64,000 nucleotides of DNA, from contig OX387606.1 in the NCBI GenBank assembly GCA_947568835.1, forward strand, positions 20,871,225-20,935,224, read 5' to 3'. The DNA is from Protonemura montana. Its lineage: Eukaryota; Arthropoda; Insecta; Plecoptera; Nemouridae. The position numbers and the translations under genes are program-made. Of this stretch, positions 1 to 64,000 are shown in pieces. The notes beneath the pieces were generated by a model. The model was not told the DNA's origin. It did no database searches and saw only the letters and a list, made by a program, of their open reading frames with translations. The stretch's first letter is position 1, and every line of letters starts with the position of its first letter.

Positions 1-211
1 CTGTGCCCAAAATGTTGGTCGCTTTGACAGAGTCCATGATATTGACTAAACGGAACCCATACACGCAGCTTTTCAAACACAAGTGCGTACAAAACTAAAA
101 TAAACTGCAATACAATTCACGTTGCGAAATACCGTTGTGGTTGAAGAGAAAATGATTTTCTTGGTGGCCTTGCACTTTGATGCATTCCTTAAGATCTGTT
201 TTCTCCTGCAG

Positions 212-428
212 ACTGCTGCTCATGCGTAACACGGGTGTCCTGCAACGTATCACGCGTGCTACGTGGCCCGCCGCCCCCGTCAACGTAGACAAAGCTTTTC
301 CCGGGGTCAAGTTGTTCCAGATCGCTCCTATCTTTGCGATCCTTGGAGCAGGAATCGCATGCAGCCTGTTACTTTTTTGCGTAGAACGTTCCCGATTTGG
401 GTGGCTCCAGCCTCAGTCCGTCAATTAG
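212..428 (+). CDS. Ionotropic receptor, last exon only (IR gene 1, partial)
   Basis: This is the terminal coding exon of an IR whose other exons lie upstream of the window. A TTTCTCCTGCAG acceptor ends at 211 and the frame then runs to TAG at 426-428. The start phase (one base completing a codon) matches the last exons of the two complete IR genes downstream. The translation aligns with theirs: an LLLMRNTGVLQR start corresponds to LSLIRTTGILNL in gene 2, and a final transmembrane helix (FQIAPIFAILGAGIACSLLL) is followed by a short cytoplasmic tail. In the IR family this region is the end of the S2 ligand-binding lobe plus the last membrane helix. The first 211 bases are intron. Assignment rests on paralogy with the neighbours. 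Confidence 0.7.
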
Positions 429-1050
429 GAACTTGGTAGTAAAGTATAGATTTTCGTGAAAAATTACCCATTTTGCTATTAACAAAAAAAAATCCTCAAT
501 TTTGACACTGTGACAATTTTAGCAATTGCGCACACTACGTGTTGGTTGATTACGCAATTCTTTGGTCGTTTGTTTTTCAAGTAATTGTGAAGATGTCAAC
601 ACTGTATGTCATTTATGTCCAATGTTTGTAAGTGCATCATGTAAAAATAAGAAAGTCAAGACTAATATTTGTAGAATTTCATAGATTGCTTGCGATTGCA
701 AAGTTGTTAAAGAATACACGTTTTCACAAAACAAGCTGCTCAAAATTATGTCATTTTTCGATTATGTAACCATCCATTTTTATCACAATATTGTACCAAA
801 AATAACAAGCGTTTACCGTCAACGCGTTCGGTGGCGTGACTCGTTTGTTTGTACTTCCATCCAATAATCTTTAAGTGATTAATTAAATTAATTTTAATGC
901 TCCGGAAATATATTTAAGTGTCGTAGGAAAACAAGAACCCTCAGTGGCAGTAGATGAATGTCCTTTTGCGGGTTTCTGGCTTGGATAGCATATTTCCGGT
1001 ATTACTTAGTTTCTGAACTCAATCGGTTTCTATCACAGAAAGAGTAGACA
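429..1050. other. Spacer between IR genes 1 and 2
   Basis: AT-rich intergenic DNA with no supported coding exon. It holds the 3' flank of IR gene 1 and, at its right end, the core promoter and 5' UTR of IR gene 2. Confidence 0.6.
909..946 (+). promoter_or_regulatory. Possible core promoter (TATA box plus initiator) of IR gene 2
   Basis: A TATATTTAAG box (909-918) is followed 34 bp later by TCAGTG (941-946), close to the arthropod initiator TCAKTY. The spacing is right for TATA to +1, and the inferred start lies about 108 bases upstream of the ATG at 1051. This would give a short intronless leader. It is inference from motif and spacing only. Confidence 0.4.
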
Positions 1051-4000
1051 ATGTTCTCAAGTTGGTCAGGGTGCTTGTGCATCATGATCCTGATAAGCAG
1101 TGCAATGGCACAGCTCCAGATCGACAACTTCGCAAGTCTTACCCTCGAGCTGAAGACTCGTTTTCAAGCACAGTGTATTTTTCTTGTCACCTCCGAAGAT
1201 CTTAACTATCAGCGAGACGCCGTTGAAGTCAGCAAGACTTTGTCGAAAAACGCAATCAAGATGTCAATTTTGAGCGGCAGAATTTTGAACAAGACTGCCA
1301 ATGAGTTCCGCTGTCGAGGAAATAGACCGATCTACATACTACTGGCTGATGATATGGTTAGGAGACACCTTCTCTTGATCCATAAGGTAAACTATTTCTT
1401 ATATGCTGGCCTTAAATGGGGATAAATATCTAAAAATCAAAAAAATTAAATTATATTTATAGGTATTTATTTCAAACAAACGTGTACTTCTTTTAACGCG
1501 TTTGAATATCTAATTGAACATCTTACAATTTTCAAACATTTTTCTTAACAATTTCCTATAAATCTTTATACCACGAGGAATATCCGGAGGAAAAATACAC
1601 TGGTATCAATCATAAGATCACAAGTCACAAGTCCTCTCACTTGAATAGCTGATCTCTTTAAATCACTTTCATTTTGACTTCAAGCTTAGGCGTTGTACGT
1701 CTGATATTAAATATCCACAACTATCAAAACCAAGAATGTTTCTCCTGTTGACAAAGATACCATCCTATCCTCGATGGGTCGTAGCTTTCGACCGTTCGCG
1801 CCCCTACGAGGACTTCTTCGCAGACATCTTCGTGCCCTTTGACTGTGAAATGCTTGTGGCCGAGATGCTAGGCTTCGAGCTGCGCCTTACGTACGTCTAC
1901 CGCGTAACCGAAGTCTCTCCGTTGAGCAAACAGCAATTCGGCACGTGGAGCTCCAGAAGAGGCTTAGAGGCGTCCAGAAATTACCTATACGCCACGAGGA
2001 ACGACCTTGGGGGACTCGTGATGAAGACGACAACTGTCCAAGTCGGTTACCTATCATTAGTTTCTTGGCTTGGTGCTGGTTTGGTATTTTTTTTGTCTGA
2101 TATCACCACCTTTTTTCAGTATGTACCGATTACAAAACTCGTGCACGACGCGACACAGCAGGGGCTGTACATTGACGGGATGTATGGCGAGGTTTGGCAA
2201 ATACTGGAGAAGGAGCAGAATTTCTCGTAAGATATTCCCATTAGGTTTACAGGATTAGTCAGAGCCCGGGGCTTAATTTAAAACTTACTGCCAAGCGAAC
2301 GAGATGGGAACAGGTGGTAATGGTACTTGCTAGTAGTTGCCGTTTTTAACAAATCTCAGCAATTAAAAAAAATGCGACACAAAATATCGATTATTTTATA
2401 TAAATCGTTGAGGTTGGAATCGATGAAGATCATTTGAGAGTTATGCAGTTTAAATGCAAGTAACATAATACAAAAATCCTGACTCTCAAATAGACAGTTA
2501 CTCCACTTAATAGCACCTACCGTTTGCGTTGGTTGGTATTTTTCGGTCTTGAGTTTAATAATAGCACTGGGTTTCTGTTTGAACACGTTATCCATTGCAA
2601 AAATTGCTTCCCTCGGCCAGGTCCAACTTTATACCCCCTTCCGACGGCGAATACGGGGTCTGCAAGAACGGAAACTGTACCGGGATGCTGGCGATGGTCG
2701 TCAACGGCGACGTCCACATAGCTGTCGACGAGTTTGCGTATGACGGGAAGCGAATGGACGTTGTCGACTTTCTGGTGCCGGTTAGCAGTTTCCGGTAAGG
2801 CGCAGTAGTTGGCTTTTCAGAGAAGAATTAGCGTCGCAGATGTTTGGAATTTTACAATTTCTCGTTTGTTTTGTTTTTCATGTTGATCACGATTTTTGTT
2901 CGGACACACCTTTACAGGGTTGCCCGCTAAGCTGCAAATATTTTGGTAATTTTTTAAAACTCATTATCTGTATTTGAAATTTGGAGCATTTACCTTGAGA
3001 GGTCACTGCATTGTGGATTTTTTTCAATTCCATGGTGGGAAAAATAATCAATTCGAAAAAAAAATGAAAGTTGCTGTCCAAATGATTTTCATCATAAATT
3101 CCAGTAAAAAATTTTCTTTGAGAGCAAATCTTATTAAACGCATGTTAAATTTTTTACTAAACAGACTAAAAACAGACTAAACTCAAGCCACAAAGACTTT
3201 AGTTGGATAGAAAAGTCTAGAAAAGTCTAACTTCGTTATATGGTCTCGTTTGAAAAGAGTCGAAATCTTTCCTTGCCAGCCAGTTTAAGAAAAAATTATC
3301 TTTCAAAACCCAATAAATTCACGGTATAAATTTCACGTTGGAAAAAAGTTGCCTGGTGCTACGCACCTTGTCAGGGTCGCCGACTTCACTGTGAATTTTG
3401 ATAGTATCGTATTTTAATTTTTGAAACCCATTCTCTCAATTGAAAATTTGGCGCCTTTTTTGTTGGGGTTCACTGCATTGTGGAAACTTTGTAAATCCCA
3501 ATGTGGTCAAAATAGTTAATTTAAAAAATAAATGGAGTAGCTGTCAAAAAATTGAAATCAAAGAGCTCTAAATGTCTTTTTCTGAGAGCAAAATGTATTA
3601 AATCTCCAATAAATATTACAAGACACATAATAATCATCGCCTTTTATTAACACTATCTGCTTTGCAATAATAGTCTTTTCATGAAATGACCGACGTCTTT
3701 GCAGGATGACCTTGTACGTATATAGACCGGAAACGATCAGATTTCAATGGACCAGCTTCCTGTTGCCCTTCTCACCAATGCTCTGGCTCGGGATCGTGGG
3801 TTCGATCCTCGTCTCGAGCGTGTTACTGAGCATCGGACAACGCATCGAATCCAACGAGTGGAAACTCCTAGACTCCGCGTTCCCAGTCTTTGCTCTCTTT
3901 TGTGGTCAAGGTAGGCGATCTGCGAAGAACTCTCGTTAGTACGTTTTTAGGAATAAACTGAGATTTTTTTGATATCCCGGTGATTAACGACGCACTGTTA

Positions 4001-7000
4001 TGACAAAGTGTCCAGTGACTCTGGTCTACTGACGTCAAAGTATGAAAGGGTGATGATGAGGATGATAAGAATGGTAAGGATGACGACACTTCACTTTAGG
4101 AAGAAGGCGAAGAATTCTGATACATTTGATGAATATTTAAATAAGCGATACCAGTTTTGAGATACCAGTTTGGGGCAGGATCCGACATTACCAACAAAAT
4201 CTAACCGTAATATTTGTCATGTAGTAAGCTTACAACAATTTGAATGATTTTTCAGCTTCACAAAAAAATCTATCCAATATATGATGGTCTTTAGACTCAT
4301 GTCTACTTGATTTATCCTGAGCACTAGGTTTAACAAAAACTATTTGAAATGGGTTTTTAATGCTAAGTAAAGGAGAGCTAAATTTCCCGACGTTTCGTAA
4401 CTTGTACTAGTTACTTCTTCAAGGGTTAGTAACTAGAAGGTACAAGTTACGAAACGTTGGGAAATTTAGTTGTCCTTTACTTAGCATTCAAAGCCCATTT
4501 CAAATAGTTTTTTGTTGAAGCTATCCGATGTATTTGCTGATTTAGCAAATCAAGTGCGTTTCTAGTAAGTTTATAAATTGTTGGTTAAGTATTTCATGTG
4601 AATGTAGATCACTGCTAACTGACTAAAACAAAGTGAAGGTTCCTTAAACACTAGACTACCTCCCCGAGTGCGTTGTCAATCAATATCCCGTACCCAGGCG
4701 ACATCACGGCGTCGACTGAAACGTCATTTACTCGGAGGGTGCTGCTGTCAGTGGGCATCGCCTCCACCGTCGTCGCTGCCGCCTACTCGGGAGCTCTCAC
4801 CTCCACGTTCGCCGTCCAGGTCCCTGAACTGCCGTACGACACCGTCGAGGAGTACGTCGCCGACCCCGCGTTTGAGCTGGGGATCTCGCCGAACGCCTAC
4901 TGGATATACTTCGAGGTAGTTTGAAAGACTTCTACGATCGATATGACTATAAAGAGGGTTTTTTTTCGCTCTTAATTTCTGCGATAACAAGTGTGTGAAC
5001 TTGCGGTCTTTGAAAAGAAACAATTCGTGGCCGATTTCACCAACGAAGAGCAAAATCCAGTTGAAAATTAGCTGAAAGTTTAAGTAAATTTTCAATTTAA
5101 ATTTTCAAATTCAGATTCTTTCACAGTTTTTTCCGGTATTTGGGAAGTTAAAATTTGAACAGTAATTACAAGAATACTAAAAAAAAAAATATGACACGTC
5201 ATATGTGGGATTTTTTTAAGAAGGCACTGTCCTGTCACATTAAAACAAAATTTACGATGTAACTGTCAATACTTTTGCTTTGCGCTAATCTCCGTTTAAT
5301 ATTTTAACCTAGATTCATGAAGGTTTCAATTTTAAACGCTCTTCAAGTTCAAAGAAAATAATGCCAGACATAACGCGTAAAGTATTTCTTTATCACAAAA
5401 CATTCCCATTTGGTTTAACCTCTGTGCTAGTACTTTCTTAACTGAGCTAACTGTGCCAAATGTACTTTTTTGTTTTGAATATAAAGTCTAAATTTATTCG
5501 CTTGACATTTACAAATGTCATTAATTTAGAGAATATTACATCAGCCAAGTACAAGCCAAGTAAAGCCTGATGTTGGTGAAATCAGCTCTGGCTGTCAGTG
5601 AACTGGTACGAACTTGTCAATACAAAAATCACCTTGCAGAATAAAGATACTCTTCTTCATCCGCTGAGCCTGTGTATCGTGATGACTTCAGAACGCCAGG
5701 AGCGGCGTGGCAAAGGACTTACGCGAACAGCTGTACACCAAGCGCAATGAGCAGCCCAGAAGTAGGGTGGGAGGTTTTAAGAAGCTGTGCGAGAGAGCGG
5801 GCAAGTTCGGATGGATCTCCTCGGCGGTCTACGACCCCGAGTACTTTGCCAAGTTTGACTGTGTCATCGTGCCGGTGCCGGGGTACATCATGGTCGACAC
5901 TGTCTCTTTCATCCTCCAGAAGGGAAGTCCTTACAAGGATCTTTTCAACTACAAGTAAGACCATTTATTTTATTTATTTGAGTTCTTTAACGACGCACTG
6001 TTTTGACATCTGGTCATGCGGCACTGGTCTAATGGCGTCGGTGAATGAGCGGATGATTATGAAGATAGTTAACCTAGCTTAAAAGGGAGGAGGGGAAAAC
6101 CGGTGCCAGCACGAAGCCTACTCCTGTCGAAGAGCACCAAGGGGACCACCGACTTAACGTCCCTTCCGAAGGACGGTATAACGCGAACAACAGGATTCCT
6201 CCACAAATCCATTCTGTTGAGAGGTTGATAAGCAAGGCGAGTGAAGTTGCTGTACCAACTTTCATCCCTCCAACCTCTCTCCCGAACAGAACTGGTCATG
6301 TGTATGATGGTCACCCATCCAATACCTGACTCAGCGCAGTGTTGACTTAACTTTCATCCCTCCAACCTCTCTACCAAATAGAACTGGTCATGTGTATGAT
6401 GGTCACCCATCCAATACCTGACCCAGCGCAGTGTTGCTTAACTTTCATCCCTCTAACCTCTCTCCCGAACAGAACTGGTCATGTGTATGATGGTCACCCA
6501 TCCAATACCTGACTCAGCGCTGTGTTGCTTAACATCGGTGATCTCAGGAGGACCGGTGTTTCCAACACGGCAAACCGTTCGGTGACATCTCGTTCACGAG
6601 TTAATGGCCGCATAAAAAATCGCGCTCTAGGCAGTCCGTCGATCCCAAGCACCAGCATGCGTTTAGAAGTAGTGACTCACAAAGAAATATCCGGCCAAGC
6701 TTTGCTGCATTTGTTTGCCATCAACAGATCAAACGACTGATTAAAATCTCCATGAATCCATGACATTTTTAAAGCAGTTTTTTAATAATTTCTAGATTTT
6801 TTCATTTTTCTGAAACACGATCTATGTAAATATACTCAGGGCCAATTTCACTTCCGCCGTTATATCTTGCTTAATCGGAATTTAAGGGGGGTTTTAGAGC
6901 AAAATTAATTTTCCCCGTTTCGCGGACATTTTGAAATATTTGAAAGCGAATGTCAAAAAAATACACAAAAAACATGTAAATTTAAATTTGTGGATGATTC

Positions 7001-8355
7001 AGGAAAGCTTTGTCCAGGCAGATAAAAGACATTTTATTTAGTAGCCGTCATTATTTTCTCTCTGCCCAAATTTCCAGTGGTCCCCTTGGTGCTCTTTGAC
7101 ATGAGTAAGCTACGTGTCGGCACCGGGCTTCCCTCCTCCCTTCTAGCCTAGGCTAGGTTCATCATCCTCATCAACATTTTCTCACTCGCCGGCGTCATTA
7201 GACTAGTTCCACATAAACCGTTGTCAAAACAATGCGTCGTTAGCCAACCTACTGTCGCCATTACGCCGCATCAAACGCACTTCTTCCAGGCCCTTGCTCT
7301 GATTCCAGGCCCTTGCTCTGATTCCAGGCCCTTGCTCTGATTCCAGACCCTTGCTCTGACTCCAAACCCTTGCTCTGACTCCAGGCCCTTGCTCTGACTC
7401 CAGGCCCTTGCTCTGATTCCAGGCCCTTGCTCTGATTCCAGGCCCTTGCTCTGACTCCAGGCCCTTGCTCTGACTCCAGGCCCTTGCTCTGACTCCAGGC
7501 CCTTGCTCTGATTCCAGGCCCTTGCTCTGATTCCAGGCCCTTGCTCTGACTCCAGGCCCTTGCTCTTACTCCAGGACCTTGCTCTGATTCCAGGCCCTTG
7601 CTCTGACTCCAGGCCCTTGCTCTGACTCCAGGCCCTTGCTCTTACTCCAGGCCCTTGCTCTGATTCCAGGCCCTTGCTCTGATTCCAGGCCCTTGCTCTG
7701 ACTCCAGACCCTTGCTCTGACTCCAGGCCCTTGCTCTGACTCCAGGCCCTTGCTCTGACTCCAGGCCCTTGCTCTGACTCTAGGCCCTTGCTCTGATTCC
7801 AGGCCCTTGCTCTGACTCCAGGCCCTTGCTCTGATTCCAGACCCTTGCTCTGACTCCAGGCCCTTGCTCTGACTCCAGGCCCTTGCTCTGACTCCAGGCC
7901 CTTGCTCTGACTCCAGGCCCTTGCTCTGACTCCAGACCCTTGCTCTGACTCCAGACCCTTGCTCTGATTCCAGACCCTTGCTCTGACTCCAGACCCTTGC
8001 TCTGACTCCAGACCCTTGCTCTGATTCCAGACCCTTGCTCTGACTCCAGGCCCTTGCTCTGACTCCAGGCCCTTGCTCTGACTCCAGGCCCTTGCTCTGA
8101 CTCCAGGCCCTTGCTCTGATTCCAGGCCCTTGCTCTTACTCTAGTTCTAATTCTAGGTTGAGTCTCATTCGCACGACGGGGATCTTGAATCTGCTCCACC
8201 ACCGCAAGTGGCCAGAGACCCTGTCAAAGCTGGAGACCATGAAGCCGCTAGTGAACTTCTACCAAGTGGTACCTATTCTCGCCGTGCTAGCGCTGGGGAT
8301 CGCGGTCAGTGCGATGCTCGCCGTGGTAGAGATGACCCATAGAAGAAGTGCATGA
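1051..8355 (+). CDS. Divergent ionotropic receptor, 8 coding exons, 595 aa (IR gene 2)
   Basis: Chemosensory IR, a variant ionotropic glutamate receptor that acts as a ligand-gated cation channel subunit in sensory neurons. Exons: 1051-1386, 1757-2041, 2120-2226, 2621-2794, 3705-3910, 4698-4915, 5692-5954, 8157-8355. All junction phases agree with IR gene 3, and exons 2 and 7 have identical lengths (285 and 263 bp) in both genes. Residues 1-21 form a signal peptide. The S1 lobe includes GNCTGMLAMVVNGDVHIAVD, as in the family's G.W.GM...G..Di pattern. TM1 follows LPFSPMLWLG in exon 5. The M3 helix carries AAYSGALTS, the IR version of the iGluR SYTANLAA motif. S2 lies in exon 7 and the last helix in exon 8. 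The N-terminal domain is short, about 240 residues before S1 peaks. The intron 2042-2119 is only 78 bp and has no stop in frame, so its retention cannot be excluded. AATAAA lies at 8482. It is not a recognisable co-receptor (Ir8a, Ir25a, Ir76b). Confidence 0.8.
2900..3680 (+). repeat. Two copies of an unclassified interspersed repeat (family R1)
   Basis: Two adjacent related segments (about 2910-3330 and 3340-3680) in an intron of IR gene 2 share a GGTCACTGCATTGTGGA core, a preceding TTTGAAATTTGG-like stretch, and AATAATCAATTCGAAAA-like sequence after it. Related copies lie at about 30700-31150 and, inverted, at about 19890-20330. No coding capacity or terminal repeats are visible. Four copies in 64 kb point to an old non-autonomous element. 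Confidence 0.6.
3985..4085 (-). repeat. Degraded tail fragment of the 5S-derived SINE
   Basis: The segment around TTAACGACGCACTGTTATGAC, a later CTGGTCTACTGACGTC and a GATGATGAGGATGAT tract matches the tail of the better-preserved SINE copies at 5975 and 16199. The 5S-like head is missing, so it is a truncated and diverged copy in an intron of IR gene 2. Confidence 0.5.
4334..4514. mobile_element. Foldback (palindromic) element, MITE-like
   Basis: Two arms of about 80 bases are near-perfect inverted repeats around a loop of roughly 20 bases (TTCTTCAAGGG). Each arm runs from the AAACTATTTGAAATGGG end through GCTAAGTAAAGGA and AAATTTCCC to TTTCGTAACTTGTA. No transposase is encoded. It sits in an intron of IR gene 2, 5' of exon 6. 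No clear target-site duplication could be seen. Confidence 0.7.
5975..6640 (-). mobile_element. 5S rRNA-derived SINE with three 5S segments
   Basis: Read on the minus strand, the 5' part contains 5S rRNA-like sequence: CACCGA.GTTAAGCAACA, GGGTCAGGTATTGGATG and the 5S C-box GGATGGGTGACC. This matches a type 1 Pol III internal promoter. The body includes a GGGACGTTAAGTCGG-like segment, an internal CTAGGTTAAC, and a tail ending in a GTGCGTCGTTAAA motif next to AAATAAATAAAATAAATGG. The C-box block occurs three times in tandem (around 6313, 6403 and 6493). It lies in the last intron of IR gene 2. Class membership (SINE3-like) is inferred from the 5S head. Confidence 0.75.
7080..7245 (+). repeat. 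Partial 5S-derived SINE (body and tail)
   Basis: Plus-strand copy that begins within the body (GTCCCCTTGGTGCTCTTTGA), passes through TAGCCTAGGCTAGGTTCATC, and ends near GTCAAAACAATGCGTCGTTA. The 5S head is absent. It is the second copy of this family in the same IR intron. Confidence 0.6.
7280..8150. repeat. 19-bp tandem satellite, about 46 units
   Basis: Head-to-tail copies of CCAGGCCCTTGCTCTGATT with frequent T/C changes (GATT or GACT, AGGC or AGAC, occasional CTTACT). The array fills the 3' part of the last IR gene 2 intron and degrades into CTCTAGTTCTAATTCTAG, the splice acceptor of the terminal exon at 8157. Open frames on the minus strand across it are products of the 57-base (3 x 19) periodicity, not genes. 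Confidence 0.95.
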
Positions 8356-8545
8356 ACCATTTTACAAGCAGATTTATTATTTCCGTGGGCACGGGTAATT
8401 TTTATAGTAGGTATAGTTTTATGTGAAAACGATGAGTCGGTTTTACTAATTAGGTAATTTGGATTTTTTTTTGTTCCTAATAATAAAACACTTAGTCCAT
8501 TACAAGCATTGAAGAATTCCATACAAGAATTGGAGTTCCTCGAGA

Positions 8546-8740
8546 TTGAATGGTTGTGACGCAGTATAGCGTCACTGTAATTAGAGTGACTGTGAGTGTT
8601 CACAGCCTCGTGGTTGTACTTCTTGGAGAACTGTCATTCTCATCAAATTCACTAAAATCCTCTCAAAAATGGCATGTCCATTTGGTTACACCAGCGACAA
8701 GTGGAGTTCGGGGTTTGGACAGCAATTTTAGACAGGTTAT
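8546..8740 (+). mobile_element. Degenerate copy of the tRNA-ended repeat (family R2)
   Basis: Starts with a hairpin-like GTGACGC..GCGTCAC pair, then AGAGTGACTGTGAGTGTTCA, TTGGAGAACTGTCATTCTCA and CTAAAATCCTCTC, and finishes with a decayed tRNA-like segment (GGTTACACCAGCGACAAGTG then GTTCGGGGTTTGG). The two better-preserved copies at about 17000-17200 and 17300-17465 define the family. It lies in the spacer between IR genes 2 and 3. Confidence 0.6.
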
Positions 8741-9115
8741 AAGTGTTCCGAATAATAAATCAGTTTCATCATTGAAACCATTTCAAATTTTGAATCAGAT
8801 TTCTCAGCCTTAGATATGTCTAATTAACTTTAAAAGCGCAGAAATACTTGAACAAATAAATTCCTTGCCACGTAACTAGATGCTTATCTAATTTTTCAAT
8901 CGGTTACTGTAAATAGACGATGCTCTTATTGTGAATGGAAAAATATTGATGCCGTCTACAAATACATGGTTTGCCAATACTAGTTTCAGTCTTGAACCAT
9001 CAAGCAATTGGTTGAATGCGTTCGACAGTTAGTTAAAGTTAACAATTGAAATTAGAAGCACAAATACGCTATGTTGACCGACAACTCCCATGGCTGAGTT
9101 TACTTCGCCCCCGGA

Positions 9116-9126
9116 TATAAATAAAG
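9116..9126 (+). promoter_or_regulatory. Possible TATA box of IR gene 3
   Basis: TATAAATAAAG lies 142 bases upstream of the ATG at 9258, in the spacer after IR gene 2. A weak initiator-like TTCAAGT follows at about 9159. The spacing resembles that of the IR gene 2 promoter. Confidence 0.3.
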
Positions 9127-9257
9127 AGAATAATAAAAAAAAGAGCCATGAATTTTATTTCAAGTAGTTCACGTGATTGATATTGAAGAACAGGCTAGTT
9201 AGCGGACAGCCGTGGTGTGAATTCGAGATGAAATATTGTTTTTGAAAGAGGCAATAG

Positions 9258-12200
9258 ATGTGGGCAATAGCGTGGTTGTCAGTCGTCCAAATCTTGGCGA
9301 TCCACGTCCAAGAATGCCAGGTCCAGGCCCTTTTGGACAGAGACGAATGTGGCTCTTTGGGAAACCAGGCAAGATTAGCACTCGCTTTGCAACGTTGGTA
9401 CCACGCCGGATGCGTCCTCCTCGTCCATTCAGGCTCGATGACCAGTGAACTCCACGCCGTCGAAACCAACAGACTGTTCTCAAAGTTGGGAATGACGGCG
9501 TCGAATGTGAAAGAGACGCGTTTGAATCGTGTCTCCAGAGAATTCAAGTGCAGCAACAACCGACCGATGTTTGTGCTGCGCACCGACGAGGAGAAAATGG
9601 TGGACGTCATCGCAGAACTGGGCGAGGTTGGGCAACTTCAAGTATTGTGAAAAAAACACACAACTATTGTGTAAAAATATAAGGTCTTTGACTGCTTAGG
9701 TTTTTGAAGCTGTGCAAGGGTGAAAGAAGTAGTTTTATTTAGCATTCAAAATGCAAGCATTTAGTAATTAGATTATATTGAAGATCTCGTCAAAACATGG
9801 CGCTTAGTTTAGATAAGATAGACATAAGTCTAAACAACCATACTATTAAATTATTAGGTTTTTCTTCATTTCTTGTCCAACATTTTAGTTTTTTACATGG
9901 TTTCAAACCGATTTATCTTTGAACCTACTAATTTATCGAGGAGCTACTGATAATTGGAGCATTTAAAATGTTTTTAATGTAATTCTACGCTACCTGGAAT
10001 ATTCTCCCCACTGTTTTCTACCCCCAGTTTGTCTCCTACCCTCGGTGGCTGCTTTTCCTGGACCACCAGTCATCCTACCACGAGTTATTCAGAGAAGTCA
10101 ACATTCCTTTCGACTGCGAGATGTTGGTAGCACGTTGCCTCGGCCAGGAATACCAACTGGACGAAGTGTACCGAGTGGCGCCGAACCTGCCTATCACCCA
10201 ATCGCATTTCGGGACCTGGAGTTCTGATTCAGGACTCAATGCGACCAAGGACTTCTTGTACAAGAGGCGGAAAAGTCTGCAAGGACTCGTGTTGTCAGGA
10301 GCGGGAGTAGGCGTAAGTCAACAACGCACGCACAAATGTATTCGTGAAGGAAATAAATATTTTGCAATCTGGTTTGGCAGAATTTGTAGGATACATTCAT
10401 GACAGTAAAGAGTGAAGGGATTTAAATTAAAATTAATCGAACGAATATTGTTTTTTAAAATATTCTAAAATATTTTAGTTCTACGTTTTTAGGTCAACGT
10501 GATACTAATATCAATATCTCCCAAATCTAACCAGAATTTAGCTGTTGTGACCTTTAAACGTGACAAGAATAACGCTCTCGTCGTTGACGGCTACTTCGGA
10601 AGAGTGATCACGAAGCTGGCAAAACTCCTCCATTTCAAGTAAGACAATATAGCCGAGCATTGTTTGTCCTATTCGAATGCAGTGGCCCGGTTTCGTGCCA
10701 GTATTGCGTGCTCTCTTGTTCCATTATAGACTCAACTTGACCGAGTTGCTAGACGTGCCTTATGGCGCATTGTCGACTAACGGCACCTGGGACGGCATGG
10801 TCAAGATGGTCATCGACGGCGAGCTGGACATTGGCATCGACGAGTTCACCATGAACAGCGACCGAGCGGGTGTCGTGCAATATTTGAAGCCGCTCATTTT
10901 TGGCAGGTAATTGCTTGGCACTTACGTGAATCGGCTCATACACTGCCGGTAACCACATGGTTCAACGTAAACAATGAAGTAATTAACGTGGCGTTTAAAA
11001 ACTAACTATTACAAAGTGGGTCTTTTAATGTTAAGTGAATATTAAATTGATTGTAGTTTTTAACTTTGCATTCAAAAACGGATTAATATTTTTGTGTTCC
11101 AGGGCTCGTCTCTACATCAGGAAGCTAGAGACACTCAGTCTACGCTGGGACAACTTTCTCGCTCCGTTCTCCTCGCGCCTCTGGCTGGGTGTCCTGGGTT
11201 CGATCCTGCTCATCAGCTACATCTTCACAGCGTCTATGTTCCACCAAATCCAACGAAGCCGTGGAAAAGAACAGCTCACCGTTTCATTGACGGCTTGTTT
11301 TATCGATTCGTTTTTCAGCGTTCTAGGAATGTTTTGCCAGCAAGGTTACAACCCAACATTTCCAGCCTTCGAATCTCACAGTCAACACGAGTGCATTTTC
11401 TTGCACCACTTTAGTCAAGCTCTTGACCAGTGCATGCAAGGGGTACGGCACAGCGAATCGAAATTAATAAAATAGTTGAACATTTATTTCAAAACTTTCA
11501 CTCATTGTCGCAGGATATGAACATATCTGTAAGAGCAGTTACGCCACTTTTCACTTATGTACATAGCGGAAGAAGACATTTTTTCCTTATTTACTTATAA
11601 TATTTACTCATTCTAAGAGTGAAATTATCATATCCTTTGAGCCGCTTGCTCCTCAGGGCCGACGTTTCGACCTGCCTCGTCGTCGTCCAGAGCGGCGATC
11701 CTGCTGGCGGGGGTGACATCGATCATTGTGCTGGCCGCCTATTCGGCTTCCCTAACCTCCTTCATCACCGTCAACCGCGCCGATCTGCCCTTCGAAACCA
11801 TTCAGGGATTCTTGCGCGACGGCTCCTACTCGCTCGGATTGCCAAAAAACGCCATCGCCGTGTACTTTGCCGTACGTGCACGAGGGACCTTGCTAAGAGG
11901 CGCTCACCGATTCGGGACACATATTTTATCTTTTTCTGACAATATCATATTTACTGCTTATAACCGAAAAATAATCCAATTTCATGTATGCTGATTTTTG
12001 ATATTTTATAAATATTTGCTACTTTCAAAGAAAAAACCGTTACCCCAAATCCTTTGTCTGCAACTTATTTCCACACGCAACGCTAGTCATACAAACGCTA
12101 GCAGCTCTTTACAATTTATCATTGAGTTGAGCTCCATAAGAAATGTTATCTGTAAAAATGTTATCCCTATGTTCCCACAGGAGCCACGGAGTGCGCTCTT

Positions 12201-13232
12201 CCAAGAGTTGTACACGAAGTTCATCGCGCCCAACGCACACAACCTGGGCATCTCGACAGCGGTCGGGATGACTAGACTCTGCACCGAGCGCAAGGCTGCC
12301 TGGCTGACTGCCATGACATTTGGTCAGGCATTCTTCAGTCAGTTGCCCTGCGAGGTGGTCTCGCTGCCCCAGTATCTCCTGACTGACTCGCAGTCGTTCA
12401 TTATCGCCAAGCACAGTCCGTACCGTCGAGTACTCAACCACAAGTGAGGCTAAACGCCCCCATGTCGTGACGACTTTACAACACGGAAATGCATAAAATC
12501 GCAAAGAAACTATGCATGCACGTAGCCTAGTTTCAACAACTATACGTAGCGAGTTCTTAGCTTGCACATCTTGAAAGATTTTAGAAAATCGTATGTTTTG
12601 AATATCTGATTGATTTATTTGTGGTGTTTAACGACGCTCTGATTTGACAACAGGCCCTGTGGCACTGGTTAATTGACCTCAGTGAATAAGTGAGTGATGG
12701 TGAAAAACCTAACCTAGCCTAAGACAGAGAATGACAAATCCGGTGACGGCACGTAGCCTACTCCTTTCGAGGAGTGCGAAGGGGACAAGTGGCTCGAGTT
12801 CGAACGATCGGATTCTATAACAAATCCATTCTTTCGAGAGGTTGATGAGCAAGGCGAGGTTGAACTATCATGTATCCCTCCTACCTCCCTTCATAACTCA
12901 AACCCATCCTGTGTTCCAGGATCACGTTCCTGCAGGAGACCGGCCTAATGCGACACATTTACACGACCACGTGGCCGACACCGTTCCGTAGTGTGGACAC
13001 TCGCCCACCAGCCGTGACTATCCGGCACGTGCTGCCCGTCCTGTCAGTGCTCTGCGCCGGCGCACTGGTCGGCGCCGTGCTGCTGCTCGTGGAGACGACG
13101 ACCCGGATGACTCGTCGGAAGTGGGGGGGACGCCGTCGACCGATGAAACGTCCGGTGGGCAGATTGCTGATGAAGAAGGCGAAAATTCGCGGGAAGATTC
13201 AAGATGTTTTCCACGGGGAATTTTTCAAATAG
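9258..13232 (+). CDS. Divergent ionotropic receptor, 8 coding exons, 669 aa (IR gene 3)
   Basis: Second complete IR of the cluster. Exons: 9258-9626, 10028-10312, 10493-10638, 10730-10906, 11103-11344, 11657-11871, 12181-12443, 12920-13232; the joined length is 2010 bases with consistent phases. The start gives a hydrophobic signal sequence (residues 1-17). S1 contains NGTWDGMVKMVIDGELDIGI and the DR pair of MNSDRAG. TM1 is at about residues 352-373 after APFSSRLWLG. M3 is at about 418-440 with AAYSASLTS. S2 spans about 479-600, and the last helix (VLPVLSVLCAGALVGAVLLL) is at about 603-622. Unlike gene 2, it ends in a 45-residue strongly basic cytoplasmic tail (RRKWGGRRRPMKR). Exon 1 contributes a short amino-terminal domain only. 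AATAAA occurs at 13410. Family membership is clear; the subfamily is not assigned. Confidence 0.85.
12615..12895 (-). repeat. 5S-derived SINE, head-truncated copy
   Basis: Minus-strand copy in the last intron of IR gene 3. The tail end is at the left (TTTGTGGTGTTTAACGACGC), then ACCTAACCTAGCCTAAG, a diverged body and CATTCTTTCGAGAGGTTGAT. The 5S head is missing, and the element stops about 25 bases before the exon 8 acceptor at 12919. Confidence 0.7.
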
Positions 13233-13489
13233 CTCGTGATATCTTCTTTAGAATAGATTTTTTTGTACGTGTATTTAAATCCACTGGCATAAGGCAAGAA
13301 AAAAAAAAGGCAAATAGACATGCCACAAAATCTTTATCTGCGAAATAATTGCAATAACTGTGCACACAAGAGTAATCACGCTGTGGTGTGTTTGCAATTT
13401 GCGAGTTATAATAAATCACGCGCACGTATTAAATTGTTCTCCTCACCAACCATTGGTTAGAGACTCTCAACAACTACGTTAGTACGCCG

Positions 13490-13876
13490 GTGTGAATGTT
13501 GGCTCGCAACAATCCGTTGGTTATACGTCTGTGCTGCCCGCTGCCTGGATATCACTGGCTTTCTCACCGAGCGGTCGAGAGGTCGGTCGGAGTTACCCAA
13601 GAAGAACGAGAACTGGGCCGTTGACCAGCACGCCTCGCGCCGAGGAGGGGAATCTCCCGGGTCGGCGGCGGCGGCGGCGGCGACGGAGAGAATAGACGAG
13701 TCTCAGGTCTAGTAGTCGCTGGCCGACGTAATTGTTGGTGTCTATGATCAGAATCTTCTCGACTGTCGAGCGTGTGTAGCATGTGGGTGAAGCAGTGAAG
13801 TTTTACCTGAATAGAGCACCGAGCAAAACGCGCGGGGTGCTCGCTGGCCAAAGTCCGAGTCGCTGACAGCTCGCTG
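13490..13876 (+). other. GC-rich block; possible noncoding first exon of the P450 gene
   Basis: A GC- and CpG-rich island stands out from AT-rich surroundings, with a (GGC)n run at about 13660-13682. It ends with a good donor, CTCGCTG|GTAAGG, at 13876/13877. The P450 coding exon begins after an acceptor at about 15146, so this block could be a 5' UTR exon with its promoter. An open frame crosses it but has no recognisable protein. The assignment is inference from composition and splice signals. Confidence 0.35.
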
Positions 13877-15146
13877 GTAAGGAAACTCCATTCTTTTCAA
13901 CGTTTACCGAGCGTTATTGAGCGATTATTAAGCGTGACAACAGGTAGCTCTAGGCATCTATTTAAGAATCTTTTGACTTCTTAATGCCACATATCTGAGC
14001 ATCACGATCACGCTAACTCGTACGAGCCGCGACACAAAGAACTATCGACGTCGCTATAACACATTGCGGAAGAATGATGTCATCACAGAGGCACTGACTG
14101 ACAACTTAAAGCAAAACTTCCGATTAAACAGGTGCATAACTCCTCGACAGGCAGCCGAAATCAACTCAAAGACACCTGAAAGCTAGTGCTAAACGCGAGA
14201 GTCTTAGAATCTGTTAGACGACAAGGTGGGTGTAAGAACATTTGGTTTATTAAAGATATAATTTTAAGTGTAATAGTACTTTTTTTTAATTCATCTTCTT
14301 TTTTGAATGAATACACTCTAAACTGTCATTTGCTAGTAGTAAATAATTTGCCGGTGCAGCTAGTTTCATTTGCCAAATAGGTTCGTTGACGGAAATGTGT
14401 GTACCGTTAGTCGCTCAGTGCCACATTAATGCTAAGAAATCGAAGCCAAGCGTAAGAAAGGTCAAGGACTTGCTCGAGCCGCTTCGTGTAATTATTTGTG
14501 TCATCATCGCAATCGAATGTCACTGCAGTACCAAGGCGAAAATTAAACCGCACGCGCTGTACACGAAAAATAACCACATCAAAAACCATCAAACGTCATC
14601 TATCAAAAAATGTAAAGCTTGTTTTTTTTTACACAAGACAATCAAGTCGTTGAACTTAGGTATGCGATCCAGGTCTTCCTCTAGGTTGGAGAAGAACCGG
14701 TTGGTAACCGGAACCGTTTAGAGCGGTCAGAAACTCGCTGGCTCACTCGATCCTGAAGCAAACCTGTAATCACTGCGCACGGTACGCTTCGGAATCGCGC
14801 ACGATTTTAACCATTCGGCTAAAAATGCCGGCGTCTTAGGCGCGCAAATAAAATTCCCAGGATGTACCAGAAATTCGAAAAAACGTTCTGAGCGAACAGA
14901 GAGGTGATCAGATACAATTTTTTATGAACATACCACTTGACTAGCTGCATTTGAGAAACCTATACAAGGTGGATTACAGTTTCTCTTGGATATTTTGTTT
15001 CGGGGTCAATCAAATCAATCAAGCCTTCCTTGGGACCATCCTTGAAAACGAAATTAGTGGTTCACTCAGTCACTAACCAACATTCCATGTTAACTTTGAT
15101 AACTATAGTTTTTGACAGTTAATTCATTAATGCCCGTTTTTCTAGA
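13877..15146. other. Stretch with no supported gene (putative P450 5' intron)
   Basis: No repeat, RNA gene or conserved coding exon could be recognised. If the GC-rich block at 13490-13876 is a leader exon, this is the first intron of the P450 gene, ending at TTTTTCTAG (15146). Confidence 0.4.
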
Positions 15147-15189
15147 TCATGCGAATCACGTGGTGACAACCGATTTACAGCCAACCAGA

Positions 15190-18100
15190 ATGCAGAATCT
15201 ACGCCGGTCGGCGTTCGGGCACGCGTCGCGCTCCCTGAAACGCACGTCCAGCCACGACGCCTCCATCGCCTCGGTCGACGCCGTGTGCCCTCATCAAGCC
15301 GAGCTGGAGAGCGCCAGGCCGTACTCCGAGGTGCCAGGACCGCGGCCTATACCCATCCTCGGCAACACGTGGAGGTTGCTACCGGTCGTCGGGCAGTACA
15401 CGGTGGCCGACTTGGCCAAGATGACGGCGCTCTTTCACGAACAGTACGGCAGAATCGTCAAGCTCGCTGGTAGGACATCGACTGCAGGTCATTCGTTTGT
15501 TGTGTTTAACGAAGCGTTTTTTGAACAGTTGGTCCTGTACTGGTCTAGGTTCGGAAATGAGTTGGTGATGATTAAAAATCTCACTTATCTAAAATTGAGG
15601 GAAGAAAACATCTTTGCCGTCAAGGTGCCTGCATTATACTGTCGAGGAGCAACTACGGGACCACCGGCTTAATGTCCCTTCCGAAAGACGGCACATCTCG
15701 AACATGATTCCTCCACAAATATATTATGCTGTCGAGAGGTTGATAAGCAAGGCGAGTGAAGTTGCTGTACTTCATCCCTCCAACCGCTCTCCTGACCCAA
15801 AACTTTCATGAGTAATTTTTTTACGGAACCCATCCAAGACCTGACCCAGCGCAGTGTTGCTTAACTTCGGTGATCTTGCGAGGACTGATGTTTCCAGCAC
15901 GTAAAGCCTCTCTATCGGGTCTAACATAAAAACGGATGCCAATTGGCTGTGGTCAGCCTATGGCTTTGCTGTTCTCGTGGGAGTCATCATTGAGAGGTAG
16001 TGCCGTGACTCGCAATTAAGACCTGCGTCATTTGCCGATAAGCAAAAGCCGGCTATGAGGAAGGGCTGCTGTAAAAGCCGCACCCTTTCGCCGCGCAGAA
16101 ACAGGGTCAAGTTTCACCACCTGAGGGTCCGACTGAGGAGAGAACCTTTGGCCTCTAACAATCTTACCCTACCTTAAATTTATTACCTTAGTTATTATTA
16201 TTTGTGGTGTTTAAAGACGCACTGTTTTGACAACGGGCCATGCGGCACTGGTCTAATGGCGTCGGTGAATTAGTGGGTGATGATGACGATGATGATGAAC
16301 CTAACCTAGCCTAGAAGGGAGGAGGGGAAATCCAGTGCCGGCACTTATCCTACTCCTGTCGAAGAGCACCAAGGTGACCACCGGCTTAACGTCCCTTCCG
16401 CAGGACGGTACAACGCGAACAGCAGGATTCCTCCACAAATCCATACCGTCGAGAGTTTGATATGCAAAGCGAATGAAGTTACTGCACTAACTTTCTTCCC
16501 CCCAACCTCTCTCCCGAACAGAACTGGTCATGTGTATGATGGTCACCCATCCAATACGTGACTCAGCGCAGTGTTGCTTAACTTCGGTGATCTAACGAGA
16601 ACCGGTGTTTTCAACACGCCAAACCGTTCGGTCTATTACCTTAGAAAGATGATTTTAAATTCGGCTCAGTTGTTTGGATGGATCAGCGAGAGAAGCGACT
16701 CGTTATAACTACTCGGAAAAAATGCTGAATTTTGTGTTTGTGTTTTGTCGCTGTCTACTAAACTATCGCTTCGACCAATATGGGTGACATTTTATAGACA
16801 CAATCGCAGTTCGCCCGCTGCGTATGCAGCTGATATGAATGATGAGAGTGATGTGAGATGCAAGATAAAATAAGTAATACAAAAAAAATGAGAAACGGTT
16901 TTGCTTCTGTAAAGATGAAATATTATTTAAATTACAAACGCTTGCAATGCGCAGGGTATTTAATTATTATGAACACTATGACCGTCTCGAAAAATTGATG
17001 CCCAAACGGGGACTCGAACCCCGATCTCCACCTATCGCGGGTGTTGCTCTAAACCATTGAGCTACTTGGACACTTATTTTTTAAGACGATCATATTGTAT
17101 TTGATGAGAATGACAGATCTTAAAGGAGTAGAACCAAGAGGCTGTGAATACTCACAGTCACTCTGATTCTAGTGACGCTATACCACGTAACAACCTATCA
17201 AACTCGATTAACTCCAATTTGACGTTGGACGATCTAAAATACAACGCATTTTTGAGAGAAATCTCGAACCAAATGATCAGAAACCTGACATGAAAATAAA
17301 ATTCGAGCCTAAGGCCTTCTTGGTTCTACTCCATGGAGATCCGTCATTCTCCTCAATTAAACTAAAATCGTCTCGAAAAGCAAGTTTACAAGTAGCTCAA
17401 TGGTTCAGAGCAACACCCGCGATAGGTGGAGATCGGGGTTCGAGTCCCCGTTTGGGCATCATTCATAAACGGTTTCGGTTCGTTTGTCCAAATTTTTCTG
17501 CATGACTTATTCAATTTCTTCTTATTTCTTTGATTTGCTTGTACTTTTACTAATTACATAAGCTTGAGAATGCCATGGGCTGCAAAAGTGCTATGCATCA
17601 GTGCTAGCAAAGGTTCAAGGAAATAAAGCATAGATTAAAAGTGTATTCTTGCATCATGATTGCGTATTGGGATAAAACACTTTCAAACTACATTTTATGA
17701 GTAAAAACTTTTTTAAATACCTGTTGCAATATCACGGCATGCTTGAAAAAAAATATATATGCACATGGCTTCTACATCAATACAAAGAAGATTGCCATTT
17801 GTCTTTTCAATCGGTCACTTCTGATCAATCTTCAAATCTAGTTTTGTTAAAGTTATTGATAAGAAAATAATTAAGTATTTCCTAGTTTCTTTTTAACAAA
17901 CTGTACTTCATAATTAAGAGGCTTTCAAGAGAGGCTCTCATTATCAGTGCTTTGCATAACAATTATCAATCACATTGTCGCTTGCAATCAAAGCTGTGAT
18001 ATTGTCCCGCCAGAGCTGTCGAAGATACTTTTTTATGTCATCTATTTCAGTTCTTGTGCCAAATTAAACTTAATTTTTAAACAGAGAAATATGGAATTAA

Positions 18101-21100
18101 AAACTTCATATTTAATGCTACTTAGTACTCATTTTCGATTATTATAATTCAGCCCATTTTGGGAACAACATACCACTGAGAGGACATAGGTAAAGTTTGG
18201 AGGAGTTATTGAAGATTCAGGACGACAGCTCCATCCAGCGGTAGAACCATCACTCTGCTTGACTCGGCCCTCGTATTTCAGGACTCGTGGGGCGTCCAGA
18301 CCTCCTGTTTGTCTACGACGCCGACGAGATCGAGAAGGTGTACCGCACAGAGGGCCCGACGCCGTTCCGTCCCTCCATGCCCTGCCTTGTCCGCTACAAG
18401 AGCGTCGTCAGGAAGGAGTTCTTCGGCGAGCTAGCGGGCGTCGTTGGAGTGTGAGCGATTTACATGCTTGAAGTTTGATCGACAGGAGTTTTTACTGGGG
18501 CTTAAAGCAATGCAACTCTTTGAAAATGTTGTGCATGAGTCATAGAATTTTGCGACCATTTTCGACTAGATGACAGTTACCAAAAGTGTGCTCTTCAAAT
18601 ATTTCCAAGCTTAGTTAACTTAGCTTTTTAGTTATGAAAATGTGTGAAGAAAGGTTGCAAGAAAAATTGTAAGCATGGCGTATGAGAGAAGGAGAAGAGG
18701 AAGACCAAGATAACGATTGATAGAAAAAGTACATGCAGATTTGAAGGAAAAAGGAGGAAAATGGAAAAACAGATGAGAAAGAAAGTTGGATGGACGCAGA
18801 AGTGTGGAAAATGTTGGTGTCTCCCAATCATAATAAAGGAAGCTCAGCTATTATATCTAAACACTCACCTCGGTAAAACCGAAGTTGTAAAATCAGTTAC
18901 CAACTGGCAATAAAATTCCATGTCCCGTGCGTTTCCGGCAACGCATACTTTGTTCTTCTAATTATTACAACAACCATAGGATCATTCAAATTGTTTCTCT
19001 TTCTTGCCGCCAGGCACGGCGAACCGTGGCGCGAATTTCGCTCGCGGGTGCAGAAACCGATCCTCCAGGTCCAGACCGTCAAGAAGTACATCCAGCCTAT
19101 CGAAGAAGTAACCAATATGTTTCTCACGAGGTAAGACACTTTAAAATACATGCGATCGTATTGAAATGCATCTAATTGGGCTGCATAATAACGATAATTA
19201 GTGCACTTTTAACGCAACAAGAGTGTTGGGCCTGGCTGAATAAACACGTTACTGGTTTATTTATGATACTGTGGTAATTACTTTAATGGTCGGCTAACAG
19301 CTCCCGCATTTTACGCTCTACAATCATCCAATATTTGCACAAGCAGAACAGACAGAATGTAAATTTAATCTGAGTTTTGAATTTATTTACATTGTAAATG
19401 TAAATGTAAATGTAATTTAAAATGTTCTGTACCAGCGTGCGATGACGGAATTCAATGCAATTTCATATTTAAATGCAAAATGCACGGGTATTACCGTTTG
19501 GTGGGTGTAATCCGTGAATTGCTTCCAGGATGAACGAGATGAAGGACGAAAACCAGGAGATGCCGGCAGACTTTGATAATGAGATACACAAGTGGTCACT
19601 GGAATGTGAGTAGGATGACATTAAGAGGCTCTGCTTGAAGCTTGGGGCGTTTTACTGACCCGTGGTGTAGCATTGGTTGCATAGGCACAGGGGCAAGACA
19701 GCATCGTTTGGTGGCGTTGAGAGGTGGCTGGGTCTTGGAAGCCAGAGATATATAGGGTAGAAAGGGAATGAGGTTAGCACACATTTCTTAAGTAGCAACT
19801 AGTGAGTGACCAAGAACTAAATCAGGGTGGGGTAAGAGGGCACATCTGCTTTATCTAAGTTTTACTCCATTCAAACAAATATAAATACAAAACTGGGGTT
19901 TCATGCTAAATTAAATGAAGAATTTTTTCTGAAACTGGCTGGCAAGGAAAGCTCTTGACACTTTTCAAACGAGATCACACAACTTCATGGAAATAAAAAC
20001 TTACGTTTTGGCAAAACAAGTCTCTTGGCTTTTGTTTATTCTGTTTTTCGGAGCATTGAGTGGAGATGTGACACGATAAGTGTTGCTCTCTAAGAATGAT
20101 TTTTAGAAATGTTTGACGGCGATCTTAAGTTAGATACAATCATTTGTTTTCAAATTTATCATCTTACCCATCTAAAAATATCTTAATATCTTAGAATTCA
20201 CAAGTTTCCACAACGCAGTGACCGTCAGTGATAAAGGCGCAAAATTTCAAATAAAGAAAATGGTTTTCGAAAAATGATAAGAAAAATAACAGAAAAGAAC
20301 AGCGTGCCGGTCAAGGTGCGAGACATTGGGCGACTACTAGTTTGTCATTTGTTGTTAAATGTCGGGGAAATTATTTCAATTTTACGGAGTATTCAAAGCT
20401 GTTGTTGTTTAAAATTGCTTTTTTTTTGCAAAATTATTTCTGTACCAAACTCTGTTTAAAAAGAAAAACTGCGTTTTGTGCACTGGATATGATATGTTTA
20501 GCTGGATTTAGCAGCTGGTTTTGCACAAAGCAGTTAACCTAGCATTCTCAACCCAGACTGGCAATGCGTGCCAACTGGTCATCTTTTTATCTCGAGCTGA
20601 ATCTCACAAAAAATTGGTAAATAAACCTAATTTCTTAAGATTTTTTTGTTGAAACAAAATTGAGGTCGCCTTTTTTCGTGTATCTTATGCATTTCAAGTC
20701 GAATCGGTCTGTAAACCTTGTTCTAAAAGTCCAGGACATAAGAATTGTTTAAACGCTGGTTTCCCGTCGGTCCTGCGTTTCAGGCATCGGCAGGGTGGCC
20801 CTGGACGTTAGGCTGGGCTGTCTGGACCCGAACCTGACGTCCGACTCGGAGCCCCAACAGATCATCGACGCCGCCAAGTACGCTTTGAGAAACGTCGCCA
20901 TCTTGGAACTAAAGGCGCCGTTCTGGCGGTACATCCCCACGCCGTTGTGGACCAAATACGTCAAAAACATGGATTTCTTTGTGCAGTGAGTACAGTATCA
21001 ATTAACTTGCAAATTGGCATAGGGATACACGATACGAGGTAGATATGCTTTGACCAAGGAAGCTGAAACCTCGTTCGTTGTTTCTTGAGTAAACCTCATT

Positions 21101-23777
21101 GGTTTGATCACAAAATTCAACCAAACGAACCTTTCCAAACGCAGTTAAATCTTGTCATGCGTTGCCATTGTAACAAACGGAAATTTCAAGCCATGATACA
21201 AAATTATCTCCAAAAGATTTTCCTAACCTCAGCTAATGCCAAATGAAAAGCACTTGTGCAAGGATCTTAAACTCCTAGCGGACACAGGAGACTAAAACAA
21301 ACGTTTGACTTAACCTGTAAGGCACACATAGAATTGTGACATATTATTTTTGACAAGAAAGCTTGTCACACTTCTGGTGCCTTCCATATTGTCCTCAGAG
21401 TGTGCACGAAGTACATCGACGAGGCGATGGAGCGTCTGAAGACCAAGGAAGTCGTCCACGAGTACGACTTGTCGCTGGTGGAGCGGATCTTGGCGTCCGA
21501 GCCTAACCCCAAAACAGCCTACATCCTGGCACTCGACTTGATCCTGGTCGGCATCGACACGGTCAGCCAAAGTTCATGACACAGTTGCATTTACAAATCT
21601 TCGAATCTAAACGACAGCAGCCTTGAACTTTTCCACGCTCGTTGATGAAATTAGCGAGCCTTGTTACACGTCCAGTTCGACTGCGATGAGATGTGATTTA
21701 GAAAATAAGAGATAGCGACTTCATTTAAGATGTTATTTAGTGGCAAGGTTAAAGATTTTAGATAGGGACTTTGCCAAAGAAATAATCCAAAGCATTTGCA
21801 GCAAAATATGCCAGTTAATGGGCTCCCGCTTTCTTAGGTAACATTTTAATTGACAAGGAGAGCGAGTATTGGGGGTATTCAATGTGAATTGCTTTCTGCT
21901 TTGCTCTCGGTTACAAAATATTACAACATTTTAAATAGGGGCACATTCTTGCAATACATTACCGTAATGGTAAATTTTATTTTAGTTGCAAACGCTTCCA
22001 ATGCGCAGGGGAAATAAAATACCGATTAATATCTTAACACGGGCCAAGAATAAACAATGTGTTCCCAATTGCTGACAGAGTAATTCAAATATTGTTCCAG
22101 ATTTCGATGGCTGTGTGCTCGATCCTATACCAGCTGGCCACGCGCCAGGAGGAGCAGGAAAAGTTGCACCAGGAGCTGCTGAAAGTGTTGCCCGATCCTG
22201 ACACGCCGATCACGGCGGCGCATCTCAACCAATGCCACTACCTGAAGGCGTTTGTCAAGGAAGTTTTCAGGTACGCACCGTCGTCTCAAAATCCGCTCGA
22301 CAAGCTGATAAACCAGTGTTTCAACTTAATCTCTTGCAACGCAGTTTTTAAATTGCCAAAATTTTACATCTTTGGCTTTTTTTTTCCTCGACGAACTTTC
22401 ATCTTGTGTGCCTGCCACGATGCTTGGATTTTATTTTCATGTCAGGTTTCTGATAACTTGGTTAGAGGTTTCTCTAAAAAAATCAGGAGAAAATTATTTT
22501 CTCCCATCAGATTAGCACAGAAAGCCCCGTGGGTTCCGTTGCCTCAAAATCTGGACGACGGTTTTCTTTTTCAGAGTTTACTCGACTGTGATCGGGAACG
22601 GAAGGACTCTCCAACAGGACACCGTCATCTGCGGCTACAGGATTCCCAAAGGGGTGAGCACCAGCCCAGTGAATGGCTGCAAATAACAGGATGTCCCAAT
22701 AAAACAATTTGTACAATATAAATGATATGTGATCTAAACCTTATGATACATTCATTCAAACTGTTTGTCCATTTTTGGGTGCACCCGTTTAAGCGTTTTC
22801 ACAAAAGACTTGCTTATTTAAGATGCCTTGGTCGCCTTGCAGATCCAACTGGTGTTCCCGACCATCGTGACGGGCAACATGGAGGAGTACGTTACCGACG
22901 CGCACAAGTTCATGCCGGAACGGTGGATGAAGTCGGCGCCGACCGACGCCAAACTGCACCCTTTTGCGTCGCTGCCGTACGGCCACGGTGCCAGGATGTG
23001 CCTTGGGAGGCGCTTTGCAGACCTCGAGATACAGATCTTACTTGCCAAGGTGTGTTGCCCGCGTTTCAAGGGCACTGAAGTCTAAAGGGTTGCCGTCAGG
23101 AGCACTGTGTTGTAAAATCTTAATAAGATCTTACAGAATTCAGTAAAGATTCTAGTAAAGCATTCACATGGGGAGACACAACTCATGAGGACCATTCAGC
23201 ACACTTAACAATTACTTTAGAACTTTCTTACAGTCTAGTTTTAGTTCTAACCTCCCTTTCCGGCAGAAGGTAGTTAGTTAGTTACAAATTTCAACAGTTG
23301 AGTAGGTAAACGTTTGACTTTGCGAAGTAGCACCAATTTAAATAATATATATTATATAAGACTCTAAATATAAATTCTCAACTCATTTCACCTTTTCGTG
23401 TGGTTATGTTATACAATATTTGGAAGGTTTTTAAAAATACAGTTCTTTTGATGGAGAAATTTGAGTTCATGGGTTTATTTTGAAAATGGTTCAAAATAAA
23501 ATTTCTTATGGGCTAGTTTGTGAATTGACCACGACTGCATCGTCCTCAAGGAGTCTTCTGCATTTTTCAATTAATCTTAAAATATAGACTTTGGTGACTC
23601 TGTGATGAAGTTCACGCAATTCTTCACCGGCCAAATCTCAACTGCAACGAATTTCTGTTTCCCTCGCAGCTGGTGCGATCCTACAAGCTGGAGTACTTCC
23701 ACAAGCCACTCGAATACCAGATCACCTTCATGTACGCTCCCGACGGCGACCTCAAGTTTAAAATGACGTCCCGGTAG
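15190..23777 (+). CDS. CYP49A1: Mitochondrial-type cytochrome P450, CYP49A1-like, 523 aa
   Basis: Haem monooxygenase of the arthropod mitochondrial clan, resembling insect CYP49A1; its substrate is not established. Coding exons: 15190-15469, 18282-18450, 19014-19130, 19529-19605, 20784-20985, 21399-21561, 22101-22270, 22575-22653, 22843-23049, 23670-23777 (1572 bases, all phases consistent). The start at 15190 gives an Arg-rich, acid-free N-terminus (MQNLRRSAFGHASRSLKR) that fits a mitochondrial targeting peptide. Landmarks: proline-rich hinge VPGPRPIPILGNTW; I-helix VGIDT at about 332-336; K-helix ExxR (E390 to R393); PERW at 444-447; haem loop LPYGHGARMCLG with Cys472. Length is normal for the clan. 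Introns hold SINE copies, a LINE remnant and an inverted tRNA-like pair. The exact orthologue within the clan is inferred from remembered similarity such as VGRPDLLFVYDADEIEK. Confidence 0.85.
15645..15915 (-). repeat. 5S-derived SINE, tail-truncated copy
   Basis: Minus-strand copy in P450 intron 1. The head end is at the right, with 5S-like CTGACCCAGCGCAGTGTTGC and TTAACTTCGGTGATCTTGCG, followed leftward by GAGAGGTTGATAAGCAAGGC. The C-box is altered (ACGGAACCCATCCAAG), so the copy is old. The tail beyond GGACCACCGGCTTAATGTCC is missing. Confidence 0.7.
16199..16635 (-). mobile_element. 5S-derived SINE, near full length
   Basis: The cleanest reference copy of this family. On the minus strand it starts with the 5S-like head: CCGGTTCTCGTTAGATCACC, GAAGTTAAGCAACACTGCGC, and the C-box GGATGGGTGACC at about 16541-16552. 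A body of about 200 bases follows, then CTAGGCTAGGTTCATCATC and a tail ending GTGCGTCTTTAAACACCACA next to an AAATAATAATAA run. It sits in P450 intron 1 beside the truncated copy at 15645. Confidence 0.8.
16998..17200 (-). mobile_element. tRNA-ended repeat (family R2), left arm of an inverted pair
   Basis: Read on the minus strand: GTGACG-containing 5' part, AGAGTGACTGTGAGTATTCA, TTGGTTCTACTCC, a short AT stretch, then a complete tRNA-like unit at 17073-17000. The unit has an A-box (TAGCTCAATGGTTTAGAGC), a B-box (GGTTCGAGTCC), a seven-base acceptor stem with wobbles, and a stem around loop CGCGATA. Loop position 33 is G rather than the invariant U, and an anticodon reading is doubtful, so this is called a tRNA-derived element, not a working tRNA gene. 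The tRNA-like part is at the 3' end, the reverse of a standard tRNA-head SINE. Confidence 0.6.
17300..17465 (+). mobile_element. tRNA-ended repeat (family R2), right arm of an inverted pair
   Basis: Plus-strand partner of the copy at 16998-17200. It shares TTCTTGGTTCTACTCC, GATCCGTCATTCTC, CTAAAATCGTCTCGAAAAGC and the tRNA-like unit at about 17390-17459, which again ends in CCCCGTTTGGGCAT. The pair read outward, so together they could fold back on each other. The first part of the repeat (the GTGACG hairpin) is not seen in this arm. Confidence 0.6.
18645..18850 (+). repeat. LINE 3'-end remnant
   Basis: Broken reading frames encode pieces typical of the C-terminus of non-LTR retrotransposon polyproteins: MAYERRRRGRPR, then LIEKVHADLKEKGGKW, then DAEVWKMLVSPNHNKG with a frame change. 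It ends close to an AATAAAGG stretch. It lies in an intron of the P450 gene and is non-functional. The LINE clade cannot be assigned from so short a piece. Confidence 0.5.
19890..20330 (-). repeat. Unclassified interspersed repeat R1, inverted copy
   Basis: On the minus strand it contains TTTTCGAAAACCATTTTC, a TTTGAAATTTTG stretch and a CACTGCGTTGTGGAAACTTG core, matching the copies at 2900-3680 and 30700-31150. Its other end carries CTTTCCTTGCCAGCCAG, also seen at about 3271. It lies in P450 intron 4. Confidence 0.5.
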
Positions 23778-26700
23778 GAGCTGGGAGCAAGGAGGTTCAT
23801 TGTCCTGAAAGACGGGGAGCAATCGACTGGATTTTCCAGACTATTTATTGATTCTTTTCAGTGCCAGTTTTACACGCTTCGCTCGGAACCAAACTGAACT
23901 AAAGGGAAAGATCCCTGACAAGTAAAAAATCTGTCCCCGACCCAGTATACCAATCATATTTGTATTTCCCCTTAACACTGGCAGAAAATGGTAGAGAAGT
24001 ATTTTTGGAATTTCATACCTAAATATTCTACTATTTATGGGAAAAGATCAAGAAACAGACTGAATGTCACAGACTTCTCCTGACCGCAATGATAAAGTTA
24101 GAAAGCTAGAAACTGGGCATGTTGTAGACACCAAATTAACCTGAGCTAAAAAAAAATGCATTGTAGGAGCGTTAATTCTGGCAAGTGGAGTTTTAAATCG
24201 AAAAAAATAATTTGTTAACACAAAATTTAACTTGTTTTACAATATATTTTATTTCAAGCTTTTTGACTTAAATAAGGTCATAAAAGGTTAGCAAAAATTA
24301 AAATGAACTCGCTACGGGATCCGTTCTTATAAACCAATTGTTCTGGTACATCGCGTTGGATGCTGTTAAACTGTTAAGTCTTGGTAATTTAGCAAATAAT
24401 GCACGTGTTAAAGAGTTTTACTTATAATCTTTGTAATTTATTCGTTTGCACTTTAAGTAAAAATATCGATTATATCAGATTTGTGAATTATTTTTAATGT
24501 CTCTACAGACATTTCAGAGTTTCATGTAGAAGTTTCAAGTTATGTTGCAGTTCCCATGCGCAACGAACATCCAAAGAAAAAATAAAATACACCTCAAGAA
24601 TACGTCAATTTGTTTATGTACCCACTGGCATTCTCTCGCCATTCCAATTCCTAACGCATCTCTCATTACAAAGTTCTAAAAAAGTGACAAGTCCATGAGA
24701 ATAGTTAGTGACCTGTCGGATGCCAGAATGATTCACGGCCTGTGTTTACAGTAAAATCCCTCTGGTTATGTCTGCTCTCCTGACAGCGGATTGTACATCG
24801 TCCCAAGACAGGTGCAGGAGTGACACTCACTGCCACATGGCAACCGATTACAGGTAAAGGTTACCTGCACTGCCAGTTCCATCTCGTAGAGATCCGGCAA
24901 GCACAGCTTCTCAGCGCACTTTCACTTGTGCGACCCGAACGCTAGCCATGCACAGGCGCAATAGTGGCGACTATATTACTAATTGCCCCAATGGAAATGA
25001 TCAGAGCAATTGCACTTTGGTAGCTGCATCAATTCTACGCGAATACATTGAATATTTCACAAAAAAAGTATTCAGTAAAAGTATTCAGAAATAAAATTGG
25101 TAAAAAGATGAGTGGAAATAATAGGTTTTATGAAACACCACGGCGGGATCAAGAATATTATTTTAGTTTATAACTTAATAACTTCATAATACAGAATTTT
25201 TCATTTCTCAACAATAACTCATTTGAAAAGGTCATGCGCAAGTATTACCGCATATGGAAAAACGACTAAACTATAATACATCAACTGAAATATTATTACA
25301 ATTTCTGTCAAACGTATCACCGTTGCCCTTTCCGCAGCCTCCGTGTAATCTGTAGCGAATTGAATCAGTTACTAGCGCATTGTAGCCACTCGATGGTACA
25401 GCCAAGTCTCTGGCTAGTGGTATCACAGAACTTAACATCCTGGTATCTCGAAGATATGAGAATAACAGCAAGATAATTTCCCTATTGTAAAATCCACACG
25501 CAATGTTGACCTACACCAAGATGTCTTTAAGAAGTTGAGAGTCCGACTAGATGACCATTTAGAGCAATCGCTGACCACCAACTGTCGCCGAACGAGACTG
25601 CATTGGATCGGTTTCCAGACCTGCTCCACTTTGCACCAATCAGAGCAAGTTTACTAGGCCACCATCGCGATGCGGTAATCTATGGCAAGCCTCGAGACTT
25701 CCGTGGAATAGACGGGCAGGTCCTCCAACGCCTACCAGACAGAAAACCATGCGCATGGTGACATGCATTCGGTTAATTGTCGAATGATTTGAATACAATT
25801 GAAAGTGAACGTTATAATTGACAATCAATTAGCCCACACGCATGCGCATTATGAACCACATGTGCAGCAACAATGGAACTATATAATCGCGGGCAACTTA
25901 AATAGCGACATGTGAGAATCAGAAAGATTATTTAGTGTGACATTTGAAGCTAATAGCAGTGACTTCGTTTTGACAGGCACGTAAATATCATGGTGGGAGT
26001 TCGCGGGGATATCTGCAAGTCTTTAAACAAGTGAAAGGCTTTGACAGACATAATAACATATTATTTCAATTACTATAACATAGCATCCTAATAGCAAAGT
26101 GGCAAGAATAAGTTTCTAGGCGGAGCGAAGACGTTATTGATTTAGCCGAGATGTTGATTTGTCGAGAGGCTGAAAGTTAAACAGTTTTGCAACTAATGTG
26201 TTCGAGGGTTGCTCCCACTGATTGTCAAGTGTCGTTGCCATCAAACAGATTGACAAGCTCATCGCTCTTGTGTTTGCCGAACAGTTGGCATCGCGCTATC
26301 CGCTAACGATCTTCCAAGAACGAGATTACGCAAACAAGAGAGCGGGTATTTGCCGCCAAAACTTGATCGGATGGTGCAAGATAAAGAATAGAAACACACT
26401 AAAAGTATACGCTCAACAGCATATGGTCAAAATCGCGAGGTAACTGTTATAAAATTGAACCGAAACGCTAACACCTCGAAGGCATCGCCGCAAGATGAGC
26501 AAACAACAATAGTTTGGCGTACATCCTTTCACTTCGGCCGCCGGCCAAGGTTGCTTGGAGAGACACGAAGTTGCAACAGTAAAATCACTAGAGTACCTTC
26601 CTCCACTCGGCGTTTACAGTTACATATTTTTTACTCCTCGCCGAACAATCGACGCTGTTTATCTCATTAGGAGTGTTTGTTGTGACTCTCCTAAGCGTCG

Positions 26701-28746
26701 GCGTCCCCCGATGACGGAATGATATCGCCGCTTGCCACAACCTAATTGCCCTATTAAAGGTCACAACAGGGAGACAATACGTGTCATAGGTGTACAACAA
26801 AGAATACATCGATAGTTTGGCACCGGCCTTACATATAAATAACGGCCTTCGTGATATCACCGAAGTTAAGCAACAAAGCGCTGAGTCAGGTATTGGATGG
26901 GTGACCACCAAACGGTTTCGCGTGTTGGAAACATTGGTCCTCGTGAGATTACCGAAGTTAAGCAACACTGCGCTGGGTCAGCTATTGGATGGGTGACAAA
27001 TATCAACATGACAATTTCTGTTCGGGAAGGGTTGGAGCCATGAAAGTTAGTGCAACAGCCTTATTCTGTTCGGTTTTCAATAATCGACACTGTCCTCAAG
27101 CCTTTAGTCCGAGTTGTACTATTCTTCGGAAGGGACGTAAAGTTAGTTGTCTCTTTGGTGCTCTTCGGTACGAGTTGGCTACGTGTCGACATCGGGTTTC
27201 CCCTCCTCAATTCTATGCTAGGTTAGGATTAGAATTATTTCCCGTTGATTCATCGACGCTATATGACTAGTGCCCTACAACTGATTTAAAAAAAGTGCGT
27301 TGCTAAACACCACAAATCAATACACGAAAGTCGCAACAAAATTTATTCAGTAGCAATTTTGCTCAGCCGGAATGGGGCAAAAATAAAAAATATATAAAGT
27401 ATTCAGAGAAATAACCATGTATCATTTGTAAAGATTAAGTGCCCTTCTCTTTATGAAACCCAAGTGAGTAACCACTAAGTTTTCAGAAAATCATCTTCAG
27501 AACATAAAAAAAAAATCCACGCCTAATGAATGAAGTACTTCCGTAAAAACCCACTGCATTCATAGATCTACCTGTCCTTCTTGGATCTGTCCTTCATTGA
27601 GCTGTCAATCGGGGATTTCAAATGACAAACTCTACTTTAATAGGACACTTGAGGACACTTTCTCAAAAGGGTGTCCGCAATTTTAGGAGGGGACGCTATT
27701 TTTTTCGCTAACTCGGTATAATATATTACTTAGTAGAATATTATTATAATTATTCGACATGGCGTGATGACATGGCGTAGCTTGGATCGCAAAAACCAGT
27801 TTTACAGCCACATTGGATCAGCTGTAAAGAGTCACCAAATCTGATGGCGGACCATCAGGGCCGCGTTCCCATAAATGCCATCGAGATGCATGCACTTTTG
27901 TTTGGTCAAAACAAGAAGACTGGATCCAGCCTCTTTGGTTCAAATTAACAGAAAAGCCAGTCTTAGAGAAAGAAAACAAGTATAATTTTTGTATCAATAT
28001 TTTAACGTTGTAATCTTCCGGCTGGCATTCTAAACTGCAACATTGCGCAGCGAGCAAATAATTTCCCTAGCAACTCTGCGAAGACATCAAGTCAAACATC
28101 TCTAGCTGCTCAACCTATAGCCCTGAGACGCTTGTGTCAATGCCGACATATTTGCATGCCTCGCTCTTTAGTCTTTGACAACAGTTTCATCTCGCTCGCA
28201 GTGACGACGACTCTTGGCGATGACCCTCTCAATCTCCTCCGAATCCACCTTGACCCTGGTTCACCGACGACTTCTTATGCTCTGACGCCACGACAGGGAA
28301 CCTGACGTCGTTAGGTCAAAATTTCAAAATTTGGTCAAAATTTACTTCTAGCAGAGGGCTTAGGATCCGGGTCAAAGACATTTCCTTTTTGTGGTCAGGT
28401 AATTAAGCTGTGCAACCCCATCGAAGGTAATTATACCATTGCTAGTTAGTTAGATAATTTTACCAGGTTGACTTTATAAGCATTATTATTAATTTGTGGT
28501 ATTAAATACGACGACCCAGGTCGGTGGAAATTGTAAACTATTGATTGTTATGATACGATAAGTCCATGTTTGCGAGGCAACATAAATCGATCGATCATTG
28601 TAGTACCAGGTCAGGAAAATCACTCACGAACATCGACAGTGTCGTGAAAACCAACATTGTCAGTTACAACGCTTTGCAGTAAAAATATTTCGATTAGTCG
28701 CTTTTCACCGCTCGAAGGTTCTACTGGAACGTAGAGTATCGCAGCA
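23778..28746. other. Spacer between the P450 and GR cluster
   Basis: About 5 kb without a supported gene. It holds the P450 3' flank (AATAAA candidate at about 24581), an AT-rich tract, and a GC-richer stretch at about 24750-24960 with no recognisable coding. One SINE is listed separately. Open frames at 25430-25830 and 26222-26443 show no recognisable protein. Confidence 0.5.
26825..27320 (+). mobile_element. 5S-derived SINE, plus-strand copy with two 5S segments
   Basis: Two 5S-like segments in tandem: GATATCACCGAAGTTAAGC with GGATGGGTGACC at about 26895, then GAGATTACCGAAGTTAAGC with GGATGGGTGAC at about 26987. The body includes GGTTGGAGCCATGAAAGTTA and CTCTTTGGTGCTCTTCGG, then CTAGGTTAGG and a tail near GTGCGTTGCTAAACACCACA followed by AATCAATA. 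This is the only copy here in plus orientation with both head and tail. Confidence 0.75.
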
Positions 28747-30117
28747 ATGGGGGTTTCACGGAGAGCCATGGATGTCAGGGACCTCGATACGGCGGTGAAG
28801 CCGATGTACTTTGCCTCGCTCGTATTAGGTCTGGTCACTTACAGGATTCACGACTCGGCAGTGAGCATCACGCGTCGCCTCACCGTACAGAGTGTGCTGA
28901 CTATTGTCGCGTTGGCTACGGTGCTGGCCGACCAGCTAAAAAATAACTTCTTTCGGACCGGCGGTGGGTTTTCGAACAATGTTTATAACCTGGACGTCTT
29001 CTTGTGGAGTCTAATTATTGTCTTCAAACACTTGCTTGTGCTAAAAAACCGGCACAAAATCGTGCAAATCATAAAAGTTGTTTTTGAACTGGACAAAGAG
29101 CTTCTAAAACCACGAGCAGAAGTCGGAACATTTTCTTACACCCGGATTAACCGTACGATATGGCTTCAGCTTGGAGTGATCGGAGTTAGTCTAGTGTGCC
29201 TTTTTCTGATGCCCGGCACTGTTTTCACAAACCCTGTTCACTTTGGACTGATCTGGCTTTGCAATATGGCACATGAGGTGGCCGATTTGCAGTTCATGAA
29301 CCTCATTATTTTGACCGGTAGCTTCTTTGAAATAATCAACGAAGATCTTTCGAACCTATCGCCAACCACGGGCGCAGACGTAGCAACAATAAGACGAATG
29401 TCGCGACTTCACGACGACGTTTGCGACCTTCTCAAGAGCATCTTTGACACGTACCCCGTTCACATCATGATCACAACAACAGCAACGCTCCTAGAGCTGA
29501 CATCGGCGTTATATGAAACAGTGTGGGGATATTTCACCAAGAACTTCTCGAAATTGGTGTTTTTTCTGTCATGGACTCCTTACAATTTGTCTAAGATAGT
29601 TTATCTAATTTATTTCTGCTCTAAGACCACCGAGCTGGTATGTGTATCTCAATTAAATTAAAACCACGAGGAGAAATCACCGAATTGCTATTAACTTTGC
29701 TTCTGGTTTTAGGCCAACATGTCATCAACACGCTTACACAAGGCGGTGACAACGAGCATGAATCCATTTGTCAAACGAGAGGTAAAACAAAAATTAAACC
29801 ACCAGCATGACCGGTGGAAAAGTTTTGTGATTGAATCGCGTTTTCTTTCCAGATCAAAAGCTTTTCCCTTCAACTGCTTCACAAAAAAGTTCGGCTTCAA
29901 CCGTTGAACCTTTTCACACTAGACAGGGCTTTTCTTCAAACGGTAAATACAGCAAACAAATGAGTTATCATTGGTTGCACCATAAAACAATTTCCATCGC
30001 ATTTCCTGTCTGCAGGTGATCGGGATGTCAACATCGTACCTTGTGATCTTAGTGCAGTTCGGCAACTTGACAAACACTTTGCAGCCGGTAAACGGAAGTG
30101 AGGACTCACACTTTTGA
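28747..30117 (+). CDS. Gustatory receptor, 4 coding exons, 383 aa (GR gene 1)
   Basis: Seven-transmembrane insect-type chemoreceptor expected in gustatory neurons. Exons: 28747-29637, 29713-29781, 29853-29942, 30016-30117, all phase 0; one long exon followed by three small ones is the conserved arthropod GR arrangement. Exon 1 carries about six membrane segments, including the AHEVADLQFMNLIILTG region shared with the other three genes. The last exon holds TSYLVILVQF, a good match to the GR signature TYhxxxxxQF. A second in-frame ATG lies eight codons downstream (28768). The ligand class cannot be told from the sequence. No canonical AATAAA was seen shortly after the stop. Confidence 0.85.
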
Positions 30118-30407
30118 GATGCCCGGACCATTCAACGAGTTGGACATCCCGTTTATTTGATTATTTATTGGACTCCATGCAATCTTCGTTCGATATCAAT
30201 GTCAATATTTAGGCTATTCGGGTCACAAAAGAAAACGTGTTCATTTTGCTAATAGGTTTTCTGGTTCGTCAATCCAAAGGTATTTGCTATTCGTATCGAT
30301 CCAAGTGATGAAAACCACGTGACTTGACGCGAACGTTATTAAAAGCTGGGTCTTACGTAGGCAGTGAAGCTCTTTGAGTCAAATTAAAACATAAATTCGA
30401 GTCTGAA

Positions 30408-30530
30408 ATGGATCGATTGGAATATTTAGTGAACCATTTTTACACCGCATTTTCTCCATTGTATCTCGCGTCTGCAACTTGTGACTTGGTTTCCTCTGCT
30501 TGTGACAGAACTGCGATAGAAAAGACCTGA
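30408..30530 (+). pseudogene. N-terminal GR remnant
   Basis: A 40-codon frame begins MDRLEYLVNHFYTAFSPLYL and continues with ASATCDLVSSACDR before a TGA. It lines up with the starts of the neighbouring GR genes (MHRLAS..VHDLYVATLPMYYVSLAFGLVS). No continuation is found; the next 2 kb is repeats and AT-rich DNA. It is best read as a truncated, dead receptor copy in the cluster. The match is short, so chance similarity is possible. Confidence 0.5.
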
Positions 30531-30699
30531 AAACGAGGAGTTCAGGCCATATTATCTTCCACGCTGATAACCAGGTAGTTCGTTATTCAATTCAAGATTG
30601 TTTTGTGTGCATTGTAGTGGTACTCCCGCTATCCCTAAAAAGCGTTAAGGGAAGAAAGTTGGAACTCATAAAAATATAATACAATATTGCATTTTTATT

Positions 30700-31150
30700 C
30701 AGGGCTCTGCGCCTTGACGGGGTTGCCGGCTACGTGGCTTATTTTTATAGAACTGTCCTTAAAAGTTTTCGAAAACCATTCTCTGTGTTTGAAATTTGGC
30801 ACCTTTTTTACTGTAGGTCACTGCATTGTGGAAACCTTGTGAATTCTAAAGTTGGCAAAATAATTAATTCGAAAACAAATGGCTAGCTCGAGTCGTCAAC
30901 ATTTGTTTAACTTTCAGAGAGCAAAACAGATTGAAGACGAGCTAAATATCCACTAAATATTACGAAAAACATAATAAACATACGCTATACGTTGACTTAA
31001 AGTGCTTTTTATTTTCACTAAGTTTTGTGATTCTTTTGAAAAGTGTAAAAATCTTTCCCTTTTAGCCATTTTTAGATACATTTTCTATTACAACCCCATA
31101 AAATCACCATATAAATGTCGCGTTTGGTCAATTTCAAAAAATTTTACACA
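30700..31150 (+). repeat. Unclassified interspersed repeat R1, copy in GR spacer
   Basis: Contains TTTTCGAAAACCATTCTC, TTTGAAATTTGGCACC, GGTCACTGCATTGTGGAAAC and AATAATTAATTCGAAAAC, in the same order as the two copies in the IR gene 2 intron. It lies downstream of the GR remnant. Confidence 0.6.
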
Positions 31151-31239
31151 CATTTAAACGATTTTCAGCTGTTTTCAACTAATTTTTTTACAATTTCTAT
31201 ACAAGGAGTCGATTTGCAAGTAAATTCTGCGTTACTTAC

Positions 31240-32062
31240 ACGCTACATAGCCACATAGCCACATGGCTACATAGCTACATAGCCACATGGCTACATAGCC
31301 ACATAGCCACATGGCCACATGGCTACATAGCCACATAGCCACATGGCTACATAGCTACATAGCCACATGGCTACATAGCTACATAGCCATATGGCTACAT
31401 AGCTACATAGCCACATGGCTACATGGCTACATAGCCACATAGCCACATGGCTACATAGCCACATAGCCACATAGCCACATGGCTACATAGCCACATAGCC
31501 ACATGGCTACATAGCTACATAGCCACATAGCTACATAGCCACATAGCCACATGGCTACATAGCCACATAGCCACATGGCTACATGGCTACATAGCCACAT
31601 AGCCACATGGCTACATAGCCACATAGCCACATGGCTACATAGCCACATAGCCACATGGCTACATAGCCACATAGCCACATGGCTACATAGCCACATAGCC
31701 ACATGGCTACATAGCCACATAGCCACATGGCTACATAGCCACATAGCCACATGGCTACATGGCTACATAGCCACATGGCTACATAGCCACATAGCCACAT
31801 GGCTACATAGCCACATAGCCACATAGCCACATAGCCACATAGCCACATGGCTACATAGCCACATGGCTACATAGCCACATAGCCACATGGCTACATAGCT
31901 ACATAGCCACATAGCCACATAGCCACATAGCCACATAGCTACATAGCCACATAGCCACATGGCTACATAGCCACATGGCTACATAGCCACATAGCCACAT
32001 GGCCACATAGCCACATGGCTACATAGCCACATAGCCACATGGCTACATGGCTACATAGCCTG
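31240..32062. repeat. 8-bp minisatellite, about 820 bp
   Basis: Alternating ACATAGCC and ACATGGCT octamers, with ACATAGCT variants, run for about 100 units. The two octamers are close to reverse complements of each other, so both strands look alike. Frames stay open on both strands for up to 90 codons because three octamers make eight codons (MWLCGYVA-like), but there is no other sign of coding. Located 0.4 kb upstream of GR gene 2. Confidence 0.95.
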
Positions 32063-32439
32063 TTACTTGAAAATGATATCTTAATGTAAAGTTCATTTCC
32101 TAAGCTCACGATTCTTTGGTATGATTTAAAAATGTGACTCGCACTCGCCTTCAATTCAGCTATTAAACTTAAGTTCAAATGAAAAATTGATATGGAGATT
32201 TTAGTCTGTACATGTTAACTTTCTGGACATGGATACTAAAGAAAAGCGTTCTTGCCCAAAACACATATTTTAAACTAAACGGTGTCACAATTTCTTTTAA
32301 TGGATTAGATAGACTCGATGTATTGATTCTCAACGAAGGAAAATGTAAAGGCGAACTCATCTCTGCTTGTCATCCACATAGCGAACGACTTGTACCTATT
32401 CGGTATCCGTCGTGACAGTGCGCCAAGCTTTCGCCAAGG

Positions 32440-33815
32440 ATGCATCGAATGGCTCACAGCTTGAACATTGCCGACCTCCGCACGGCCACGCTACCCCTGT
32501 ACCGTGTATCACAGGTATTTGGCCTGGCACCCTTCTCACACTCCCACAGTTCGGCGATACAAACCAGTTGGCCTAGACTGGCACACAGTCTATTCACCAT
32601 CGCCATGCTAGCGACAGGCCTGTTTTTACAGCCTAAGTGGTATTTCAACCAAGAGAAGTTGAGTTTCTTACGGTCCACAGCCAACATCGAAGTAATCGCG
32701 TGGAGCGTAATCATTATCACAAAACAATTGTTCACTCTAAAGAATCACCGTGAAATAATTGAAATCTTGAAGGGCATCGAAGAGATCGACAAACAAGTTT
32801 CAGTCTTTGGTCGTTCGAGAAGCGACCATTACGCCTCGCTGTTTTCTAAGATTGTCCTTCAATTGCTGATCGTCTTCTTGGGCATGCTCGCCTTGTCCCT
32901 CATGTCCTGCTTTTCCATTCCCTTGCACGCAATGCGAACTGTCTTTCTCATGTACAGCAGCTTTGCCAACGAAGTCGCAGACCTGCAGTTCATCAATTTA
33001 ATTGTCTTCGTTGGCTGCTGCTTCGAATCCATCAATGATCGCCTCTCGCTAATCTGCCCCAACCCTCGCGTACGATCCATCAGAAGACTGTCCATCCTGC
33101 ACGCCTCCGTGAGTGACCTTCTAAAGGAGGTGCTTGCCGCATATTCGTCCCAAATCCTGATCACGACCACGTCGATGTTTCTGGAGGTGCCGGTGAGTTT
33201 TTATGACCTGGTGTGGGCTTGGCACACAAGACACGCGTTAAGAATCGTGTTCTTTGGCTGCTGGACGAGCTACTCGTTGGTTAAGATCTCTTTCGTGACG
33301 GGTTACTGCGCTTCGACAGCAAACCAGGTATTTCTAGAAGAAACGTTAATTTGATCGATGTAAGTTAGACGCCAATATGTGACATCACTAATTGAATGTA
33401 TTGTGTTTAATTGTCGACAGGCAAACTTAACGGCGTCGATCTTGCTCAAAATAAAAACTGTTAAACTGAACGCATTCGTCAAGAGAGAGGTAAACAAGAG
33501 AGACGTTCATGTTTGCAACTAGATATTACAAAAAAAATATATCTGTAAAGAAGCTAGAGATGTATTAATTATCATATTTTCCACCTGCAGATTCGCTCTT
33601 TCTCCTTGCAACTTCTGCACACGAAGGTTCGATTGCAGACCAAGGATTTATTCACGATAGACTTGAAGTATCTGCATTCTGTGAGCCGTCTCAGTAACGC
33701 ATTAACTAGCAAAATCTTAAGATGAACGTAGTTTTGACAGAAGATGGTTTAATTCCAGGTCATCGCGGTCACAGTGGCGTATTCAGTTGTTATGGTTCAA
33801 TTTGGAATCCTATGA
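32440..33815 (+). CDS. Gustatory receptor, 4 coding exons, 367 aa (GR gene 2)
   Basis: Exons: 32440-33327, 33421-33489, 33591-33680, 33759-33815, all phase 0, matching GR gene 1 in exon 2 and 3 lengths (69 and 90 bp). Exon 1 encodes multiple membrane helices and the shared ANEVADLQFINLIVFVG segment. The last exon encodes VIAVTVAYSVVMVQFGIL, so the family signature reads AYSVVMVQF: the usual Thr before Tyr is replaced by Ala. The protein stops four residues after the motif and is the shortest of the four. It starts MHRMAHS, like genes 3 and 4 (MHRLAS). Confidence 0.85.
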
Positions 33816-34649
33816 TAGCAACATTATCAAAGCAAGAATTTTTCGAAGTTTTTAATCACATTTTTTTTTAGTCAATATCTTTATAAAAATGAAAGCAAAA
33901 GCTACCACATTTTAAGAAATATGCGTGACCACGACAAAAATTCACGAGAATGTTCCTAGTCTAAAGCTGGTCTAAATACGTTTTTACGGTTCTGCATCCT
34001 GGTTCGGCATCGATATGAATGTAACTCAAAAAGTAAGAGGTCTAAAATGAAAAGAAAAGAAATTCTAAAAAAGAAGTCTGCAAGTCAAAGGAAACAACAA
34101 ATATCAGCAATGAACAACAAATCTCGCCTAATGTAATGCGCAAGGCTATGAAAACCTCGTTTGTACGTTTTCCTCGAAAATGTTTGAAATTTTTTTAAAG
34201 TCAATTACAAGACAATTAACAAAACCGTGTGCAATCACTACTTAAAGACCATTGAAAGTCATTGAATAAGGTCATCATTGATCAGATAATGGATTCCCAT
34301 GTTTTGTTGGCGTGTTAGTGCATTCTCCCGTATGACCCGGCTCAACATTGCCTGTCAAAGTAGGTGGATAAAGCAACGTTTGCTGACCAAATATGCTCGT
34401 CATTGGCATTGTCCGCTTCTCTGTGAAAACATACGTGTGTCAACTTCACGCTCATGGTTCTAAAAATAAAGGCGTGGCAAAATAATGAAAGAGAAGGGGT
34501 GCGAGATGCATGGAAACACAGGTAAAATATAAGCTAACAACACAAATTTACTTGCATGTCTTGAAGCTATGGGACAAAGCAATAAACACGTACTTATTTC
34601 AATCGTATTCCCAGTGTCATAAATTCGTTCCCTTCGCACGAAGAGAATC
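33816..34649. other. Spacer between GR genes 2 and 3
   Basis: AT-rich, no coding exon seen. Its right half (from about 34140, with AAAACCTCGTTTGTACG) resembles the 36785-37248 region upstream of GR gene 4, including a shared CATTCCCAGTG motif just before the coding start. The duplication that made genes 3 and 4 therefore included upstream DNA. Confidence 0.55.
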
Positions 34650-36085
34650 ATGCACCGACTTGCCAGCATGTCTCGGGTCCATGATCTCTATGTCGCCACG
34701 TTGCCTATGTACTACGTGTCACTCGCGTTCGGTCTGGTCTCTTTTACGTACTCGCCGTCCGGCGCTCGGACCACGCGGCCAAGAACGTTTCTGAGCTGCC
34801 TGTCAATCATCGGCATAACAGCTGGACTCTGCTACCAGATAGTAGCCCGACACTTTAAAAATAAATTCAACTTCAAAGCAGTCGTCTCGAACGTGGAATC
34901 AATCAGTTATTGCGCGTCTATTCTCTTAAAATGCGTCCTCGTGTTTGCGAACCGCAAGAAAGTCGTCAATCTGCTGCACACGGTTATCGAAACAGACAAA
35001 CGCCTCTCTCGATTCGTGGGAAACAAGAATAAACACTACGGGTTGATATTCTGGAATACAATTAACCAGGTTTTTCTCATCAATCTTGTGCTTTTTTTAT
35101 TTAGTCTCATCAATTACCTGCGTCGTAAAAAACAACGTTTTTTCTCTGATATTCTCTCGTTTATTTGCGGCGTTGCCCATGAGATTGCCGATTTGCAGTT
35201 CATAAACCTCATCATTTTGTGTGGTATTTTCTTCAAACTGATAAACAAAGCGATCGAAGACAGTTTCTTAGAGGCACGCAAGGGTACTCTGACTGTAACT
35301 GCAATCAGGGAGCTTGCCGAACTTCACGACGCCGTTTGTGAGTTGCTCCAGAGCGTCTTGGACGCCTACGCCACCCAGATCCTGATTTCAACGTCATCAA
35401 TGTTCTTGGAGATGACCTGCGCAGCGTATTTCTTGTCTTACGCCAACGAAGTGAGCGCGATTTTCCTCTGCCTCTTATGGGTGTCGTACATGCTGGCCGC
35501 GTGTGCATTTATGACGTATTATTGCTCGTGGACGGCCAGCCAGGTAACTAATTTAAGTAAAAACTCTGCCTAGTAAGGATTATTTAATGTATTTACTTTT
35601 AAAATTTTCGACAATAATATGTTAATGTGACTTAACATGTGTTAATGTGGCTATATAAAAGCGCAGCACCAATTGATCCCGGTTTTTCGCAGGCAAATTT
35701 GGCGCCGACGGTTTTGCACAAAATTTCAGTGAGACATTTGAGCCCGGACATTCAAAGAGAGGTGAATTACAGTTACACTTAGTATCACCTGTCACACAAT
35801 AATCCACATTAAGCACGTGTCAATCTTGCAGGTAAAGATGTTCTCCCGTCAACTTCGACACAAGAAAGTCACCTTGACAGTATACAACTTATTCACACTG
35901 GATGTGACGCTACTCTTCACGGTGAGTTACCAAGGAAAGCCGTCGATCGAACCGTGTGAGATCGATGCCATGTTATCGAGCTAATTGATGGTTTGTGTCG
36001 TTTGTTTTAGGTGATAGGGACATCGGTGTCATATCTCGTTTTCTTGGTGCAATTCGACAACAATAATACTAATAATTCCTTGTAA
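34650..36085 (+). CDS. Gustatory receptor, 4 coding exons, 375 aa (GR gene 3)
   Basis: Exons: 34650-35543, 35693-35761, 35832-35921, 36011-36085, all phase 0. The final exon has TSVSYLVFLVQF (signature TYhxxxxxQF with Ser for Thr) and an Asn-rich end. The first 66 or so residues and the SDILSFICGVAHEIADLQ to SSMFLEMT segment are almost identical to GR gene 4, while the intervening membrane segments and the last part of exon 1 differ strongly. Introns 2 and 3 are also nearly identical to those of gene 4 (70 and 89 bp in both). This marks a recent tandem duplicate with patchwork divergence. Confidence 0.85.
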
Positions 36086-37248
36086 TTTCTTTAAAAATGC
36101 GTTGTACCATCGAAAGATCAGCACAGCCACCATTTTGCTCCTGTTCGCCATATTTTCTCTAGGGCTTTGGGCAAAAAATTGGAGGTTTGCGTTGTGAATG
36201 AGCGTAGGTACGTTTCTTATCCAAACCGAAGAGTCGTCATGGAGAACAGTAAACTTAAAGTAACTTTTAAATACATTACATTTGGGAGGCCATAAAAAAA
36301 TTGATTTTCTGTGATTAAAATGTGAGATTTTAATCAACTGCAGAGAGATGCATTCCTTGTGATTATGTTTGTGAAGCTTTAAGATTTCAAAATATAATGA
36401 CGATAATCCCAACTCTGGTCTTAGTTTCACAGCAATTGCAACCTTCAAACTGTTAGGCTTTCGCAATGACAATCACGTTGCTGGTTGTGTGGTCTTATTT
36501 TTGCTAAAAAAAAAGAGCACCCTTATTAACGAATTACGATAATAATTTTGAAACAATGTTGAACGCTTCAAATGTGATTTAAATTCGTAAACTTAACTCT
36601 AATGAAGACAAGATCGAGGCACAAAATGTCACTAAATGTGGTCGGAATAATGCAAAATAGATTAGTAGATATTCATTTTGTTAGCTACATTTGCTCCACA
36701 AAAGCGTGAGGTGGTAACCAGCTAAATCACAAATAAACGATTAACACCGAAAATAAAGACAACATTAACAAACTGGTTAGGTGATACAAAAACCTCGTTT
36801 GTGCGTTTAACTTTGTGCCTTTTAACTTACTAGCAAGTTCAAATGCAAGGCAATTAACAGCAAATTAAGAAATCGACATTTTGAAAGCGTTGAGACAAGA
36901 TTATCGATTTCACATTTCACCCTTTTATGTAAACCCTTGCTTGTTGACGTTTTAGTGCGACCACCTGTGTGACCGACCACTATGTGTGATAGCAGGTACG
37001 CATGGCTAAAACAAATATGCTGACCATTTCCACTTTCCTTCCCTCTTTAACAACAAAGTTATGCAAACTTTACGCTTCTGATTCCAAATAAGAGGCGTAA
37101 AAATAGGGGGAACTTTCCTATTAAATGCGTTGCAAAAATTAAAACCAAACAAGACGAATATCATGCAGCTAAAGGGGACATAAAAATACATGTTTTATTT
37201 TAATCTCATTCCCAGTGACAAACAAATTCTTTTCGCACGGAGGCCACC
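36086..37248. other. Spacer between GR genes 3 and 4
   Basis: AT-rich DNA with no supported exon. The right part is the duplicated upstream region described for GR gene 3 (shared AAAACCTCGTTTGTGCG and CATTCCCAGTG motifs). A GCCACC context precedes the ATG at 37249. Confidence 0.5.
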
Positions 37249-39158
37249 ATGCACCGACTTGCCAGTATTTCTCGGGTCCATGATCTCTATGTCGCCACGT
37301 TGCCTATGTACTACGTGTCACTCGCGTTCGGCCTGGTCTCTTTTACGTACTCGCCGTCCGGCGCTCGGACCACGCGGCCAAGAACGTTTCTGAGCTGCCT
37401 GTCACTCATCGGCATAGCAGCTGGACTCTACTATCAGACGGTGACACGGTACTACAAGCAAGGGTTCGACTTCAAAGCGGTAATATCAAACATAGAAACA
37501 ATCTGTTGGTGTGGGTCCATCATCGTCAAATGCATCCTTGTGTTTGTAAATCGCAAGAAAGTCGTCAATCTGCTGCACAAGGTTATCGAAACAGACAAAC
37601 GCCTCTCGCCATTCGTGGGAAACAAGAATAAACACTACGGGTTGATATTCTGGAATACAATCTGCCAGATTTTTTTAGAAAATCTTTCAATATTTACGAT
37701 CGTCTTCATTCATTTTTGTAACAGTACGAAATATCGTATTTTCTCTGATATTCTCTCCTTTATTTGCGGCGTTGCCCATGAGATTGCCGATTTGCAGTTC
37801 ATTAACCTCATCATCCTCTGTGGGATTTTCTTCAAACTGATAAACAAAGCGATCGAAGACAGTTTCTTAGAGGCACGCAAGGGTACTCTGACTGTAACTG
37901 CAATCAGGGAGCTTGCCGAACTTCACGACGCCGTTTGTGAGTTGCTCCAGAGCGTCTTGGACGCCTACGCCACCCAGATCCTGATTTCGACCTCATCAAT
38001 GTTCTTGGAGATGACTGTCGGGTTGTACTATGCAGGGCATCACATGAAGTTTAATGCTTCAGACGTGAACGGGGTTTTCACCAGCCTGTATTGGGCGTTC
38101 TACATGTTCGGAACGGGCAGCTTTTTCATATTGAATTCAACGCGCACGGCAACACAGGTAACTGTTTGCAAGAATTTAAATACGATTTTTTAATGAACGT
38201 ATTTTTGTTTATTGTATTCTGTTCTAGTATGTAATGTTTTTTTTTTCTGTATTGTAAAGGTAGAAATGGAAAATCTATACTTTTAAGTTCGTAAAGAAAA
38301 ATTATAACTATTTGGAAAAGTGATGAGAAAAGTAGAAAATAGATAACCTAAGCAAAGACTTGAAATATAATATTAAAAGAGGCGAGTAGGAAAACCGAGG
38401 GAAAGATGGATAGGCAAATTGAGAATTTATATTTAAAAAAGTGGAAATACTGGGATAAGATTAAAAAAAAAGATAAAAGATGGTTTGAGATTGCAATGAG
38501 ATTGCAAATAAAGAAAATATTGAAATGATTGAAAAGCAGATGAGTGTATGATTTAGAAAGAATATGTAACAAGGATCAGGTTGATGCGTTTAATGTCTAA
38601 AAGGTAAAATGGGTAGCTTGTTTAAATGGAAGAGATTAATATTTAAAAAAATGTAGTTAGCTACGTCTCAGTGTAGGTATTTGCAAGAATTAAGTTGATT
38701 GTTATTGAACTAACAATTCTAAGGTCATAAGTAAGAGCGCATAGCTTATTTCTAGCGTCTTTCTGCAGGCAAATTTGGCGCCGACGGTTTTGCACAAAAT
38801 GCTAGGGAGACATTTGAGCCCGGACATTCAAAGAGAGGTGAATTACAGTTACACTTACTACCGCCTATTACACAACAACCCACATTAAGCACGTGTCAAT
38901 CTTGCAGGTAAAGATGTTCTCCCGTCAACTTCGACACAAGAAAGTCACCTTGACAGTATACAACTTATTCACACTGGATGTGACGCTGCTCTTCACGGTG
39001 AGTTACCAAGGAAAGCCGTCGATCGAATCGTGTGAGATCGATGCCATGTTATCGAGCTAATTGATGGTTTGTGTCGTTTGTTTTAGGTGATAGGGACTTC
39101 GGTGTCGTATCTCGTGTTTATGATGCAATTTGAAAATGTTAGTCAAGACACCATATAG
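37249..39158 (+). CDS. Gustatory receptor, 4 coding exons, 379 aa (GR gene 4)
   Basis: Exons: 37249-38157, 38769-38837, 38908-38997, 39087-39158, all phase 0. It is the mosaic twin of GR gene 3: near-identical start, middle block and exons 2-4, but different in the segments at about residues 68-105, 150-180 and the end of exon 1, which is five codons longer. Signature in the last exon: TSVSYLVFMMQF. Intron 1 is 611 bp against 149 bp in gene 3 and contains a LINE-like remnant. AATAAA lies at 39224, 66 bases after the stop. Confidence 0.85.
38375..38570 (+). repeat. LINE-like remnant in GR gene 4 intron 1
   Basis: The frame RRVGKPRERWIGKLR resembles the RRRGRPRKRW motif near the C-terminus of non-LTR retrotransposon proteins, followed by a decayed Lys-rich stretch. 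It sits in the extra sequence that makes this intron longer than its counterpart in GR gene 3. Short and degraded. Confidence 0.35.
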
Positions 39159-42100
39159 TTATTATATTTCGCACTGATTGCCACTGGGGCGGTGTGCACA
39201 GAATTACAGTTTTGTAGGTCAAAAATAAAGGCGAGTAGCTCACACTAAAAAACTGTCTGTCCAATTAATGGTGAAAAGATTATGAATTTGTTTTCACAAG
39301 CTGTTGATGGCACTTTTTATCAATCATAGAGAGCCAAAATTAAAAATTAAAAAATTTTGAACCCTTCGAATAAATAATACCTTCACTTGCACCAGTTTGT
39401 GACACCCTTGCGACCTTGAAAAAGTGTGGCTTTAAATTGTAATGCTAGTTGCGTTGGGAGGATGAATGTGGCAATTTCTGGTCCTTAAAAGTTGAGCCAA
39501 GCCCAAGTCAAAGCAGCCACTTGTCCACTGTTCAAGCATGTTCCAGCATGTTCCAAGATGTTCCAGCATGTTCCAGCATGTTCGAACTTGTTTATACTGT
39601 TTCAACTGTTTCAAAGTGAAAATGTTAAGAATTATTAATCAATCGCAATTCTGATTGAGTCTAATAGTTTATGAACATTACTAAAGTATGTACAGATATT
39701 TAAGTAAAACAGGTTGCGCTGGAACAACGACATTTGTATATCTCTGAGCAATGTTTTGAAGTTGTTTTCGATGGTAGTGACAGCCAATCTGCCTTGATCG
39801 ACGCGTAGGCGGCCAACCATGAACCGGGGATCGAAGATACGACGGAGCATGCGGAAGGATGATAGGTGTGAAATATCTTTACAAACAGACACTGCAATGG
39901 GAGTCCAGGAAGAAAGTGAAAATCTACGACAAGCTTGCGGCGGGTAATAAAACAGTAAGTATGGTAATAAATATTTTATCTATAAATTAAATCGAGGAAA
40001 GAATGTGCCTTCCAAAAATCAAAATTCTCAGTGGAAACGCTTGGTTCATTGTGACGTGAAAAAGTATGATGCTAGTGTAAGTGTCTTTTTATCGAGGCTT
40101 ACATTTCGTTTTTTCTTCACCTGGGAAAAAAGTGTAAAGTGACACTGGAAAGATATATTATCGTGTTTTAGCAAGCAAGTGTTCAGCGATTCTGACCAAC
40201 CCAGCCCGTAAATTAAAAGCCTACGTTCAAATTCTGCGTGCATCACGAGAATCTTCATGCAAGTTGAAATCTTATTACAAAATCCAGCGTGGCGGGGAGA
40301 AAGGTTCGGGCTACGCATTGGCCTGCAATTAGTCCTGTAATTAAACACAACGTCTTGCTTGCGCCAAATGAAATAATAATTAAGAATTAAGTGATGCTTA
40401 ATTCGATAAAGTCTTGGATGCCGCCAGTGATTTGCGAGACCTATGACCTCACGGAACTCAAACAAAAAGTGCAGTCATTTTGTTATGCGTTAACAGCAGA
40501 GATAAACATGTCTGCTTTCTAAATACTGAAGATGCACCGCTGGCTTCCGGCTTCAGATTCTCATAGCGGGTTTCTAAGTTTGGTCGAAATAATGGTTGTG
40601 AATCAATCATCAGCTTTAACTATCCATCAGCTCATTGGACGAGGTTTAGAGATCATAGAAGAGATCAGACGAGAAAAGAGTAATTTTTGAGTACATAGAA
40701 ATTTAAAACTGTGACCTTTCTTGTCTAAGTCGTATCTACTTCTGACATTTTTCGGTTTAAGAATGCTTGTCATGTTTGCTGGAATTACGAATTAAATTTG
40801 GAAATTACATGCGTGCATGTACACACAAAGCAACTGCAACGAAGTTTTGGGCAAATAATAACACACCGTAACGCGTTAAAAATAGCGTACTTATCTCAAC
40901 TATTTATTCTGGCCCAAGTATTTCTGTCCACAAAAGAAGCAACATCCCGCAAGAGAGGGAGGGAGTAACAGAGAGAGAGAGATATATATTCTTTGTGTTC
41001 GTCATTGTGTTAATTGTTCCTCGATTCAAAGGTGAAGGTTTACCTGGTCGATCGGATCTCAGCAAAACGAGCAAACACAATCAGCAATCACTGGCCATTC
41101 CCTCCCCGCAACTGCAATCGTGACCTTTCCCAGCAAAACCCTGGCATTGATCGTTTACTGATATTAATTAGCGGACCACGCCGCGTTTGTTTCACGACTA
41201 GCCCTCTGCGGGCATTCGTGCAAGAACCAGAAGCTTGCCCAGTTGCGCCCATTTGGCTTCTCGACCTTTGCCATTCACTGTCTCTCGCTAGCACCTTTGT
41301 GCCATCTTCAAGGTCCGCCTAAGCATCACATTACTTACCTAAGGACACGACAAGGCTACATTCTGGCGATAAAACAGGGCTCTCGCTGACAAATGTCTGC
41401 AAGCGGTCGCCGGTTGGGAGCGAGAGGCCGGATCTGCTAGCAGCTTGGAAATGGTATCGTCTGGTGGATTTCCAACATAGCGCTTGTCCGAAGCGATGTG
41501 TTGGACGGGTCAAGGCGAACGGGGACGGGTTGTCGATTTATTGGACGAAACGTTGCAACTGTAGTGGCCTGGGGTGGCCGCGTTGGAGCTGGCCGTTCGC
41601 ACGGCGTTGCACGAAGTGCGACCAGAGATATGATTTGTATTCTCGGTGGAGCTTTATGGCTTATGACTCGATGCATTGGCCGATGAATGAAGTTACGCGA
41701 ATCAAATCAGAATGCAGAACGCATCCATCCCTGATGAAGATTTGCAGAGCATCGTGTAACGCTGCGGCTTAAGTTGTTTGACCGAGTCAAGGCTTGCGAA
41801 ATATTTCTGTATGTAAAGTAAAAAAAAAACTATGAATGATATACGATATAAAAATCTAAAAAAAATTCCGTTGTCAGGTAGATACTTGAGTAGTTAGAAG
41901 TTGAACTAAATGTCAACAAACATCTCTCTCTCTCTCTCTCTGTTCCCGGCGTAGGAACTGGGGTAGGACTTCTTTTTCATCTACCTTGTGGAGATATCGA
42001 CATAATTTCACCCAAGTGGTCGTAAGCAATTAGATTTGATGCAACACATCGTTGAATGCAATATTTCTTTGAAATCTGGATCCACCCTTATTTCTATTCC

Positions 42101-45100
42101 TCCCTTTCTATCCCTTATTTCTATACATTAAAACCATTCCTGCACATGCCTCTCACTCGAACATTCCTTTCGCTTCACAGCTTGACTGGTTGAAGTTGTC
42201 ATCGCATGCAAAATACAAAATCGCTAATTGGTTTCAATAATGTGTCAATTGCAGTCAGCAGGCGTGCCAAATGCCCGTGGCAAAATTGATAAACATAATG
42301 AATGGAACATAATCGCGGTACATTCTCGGAAGATCATGCAAATGTAGATGCAAATTTCTTCTCTCGCGCCCGAGCCACGATTGATATTGCCGCGATGGGC
42401 TACGTACTTTCACTCTCTGCTCGCCCAAAGATCACACGAACGGCGAGACAACGGGAAGAAAGTTTGCGGTGAAGTTTGAAGGTGCAGTCGCACTCCAAGC
42501 AGACTCCATTACGAAGATAACCTGTGCGAGGTCCGCACAGACCTTTGCAAGAACAAGTGCACTTGTGAGCGATGGCCCCAACAATTAAATTACCACTGAA
42601 GTTTGACCCCAAACATTCAAAAGTCAACCTAAATCCACATTGCAATGTAAACACTCGATAGGTTTTTGGAAAACAACAAAAGTTTTCGTTTCCGTGTGGT
42701 TATTTGGCGCATGGTTAACGTTTGATTTTTTAGATTTTTCTGATTTTTCTCGTTATCTCTTGATATCGACAAAGTTAAGTGACAATAAAAAGTCGACGTT
42801 TTTCTGGATTGCACCTTTAGCAAACTGCTTGTTTTCTCGGTGCTAGAACTGCACGAATCATGTAATTTTCTCATTACTTCAACACTTTGGCAGAGACATT
42901 GGCAGTGGCAGTGTCTTCTTGACTCACGCTATTTGACGCTTGGCCTCCCACTAATGGGCCAGAGGGTCCCCGCAAACGTCAATCAACGCCAGTGCGGGAA
43001 AGCAGCTCGGCACGGACCCACGCTTTCATGGCACCTATCTCGATATTGTCCTTTTTAATCACGTTGCAAATCACAACTGTCTGTGCTTTGAGGGCCGTGA
43101 TAAATTCGCCCAGAGAAAATGTCCACGGAAGTACGCGGACTGGGAGATCTCAAATATTAACATTTGGGCAGAACACCACTTCGCTTTTTGTCTTTAGATT
43201 TGATTTGGTCATTGCCCCAATGACCATATCATTGCCCATATCAGCTCTAAAATAAAACGCATGACAATTTTGCATCAATATGCCAACAGGCTTCAGTGAT
43301 GTCCAATACTGAATTACATTTCAGCCGACTGCCATCAGCAAGAAACAGGTCAACCAAGGAAAACAAGAAAACTCCGACTGGAAGGTAACATAAGACAAGT
43401 TGATGGTACGAAACATTAAGTGCTCGCCGCTGTTAGGAAAAACTTTTTTACAATCTGACAAAAAGTTCTCGAGTCTAGGGAAAATAAAGAACACGAATGC
43501 AATGAAAGCTTTCCTCGCCGTGCCATGAAATATAGTCCCGACATGCCAGACCCAATCTTTGCAGCAAGCGCATATGCGTGATGATAACACCATCCCTGCT
43601 CCTGCCCTGCATTATACACGAGAAGGAGAGAAAATGTTGGCCGAGACTGACTGTCGATAAACACGAGTAAAATTTTTCAAACTGCCGATTTATTATTGTC
43701 CACCTCACGGAGTGGCCACTCTCATGTCAAGCAGCTTGAGTTCTCTGCGATGAAGAAAATCTAATCTCATTTTTTGGGGTTATTTGAGTGGGAAACTCTC
43801 ACGACTCCAGCACGCGCTGGCGCCAGACGTACACTACTACAGCTGACGAGGCAACACTGCCTCGGGAACATTGGTCATGGGGGGGGGGGGGGGGTAGTGC
43901 AGCGTGCGACAGTAGTTTGAGAAGACCCAGATACCTACAAAACTCTGGAAGAACTCTCCTTTATTCTATGCTGGAAGTATAGAACCCAAACATTATTCTG
44001 CGCCCCACCCTATGTAAACTCTGGTAGTAGGAGAGAGTTTTGCATTTTTGCAAGAGGATTCAATGTTTTTGGATATGACCAAAAATCACAAAACTATTCA
44101 CAGAACGGCTCTGCTAGGCAAGCGTTAGGAGGTTCAAGATTTTGGTTCATATGTAGCAGCAGTGGGTTCTCGTAGGCGGTGCTAACCCACTCTCCTCTTC
44201 AGGGTACAGGTACCCAACCCTAAACCCTAAATGTTCACCCCGTGCAGTTTAAGTTGTGCCAGTGGTTGGGCCGAGGGGGGGGGGGGGGGGGGGGGGGGTG
44301 CCACAAACGTCTGCCGGGGCGCCAATGTTTCAAATCGTCCATATGCCTACGCCGTTACCCCGGGGGGGGTTCTGCACATGTGCCGTATTAGCTCCTGAGG
44401 CATGCTCGCGATGTCTCCTCTCCCTACCACCACCACAAGCCTGGTGGACCATCCTCCGGCTCGCGGGGACGCATCTGCATCGACCGAAGTATAAATACTT
44501 TCTACACGTATTTATGCGGCTATTCATGTTTTCATAGCTGTGCCTACCTACCAGCAGGCCCGAGAGGATTAATTTACCCTGCTTAGATAGAAAGGGTGAG
44601 TACAACCATACTACTTCATGGACTCTTGTCGCGTTTTTCTTGGCCATCAGCTGGCGGAGGAAAAGTGGTCCAGCAACTCGGCTTTGTTTTACTTTATAAC
44701 ATAAGAAATTTTACAATTTTTATGGGAAAATATTGATTGTGGAAAGGTTAAATTATTCGAGAAAACAGCGCAAACAAACTCTTTAAGGGCCGTTTGAGTG
44801 GCATCCCTAATTGAACGAAGTCAAAGTTTTGCCAAAAGCAAGATGTGGTTGAACAAGCATATTTGTATTAATGTTTTATTTTCTTCAACTATTTTCAGAA
44901 AATAATCTTAACAGGTCTTTAAAATTAAGAAAACTTTAATCGCCACTTATTATCGTGTCTCAAGAGACTATCAGCCCGCATCAGACTAAAAAGAATAACA
45001 GATTCCCTTTTTAATTGATACAGTTTGGTTTTGTTTATATTTATAAATCCTTCAGAAAATATACATTTGCTAATAAAAATACTAATAAAACAAAAAGTTC

Positions 45101-45671
45101 TCAAACCTTACAAAGATGCGACTCAAAAACTGTCTTCCTTACAAATTTTGGTAAAATTACATTTGGAATTTCCTGTGTAAAAATTTGAAAACAAATTATA
45201 GTCCTCTTTGGAAATTCTGATGAGCTGTAGTGATGTTGACTCACTTATTGATATTATGAATATATTGAGGGATATTTCGATGACATAATGAGATAACTGT
45301 TTCAAAACTTGTGCCACCGGCCACCACGCCGAGAGAGGCTGTGAGCTAATGAAAGGCTTATTAATTTTATGGAAATTATTCGCTACGCTCATCCGAATGT
45401 GAAAATGTTGGCGTAAAGCTGCAGCAGGAACTTCACTCTTAAAATCGCATTTTGGTTCATAAGCCCAATTTCTGTCAATCGAATGTGAAACGAAATTTTA
45501 CGGATAGATTTTTTGGATTTACTGCGATGACGGTGCAGATATTTGCCAAATTGGGTTTCTTGTAAAAAGTCAGTGAAATTTAGTTCATATTGTGAAAAGA
45601 GTGTTTTTGTCACCTAGTGCGGATATTAGGACTTTGGCTTTAGAAACTAAGTACCTTTTTATTTATTCCAG
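39159..45671. other. Gene-poor spacer between GR cluster and ZP gene
   Basis: About 6.5 kb without a supported coding exon. It contains short simple repeats: GTTCCAGCAT units at about 39536-39583, GA and CT microsatellites at about 40967 and 41923, and G-runs at 43879-43894 and 44275-44298. It probably holds the noncoding first exon and promoter of the ZP gene, because the first coding exon begins at a splice acceptor. Minus-strand 42400-42654 is a Cys-rich open frame with no recognisable domain. Confidence 0.45.
44275..44298. repeat. Poly-G run (24 G)
   Basis: Uninterrupted G run in the spacer. Similar shorter runs occur at 43879-43894 (16 G), and C-runs occur at 52954-52973 and about 54713-54724 in ZP gene introns. 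Lengths in such runs are prone to sequencing error. Confidence 0.8.
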
Positions 45672-45687
45672 GGCCCTCGACCAGGCC

Positions 45688-48600
45688 ATGCGGCTTCTTC
45701 TGTCGGTGTTTCTTTTGCACGTAAGTCAACCACCATTGATCATCCCTGGCATGTCCACCCCATGGACGAAAAGACATGGGGGGCTCGGGTCCCGTTTGCC
45801 ACCTTTTAGTATAAGTCGTTCAAATTACCAAGTTTTTTATTCGGACAACTGACAAAGAGGAAAAAATGTACTCAGAAAATCTTAAAACCTCACGAAACCA
45901 AATACAGAACTTCTTCGTCCAATCTCTTTGTTCAAATCTGCAGTGGTAAACAAGAACGATTAGTTGTTTATACTTTCGACAGCTTTACAATGTGTTTTCG
46001 TCAGGCTTATTAAACAAAGTTCCCAGTGCCACTAACCGGGGCGTTAAGGTAACGGAGAATACTTTTAACGCCGAGAGTAGAGTGTTTGTTAACTTACAAG
46101 AGTTGTTATCTCTTACCGCTTCACGAACCCAAGCTTCCAATGCAGTCTGGAATTCGTATTGACCGCGCTTCTACACCGAGTATGTTATGTAATATATTCG
46201 CAATACGGGCTCGCGTGGACATGCGTGGACATGCGTGGACATGCGTGCACATGCGCGGACATGAGTTCAAGACTTGTGGAAAACCGTCCATCAGATTCGG
46301 AGAAATTGCCTTAAATAAAGTATTAGAATGATTGGTTTTTTAGGGGCAGGCTACACCACCAAAAGAAAAAGAATAAACTACTTAAGTCAGGCAAATTAAG
46401 AGGAATTTGCACTAAAAACTAAACACTAAACACAGAAACTTGTGTAAAATGTATGAAAATGTTCAAAAATGAGAGTCATATCACGTGGAATGTTGTCAAC
46501 CAGTCCAAAGATAAATAAAAGGCTAACAAAAACACCCAAAGATGGTCTCGATCCCACGTGTGATTGCCCGCTTGATAACGACTTGATCACATATGCCAAT
46601 GCGTGAGGTCGCTAGCAGTGCGTGCGGTAACATTGTGCGTCTAATGTATGTAATTACTTCTGATTTACCGCATTATCCAAATCTGTTTGCCATTACCTCG
46701 GCTTATGCTAGACAAACATTGAGTAACGCGTCAGATCGATTTTCCATTCAAGTTGTCGACAACGCAGTCCGTGCGTGTAAAGAATATGCGCTACGGATCG
46801 ACTTCGTAGTGATCGGAACAATTTGATTCATCACTAAATCACATGGCATCTTACCGGAACATGCCAGCCCGGGGCAAGAATCATCTTGATTGATTTCTTT
46901 GATCGATGATTTTCTTGGTTTGCGCCGGAGATTGGGAGCTAGAGACGTGTTAACGAGTCAATACGCGAACATACTTGCCCCAGATTTATTAACAACCTGT
47001 AAACAGAGACCGCGATCTCCATTATCGGGTAGGACCTACAGTCAGTTTGTATTTTTCCGTACATCATCGAGCTCTACTGAAAATCCTTAGAATCGACGAC
47101 GAGTTCAAAGCAAGTGGAGTAATAATTGATCAATTACACGGCACTATACGTGCGGAGTTATGTCATTGTTCACCCAGCGATCATTCTTCAAGCCAATAAT
47201 TGGCAAACGTGGCGATCTCATTGAACCGATCGAAGAAATACTTAAGACACCTGCCGTGTAACTTTGCCACAGCCTGGCTGACACCAATAATTATTAAAGT
47301 CGCACGTGGGTTCAAAAGGGCACGCACCGGTGGAAAGAGAGAGTACAAATAAATCATGCACAGAGCTCTGAGACGCGTACCAACATTCTGTACCTAAAAG
47401 TCGATGGTTACACATAAATGCAATACTATTGCATAGGTCAGCAGGTGAATTATTGCTTGGGTAAGCAGGCTAAATCTTACCTTAGAACGTCCACCTTTGA
47501 CCCTCGAAATTTGGTCCAGTAACTCGCACTGTCGAAGCTCACTTTTGTTTCTCACACTGCACTTGCCGTTGCACTTGCCGTTGCACTTGCGATTGTACTC
47601 TACGCTAAAAACTGCACTGACTGCCCACTTGTTCCGACCGCCACAATTGTGGAACTGAGACTATTTTAATAACCCACCGGTAACGAGCAAGGGTCTCGTA
47701 GCTCGCTCTGTTTGTCTGATATTATCTGTTATTGCAAGCCGAGGGTTGTTGTTGGAATGCCGTCAATGTCAGCAGAGTAATAAAGATAGCTAGGGTAATT
47801 AGAACAAACCATGTTTGTTTTCAACTCTCTGAAATATTAGGTTTGTAAGCAGGTAGCAAATTCCGTGATTTAATAACATCCATAATACATCCGAAAACAG
47901 CCATTGGCTGAAATAGTAGTTTCTGTCAAAAGAACGATTAAATATATCTTTTAAAATTTGATCAATCATCATAAGGGGAACTATTGTTCGAACTATAGTT
48001 GGAGTAGGATTTACCTTTGGCATCTTTGATGAATCACGGCTGAAAACTTATGCAACACAAGTAAAAGATGTCCATGTAATGACAGTATAAATCTTATTTA
48101 ATTATGGCCTTAGCTAACTTGCAACTGGTTGATGAAACCTGCCGCAGAGTGCTCATCATGGCCAACAAAGGTTGAGCCGGCCGAGAGGCGCATAATGCCG
48201 CCGATTCGAAAGCTGGGCGCCTTGTTTGGCCGCGTCAAACAGGACCTCGTTGAAATGATAACATAGTGATTACAACCGAAGTGCATACAATGTACACGCA
48301 ATTGTCACTAGAGCTAATATCAGTGTGAAGCAACAGATCAATTTGCACCTCATGCCGAGAAAGTACCCGTAAGAAAGTGACGCTGTAAGTCAAGCAAAGT
48401 TATTCATATAATCAGTTTATCATCGATAGTGTCGATATGTCGGTTGATATTTAAATTCAAACAATAACAATGTGATTAGACACTTAGTGACGCCCCAGTT
48501 TTCCATGCTAAGGTTCATCACGAGATAAAACCTCTAGTGTTCATTGTTGAAAGAATCTGGTTAATTAGCGACGACCTTTTACAACTTCAGAATGCCAAAA

Positions 48601-51600
48601 CTGAGAATGCCATAATCACAACGCTAATGAAAAAGCAATTGCCTGAAAAGTAAAAAGTCTGCTGTGTGATTACGAAATTAATCTTGTGACCAGCAAATAT
48701 CAATTAAATAGTTTTGACCCAGTGAGACCGCTCCGTTCCCAGCGGAGACCGCGTGAAAGTTGGACCCAACGGTCACATTGATGACCGTTGAGAGAGACGC
48801 GACTCGAATGCAAGTCATTGATATAAGATCCTCGTGAGCTTCGGGCTAAACCAGAAAATACAACAATACAACAATACAACAATGGACCGGCAATAAAAAA
48901 AGGCGTAACACGCAAAGTAGTACGATTTTCTTAGCTTTTATGAAGTCGAAATAATGGCTGTCCATATCATCACATTTCAGGGCCGTGTTTTCAAATTTCT
49001 TCATGCAAGTGCTGAGTGGCCACCATAATATAATTTAATAATAAGTAGCTAAAAAACAATTAAGAAATTATTAATATTTTCCGTCAGTGTTTATCGCCGA
49101 GGCAAATCATGTTACGCAAAAGCGGTCTAAATGGCAATAAGAGCCAATTGACCTTTGCCTTACACTCTCACACGGGGAGCTCGCGTCTGCCGGTGAAGAG
49201 CTCTCCTAAGATTTCACTCGATTTGTACGAGGCTTGCGAAGCAGATGACCTTTCCAAAGTGAGCGCGACCAGTGCTGAGCGGTGACCTGCGCCGAAGGGG
49301 GAATTTCAGTAATAATTAAACAGTTTCCATGATTTACCTAGAAGTCTCACGAAGGATTGTGAACAGGTAGAGTCCAGACTGACAGGTTTACGCGCATGGC
49401 CCCAGGGCGTTGACGGCCAAGATTCATTGTTAGCTGCGTTCATGGCCCAACTAAATGTTATGCAACACCAGTATGTGCTTGCTTAAAACCCGTGCAGACT
49501 AGTGAAGCCAATCAGTTAAAATCACTAATTAATCAGAAATAACTTCGATGTTTTGATGATTTTATGCCAGATTTCATATCGTCTAGCTCACAAGTCCATG
49601 AAATCATATAACAGATTACAAAATGAAGCTCTGGCATCTTGAAACTAAGAAACGAAGTTAGTCTGTGCAATCTACGTACATCACTAAGGTGCGTAAGTTT
49701 ATCTGCTGCTAGCCATGAACTAAGATGTTCATAAAGTAGACCCGTGAGCCTCAAAGAAAACAAAATGAATGAGCATGAAGGGCCCAAGGAAAGACGTCAG
49801 ACTAAAAGCTCGCAGCACGCAGTGGGAGGCTTTTTTTTTTAAGGCTAGAAGGAGCGTTTGTGACTAGGAATATCTGAAAACGGATAACTTTCGATCTTAT
49901 CTGTGATATCCAACATTTAGTACCACATGTTGAGACCATGCCGAAAGTGAGAACAGTATATTTGTATTTTTATTTTAAACCTTGTATTTTTTTAAGTTAA
50001 GCAACAATGTGCTGCGTCGGGCAACGGATGGGTGACCACTGACCATCGAACGTATGTCTATTTTAGCGTAGAAGAGAGGTTTCAGGGATGGAACTAAGTA
50101 CAACAGCCTCACTCTTTTACTTTGTCAACCTCTCGGCAGCATGGATTAATGAAGGATTCCCATGCACCAGTCCCACAAGACCCGTACATCTACACGATGT
50201 GTCCCTAAACGCCCCAAGCAAATGAATGACCTTGTTCCTGTGTTCCTACCGAGGAAGCTGGCCGCAGCCCAGGTGCACCAAGATGACACCTCCCTCTCGC
50301 TGTCGGGCGGAGGGCACGACCACGACGGGGAACACCACCACCACCACACACACATCGAGGCTCTGGACGTCAAGTGTGACAACTCCGGGATGTCGGTCAC
50401 CATTGACTTCAGTGCGCCGTTCGCCGGGGTTGTCTACAGCAAGGGGCACTTCGACAACCCACGTTGCAGGTGAACTTACCCCTATAATCAACCCCTGGGT
50501 ATTGACGGCACACCTCTGATTAAGCACTTTACTCAAATTGTTCTTAGCAGGTCATTTTCGTTGCTAACTTAAGAAAAAAAACCCCAAGCATGTGAGGTTC
50601 AATGGTAGATTCAACGTTTGGTAGCCATGGAGATGCTGAGATCGCCTGACAGAGCTTCTCAACTCTGCTATATTATGTTACCACGGGCATATATCATGGC
50701 CTAGCATGGGAGGATCAATTGTAGATTCAACGTTTGGTAGCCATGGAGATGCTGAGATCGCCTGACAGAGCTTCTCAACTCTGCTTACTTATGTTAACAC
50801 GGGTAACCAGACCGATCGCAGAAATAAACGGGGGCACCAATAAGTATTACCCCCCCCCCCCCAACCCCCTCCCCATTCACAAAAAGAAAACTCTCTCTGA
50901 GATCCACCAATTTCCAGCAGTTATTTTAAAATTAGCTGCACTTAATAGCACTAATGAATCACTAAATACCCTGAGAGTATAGCGCCCAATCTGAAGGTGG
51001 AGGCGCCAACTTTATGCAGCTGAATAAATTGTTTTTAGTGACTTCCACGCAAGAGCGAAGTTATTACACAAGGACAGCTCAAACTTCTAGAAAATTCGTT
51101 TTATAATGGAATACTTCGAATAGCAATTGCCACTGATCGCTTTTTTTCGTTGTTGGTAAGCCACGTTTTTTAAACTATTCGGCAACCTTCAAATATCCAC
51201 ACATTTTCTTACTTCGAGGAATCTGAAATCGGTTTCTCTCGTCCTTTCGTCGCAACTTTGGCAAAAATAATTATGTTTGTGATATCATAAGTCGTCTTCG
51301 AGTGTATAAAAAAAAAATTGAATAAAAAAAAAAATATTATGCCACGAATTTTTTTAGGCAATAATGATGCCACAAACTGCGTCAGAAAAAAAATCACGTA
51401 CCAAAGTCGTATTCATTAAACGCGGAGGTAAAAAGTACCACTTTCCCTCGCACTTGCGCCGAGCGGTGACTGAAAATATGTGCTAATCAGCGATAATCAT
51501 ATTTGACCGGCGCAAAGATGAGGTAAGAACGTTCTCGAGCAACGTCTTCGGGTGCCGACTGACCTATTGACCGATCGATGCTGTTTGCCTTGCGGGCAAG

Positions 51601-54600
51601 GCCGACGGAACCCAAGTCACGTGCACTTCAGTTAGCACCGTTACACGCGCGTCACTTCGAACGTGATCGGGCCTCGAACGGGGATCGGCGCGAGGAAGTT
51701 CCCGACTTGAGATGGCTTTCAATCTTAGTGGGTGTATCGTGGATCGAAAGTCCTTTGGGACCCAAAGAGAGACACGTGTTGCTGGCAATCTCTCGCAGGT
51801 GGCATTATTGTTCGACTGTGCCCATCCTTAGCAATAAATTCATGCAACTATCTCTTGCCTAAACAGGAGATTTCTTCCCAGGCGTGCGTGGGTTTTTCAT
51901 GAACATACAGTGACGTTCCATTTCATTGCAAATAATATGAAACGCAAACATTTTTTTTTATCGAATAAGATGTGATAAATTTTTTAACCAATGCCAACTG
52001 CTTTCGTAGGAAGAAAAAAACCACAATGAGCATGATAATGAGTTTCAACAGTATATCTGTCTTGACGGACCGTTTTGAGTTGTCGCTCATCCCGCGGTTG
52101 GCATTGCTGTGCACAATAACCACATACCTACCACAATTCAAATCTACAGAAATGTCAAGGTTCCGTGCCAAGAAAAGATGCTACAAGTTCGACTTTTTTA
52201 ATACCTTCACATGCTGGACAGAAGTTAACCTTGAGCAAACAGTAGTCACACTTATGGTGACGTGTCCATCCATTGTGTGCCTTCATGTCCGGGATCCTGG
52301 AGAAAAAAAACTAAAAATAGCTCATGTTCAAAAATTTGTCCGTAACGAATTCTTGCGTTAATCGATTGCAGATACGTGCGAGCTGGAGGAAGCAAAACCT
52401 CGTACACGTTCCTGATCCCACTGAAAGAATGTGGTACCGTTCCTTCAGGAGGCTTCGGAAAAACAGTGGACAACGTCATCGTCATCCAGTCGGACGACAC
52501 TGTACAGGTAATTGTCACTGACGCCACTGAAAGTTGGCTCAGACGCTGTGACACTCCCTAAGAAAGTTTCTCCTTGCTTTACCTAGGCAGTTTTTTTGGT
52601 CAAAGTTCGGCATCTGACCACCCGGGCGCTCTACGCTTAGAAGATTACACTTTGGAAAAATTAAAAAGCACTTAAGCATGCTTGGAAAATTTTCTTTTTT
52701 TACTATGTCAAAAGCCATGGATATAATTTCTGCTCGATTAATTTACACAAATCAAATCATATCGGGGGTGTGATTTTCTTTAGGTCAAAATGATTGAGAA
52801 AAGTTCAGTTGACCAACAGTTTATGGGTAAAGGAGGCTTAGTAAATTAGCAATAAATTAATTAAAAAATACTTCACAATAAATAAATATTAATAAGACGT
52901 TCTCCTAAAATAAATTGATTTTGTCCAATATTGCTAAAGGCACAAAAATCAAGCCCCCCCCCCCCCCCCCCCCATCCCCCACAAGTTAATGAAAACTCGT
53001 GAAGGTAACTCTGTGTCGTTACCCGTTTGCAGGAGATTTGGGACGCCGCCAGGAAGATCTCATGCGCGACGTCTTCCAGGAAAGACAAGACTGTGATTTT
53101 CAAGCCGTTCGTCGTGGACATGCTGGAGGTGGTCACGGTGCCGGTTTCCACTGGCAGCGTTGACTGCTGGATGGACATTCAGAGGGGCGAGTTCCCTAAC
53201 GTACGTTGCCAACAGATGAAAAGAGACTCAACCCGAAACCACCCCAACGATAGTACTCTCCGTATACTCTCCGTATACTTGGCGTTGGTGCTAGAGTCAA
53301 CAAAATCATATTTCAAAGACCGAGCTGTTTTCAGTAATTCTACCAAAAAGATTGATTTACTTTTTTGAACCTATTGAGGTGCCTTTTACGACAGTTACAC
53401 GTCTTTAATAGCAAAGATTTTCAGATAAATTTATTGAGCAATTTAATTTCAAACTAACTGTCAACAAGGTGAACAGAAAGAATCTAAATGGTAACCCACT
53501 CCTTACCTAATCACCCATACACTTATCTTTGCTACGAATATATTCATCTCATCTCTCGTACATTCTTACGACTCATTATTTACTTTCCATTAGACAGGCT
53601 TTTAAATAGTACTTCAATAATTCCCTCTTTCTCTGTAAGCGATTCAATTAAACTTCTGCCTCAAACATCTTGATCGATGCAAACGTCTCTCCCCATTCAC
53701 ACATCTCCACATTGTCATACGAAGTGTGTCCCATCCCCACAGACCGCCCCGATCGAGGAGATCATCAAGATCGGCGAGACGCTCACGATCCTGGTCTACA
53801 TCAAGGACGCCGACAACGAGTACGACATACGCGTGCGCGATTGTTGGGCGTACGACGGTGAAGACTTCGAAGCGAAGGACACGCACAAACTGCAGCTGAC
53901 GGACAACGAAGGGTGCCCCAGGTGCGTGGGCTGGATTGCCACCCTAGACATTTGCAGCGGTACTTCAAACCTCCTGCATGTTATTTGATGTTAAAATCAA
54001 ATGTTGTATATTATATGATCATGCGATTCATAATAACAGCTTAGGTAACACTTTAATTTCGAATGGTCGAAATGTAATTTTGGTCCATTCATTTTTCAAT
54101 AAGTAGACCTAAGAAGCCAATATTTATGATGTTGAATAAAATTTTTAAATATTTTTATCGCGGAATTTTAGTCAACAAATTGGGCTGTCCCAGCTAGTTA
54201 TCTTAAAATATTTCTCTTGGTATGCTCTCTACAACATAACCATCTTTGACCTACGTAACGCCCTACACTACTGCACTCCATGTTTTTCCTGATAACCACA
54301 TGTAATCTACCTAAAAATATGTTACTCTGTCCAGGAAACGGAAGCTGATCGGTCATTGGCAGAGGACCTACGAGACTGGCAAATCAGGAGCCAGCATAAT
54401 CGCGTACAACAATATCACCGCTTTCAAGTTCCCCGATAAGATGCAAGTGTTCCTCACGTGCAACATTGAGGTGAGTTGTACACAGCAAGACAGAGTTGAG
54501 AGCATGAACTTACTGGAGCAGACGGAAGACAGCAGAGAAATAATGACAATTAGCATGCGTCAAAACCCTCGTTAGTGCGTTTTTCTGTGCTTGGTTCTCT

Positions 54601-57600
54601 CCTATGCGAGAAAAGCGCAATAGCGTGCAAAATGTTATGAAGTTACACATTGCAGATACTAAATTCATTGAAATGAACATGCTCTACCCAGAATTAATCC
54701 TCTCCGCCGCCCCCCCCCCCCCCCCTTCACAAATATTTCGCCCTAGGTGAAGGAACGGGTGGAAAAATAACTGATTTTTCCTAATATTCGAATACCACGG
54801 TTTAGCATATCTATTTAATATGTGTTAAAACACACATTTCATTTCAAGACGGCCATTAATTTTTCAAAATTTTCATAAATGAATGCCATAGTATGTCATC
54901 AGCAAGAAATCAACATTTTCATCAGAAACACGAACATTTGCCAAGTGCTAAGTTTCCCGTTCTTAATCGTTGCAGATCTGCTACGGCGAGTGCGACGGAC
55001 GCTGCGAGGGCGAGGCCACCTCTCCTCGCTGTGGTCCCGGAAGCACAGACAAGCGTTGCCGCATCCCCGGACCAACGACGACCACGTCTAGGCCAATCAC
55101 AAAGGCGATAACACAAACATATCTCCCACCGTCATCCACCCAGCCGCCTCTACGCTGCTACCCAGGATCACCGGACCGAAGATGTCCACAACCTGAGCGC
55201 ATTACGACCACGACAGAACAACCTCTCCGTTGCTACCCTGGATCATCCGACCCCAGGTGTCCAAGAACGACAACAGAAGCACCTCTACGTTGCTATCCTG
55301 GCTCGCCGGACAGGCGATGCCCCCAAACGCCACCGCCTACAAGGCCGCCGACAACGACGACCACCCAGGGACCTCCCCGTTGCTACCCTGGCTCGCCCGA
55401 CCCCAGATGTCCAAGAACGACAACAGAACCACCTCTCAGGTGCTATCCTGGCTCGCCAGACAGGCGATGCCCTCAAACGCCACCGCCCACGAGGCCACCG
55501 ACAACGACGACCACCCAGGGACCTCCCCGTTGCTACCCTGGCTCTCTAGACCCAAGATGTCCGCCTCCGCCGGTGACCGCAGCACCTCGTTGTTACCCCG
55601 GATCAGACGACCCGCGATGTCCCAAAGTACCGCCAACATATCTGCCGCCGACCACCACCGAGGCCCCGCTCAGGTGCTATCCAGGCTCGCGCGATCCTCG
55701 ATGCCCCAGACCTCCGCCTTCGACCACTACGACACCAGCACCTCTACGGTGCTACCAGGGATCGAACGACCCTAGGTGTCCTCGACCACCACCAACAACA
55801 ACAGAAGCTCCCCTAAGATGTTACCCAGGCTCACCAGACCCTAGATGTCCTCGACCACCACCAACAACAACAGAAGCTCCCCTAAGATGTTACCCAGGCT
55901 CACCAGACCCTAGATGTCCTCGACCACCACCAACAACAACAGAAGCTCCCCTAAGATGTTACCCAGGCTCACCAGACCCTAGATGTCCTCGACCACCACC
56001 AACAACAACAGAAGCTCCCCTAAGATGTTACCCAGGCTCACCAGACCCGAGATGTCCTCGACCACCACCAACAACAACAGAAGCTCCCCTAAGATGTTAC
56101 CCAGGCTCACCAGACCCGAGGTGTCCTCGACCACCAACGACAACAACAGAAGCTCCCCTAAGATGTTACCCAGGCTCACCAGACCGTAGGTGTCCTCGAC
56201 CACCACCAACAACGACGACGACCACCACCCAAGGGCCGCCTCGATGCTACCCTGGATCGCCAGATATTCGGTGTCCGAGGCCCCCATCGACCCCAGCGCC
56301 AAGATGCTACCCTGGCTCAGATGATCCCCGCTGCCCAAGGACCACGACGCCAGCGCCAACCTACCTGCCGCCGACAACGACCACTCCAGCGCCTTTGAGA
56401 TGCTATCCTGGTTCACCGGACCCAAGATGCCCACGGCCTCCTACAACGACAACTCCAGCGCCTCTGAGATGCTATCCTGGTTCACCGGACCCAAGATGCC
56501 CACGGCCTCCTACAACGACAACTCCAGCGCCTCTGAGATGCTATCCTGGTTCACCGGATCTAAGATGCCCACGGCCTCCTACAACGACAACTCCAGCGCC
56601 TCTGAGATGCTATCCTGGTTCACCGGATCTAAGATGCCCACGGCCTCCTACAACGACCACTCCAGCGCCTCTGAGATGCTATCCTGGTTCAACGGACCCA
56701 AGATGCCCACGGCCTCCTACAACGACCACTCCAGCGCCTCTGAGATGCTATCCTGGTTCACCGGACCCAAGATGCCCACGGCCTCCTACAACGACCACTT
56801 CAGCGCCTCTGAGATGCTATCCTGGTTCACCGGACCCAAGATGCCCACGGCCTCCTACAACGACCACTCCAGCGCCTCTGAGATGCTATCCTGGTTCACC
56901 GGACCCAAGATGCCCACGGCCTCCTACAACGACCACTCCAGCGCCTCTGAGATGCTATCCTGGTTCACCGGACCCAAGATGCCCACGGCCTCCTACAACG
57001 ACCACTCCAGCGCCTCTGAGATGCTATCCTGGTTCACCGGACCCAAGATGCCCACAAATACCCACTTCCACACCGCCGACATTCAGATGTTACCAAGGTT
57101 CCACTGACCCGCGGTGTCCCCAACCCCCAACGACCACGTACGCCCCCCCGACAACAACTCCGTTCTTCTGTCCTTGTCTGACGCAGAACCCACCCATCTG
57201 CACTTTCGGCAGCACCGACCCTCGTTGTCCCACCACGACCACGCCGCGTCCAACGACGCCTCCCATCTGCTACCCTGGCTCGACGGACTTGCGCTGTCCG
57301 ACAACGTCGACGACGACGAGGAGACCTCAGTGCTACGTTGGAAGTACCGACCCCCGTTGCCCGCCGCCCACGCGCCCGCCATGCTACCCAGGATCGCCCG
57401 ATCCCCTGTGCCCGACCACTCCGAAACCGACGTATTTGCCGCCGGTGCAGCGATGCTATCCTGGCTCCCCCGATCCGCTCTGTCCAACCACTCAACGACC
57501 AACAACTACTCAACGACCAACAACCACTAGAAGACCGTGCTACCCTGGCTCCCCCGATCCGTTCTGTCCGACCACTCAACGACCAACAACCACTCAACGT

Positions 57601-60600
57601 CCAACAACCACTAGAAGACCGTGCTACCCTGGCTCCCCCGATCCGTTCTGTCCAACCACTAGAAGACCGTGCTATCCTGGCTCCCCCGATCCGCTCTGTC
57701 CGACCACTCAACGACCAACAACCACTCAACGTCCAACAACCACTAGAAGACCGTGCTACCCTGGCTCCCCCGATCCGCTCTGTCCAACCACTCAACGTCC
57801 AACAACCACTAGAAGACCGTGCTATCCAGGCTCCCCCGATCCGTTCTGTCCAACCACTAGAAGACCGTGCTATCCTGGCTCCCCCGATCCGCTCTGTCCA
57901 ACCACTAGAAGACCGTGCTATCCTGGCTCCCCCGATCCGCTCTGTCCAACCACTCAACGTCCAACAACCACTGAACGACCAACAACCACTAGAAGACCGT
58001 GCTATCCTGGCTCCCCCGATCCGTTCTGTCCGACAACTCCGAGAACTATTATCTCGACCTCAACCCCAGGTCCAACCTATCTGCCTCCAGTGCCCACGAC
58101 AAGAGCTCCATGCTACCCTGGATCTCCTGACCCAAGATGTACAACCACTACCACCAGAGCACCTTGCTACCCTGGATCTCCTGACCCAAGATGTCCAACC
58201 ACTACCACCAGAGCACCTTGCTATCCTGGATCTCCTGACCCACGATGCCCGACCACTACCACCAGAGCTCCATGCTACCCTGGATCTCCTGACCCCAGAT
58301 GTCCAACCACTACCACCAGAGCACCTTGCTACGCTGGATCTCCTGACCCACGATGCCCGACCACTACCACCAGAGCTCCATGCTACCCTGGATCTCCTGA
58401 CCCCAGATGTCCAACCACTACCACCAGAGCACCTTGCTACCCTGGATCTCCTGACCCACGATGCCCGACCACTACCACCAGAGCTCCATGCTACCCTGGA
58501 TCTCCTGACCCCAGATGTCCAACCACTACCACCAGAGCACCTTGCTACCCTGGATCTCCTGACCCACGATGCCCGACCACTACCACCAGAGCTCCATGCT
58601 ACCCTGGATCTCCTGACCCCAGATGTCCAACCACTACCACCAGAGCACCTTGCTACCCTGGATCTCCTGACCCAAGATGTCCAACCACTACCACCAGAGC
58701 ACCTTGCTACCCTGGATCTCCTGACCCCAGATGTCCAACCACTACCACCAGAGCACCTTGCTACCCTGGGTCTCCTGACCCAAGATGCCCGACCACTACC
58801 ACCAGAGCACCTTGCTACCCTGGATCTCCTGACCCAAGATGCCCGACCACTACCACCAGAGCACCTTGCTATCCTGGATCTCCTGACCCCAGATGTCCAA
58901 CAACCAGACCTCCGTGCTACGTCGGTTCATCGGACCCCCGCTGCCCCACGACCCCACCTCCCACGTACCTGCCTCCTCAGACAACGCAGGTCTGCCAGTG
59001 CCTGACGCAGAAGCCAGTGGAGTGCTATCCAGGCAGCTCTGACCCGAATTGTCCGACCACGACCCAGCGGCCGCGCACGCCGCCGATCTGTTATCCTGGT
59101 TCGACTGAAGTGGGATGTCCCACTACCACGACCACAGTGAGACCACCCCAATGTTATGTTGGTAGCGTTGACCCGAGGTGTCCGACAACAACGACGCAGT
59201 TCAGGTGTTATCCAGGGAGCAATGATCCTAGGTGCCCGACAACAACGACCCCGGCGCCGTTCAGATGTTTCCCTGGCAGCACCGACTACAGGTGTCCGAC
59301 AACAACGACGCAGTTCAGGTGTTATCCAGGGAGCAATGATCCTAGGTGCCCGACAACAACGACGACGGCGCCGTTCAGATGTTTCCCTGGCAGCACCGAC
59401 TACAGGTGTCCGACGACAACGACGCAGTTCAGGTGTTATCCAGGGAGCAATGATCCTAGGTGCCCGACAACAACGACGACGGCGCCGTTCAGATGTTTCC
59501 CTGGCAGCACCGACTACAGGTGTCCGACGACAACGACGCAGTTCAGGTGTTATCCAGGGAGCAATGATCCTAGGTGCCCGACAACAACGACGCCGGCGCC
59601 GTTCAGGTGTTTCCCTGGCAGCACCGACTACAGGTGTCCGACGACAACGAGGGTGCCGCCGACATACTTGCCACCCCCGAAACCTATTTGCTATCCCGGG
59701 TCGAACGATCCCGACTGCATCGATAGACCCGGGACCCCTGACGAGCCAAAAGAAGATCTGCTGAAGCCACCACAGTGCTTCCCTGGCGCCAAGTACGACC
59801 CTCGGTGCTTCCCAACGACGACGACGACGACACCACGACCGATCCAGAGAGATCCAGTAATTCCGGACAGCCACTCGTTCCACCAATGTAAGTACGCTCT
59901 CTATATGCCGAGAATTTTAAGCTTTGCAGTTCAGTGGTAATAAGTTGAGGTTTTTTATCCCATTATTACTTTACTTCACTAATTTTCTAGGAAAAATCCT
60001 GATAGAAGCTCAAAATAGTACTAGTGCACAAAAAGGTCAGGGCTTTTATGCACTAGTCCAACTTCTTGTGCTGCATTTTAAGGTACACAGTGCATCCAAC
60101 GGTTATAATATCTACATCTTTGGTTCCTATCGTCAAGCCACTGTAATTTCAGCAAATAGTTTATGCGATGAAACTTCTTTTCAAACTTATTGAATAAGCA
60201 TACAGTTCATAGGCGAGTCTTAGATGGTGAATAATCTTTTTCATTTAAAACAGTATGCTGGTAGGTATTGTTTTAACGTGTCTTGAATTTAGGAGCAAAA
60301 CATTATGTTTTGATACAAAATCACAACAGTAAATCTCCAGTAAATCAAAGCGATGTGACTCCAGTGTTAACCCCCAAACCTCTTGACACCTGCAGGGCAA
60401 ACCCAGAAAGTAAACCCAGGCCACCGCCGGCGCGTCTATAATGGCAGCCGACCTCAACGCGACGTCAGCGCCGTGAACGCGGTGCCCGCTAGCCATCACA
60501 GCGTGGAGAAGCGTGAGGTTCAGGAACAGCAAGTCGTGGCCATCACACTTGGAGTCCGAGGTCTCATGGTCGGTACAGAAAAGGATATTGCCACACACTG

Positions 60601-60601
60601 A
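45688..60601 (+). CDS. Giant secreted ZP-domain protein with mucin-like two-Cys repeat array, about 1993 aa
   Basis: Predicted apical extracellular-matrix or cuticle protein. Coding exons: 45688-45720, 50258-50469, 52372-52507, 53033-53200, 53743-53921, 54335-54470, 54976-59887, 60396-60601; phases all agree and the total is 5982 bases. Exon 1 joined to exon 2 gives a signal peptide (MRLLLSVFLLHLAAAQ). A His-rich stretch follows (about residues 31-43), then a ZP domain from Cys51 to about residue 300 with conserved Cys in VKCDNSGM, LKECGT, VRDCWAYD and EGCPRKRK. The 4.9-kb exon then encodes over 60 modules of CYPGSPDPRCP type joined by Thr/Pro linkers likely to carry O-glycans, punctuated by PTYLPP. 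The last exon has a basic HRRR site and no convincing transmembrane helix, so the anchor is unclear or the protein is secreted. An acceptor just before 45672 implies an upstream noncoding exon. ZP polymerisation is a family property; the gene's name is not known to me. Confidence 0.8.
45721..50257 (+). other. Large first coding intron of the ZP gene
   Basis: A 4.5-kb intron between the signal-peptide exon and the His-rich/ZP exon. No coding exon supported. It has a GCGTGGACAT-type minisatellite at about 46210-46262, a short CACTTGCCGTTG tandem at about 47561-47590, and a partial 5S-derived SINE at its 3' end. Confidence 0.55.
49990..50165 (+). repeat. Partial 5S-derived SINE (head plus part of body)
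   Basis: Plus-strand copy starting with 5S-like AAGTTAAGCAACAATGTGCT and the C-box GGATGGGTGACC at about 50026, then GTTTCAGGGATGGAACTAAG, TACAACAGCC, TCAACCTCTCGGCAGCATGG and ATTAATGAAGGATTCC. The tail is missing. It ends about 95 bases before the acceptor of ZP exon 2. Confidence 0.7.
50600..50805 (+). repeat. Tandem duplication of about 107 bp in a ZP intron
   Basis: The block with GTAGATTCAACGTTTGGTAG and CATGGAGATGCTGAGATCGC occurs twice in direct orientation, about 107 bases apart. The two copies differ at few positions, mainly near their ends. No coding potential recognised. Confidence 0.75.
55140..56260 (+). repeat. Coding repeat block A of the ZP gene (TTTEAPLR type)
   Basis: First part of the array: early diverged modules (spacers with RPPTTTTTQGPPR), then five near-identical units with linker RPPPTTTEAPLR (about 55790-56115). 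The unit is CYPGSPDPRCP plus a 12-residue linker (23 codons, 69 bases). Neighbouring units are nearly identical at DNA level, which suggests recent unequal exchange. Confidence 0.85.
56380..57060 (+). repeat. Coding repeat block B of the ZP gene (TTTTPAPLR type)
   Basis: Ten units of 69 bases (23 codons): CYPGSPDPRCPRPP followed by TTTTPAPLR. Variants are SPDLRC, STDPRC and one TTTTSAPLR. DNA identity between units is very high and codon choice differs from block A, so this block expanded separately. Confidence 0.9.
57450..58050 (+). repeat. Coding repeat block C of the ZP gene (TTRRPCYPGSPDPLCP type)
   Basis: Modules CYPGSPDPLCP or CYPGSPDPFCP alternate with linkers of one to three copies of TTQRPT or TTTRRP, giving variable spacing. 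Leu or Phe replaces Arg before the second Cys throughout the block, unlike blocks A, B and D. Confidence 0.85.
58097..58905 (+). repeat. Coding repeat block D of the ZP gene (18-residue units, 15 copies)
   Basis: Fifteen units of CYPGSPDPRCPTTTTRAP (54 bases). The first has Thr in place of Pro after the second Cys and the fifth has CYAGS. In the middle part two DNA versions alternate (AGAGCTCCATGC and AGAGCACCTTGC), so the real repeat period there is 108 bases. Confidence 0.9.
59185..59650 (+). repeat. Coding repeat block E of the ZP gene (dimeric QFR/PFR units)
   Basis: Four dimers in which CYPGSNDPRCP alternates with CFPGSTDYRCP, linked by TTTTQFR and TTTTxAPFR. Each dimer is 38 codons (114 bases). 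DNA copies are almost identical. Confidence 0.85.
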
Positions 60602-61096
60602 TCAGTGCCATATCGCAAAGTGTTCGTGTAGGATTTTAGATGCACAGTTTCGAGTAGTTTCTTAAATTAAGAAATTTATTGATCTGGATATTGCCTGCAT
60701 GAAAATAATTATTTAATAGGGAATAGAGGTCAGAAATAATTGAAGTTTACTGGACATTTTCTAAGGCTGCAAAGCTAATGACAGAGAATACATTTCTAAT
60801 TTTTAAAGAAACTTCTAGTGAAAGACACCCTGAAAAAATTTGTTTAGATATCTTTGCCATTACAATCAAAAGCTGGAATGTGTCAATGAGCGATTACTGA
60901 ATAGAACGTGCGTTCTAGTAGCATCAGTAGCGAGTAGTTTTTATACAATACTAACTTGTCAAAATATGGATTTGGCATGTTTATAACTGTGCTAAATATG
61001 TATGGATCTAAATCTTTTTTAGTAAAAATAAAGTTAATTCCAATTTTAAGCTGCATCATATTATTGACCACTACCATCTCATGATTCCGACGATTT
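60602..61096. other. Convergent 3' spacer between the ZP gene and the RING gene
   Basis: AT-rich DNA between two convergent genes. An AATAAA for the ZP gene is possible at 61027. On the minus strand, an AATAAA (plus-strand TTTATT at about 60675) could serve the RING gene. Nothing else is recognised. Confidence 0.5.
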
Positions 61097-63989
61097 TCAA
61101 GTCAGAGCGCAACGAAAGCAGCTGAAGTCTGCACGAGCTTTCATACAGATGCTGTGGTAAGAGTGTCCGCAGCGGAAAGTGGTCAGGCCTTCCTCGTGGA
61201 GCAGAGCTCTTGTTTTCAGCGGCAAACAGCAGCTGGAGCAGACGTCTTCAGCAAGATTTAGGCAGACACCCCACGGCTTTAAAATCCCACTCTTGGCCAC
61301 CTCTGAACCACTGTTGTCTGATATTGATCTGAGATGCTCTCGGCTCTGCACAGGTCAATACAGGTCAATACAGGTGTTAACAATGTGGTATGTATTAGCT
61401 GCATGTATGGGCTTAAGTTTTTTTAAATGAACTCTCTTTAAGCAATAAAAAAAGACACTTTTAAAATCATTAATATTGAATGAACAGGCACTAGAATTTA
61501 ATAAAAAAAAAAAAAAACTTGTGACTTCCAATAATAAAAGGACTATTGAAATGAAAATTTTGGGTACCCATCAAAACATTATTTATTATACAATGAGATT
61601 TATTTCACTCTTCTTTAACTTATTTTTAATTTATTTAATTTAATTTATTTATTTTAAATTTTAAATTTAATTTTCAAAAAATGTTTTAAATTACTGTAGA
61701 CACAAATTGAAAGGCCAAGCTCATACTTAGAGATATCCTGTAAATAAATATACACCACGAAAAAAAATGAACCCGTTTGCACCTAGGATTTGCTTGAAAT
61801 CCTCAGTCGAAACTCGATTTTTTGTGCGTTTGTATAGTTTTGAATAGCCATTGTGTGGAACAAAGATTCCATAGACTTTAAAAAAATCGCATTGTTTAAA
61901 AGATAAACTTTTGAAGGGTACCAAACATTTTCATTTTGGTAGTAATTTTATTACCTACTGTAGGTACTAAAAAAAAAATGAAATTCCAATTTTTTTTTTA
62001 ATTTAAGTTCAAGTGCAGCCTTAAAATGTTTTTAGCCTGCATAAGATAAAAAAATTATATTCCAATTTAAAACACTGTTGTGGCAATCAAGATGGAAGGT
62101 TATTAAAAGGATAACAAAAGAATGGAATATTACTACAGTAAAATGGCCAATTTAAATCTCTAGAATTGGCGCTGCGTTCCAAAATGTTTGCCGCAACTGG
62201 TCGATTTAAATAAACGAACCTTTAATGGTATGCCGACGCTTGGTGAAACATCACTTCCAAATAAATCTTGAGCAATGAACGAACCGACGGCTTCCGAGCC
62301 CAATCCAGGGACGTAACGTTCCACGACTCTTGACAGCAGGCAGCTTCGGTAGAACCTGGTAGCAAATTTTACCGGATTGTTATTATTGTGATGAATTGCT
62401 TAAAAGCACTCAGCCCATAAGCCATCATTCAAAAAGAACAAACCTGGTATCTAGTTTCCCAGGGCCAATCTGAGATTCAAATTTCAACAAAAGTTGAATT
62501 GCACTGGCTGCCCCCAAAGACTTGACCAGCAGCAGTCCAAGATCAGTCCACGAGATGGGAGAGAGATTATCGAAATCAGCAATATTCCTGTCGCAGTTCA
62601 GGCAACTTCCGGCATGATATTTCAAAAGCAGGTTTATTGCTTTCTCCCACAGGCTTTCATCAAACTTTGGCAGCAAGAATTCAAGCTCAGAAATTGCTCC
62701 GACTTGAACTATCAGGGGTAAGACTTTTAATATGTTTTCTTTCCGCCTATTCTTCAAAATATAACACCACATTCCTGGTATAAGACTCGAGATACGATAA
62801 AGTTCTTTTTGATTAGTTTTCCATAAGACGTTGCAAATGAGTTCACCAATTCGTGGGAAATGGGCGACTTGAACAGCAGATCTGGGCAATGGAAATTCAC
62901 AATAACAAGATTGCTCAGACAATGATGAAGAATTCAAACATTCAAACCCTTCGATAATGAAGTGACTTAGTTCATTGTCAACTAGAGCAGCTTCAAGAAT
63001 GACATCATCAGAAATATTGTCAATGTAGGAAAGAAAATGTTTCCTACACTTAATAACAGCGCTTTCCCTTTCGGTGCCAGCGTTTTCAAGTCGTGATTGG
63101 AGCCGCAGAACGAGATAGAGAACGTCTTTTAAGTCAACAGACTCCCCCATTTTTGAGCACGTTTCTGGTTGGCCCATTCGTAGGACACAAAACATGGCAT
63201 TCAGTTGCAACGGCAAAGGCCATTTTCCTTGTCCGTCGGATTTGGAAACATTTAAGGCACCATCTTCGAGAAGATTCAGAACCGTGCACAGCATTAGATA
63301 GTAGCAAGGCACTTCTGTAGTCTTCTTGATCTCACTTAGTATTGCTTCGGCTTCAAGTAATTCAGAAAATACTTGAAGAATATTGCTCAGAAATGCATCA
63401 ATATTTACGCTGGCTGGAGAGTGAACGGATTGAAGATATTCAGGTGATTTTAGTTGACTTGCCACAGTATCAAGATCGAGACTTTTGAACCATTCGATGA
63501 TAATGTTTGATTGAAAAGATTTGAGCAGCAACTCCTGAATGATATGGCACTGAATTGGAAAGTAATGAGTAAAGGGAAATGTTTTCACAGCCCTGGAAAA
63601 ATACACTCTATCAACTGTCGTCTCTAAGCATGGAGAACTATCAAATTCTATGCAGATTGTGCTTACGCTAGCAAAGAATTTGAAAACTTGGTGAGTGACA
63701 TCTTCACCTCTACGATAACAATTTTCTATGTCTATGCAAAGGTCAATTATTTTAGAGGTATCTAGCTTTGGATAAGGCACTTTCTTTGAAATTCCATTAA
63801 ACTTGGAATGTACAATTTCATCTCTTGTAAAAGCATTTAGTGGAATGGGCTGAAGATTTGGGAGAACATGGGAATCTCTCAAATGAATGTCGAGGAGTTT
63901 TGGCTCGTTTTCAACGGCCAAACTCTTCATTTTATCTTCCAAAACAAGCCATGTTTCTTTCAAAGATTTTGTGCTGCTGGTTATTTTCC
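61097..63989 (-). CDS. Trafficking-type protein with C-terminal RING-like finger, HPS5- or Vps8-like (partial)
   Basis: The 3' part of a minus-strand gene. Exons: 63989-62444, 62355-62220, 61345-61097 (stop at 61099-61097), with consistent phases; an acceptor CTCTGTTTCAG at the window edge shows that more exons lie outside. The visible 643 residues are mainly helical, without membrane segments. They include SWTDLGLLLVKSLGAASAIQ, which resembles the end of HPS5 (BLOC-2 subunit). The last exon encodes a Cys/His cluster, CSSCCLPL..FRCGHSYHSICM..CFRC, a RING-type finger like that at the C-terminus of CORVET/HOPS subunits such as Vps8. Human HPS5 as I recall it has no such finger, so identity is unsettled. 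Role: endosome or lysosome-related organelle traffic, inferred from family resemblance only. Confidence 0.5.
61350..62219. other. Last intron of the RING gene
   Basis: AT-rich intron of about 870 bases with long A/T runs (about 61500-61700 and 61970-62010). A short CAGGTCAATA tandem lies next to the acceptor of the RING exon at about 61350-61373. No coding or repeat family recognised. Confidence 0.6.
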
Positions 63990-64000
63990 CTGAAACAGAG

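Follow-up and report, generated by a model that had tools for sequence, protein, structure and literature searches.

Described matrix proteins and the Protonemura locus

Insect surfaces are shaped by ZP proteins. In these, ZP-C is usually, though not universally, followed by a furin-type site, and Drosophila Zye is reported to lack a key ZP-N tyrosine (both PMC7665627); for Tyn and Dyl, the ZP domain is reported to be both required and enough for a matrix to form (PMC12758534). Drosophila Dumpy is a giant ZP protein whose large PIGSFEAST exon holds some 40 nearly identical repeats in tandem; they evolve in concert, probably via unequal crossing over, and their number serves as a strain marker (PMC2930355). 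Another study links YLP-like motifs to cuticle proteins, among them the ZP proteins Miniature and Dusky-like, and calls the absence of cysteine a hallmark of cuticular proteins (PMC2932725). CPCFC cuticular proteins carry a repeated two-cysteine motif (PMC12426002, PMC8622913).

The window analysed here, a 64,000-nucleotide stretch of Protonemura montana DNA (contig OX387606.1), contains a predicted ZP gene in which the ZP domain precedes about seventy similar two-cysteine loops, and this looks like a new variation on the design of known insect matrix proteins. Like Dumpy it would be a giant ZP protein with a large exon of tandem near-identical repeats; however, the Dumpy repeat is 102 residues long, precedes the ZP domain together with EGF and DPY modules and belongs to a membrane-anchored protein, whereas here a ten-residue cysteine module follows the ZP domain. 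We rejected a Dumpy-type protein, as Pfam gave only ZP-type domains and no EGF in the exons found (the 5' part of the gene lies outside these) and there is no clear membrane helix. Likewise, CPCFC proteins share a repeated two-cysteine motif, but as C-x5-C in two or three copies and with no ZP domain known, against 70 copies of C-x8-C in an exon that has no Pfam family, and that assignment was dropped. Resilin, Mucin 91C, Tweedle and CPR, which carry the YLP-like motif, are likewise Pro-rich extracellular proteins in which a short motif around Tyr-Leu-Pro recurs (PMC2932725), but here the motif is sparse (seven copies of TYLPP), spaces blocks of cysteine modules and stands in a cysteine-rich arm; the YLP model (PF02757) was not reported for the giant exon at E up to 10. 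Our preferred reading, given a rough probability of 0.55, is a secreted apical-matrix (cuticle or pre-cuticle) ZP protein with a ~1,600-residue, probably O-glycosylated, disulfide-looped arm.

A predicted ZP gene and its giant exon

The giant exon is open throughout and is bounded by an acceptor (ttgcag|ATCTGC) and a donor (CCAAT|gtaagt), which confirms both ends exactly as first read from the sequence. Five coding exons upstream join it in frame in the predicted gene structure, and of the 1,983 residues recovered in total it encodes 1,636 (Table 1).

Table 1. Predicted coding exons and subdivisions of the module array, in window coordinates.
Feature	Position	Strand	Basis or remarks
5'-most coding exon found; ZP-N begins	50254..50469	+	Frame and donor; Pfam ZP-N match from residue 41; His-rich segment HDHDGEHHHHHTH just ahead of ZP-N start; 5' end uncertain
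ZP-N coding exon	52372..52507	+	GT-AG, phase-compatible; Pfam
Coding exon, ZP-N end and linker to ZP-C	53033..53200	+	GT-AG, phase-compatible; aligned to paralogue L026
ZP-C coding exon	53743..53921	+	GT-AG, phase-compatible; Pfam ZP-C residues 181-289
ZP-C coding exon	54335..54470	+	GT-AG, phase-compatible; Pfam
Giant exon: last ZP-C cysteines (ICYGECDGRC), then module array	54976..59887	+	Open frame; module list; gain in ZP-C bits
Block 1: TYLPP, modules 2-8	55117..55635	+	TYLPP count
Block 2: TYLPP, modules 9-18, 69-bp units	55636..56358	+	Repeat periods, unit comparison
Block 3: TYLPP, modules 19-33, 69-bp units, then CxCLTQ cassette	56359..57429	+	
Block 4: TYLPP, modules 34-42, TTQRP/TTRRP linkers	57430..58074	+	
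Block 5: TYLPP, modules 43-58, 54-bp units, 108-bp higher-order period	58075..58962	+	
Block 6: TYLPP, second CxCLTQ cassette, modules 59-69, 114-bp two-module units	58963..59661	+	
Last TYLPP, module 70, longer variant CFPGAKYDPRC, exon end	59662..59887	+	
Predicted last coding exon	60396..60601	+	GT-AG, phase-compatible; ends in stop; no cysteines

Using Pfam we found ZP-N (25.3 bits; cut-off 24.7) and ZP-C (47 bits; cut-off 24.6) upstream of the array, as the sequence-only reading had proposed, and this pair is common to canonical insect ZP proteins (Dusky/Miniature type and others), the paralogues L026 and L031, and the present protein. The ZP-C match crosses into the giant exon, whose first 33 residues raise its score from 36.4 to 47 bits, and since the match spans the junction, the sequence evidence supports the giant exon being part of the ZP gene; the earlier attribution of the array to the ZP exons is thus upheld. 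It is very improbable that the array belongs to a secreted mucin gene of its own that merely adjoins the ZP exons: an open exon of 4.9 kb with a mucin-like composition could make up a gene by itself and the exon joins are predicted, but its start completes ZP-C and also lifts CUT_C from 17.2 to 26.9 bits, phase and GT-AG sites fit, and in L026 the homologous ICRYQCPDQC lies in one frame with its own ZP-C. A cuticlin was rejected, as CUT_N exceeded its cut-off (31.7 against 27 bits) while CUT_C, even with the giant exon start, stayed below 30. A PDB sequence search with the ZP part gave 13 matches, all at E 0.11 or worse and none named a ZP protein.

Several scans of the upstream window gave no convincing first exon with a signal peptide; a stricter one returned no candidate, and the loosest returned eight candidates, five of them beyond position 15,000 and none of these five in phase 2. 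It is the ZP domain, therefore, that suggests the protein is secreted.

Composition, constraint and amplification of the module array

The giant exon encodes 70 copies of C-x2-G-S-x4-C, 27 of them exactly CYPGSPDPRC, and near its end the one longer variant, which is the only unit left out of the module set. With overlaps allowed, C-x8-C occurs 89 times, whereas 1000 shuffles of the exon's residues gave 6.2 on average and never more than 15. The repeat first described as over 60 copies of an 11-residue unit (CYPGSPDPRCP) is therefore real and somewhat more numerous, but the module has ten residues, the eleventh being the following Pro. Of the 863 residues that make up the linkers, 34.8% are Thr and 30.9% Pro (P+T+S 66.9%), in keeping with the mucin-like linkers already suspected and with the Pro/Thr/Ser-rich tandem repeats of secreted mucins. 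Two sites matching the Asn-glycosylation rule were looked for in the giant exon and not found, so it is the Thr/Pro composition by itself that suggests glycosylation.

The array had no Pfam or NCBIfam match (Pfam families at E up to 10) and the module none among PDB sequences, which agrees with the view that this is not a recognised family. A plant trypsin-inhibitor-like loop, which we considered as a candidate likeness, was dropped because its spacing differs and Gly precedes Ser. When the genome was searched with a composite module query, 43 of the 54 matches listed fell in the array (both counts are lower bounds); eight of the other 11 (L021, L022, L023, L025) lie in or beside stretches that read as low-complexity repeats open in several frames and were discarded, and the remaining three (C15 twice; C16 at 17.38 Mb) had E values of 0.4-2.3. 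Among the matches listed, the module thus has, as far as shown, one locus in this genome. The exact DNA pattern gave no match genome-wide, even in the window, and is uninformative because module codons vary. A viral collection contained 114 pattern matches and a prokaryote collection 591, of which none was confirmed. Exact module peptide strings matched no paper in the one open-access library covered, and all listed matches to shorter strings were to "cypgs" alone, chiefly an abbreviation for cyclopentenone prostaglandins. The module pattern also occurs three times outside the exon in the six frames of the window, as chance occurrences.

Codon comparison indicates that the module is constrained at the protein level. 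The 44 distinct copies gave pS 0.85 and pN 0.17, a ratio of 0.19, against a mean of 0.94 and a minimum of 0.75 in 200 runs of a neutral simulation; pN is biased downward, as the pattern demands Cys1, Gly4, Ser/Ala5 and Cys10 and so partly builds in the invariance, and with copies related by descent the simulation is a guide and gives no probability. Less dependent on the pattern are the position of 140 of the 149 cysteines inside modules and Ser5, found in 70 of 70 although Ala was allowed (TCN codons in 57, AGY in 13). In two ancient in-array duplications protein identity (71% and 84%) exceeds DNA identity (67% and 68%), while departures from consensus in block 3 alone were nine synonymous and 12 replacing, the diverged tenth unit included.

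Seven TYLPP motifs (0.0085 in shuffled linkers; only the core was counted), whose codons differ between copies, split the array into six multi-module blocks of 7, 10, 15, 9, 16 and 11 modules, with single modules before the first and after the last. TYLPP resembles the insect cuticle YLP motif in sequence. Blocks with different linkers had been anticipated and do exist, but as six by TYLPP spacer rather than five; their separate amplification is supported. Recent units that lie side by side are 100% identical; this and a two-level tandem structure typical of unequal exchange would also fit an array that arose mainly as a side effect of tandem duplication in a Thr/Pro tail tolerant of it and that has little function, but the low pN/pS, the better preservation of protein than DNA in ancient duplicates and the retention of TYLPP with different codons make this unlikely. 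Array length may differ between individuals, judging solely from the identical neighbouring units, and if so unit number would offer a natural dosage series for arm length against matrix properties.

Within modules the cysteine spacing is eight in 70 of 71 units, whereas linkers run from six to about 30 residues, which suggests that the intramodule pair matters. This argues against a reading that we find doubtful, though far from negligible, in which the cysteines mainly cross-link molecules and the arm is a disulfide-gelling polymer rather than a string of closed loops. In its favour are the 149 cysteines in 1,636 residues, the two extra CxC pairs outside modules, and the eight-residue linkers of block 5 and part of block 6, which place block 5 cysteines evenly every nine residues, so that Cys10 might just as well bond with the Cys1 that follows. 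An AlphaFold model of three modules, with pTM 0.25 and a mean pLDDT of 74.5, shows no secondary structure and speaks neither for nor against a loop.

The tail and the proposed arm

The relatives found by tblastn were L026, L031 and L027; L026 and L031, paralogues in this genome, we tentatively take to be Dusky/Miniature-type ZP proteins. L026 (39% identity over 185 residues) has RARR/RQRR about 50 residues past ZP-C, followed by a membrane helix, and lacks both the module and TYLPP, whereas the present protein has about 1,600 residues of array in that place. No furin-type R-x-K/R-R occurs in the 1,983 joined residues. The predicted last exon carries the basic motifs HRRR and EKR, which do not fit that pattern, and the hydrophobic VVAITLGVRGLMV (mean hydropathy 2.05) ahead of the stop, with the next AATAAA 3' at 61027. 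ZP proteins have a hydrophobic C-terminus, in some cases a membrane anchor; here no clear membrane helix was found downstream (59888-62300), where one borderline stretch at 61010 has no detected acceptor.

We consider it scarcely credible that the giant exon is a precursor cut into many small cyclic peptides. There are many similar C-x8-C units, some in block 4 preceded by RR, but only 14 dibasic sites serve 70 units, nine followed by Pro and five by Cys, with no G-K/R-K/R amidation site and no R-x-K/R-R, and the units come attached to a ZP domain.

The matrix-protein reading draws for its observed part on the predicted gene structure, ZP domain, module count, constraint, block amplification and TYLPP punctuation, and we infer secretion, polymerisation, disulfide pairing, glycosylation, cleavage and tissue. 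The ZP domain would assemble the protein into a polymer, and through the giant exon each subunit would gain a flexible arm some 1,600 residues long. On it would sit 70 loops of ten residues, each shut by a disulfide between Cys1 and Cys10 with a Pro/Gly turn in between; the Thr/Pro linkers probably carry O-glycans, and the seven TYLPP motifs, each with its tyrosine, interrupt the arm at intervals. Such an arm would take up room, retain water and provide the matrix with rows of contact points through disulfide exchange and tyrosine cross-links. A basic site in the last exon, if cleaved, would leave the arm on the polymer, because the arm contains no R-x-K/R-R.

More tentatively, the CYPGS module is possibly an undescribed miniature disulfide-loop unit, added in dozens of copies after a ZP domain as a length-tunable cysteine-rich glyco-arm that replaces the usual short, cleaved, membrane-anchored tail, with copy number adjusting how thick or stiff the matrix becomes. 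What sets the locus apart is a giant exon consisting mostly of one repeated ten-residue unit under protein-level constraint, at the place taken in a paralogue by the cleavage site and the membrane helix. The repeat might also serve as the basis of an engineered disulfide-loop biomaterial. Two residues after the fourth ZP-N cysteine, presumably the position of the tyrosine that Zye is reported to lack, the protein has Thr (CATSSR), with Trp in L026 and L031 and Tyr in L027.

Gene structure and the join between ZP domain and array

Seven predicted coding exons were found for the window gene, and all six introns separating them are GT-AG (6/6); joined, they give a partial protein of 1983 residues. 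The giant exon lies in an open frame (54967–59940) of 1657 residues without a stop on translation of the window, while scans for a signal-peptide exon found none.

Predicted coding exons of the ZP gene, in window coordinates
Feature	Position	Strand	Basis
Coding exon 1 found	50254 (start uncertain)–50469	+	shared reading frame, GT-AG
Coding exon	52372–52507	+	shared reading frame, GT-AG
Coding exon	53033–53200	+	shared reading frame, GT-AG
Coding exon	53743–53921	+	shared reading frame, GT-AG
Coding exon	54335–54470	+	shared reading frame, GT-AG
Giant exon, end of ZP-C and array	54976–59887	+	shared reading frame, GT-AG
Last coding exon	60396–60601	+	shared reading frame, GT-AG

Using Pfam we placed ZP-N at residues 41–111 and ZP-C at residues 181–289 of the joined protein, with a 311-residue query to which the giant exon contributed 33 residues. 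Removing these giant-exon residues lowered the ZP-C score from 47 to 36.4 bits and moved the match end from profile position 133 to 121, which indicates that the giant exon supplies the last ZP-C cysteines (ICYGECDGRC), followed by the array. The CUT_C score likewise fell from 26.9 to 17.2. The array therefore belongs to a ZP gene and is C-terminal to the ZP domain, as the sequence-only reading had proposed. Immediately N-terminal to ZP-N, the first exon found carries a His-rich HDHDGEHHHHHTH (50300–50360), for which metal binding is possible. A tandem 116-bp unit (50587–50803; 1.9 copies, 94% matches) was present in the intron 3' of this exon, and C runs were seen in the sequence at three intron places (about 50850, 52955 and 54710).

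Modules, linkers and array history

The giant exon contains 70 C-x2-G-S-x4-C units, more than the "over 60" claimed beforehand, with 27 being exactly CYPGSPDPRC. These hold 140 of its 149 cysteines; of the other nine, three end ZP-C, four make up two CxC pairs within duplicated cassettes, and two belong to a longer variant, CFPGAKYDPRC. Position 2 is Tyr in 64/70 modules, position 7 Asp in 69/70 and position 9 Arg in 57/70, while position 5 is Ser in 70/70, with 57 TCN and 13 AGY codons. Over 44 distinct module sequences pS was 0.85 and pN 0.17, a ratio of 0.19 (0.18 with all 70 copies), with the module definition itself pushing pN downward to some degree; in 200 runs of simulated unconstrained change the ratio averaged 0.94 and never fell below 0.75. 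The array is real, selected and unusual in proportion, yet rests on known principles.

Linkers total 863 residues and are 34.8% Thr and 30.9% Pro, in keeping with their earlier description as Thr/Pro linkers, and the giant exon has no N-x-S/T site and no Trp. TYLPP occurs seven times, with differing codons (55117, 55636, 56359, 57430, 58075, 58963 and 59662), compared with a mean of 0.0085 and a maximum of 2 in shuffled linkers (2000 trials), and delimits six blocks of 7, 10, 15, 9, 16 and 11 modules. Mean module DNA identity was 82% within and 67% between blocks. The repeat unit is 69 bp in blocks 2 and 3, 114 bp in block 6, and 54 bp in block 5, which has a 108-bp higher-order period (mean identity 97% at lag 2 versus 92% at lag 1; 14 units). 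Separate amplification of blocks, as previously suggested, is consistent with these separate units and identities, but TYLPP gives six blocks rather than five.

Several adjacent repeat units are identical, whereas older duplications between blocks have diverged, namely a CxCLTQ cassette present twice (protein 52/73, DNA 146/219 identical) and the ends of blocks 1 and 2, which match each other (protein 46/55, DNA 112/165). Block duplication thus came first and within-block amplification later, and the identity of recent copies makes array length polymorphism likely. Departures from consensus were 7 synonymous and 3 replacing in block 2, 9 and 12 in block 3 (counting one diverged unit), and 31 and 2 in block 5, which speaks against uniform constraint over the array.

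Distribution of the module and ZP relatives

The array had no match in Pfam (E up to 10) or in NCBIfam, a library built for prokaryotes (E up to 1), and a composite of its units had none among PDB sequences (E up to 10), in line with the module not having been recognised beforehand as a named family. No module match was confirmed in viral and prokaryote contigs. A composite module search of the P. montana genome placed 43 of the 54 matches listed in the window array; the non-self matches whose sequence was inspected read as low-complexity repeats. Two long low-complexity satellites (C4:24330500–24339500 and C1:28900000–28909500), in which the longest open frame reaches 20,592 residues, are probably not genes, as they are open in several frames. 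On this coverage, 'new family' and 'lineage-specific' are candidate labels for the array.

A key ZP-N tyrosine, which Drosophila Zye is reported to lack (PMC7665627), seems absent in the window gene. On this ground we suspect that annotated insect proteomes include a relative, perhaps Zye; the argument is weak because two other ZP loci of this genome, L026 and L031, likewise lack the residue.

Searching the genome (258 Mb, 34 contigs) for the ZP-C family listed seven places, three above cut-off, with the exon-split window gene among the four below. Using tblastn, its ZP part matched five of the six other places, with no match at L028; the closest were L026 (39% over 185 residues) and L031 (34–49%, three pieces). 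These nearest relatives found in the genome lie on opposite strands about 14 kb apart (C1:346278 and C1:360201). In one 344-residue frame of L026, which serves as a control and is the only paralogue in which the layout after ZP-C was compared, ZP-C ends at residue 168, followed by furin-type RARR/RQRR (218–224) and a membrane helix from about residue 282, with neither module nor TYLPP found, whereas the window gene has ~1,600 array residues at that position. At L027 (C1:12590643) the ZP-C match adjoins a frame in which many EGF-like cysteine patterns were seen by eye; this may be a gene resembling Dumpy or NompA.

The nearest design is the PIGSFEAST exon of the ZP protein Dumpy. This exon is large, and its roughly 40 near-identical repeats are described as undergoing concerted evolution (PMC2930355). 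However, the module differs, the window gene's repeats follow the ZP domain, and no membrane anchor was found for it. CPCFC cuticle proteins are described with two or three copies of C-x5-C, unlike the 70 copies of C-x8-C here.

Possible assembly and processing

In Drosophila, Tyn and Dyl are reported to differ outside their ZP domains, and these domains to be both necessary and sufficient for a matrix to form (PMC12758534). Cleavage after ZP-C is described as generally preceding matrix incorporation (PMC7665627). Among ZP proteins, Miniature and Dusky-like are reported to carry YLP-like motifs, which also occur in cuticle proteins, resilin and a peritrophic mucin (PMC2932725). On this basis the ZP domain would form a polymer, each subunit bearing a long glyco-arm of disulfide loops. 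The predicted tail exon encodes HRRR, EKR and a hydrophobic VVAITLGVRGLMV before its stop; as the joined protein has no R-x-K/R-R site, the arm would remain joined to the polymer after tail processing. Reading the array instead as a peptide precursor fails on cleavage sites, with 14 dibasic sites for 70 units, followed by Pro in nine and Cys in five.

Cysteine pairing within the module is putative: the linkers of block 5, and those in part of block 6, also place eight residues between cysteines, as inside the module, and AlphaFold modelling of three modules (31 window segments) gave a mean pLDDT of 74.5 and pTM of 0.25, with no secondary structure.

Elsewhere in the window, a single frame of 324 residues at 37219–38190 (+) is a candidate 7tm_7 chemosensory receptor (63.4 bits), in keeping with an arthropod and probably insect genome, and from about 63778 a neighbouring opposite-strand gene (L024:3–1895, −) matches the HPS5 beta-propeller (PF23756, E 1.3e-92).
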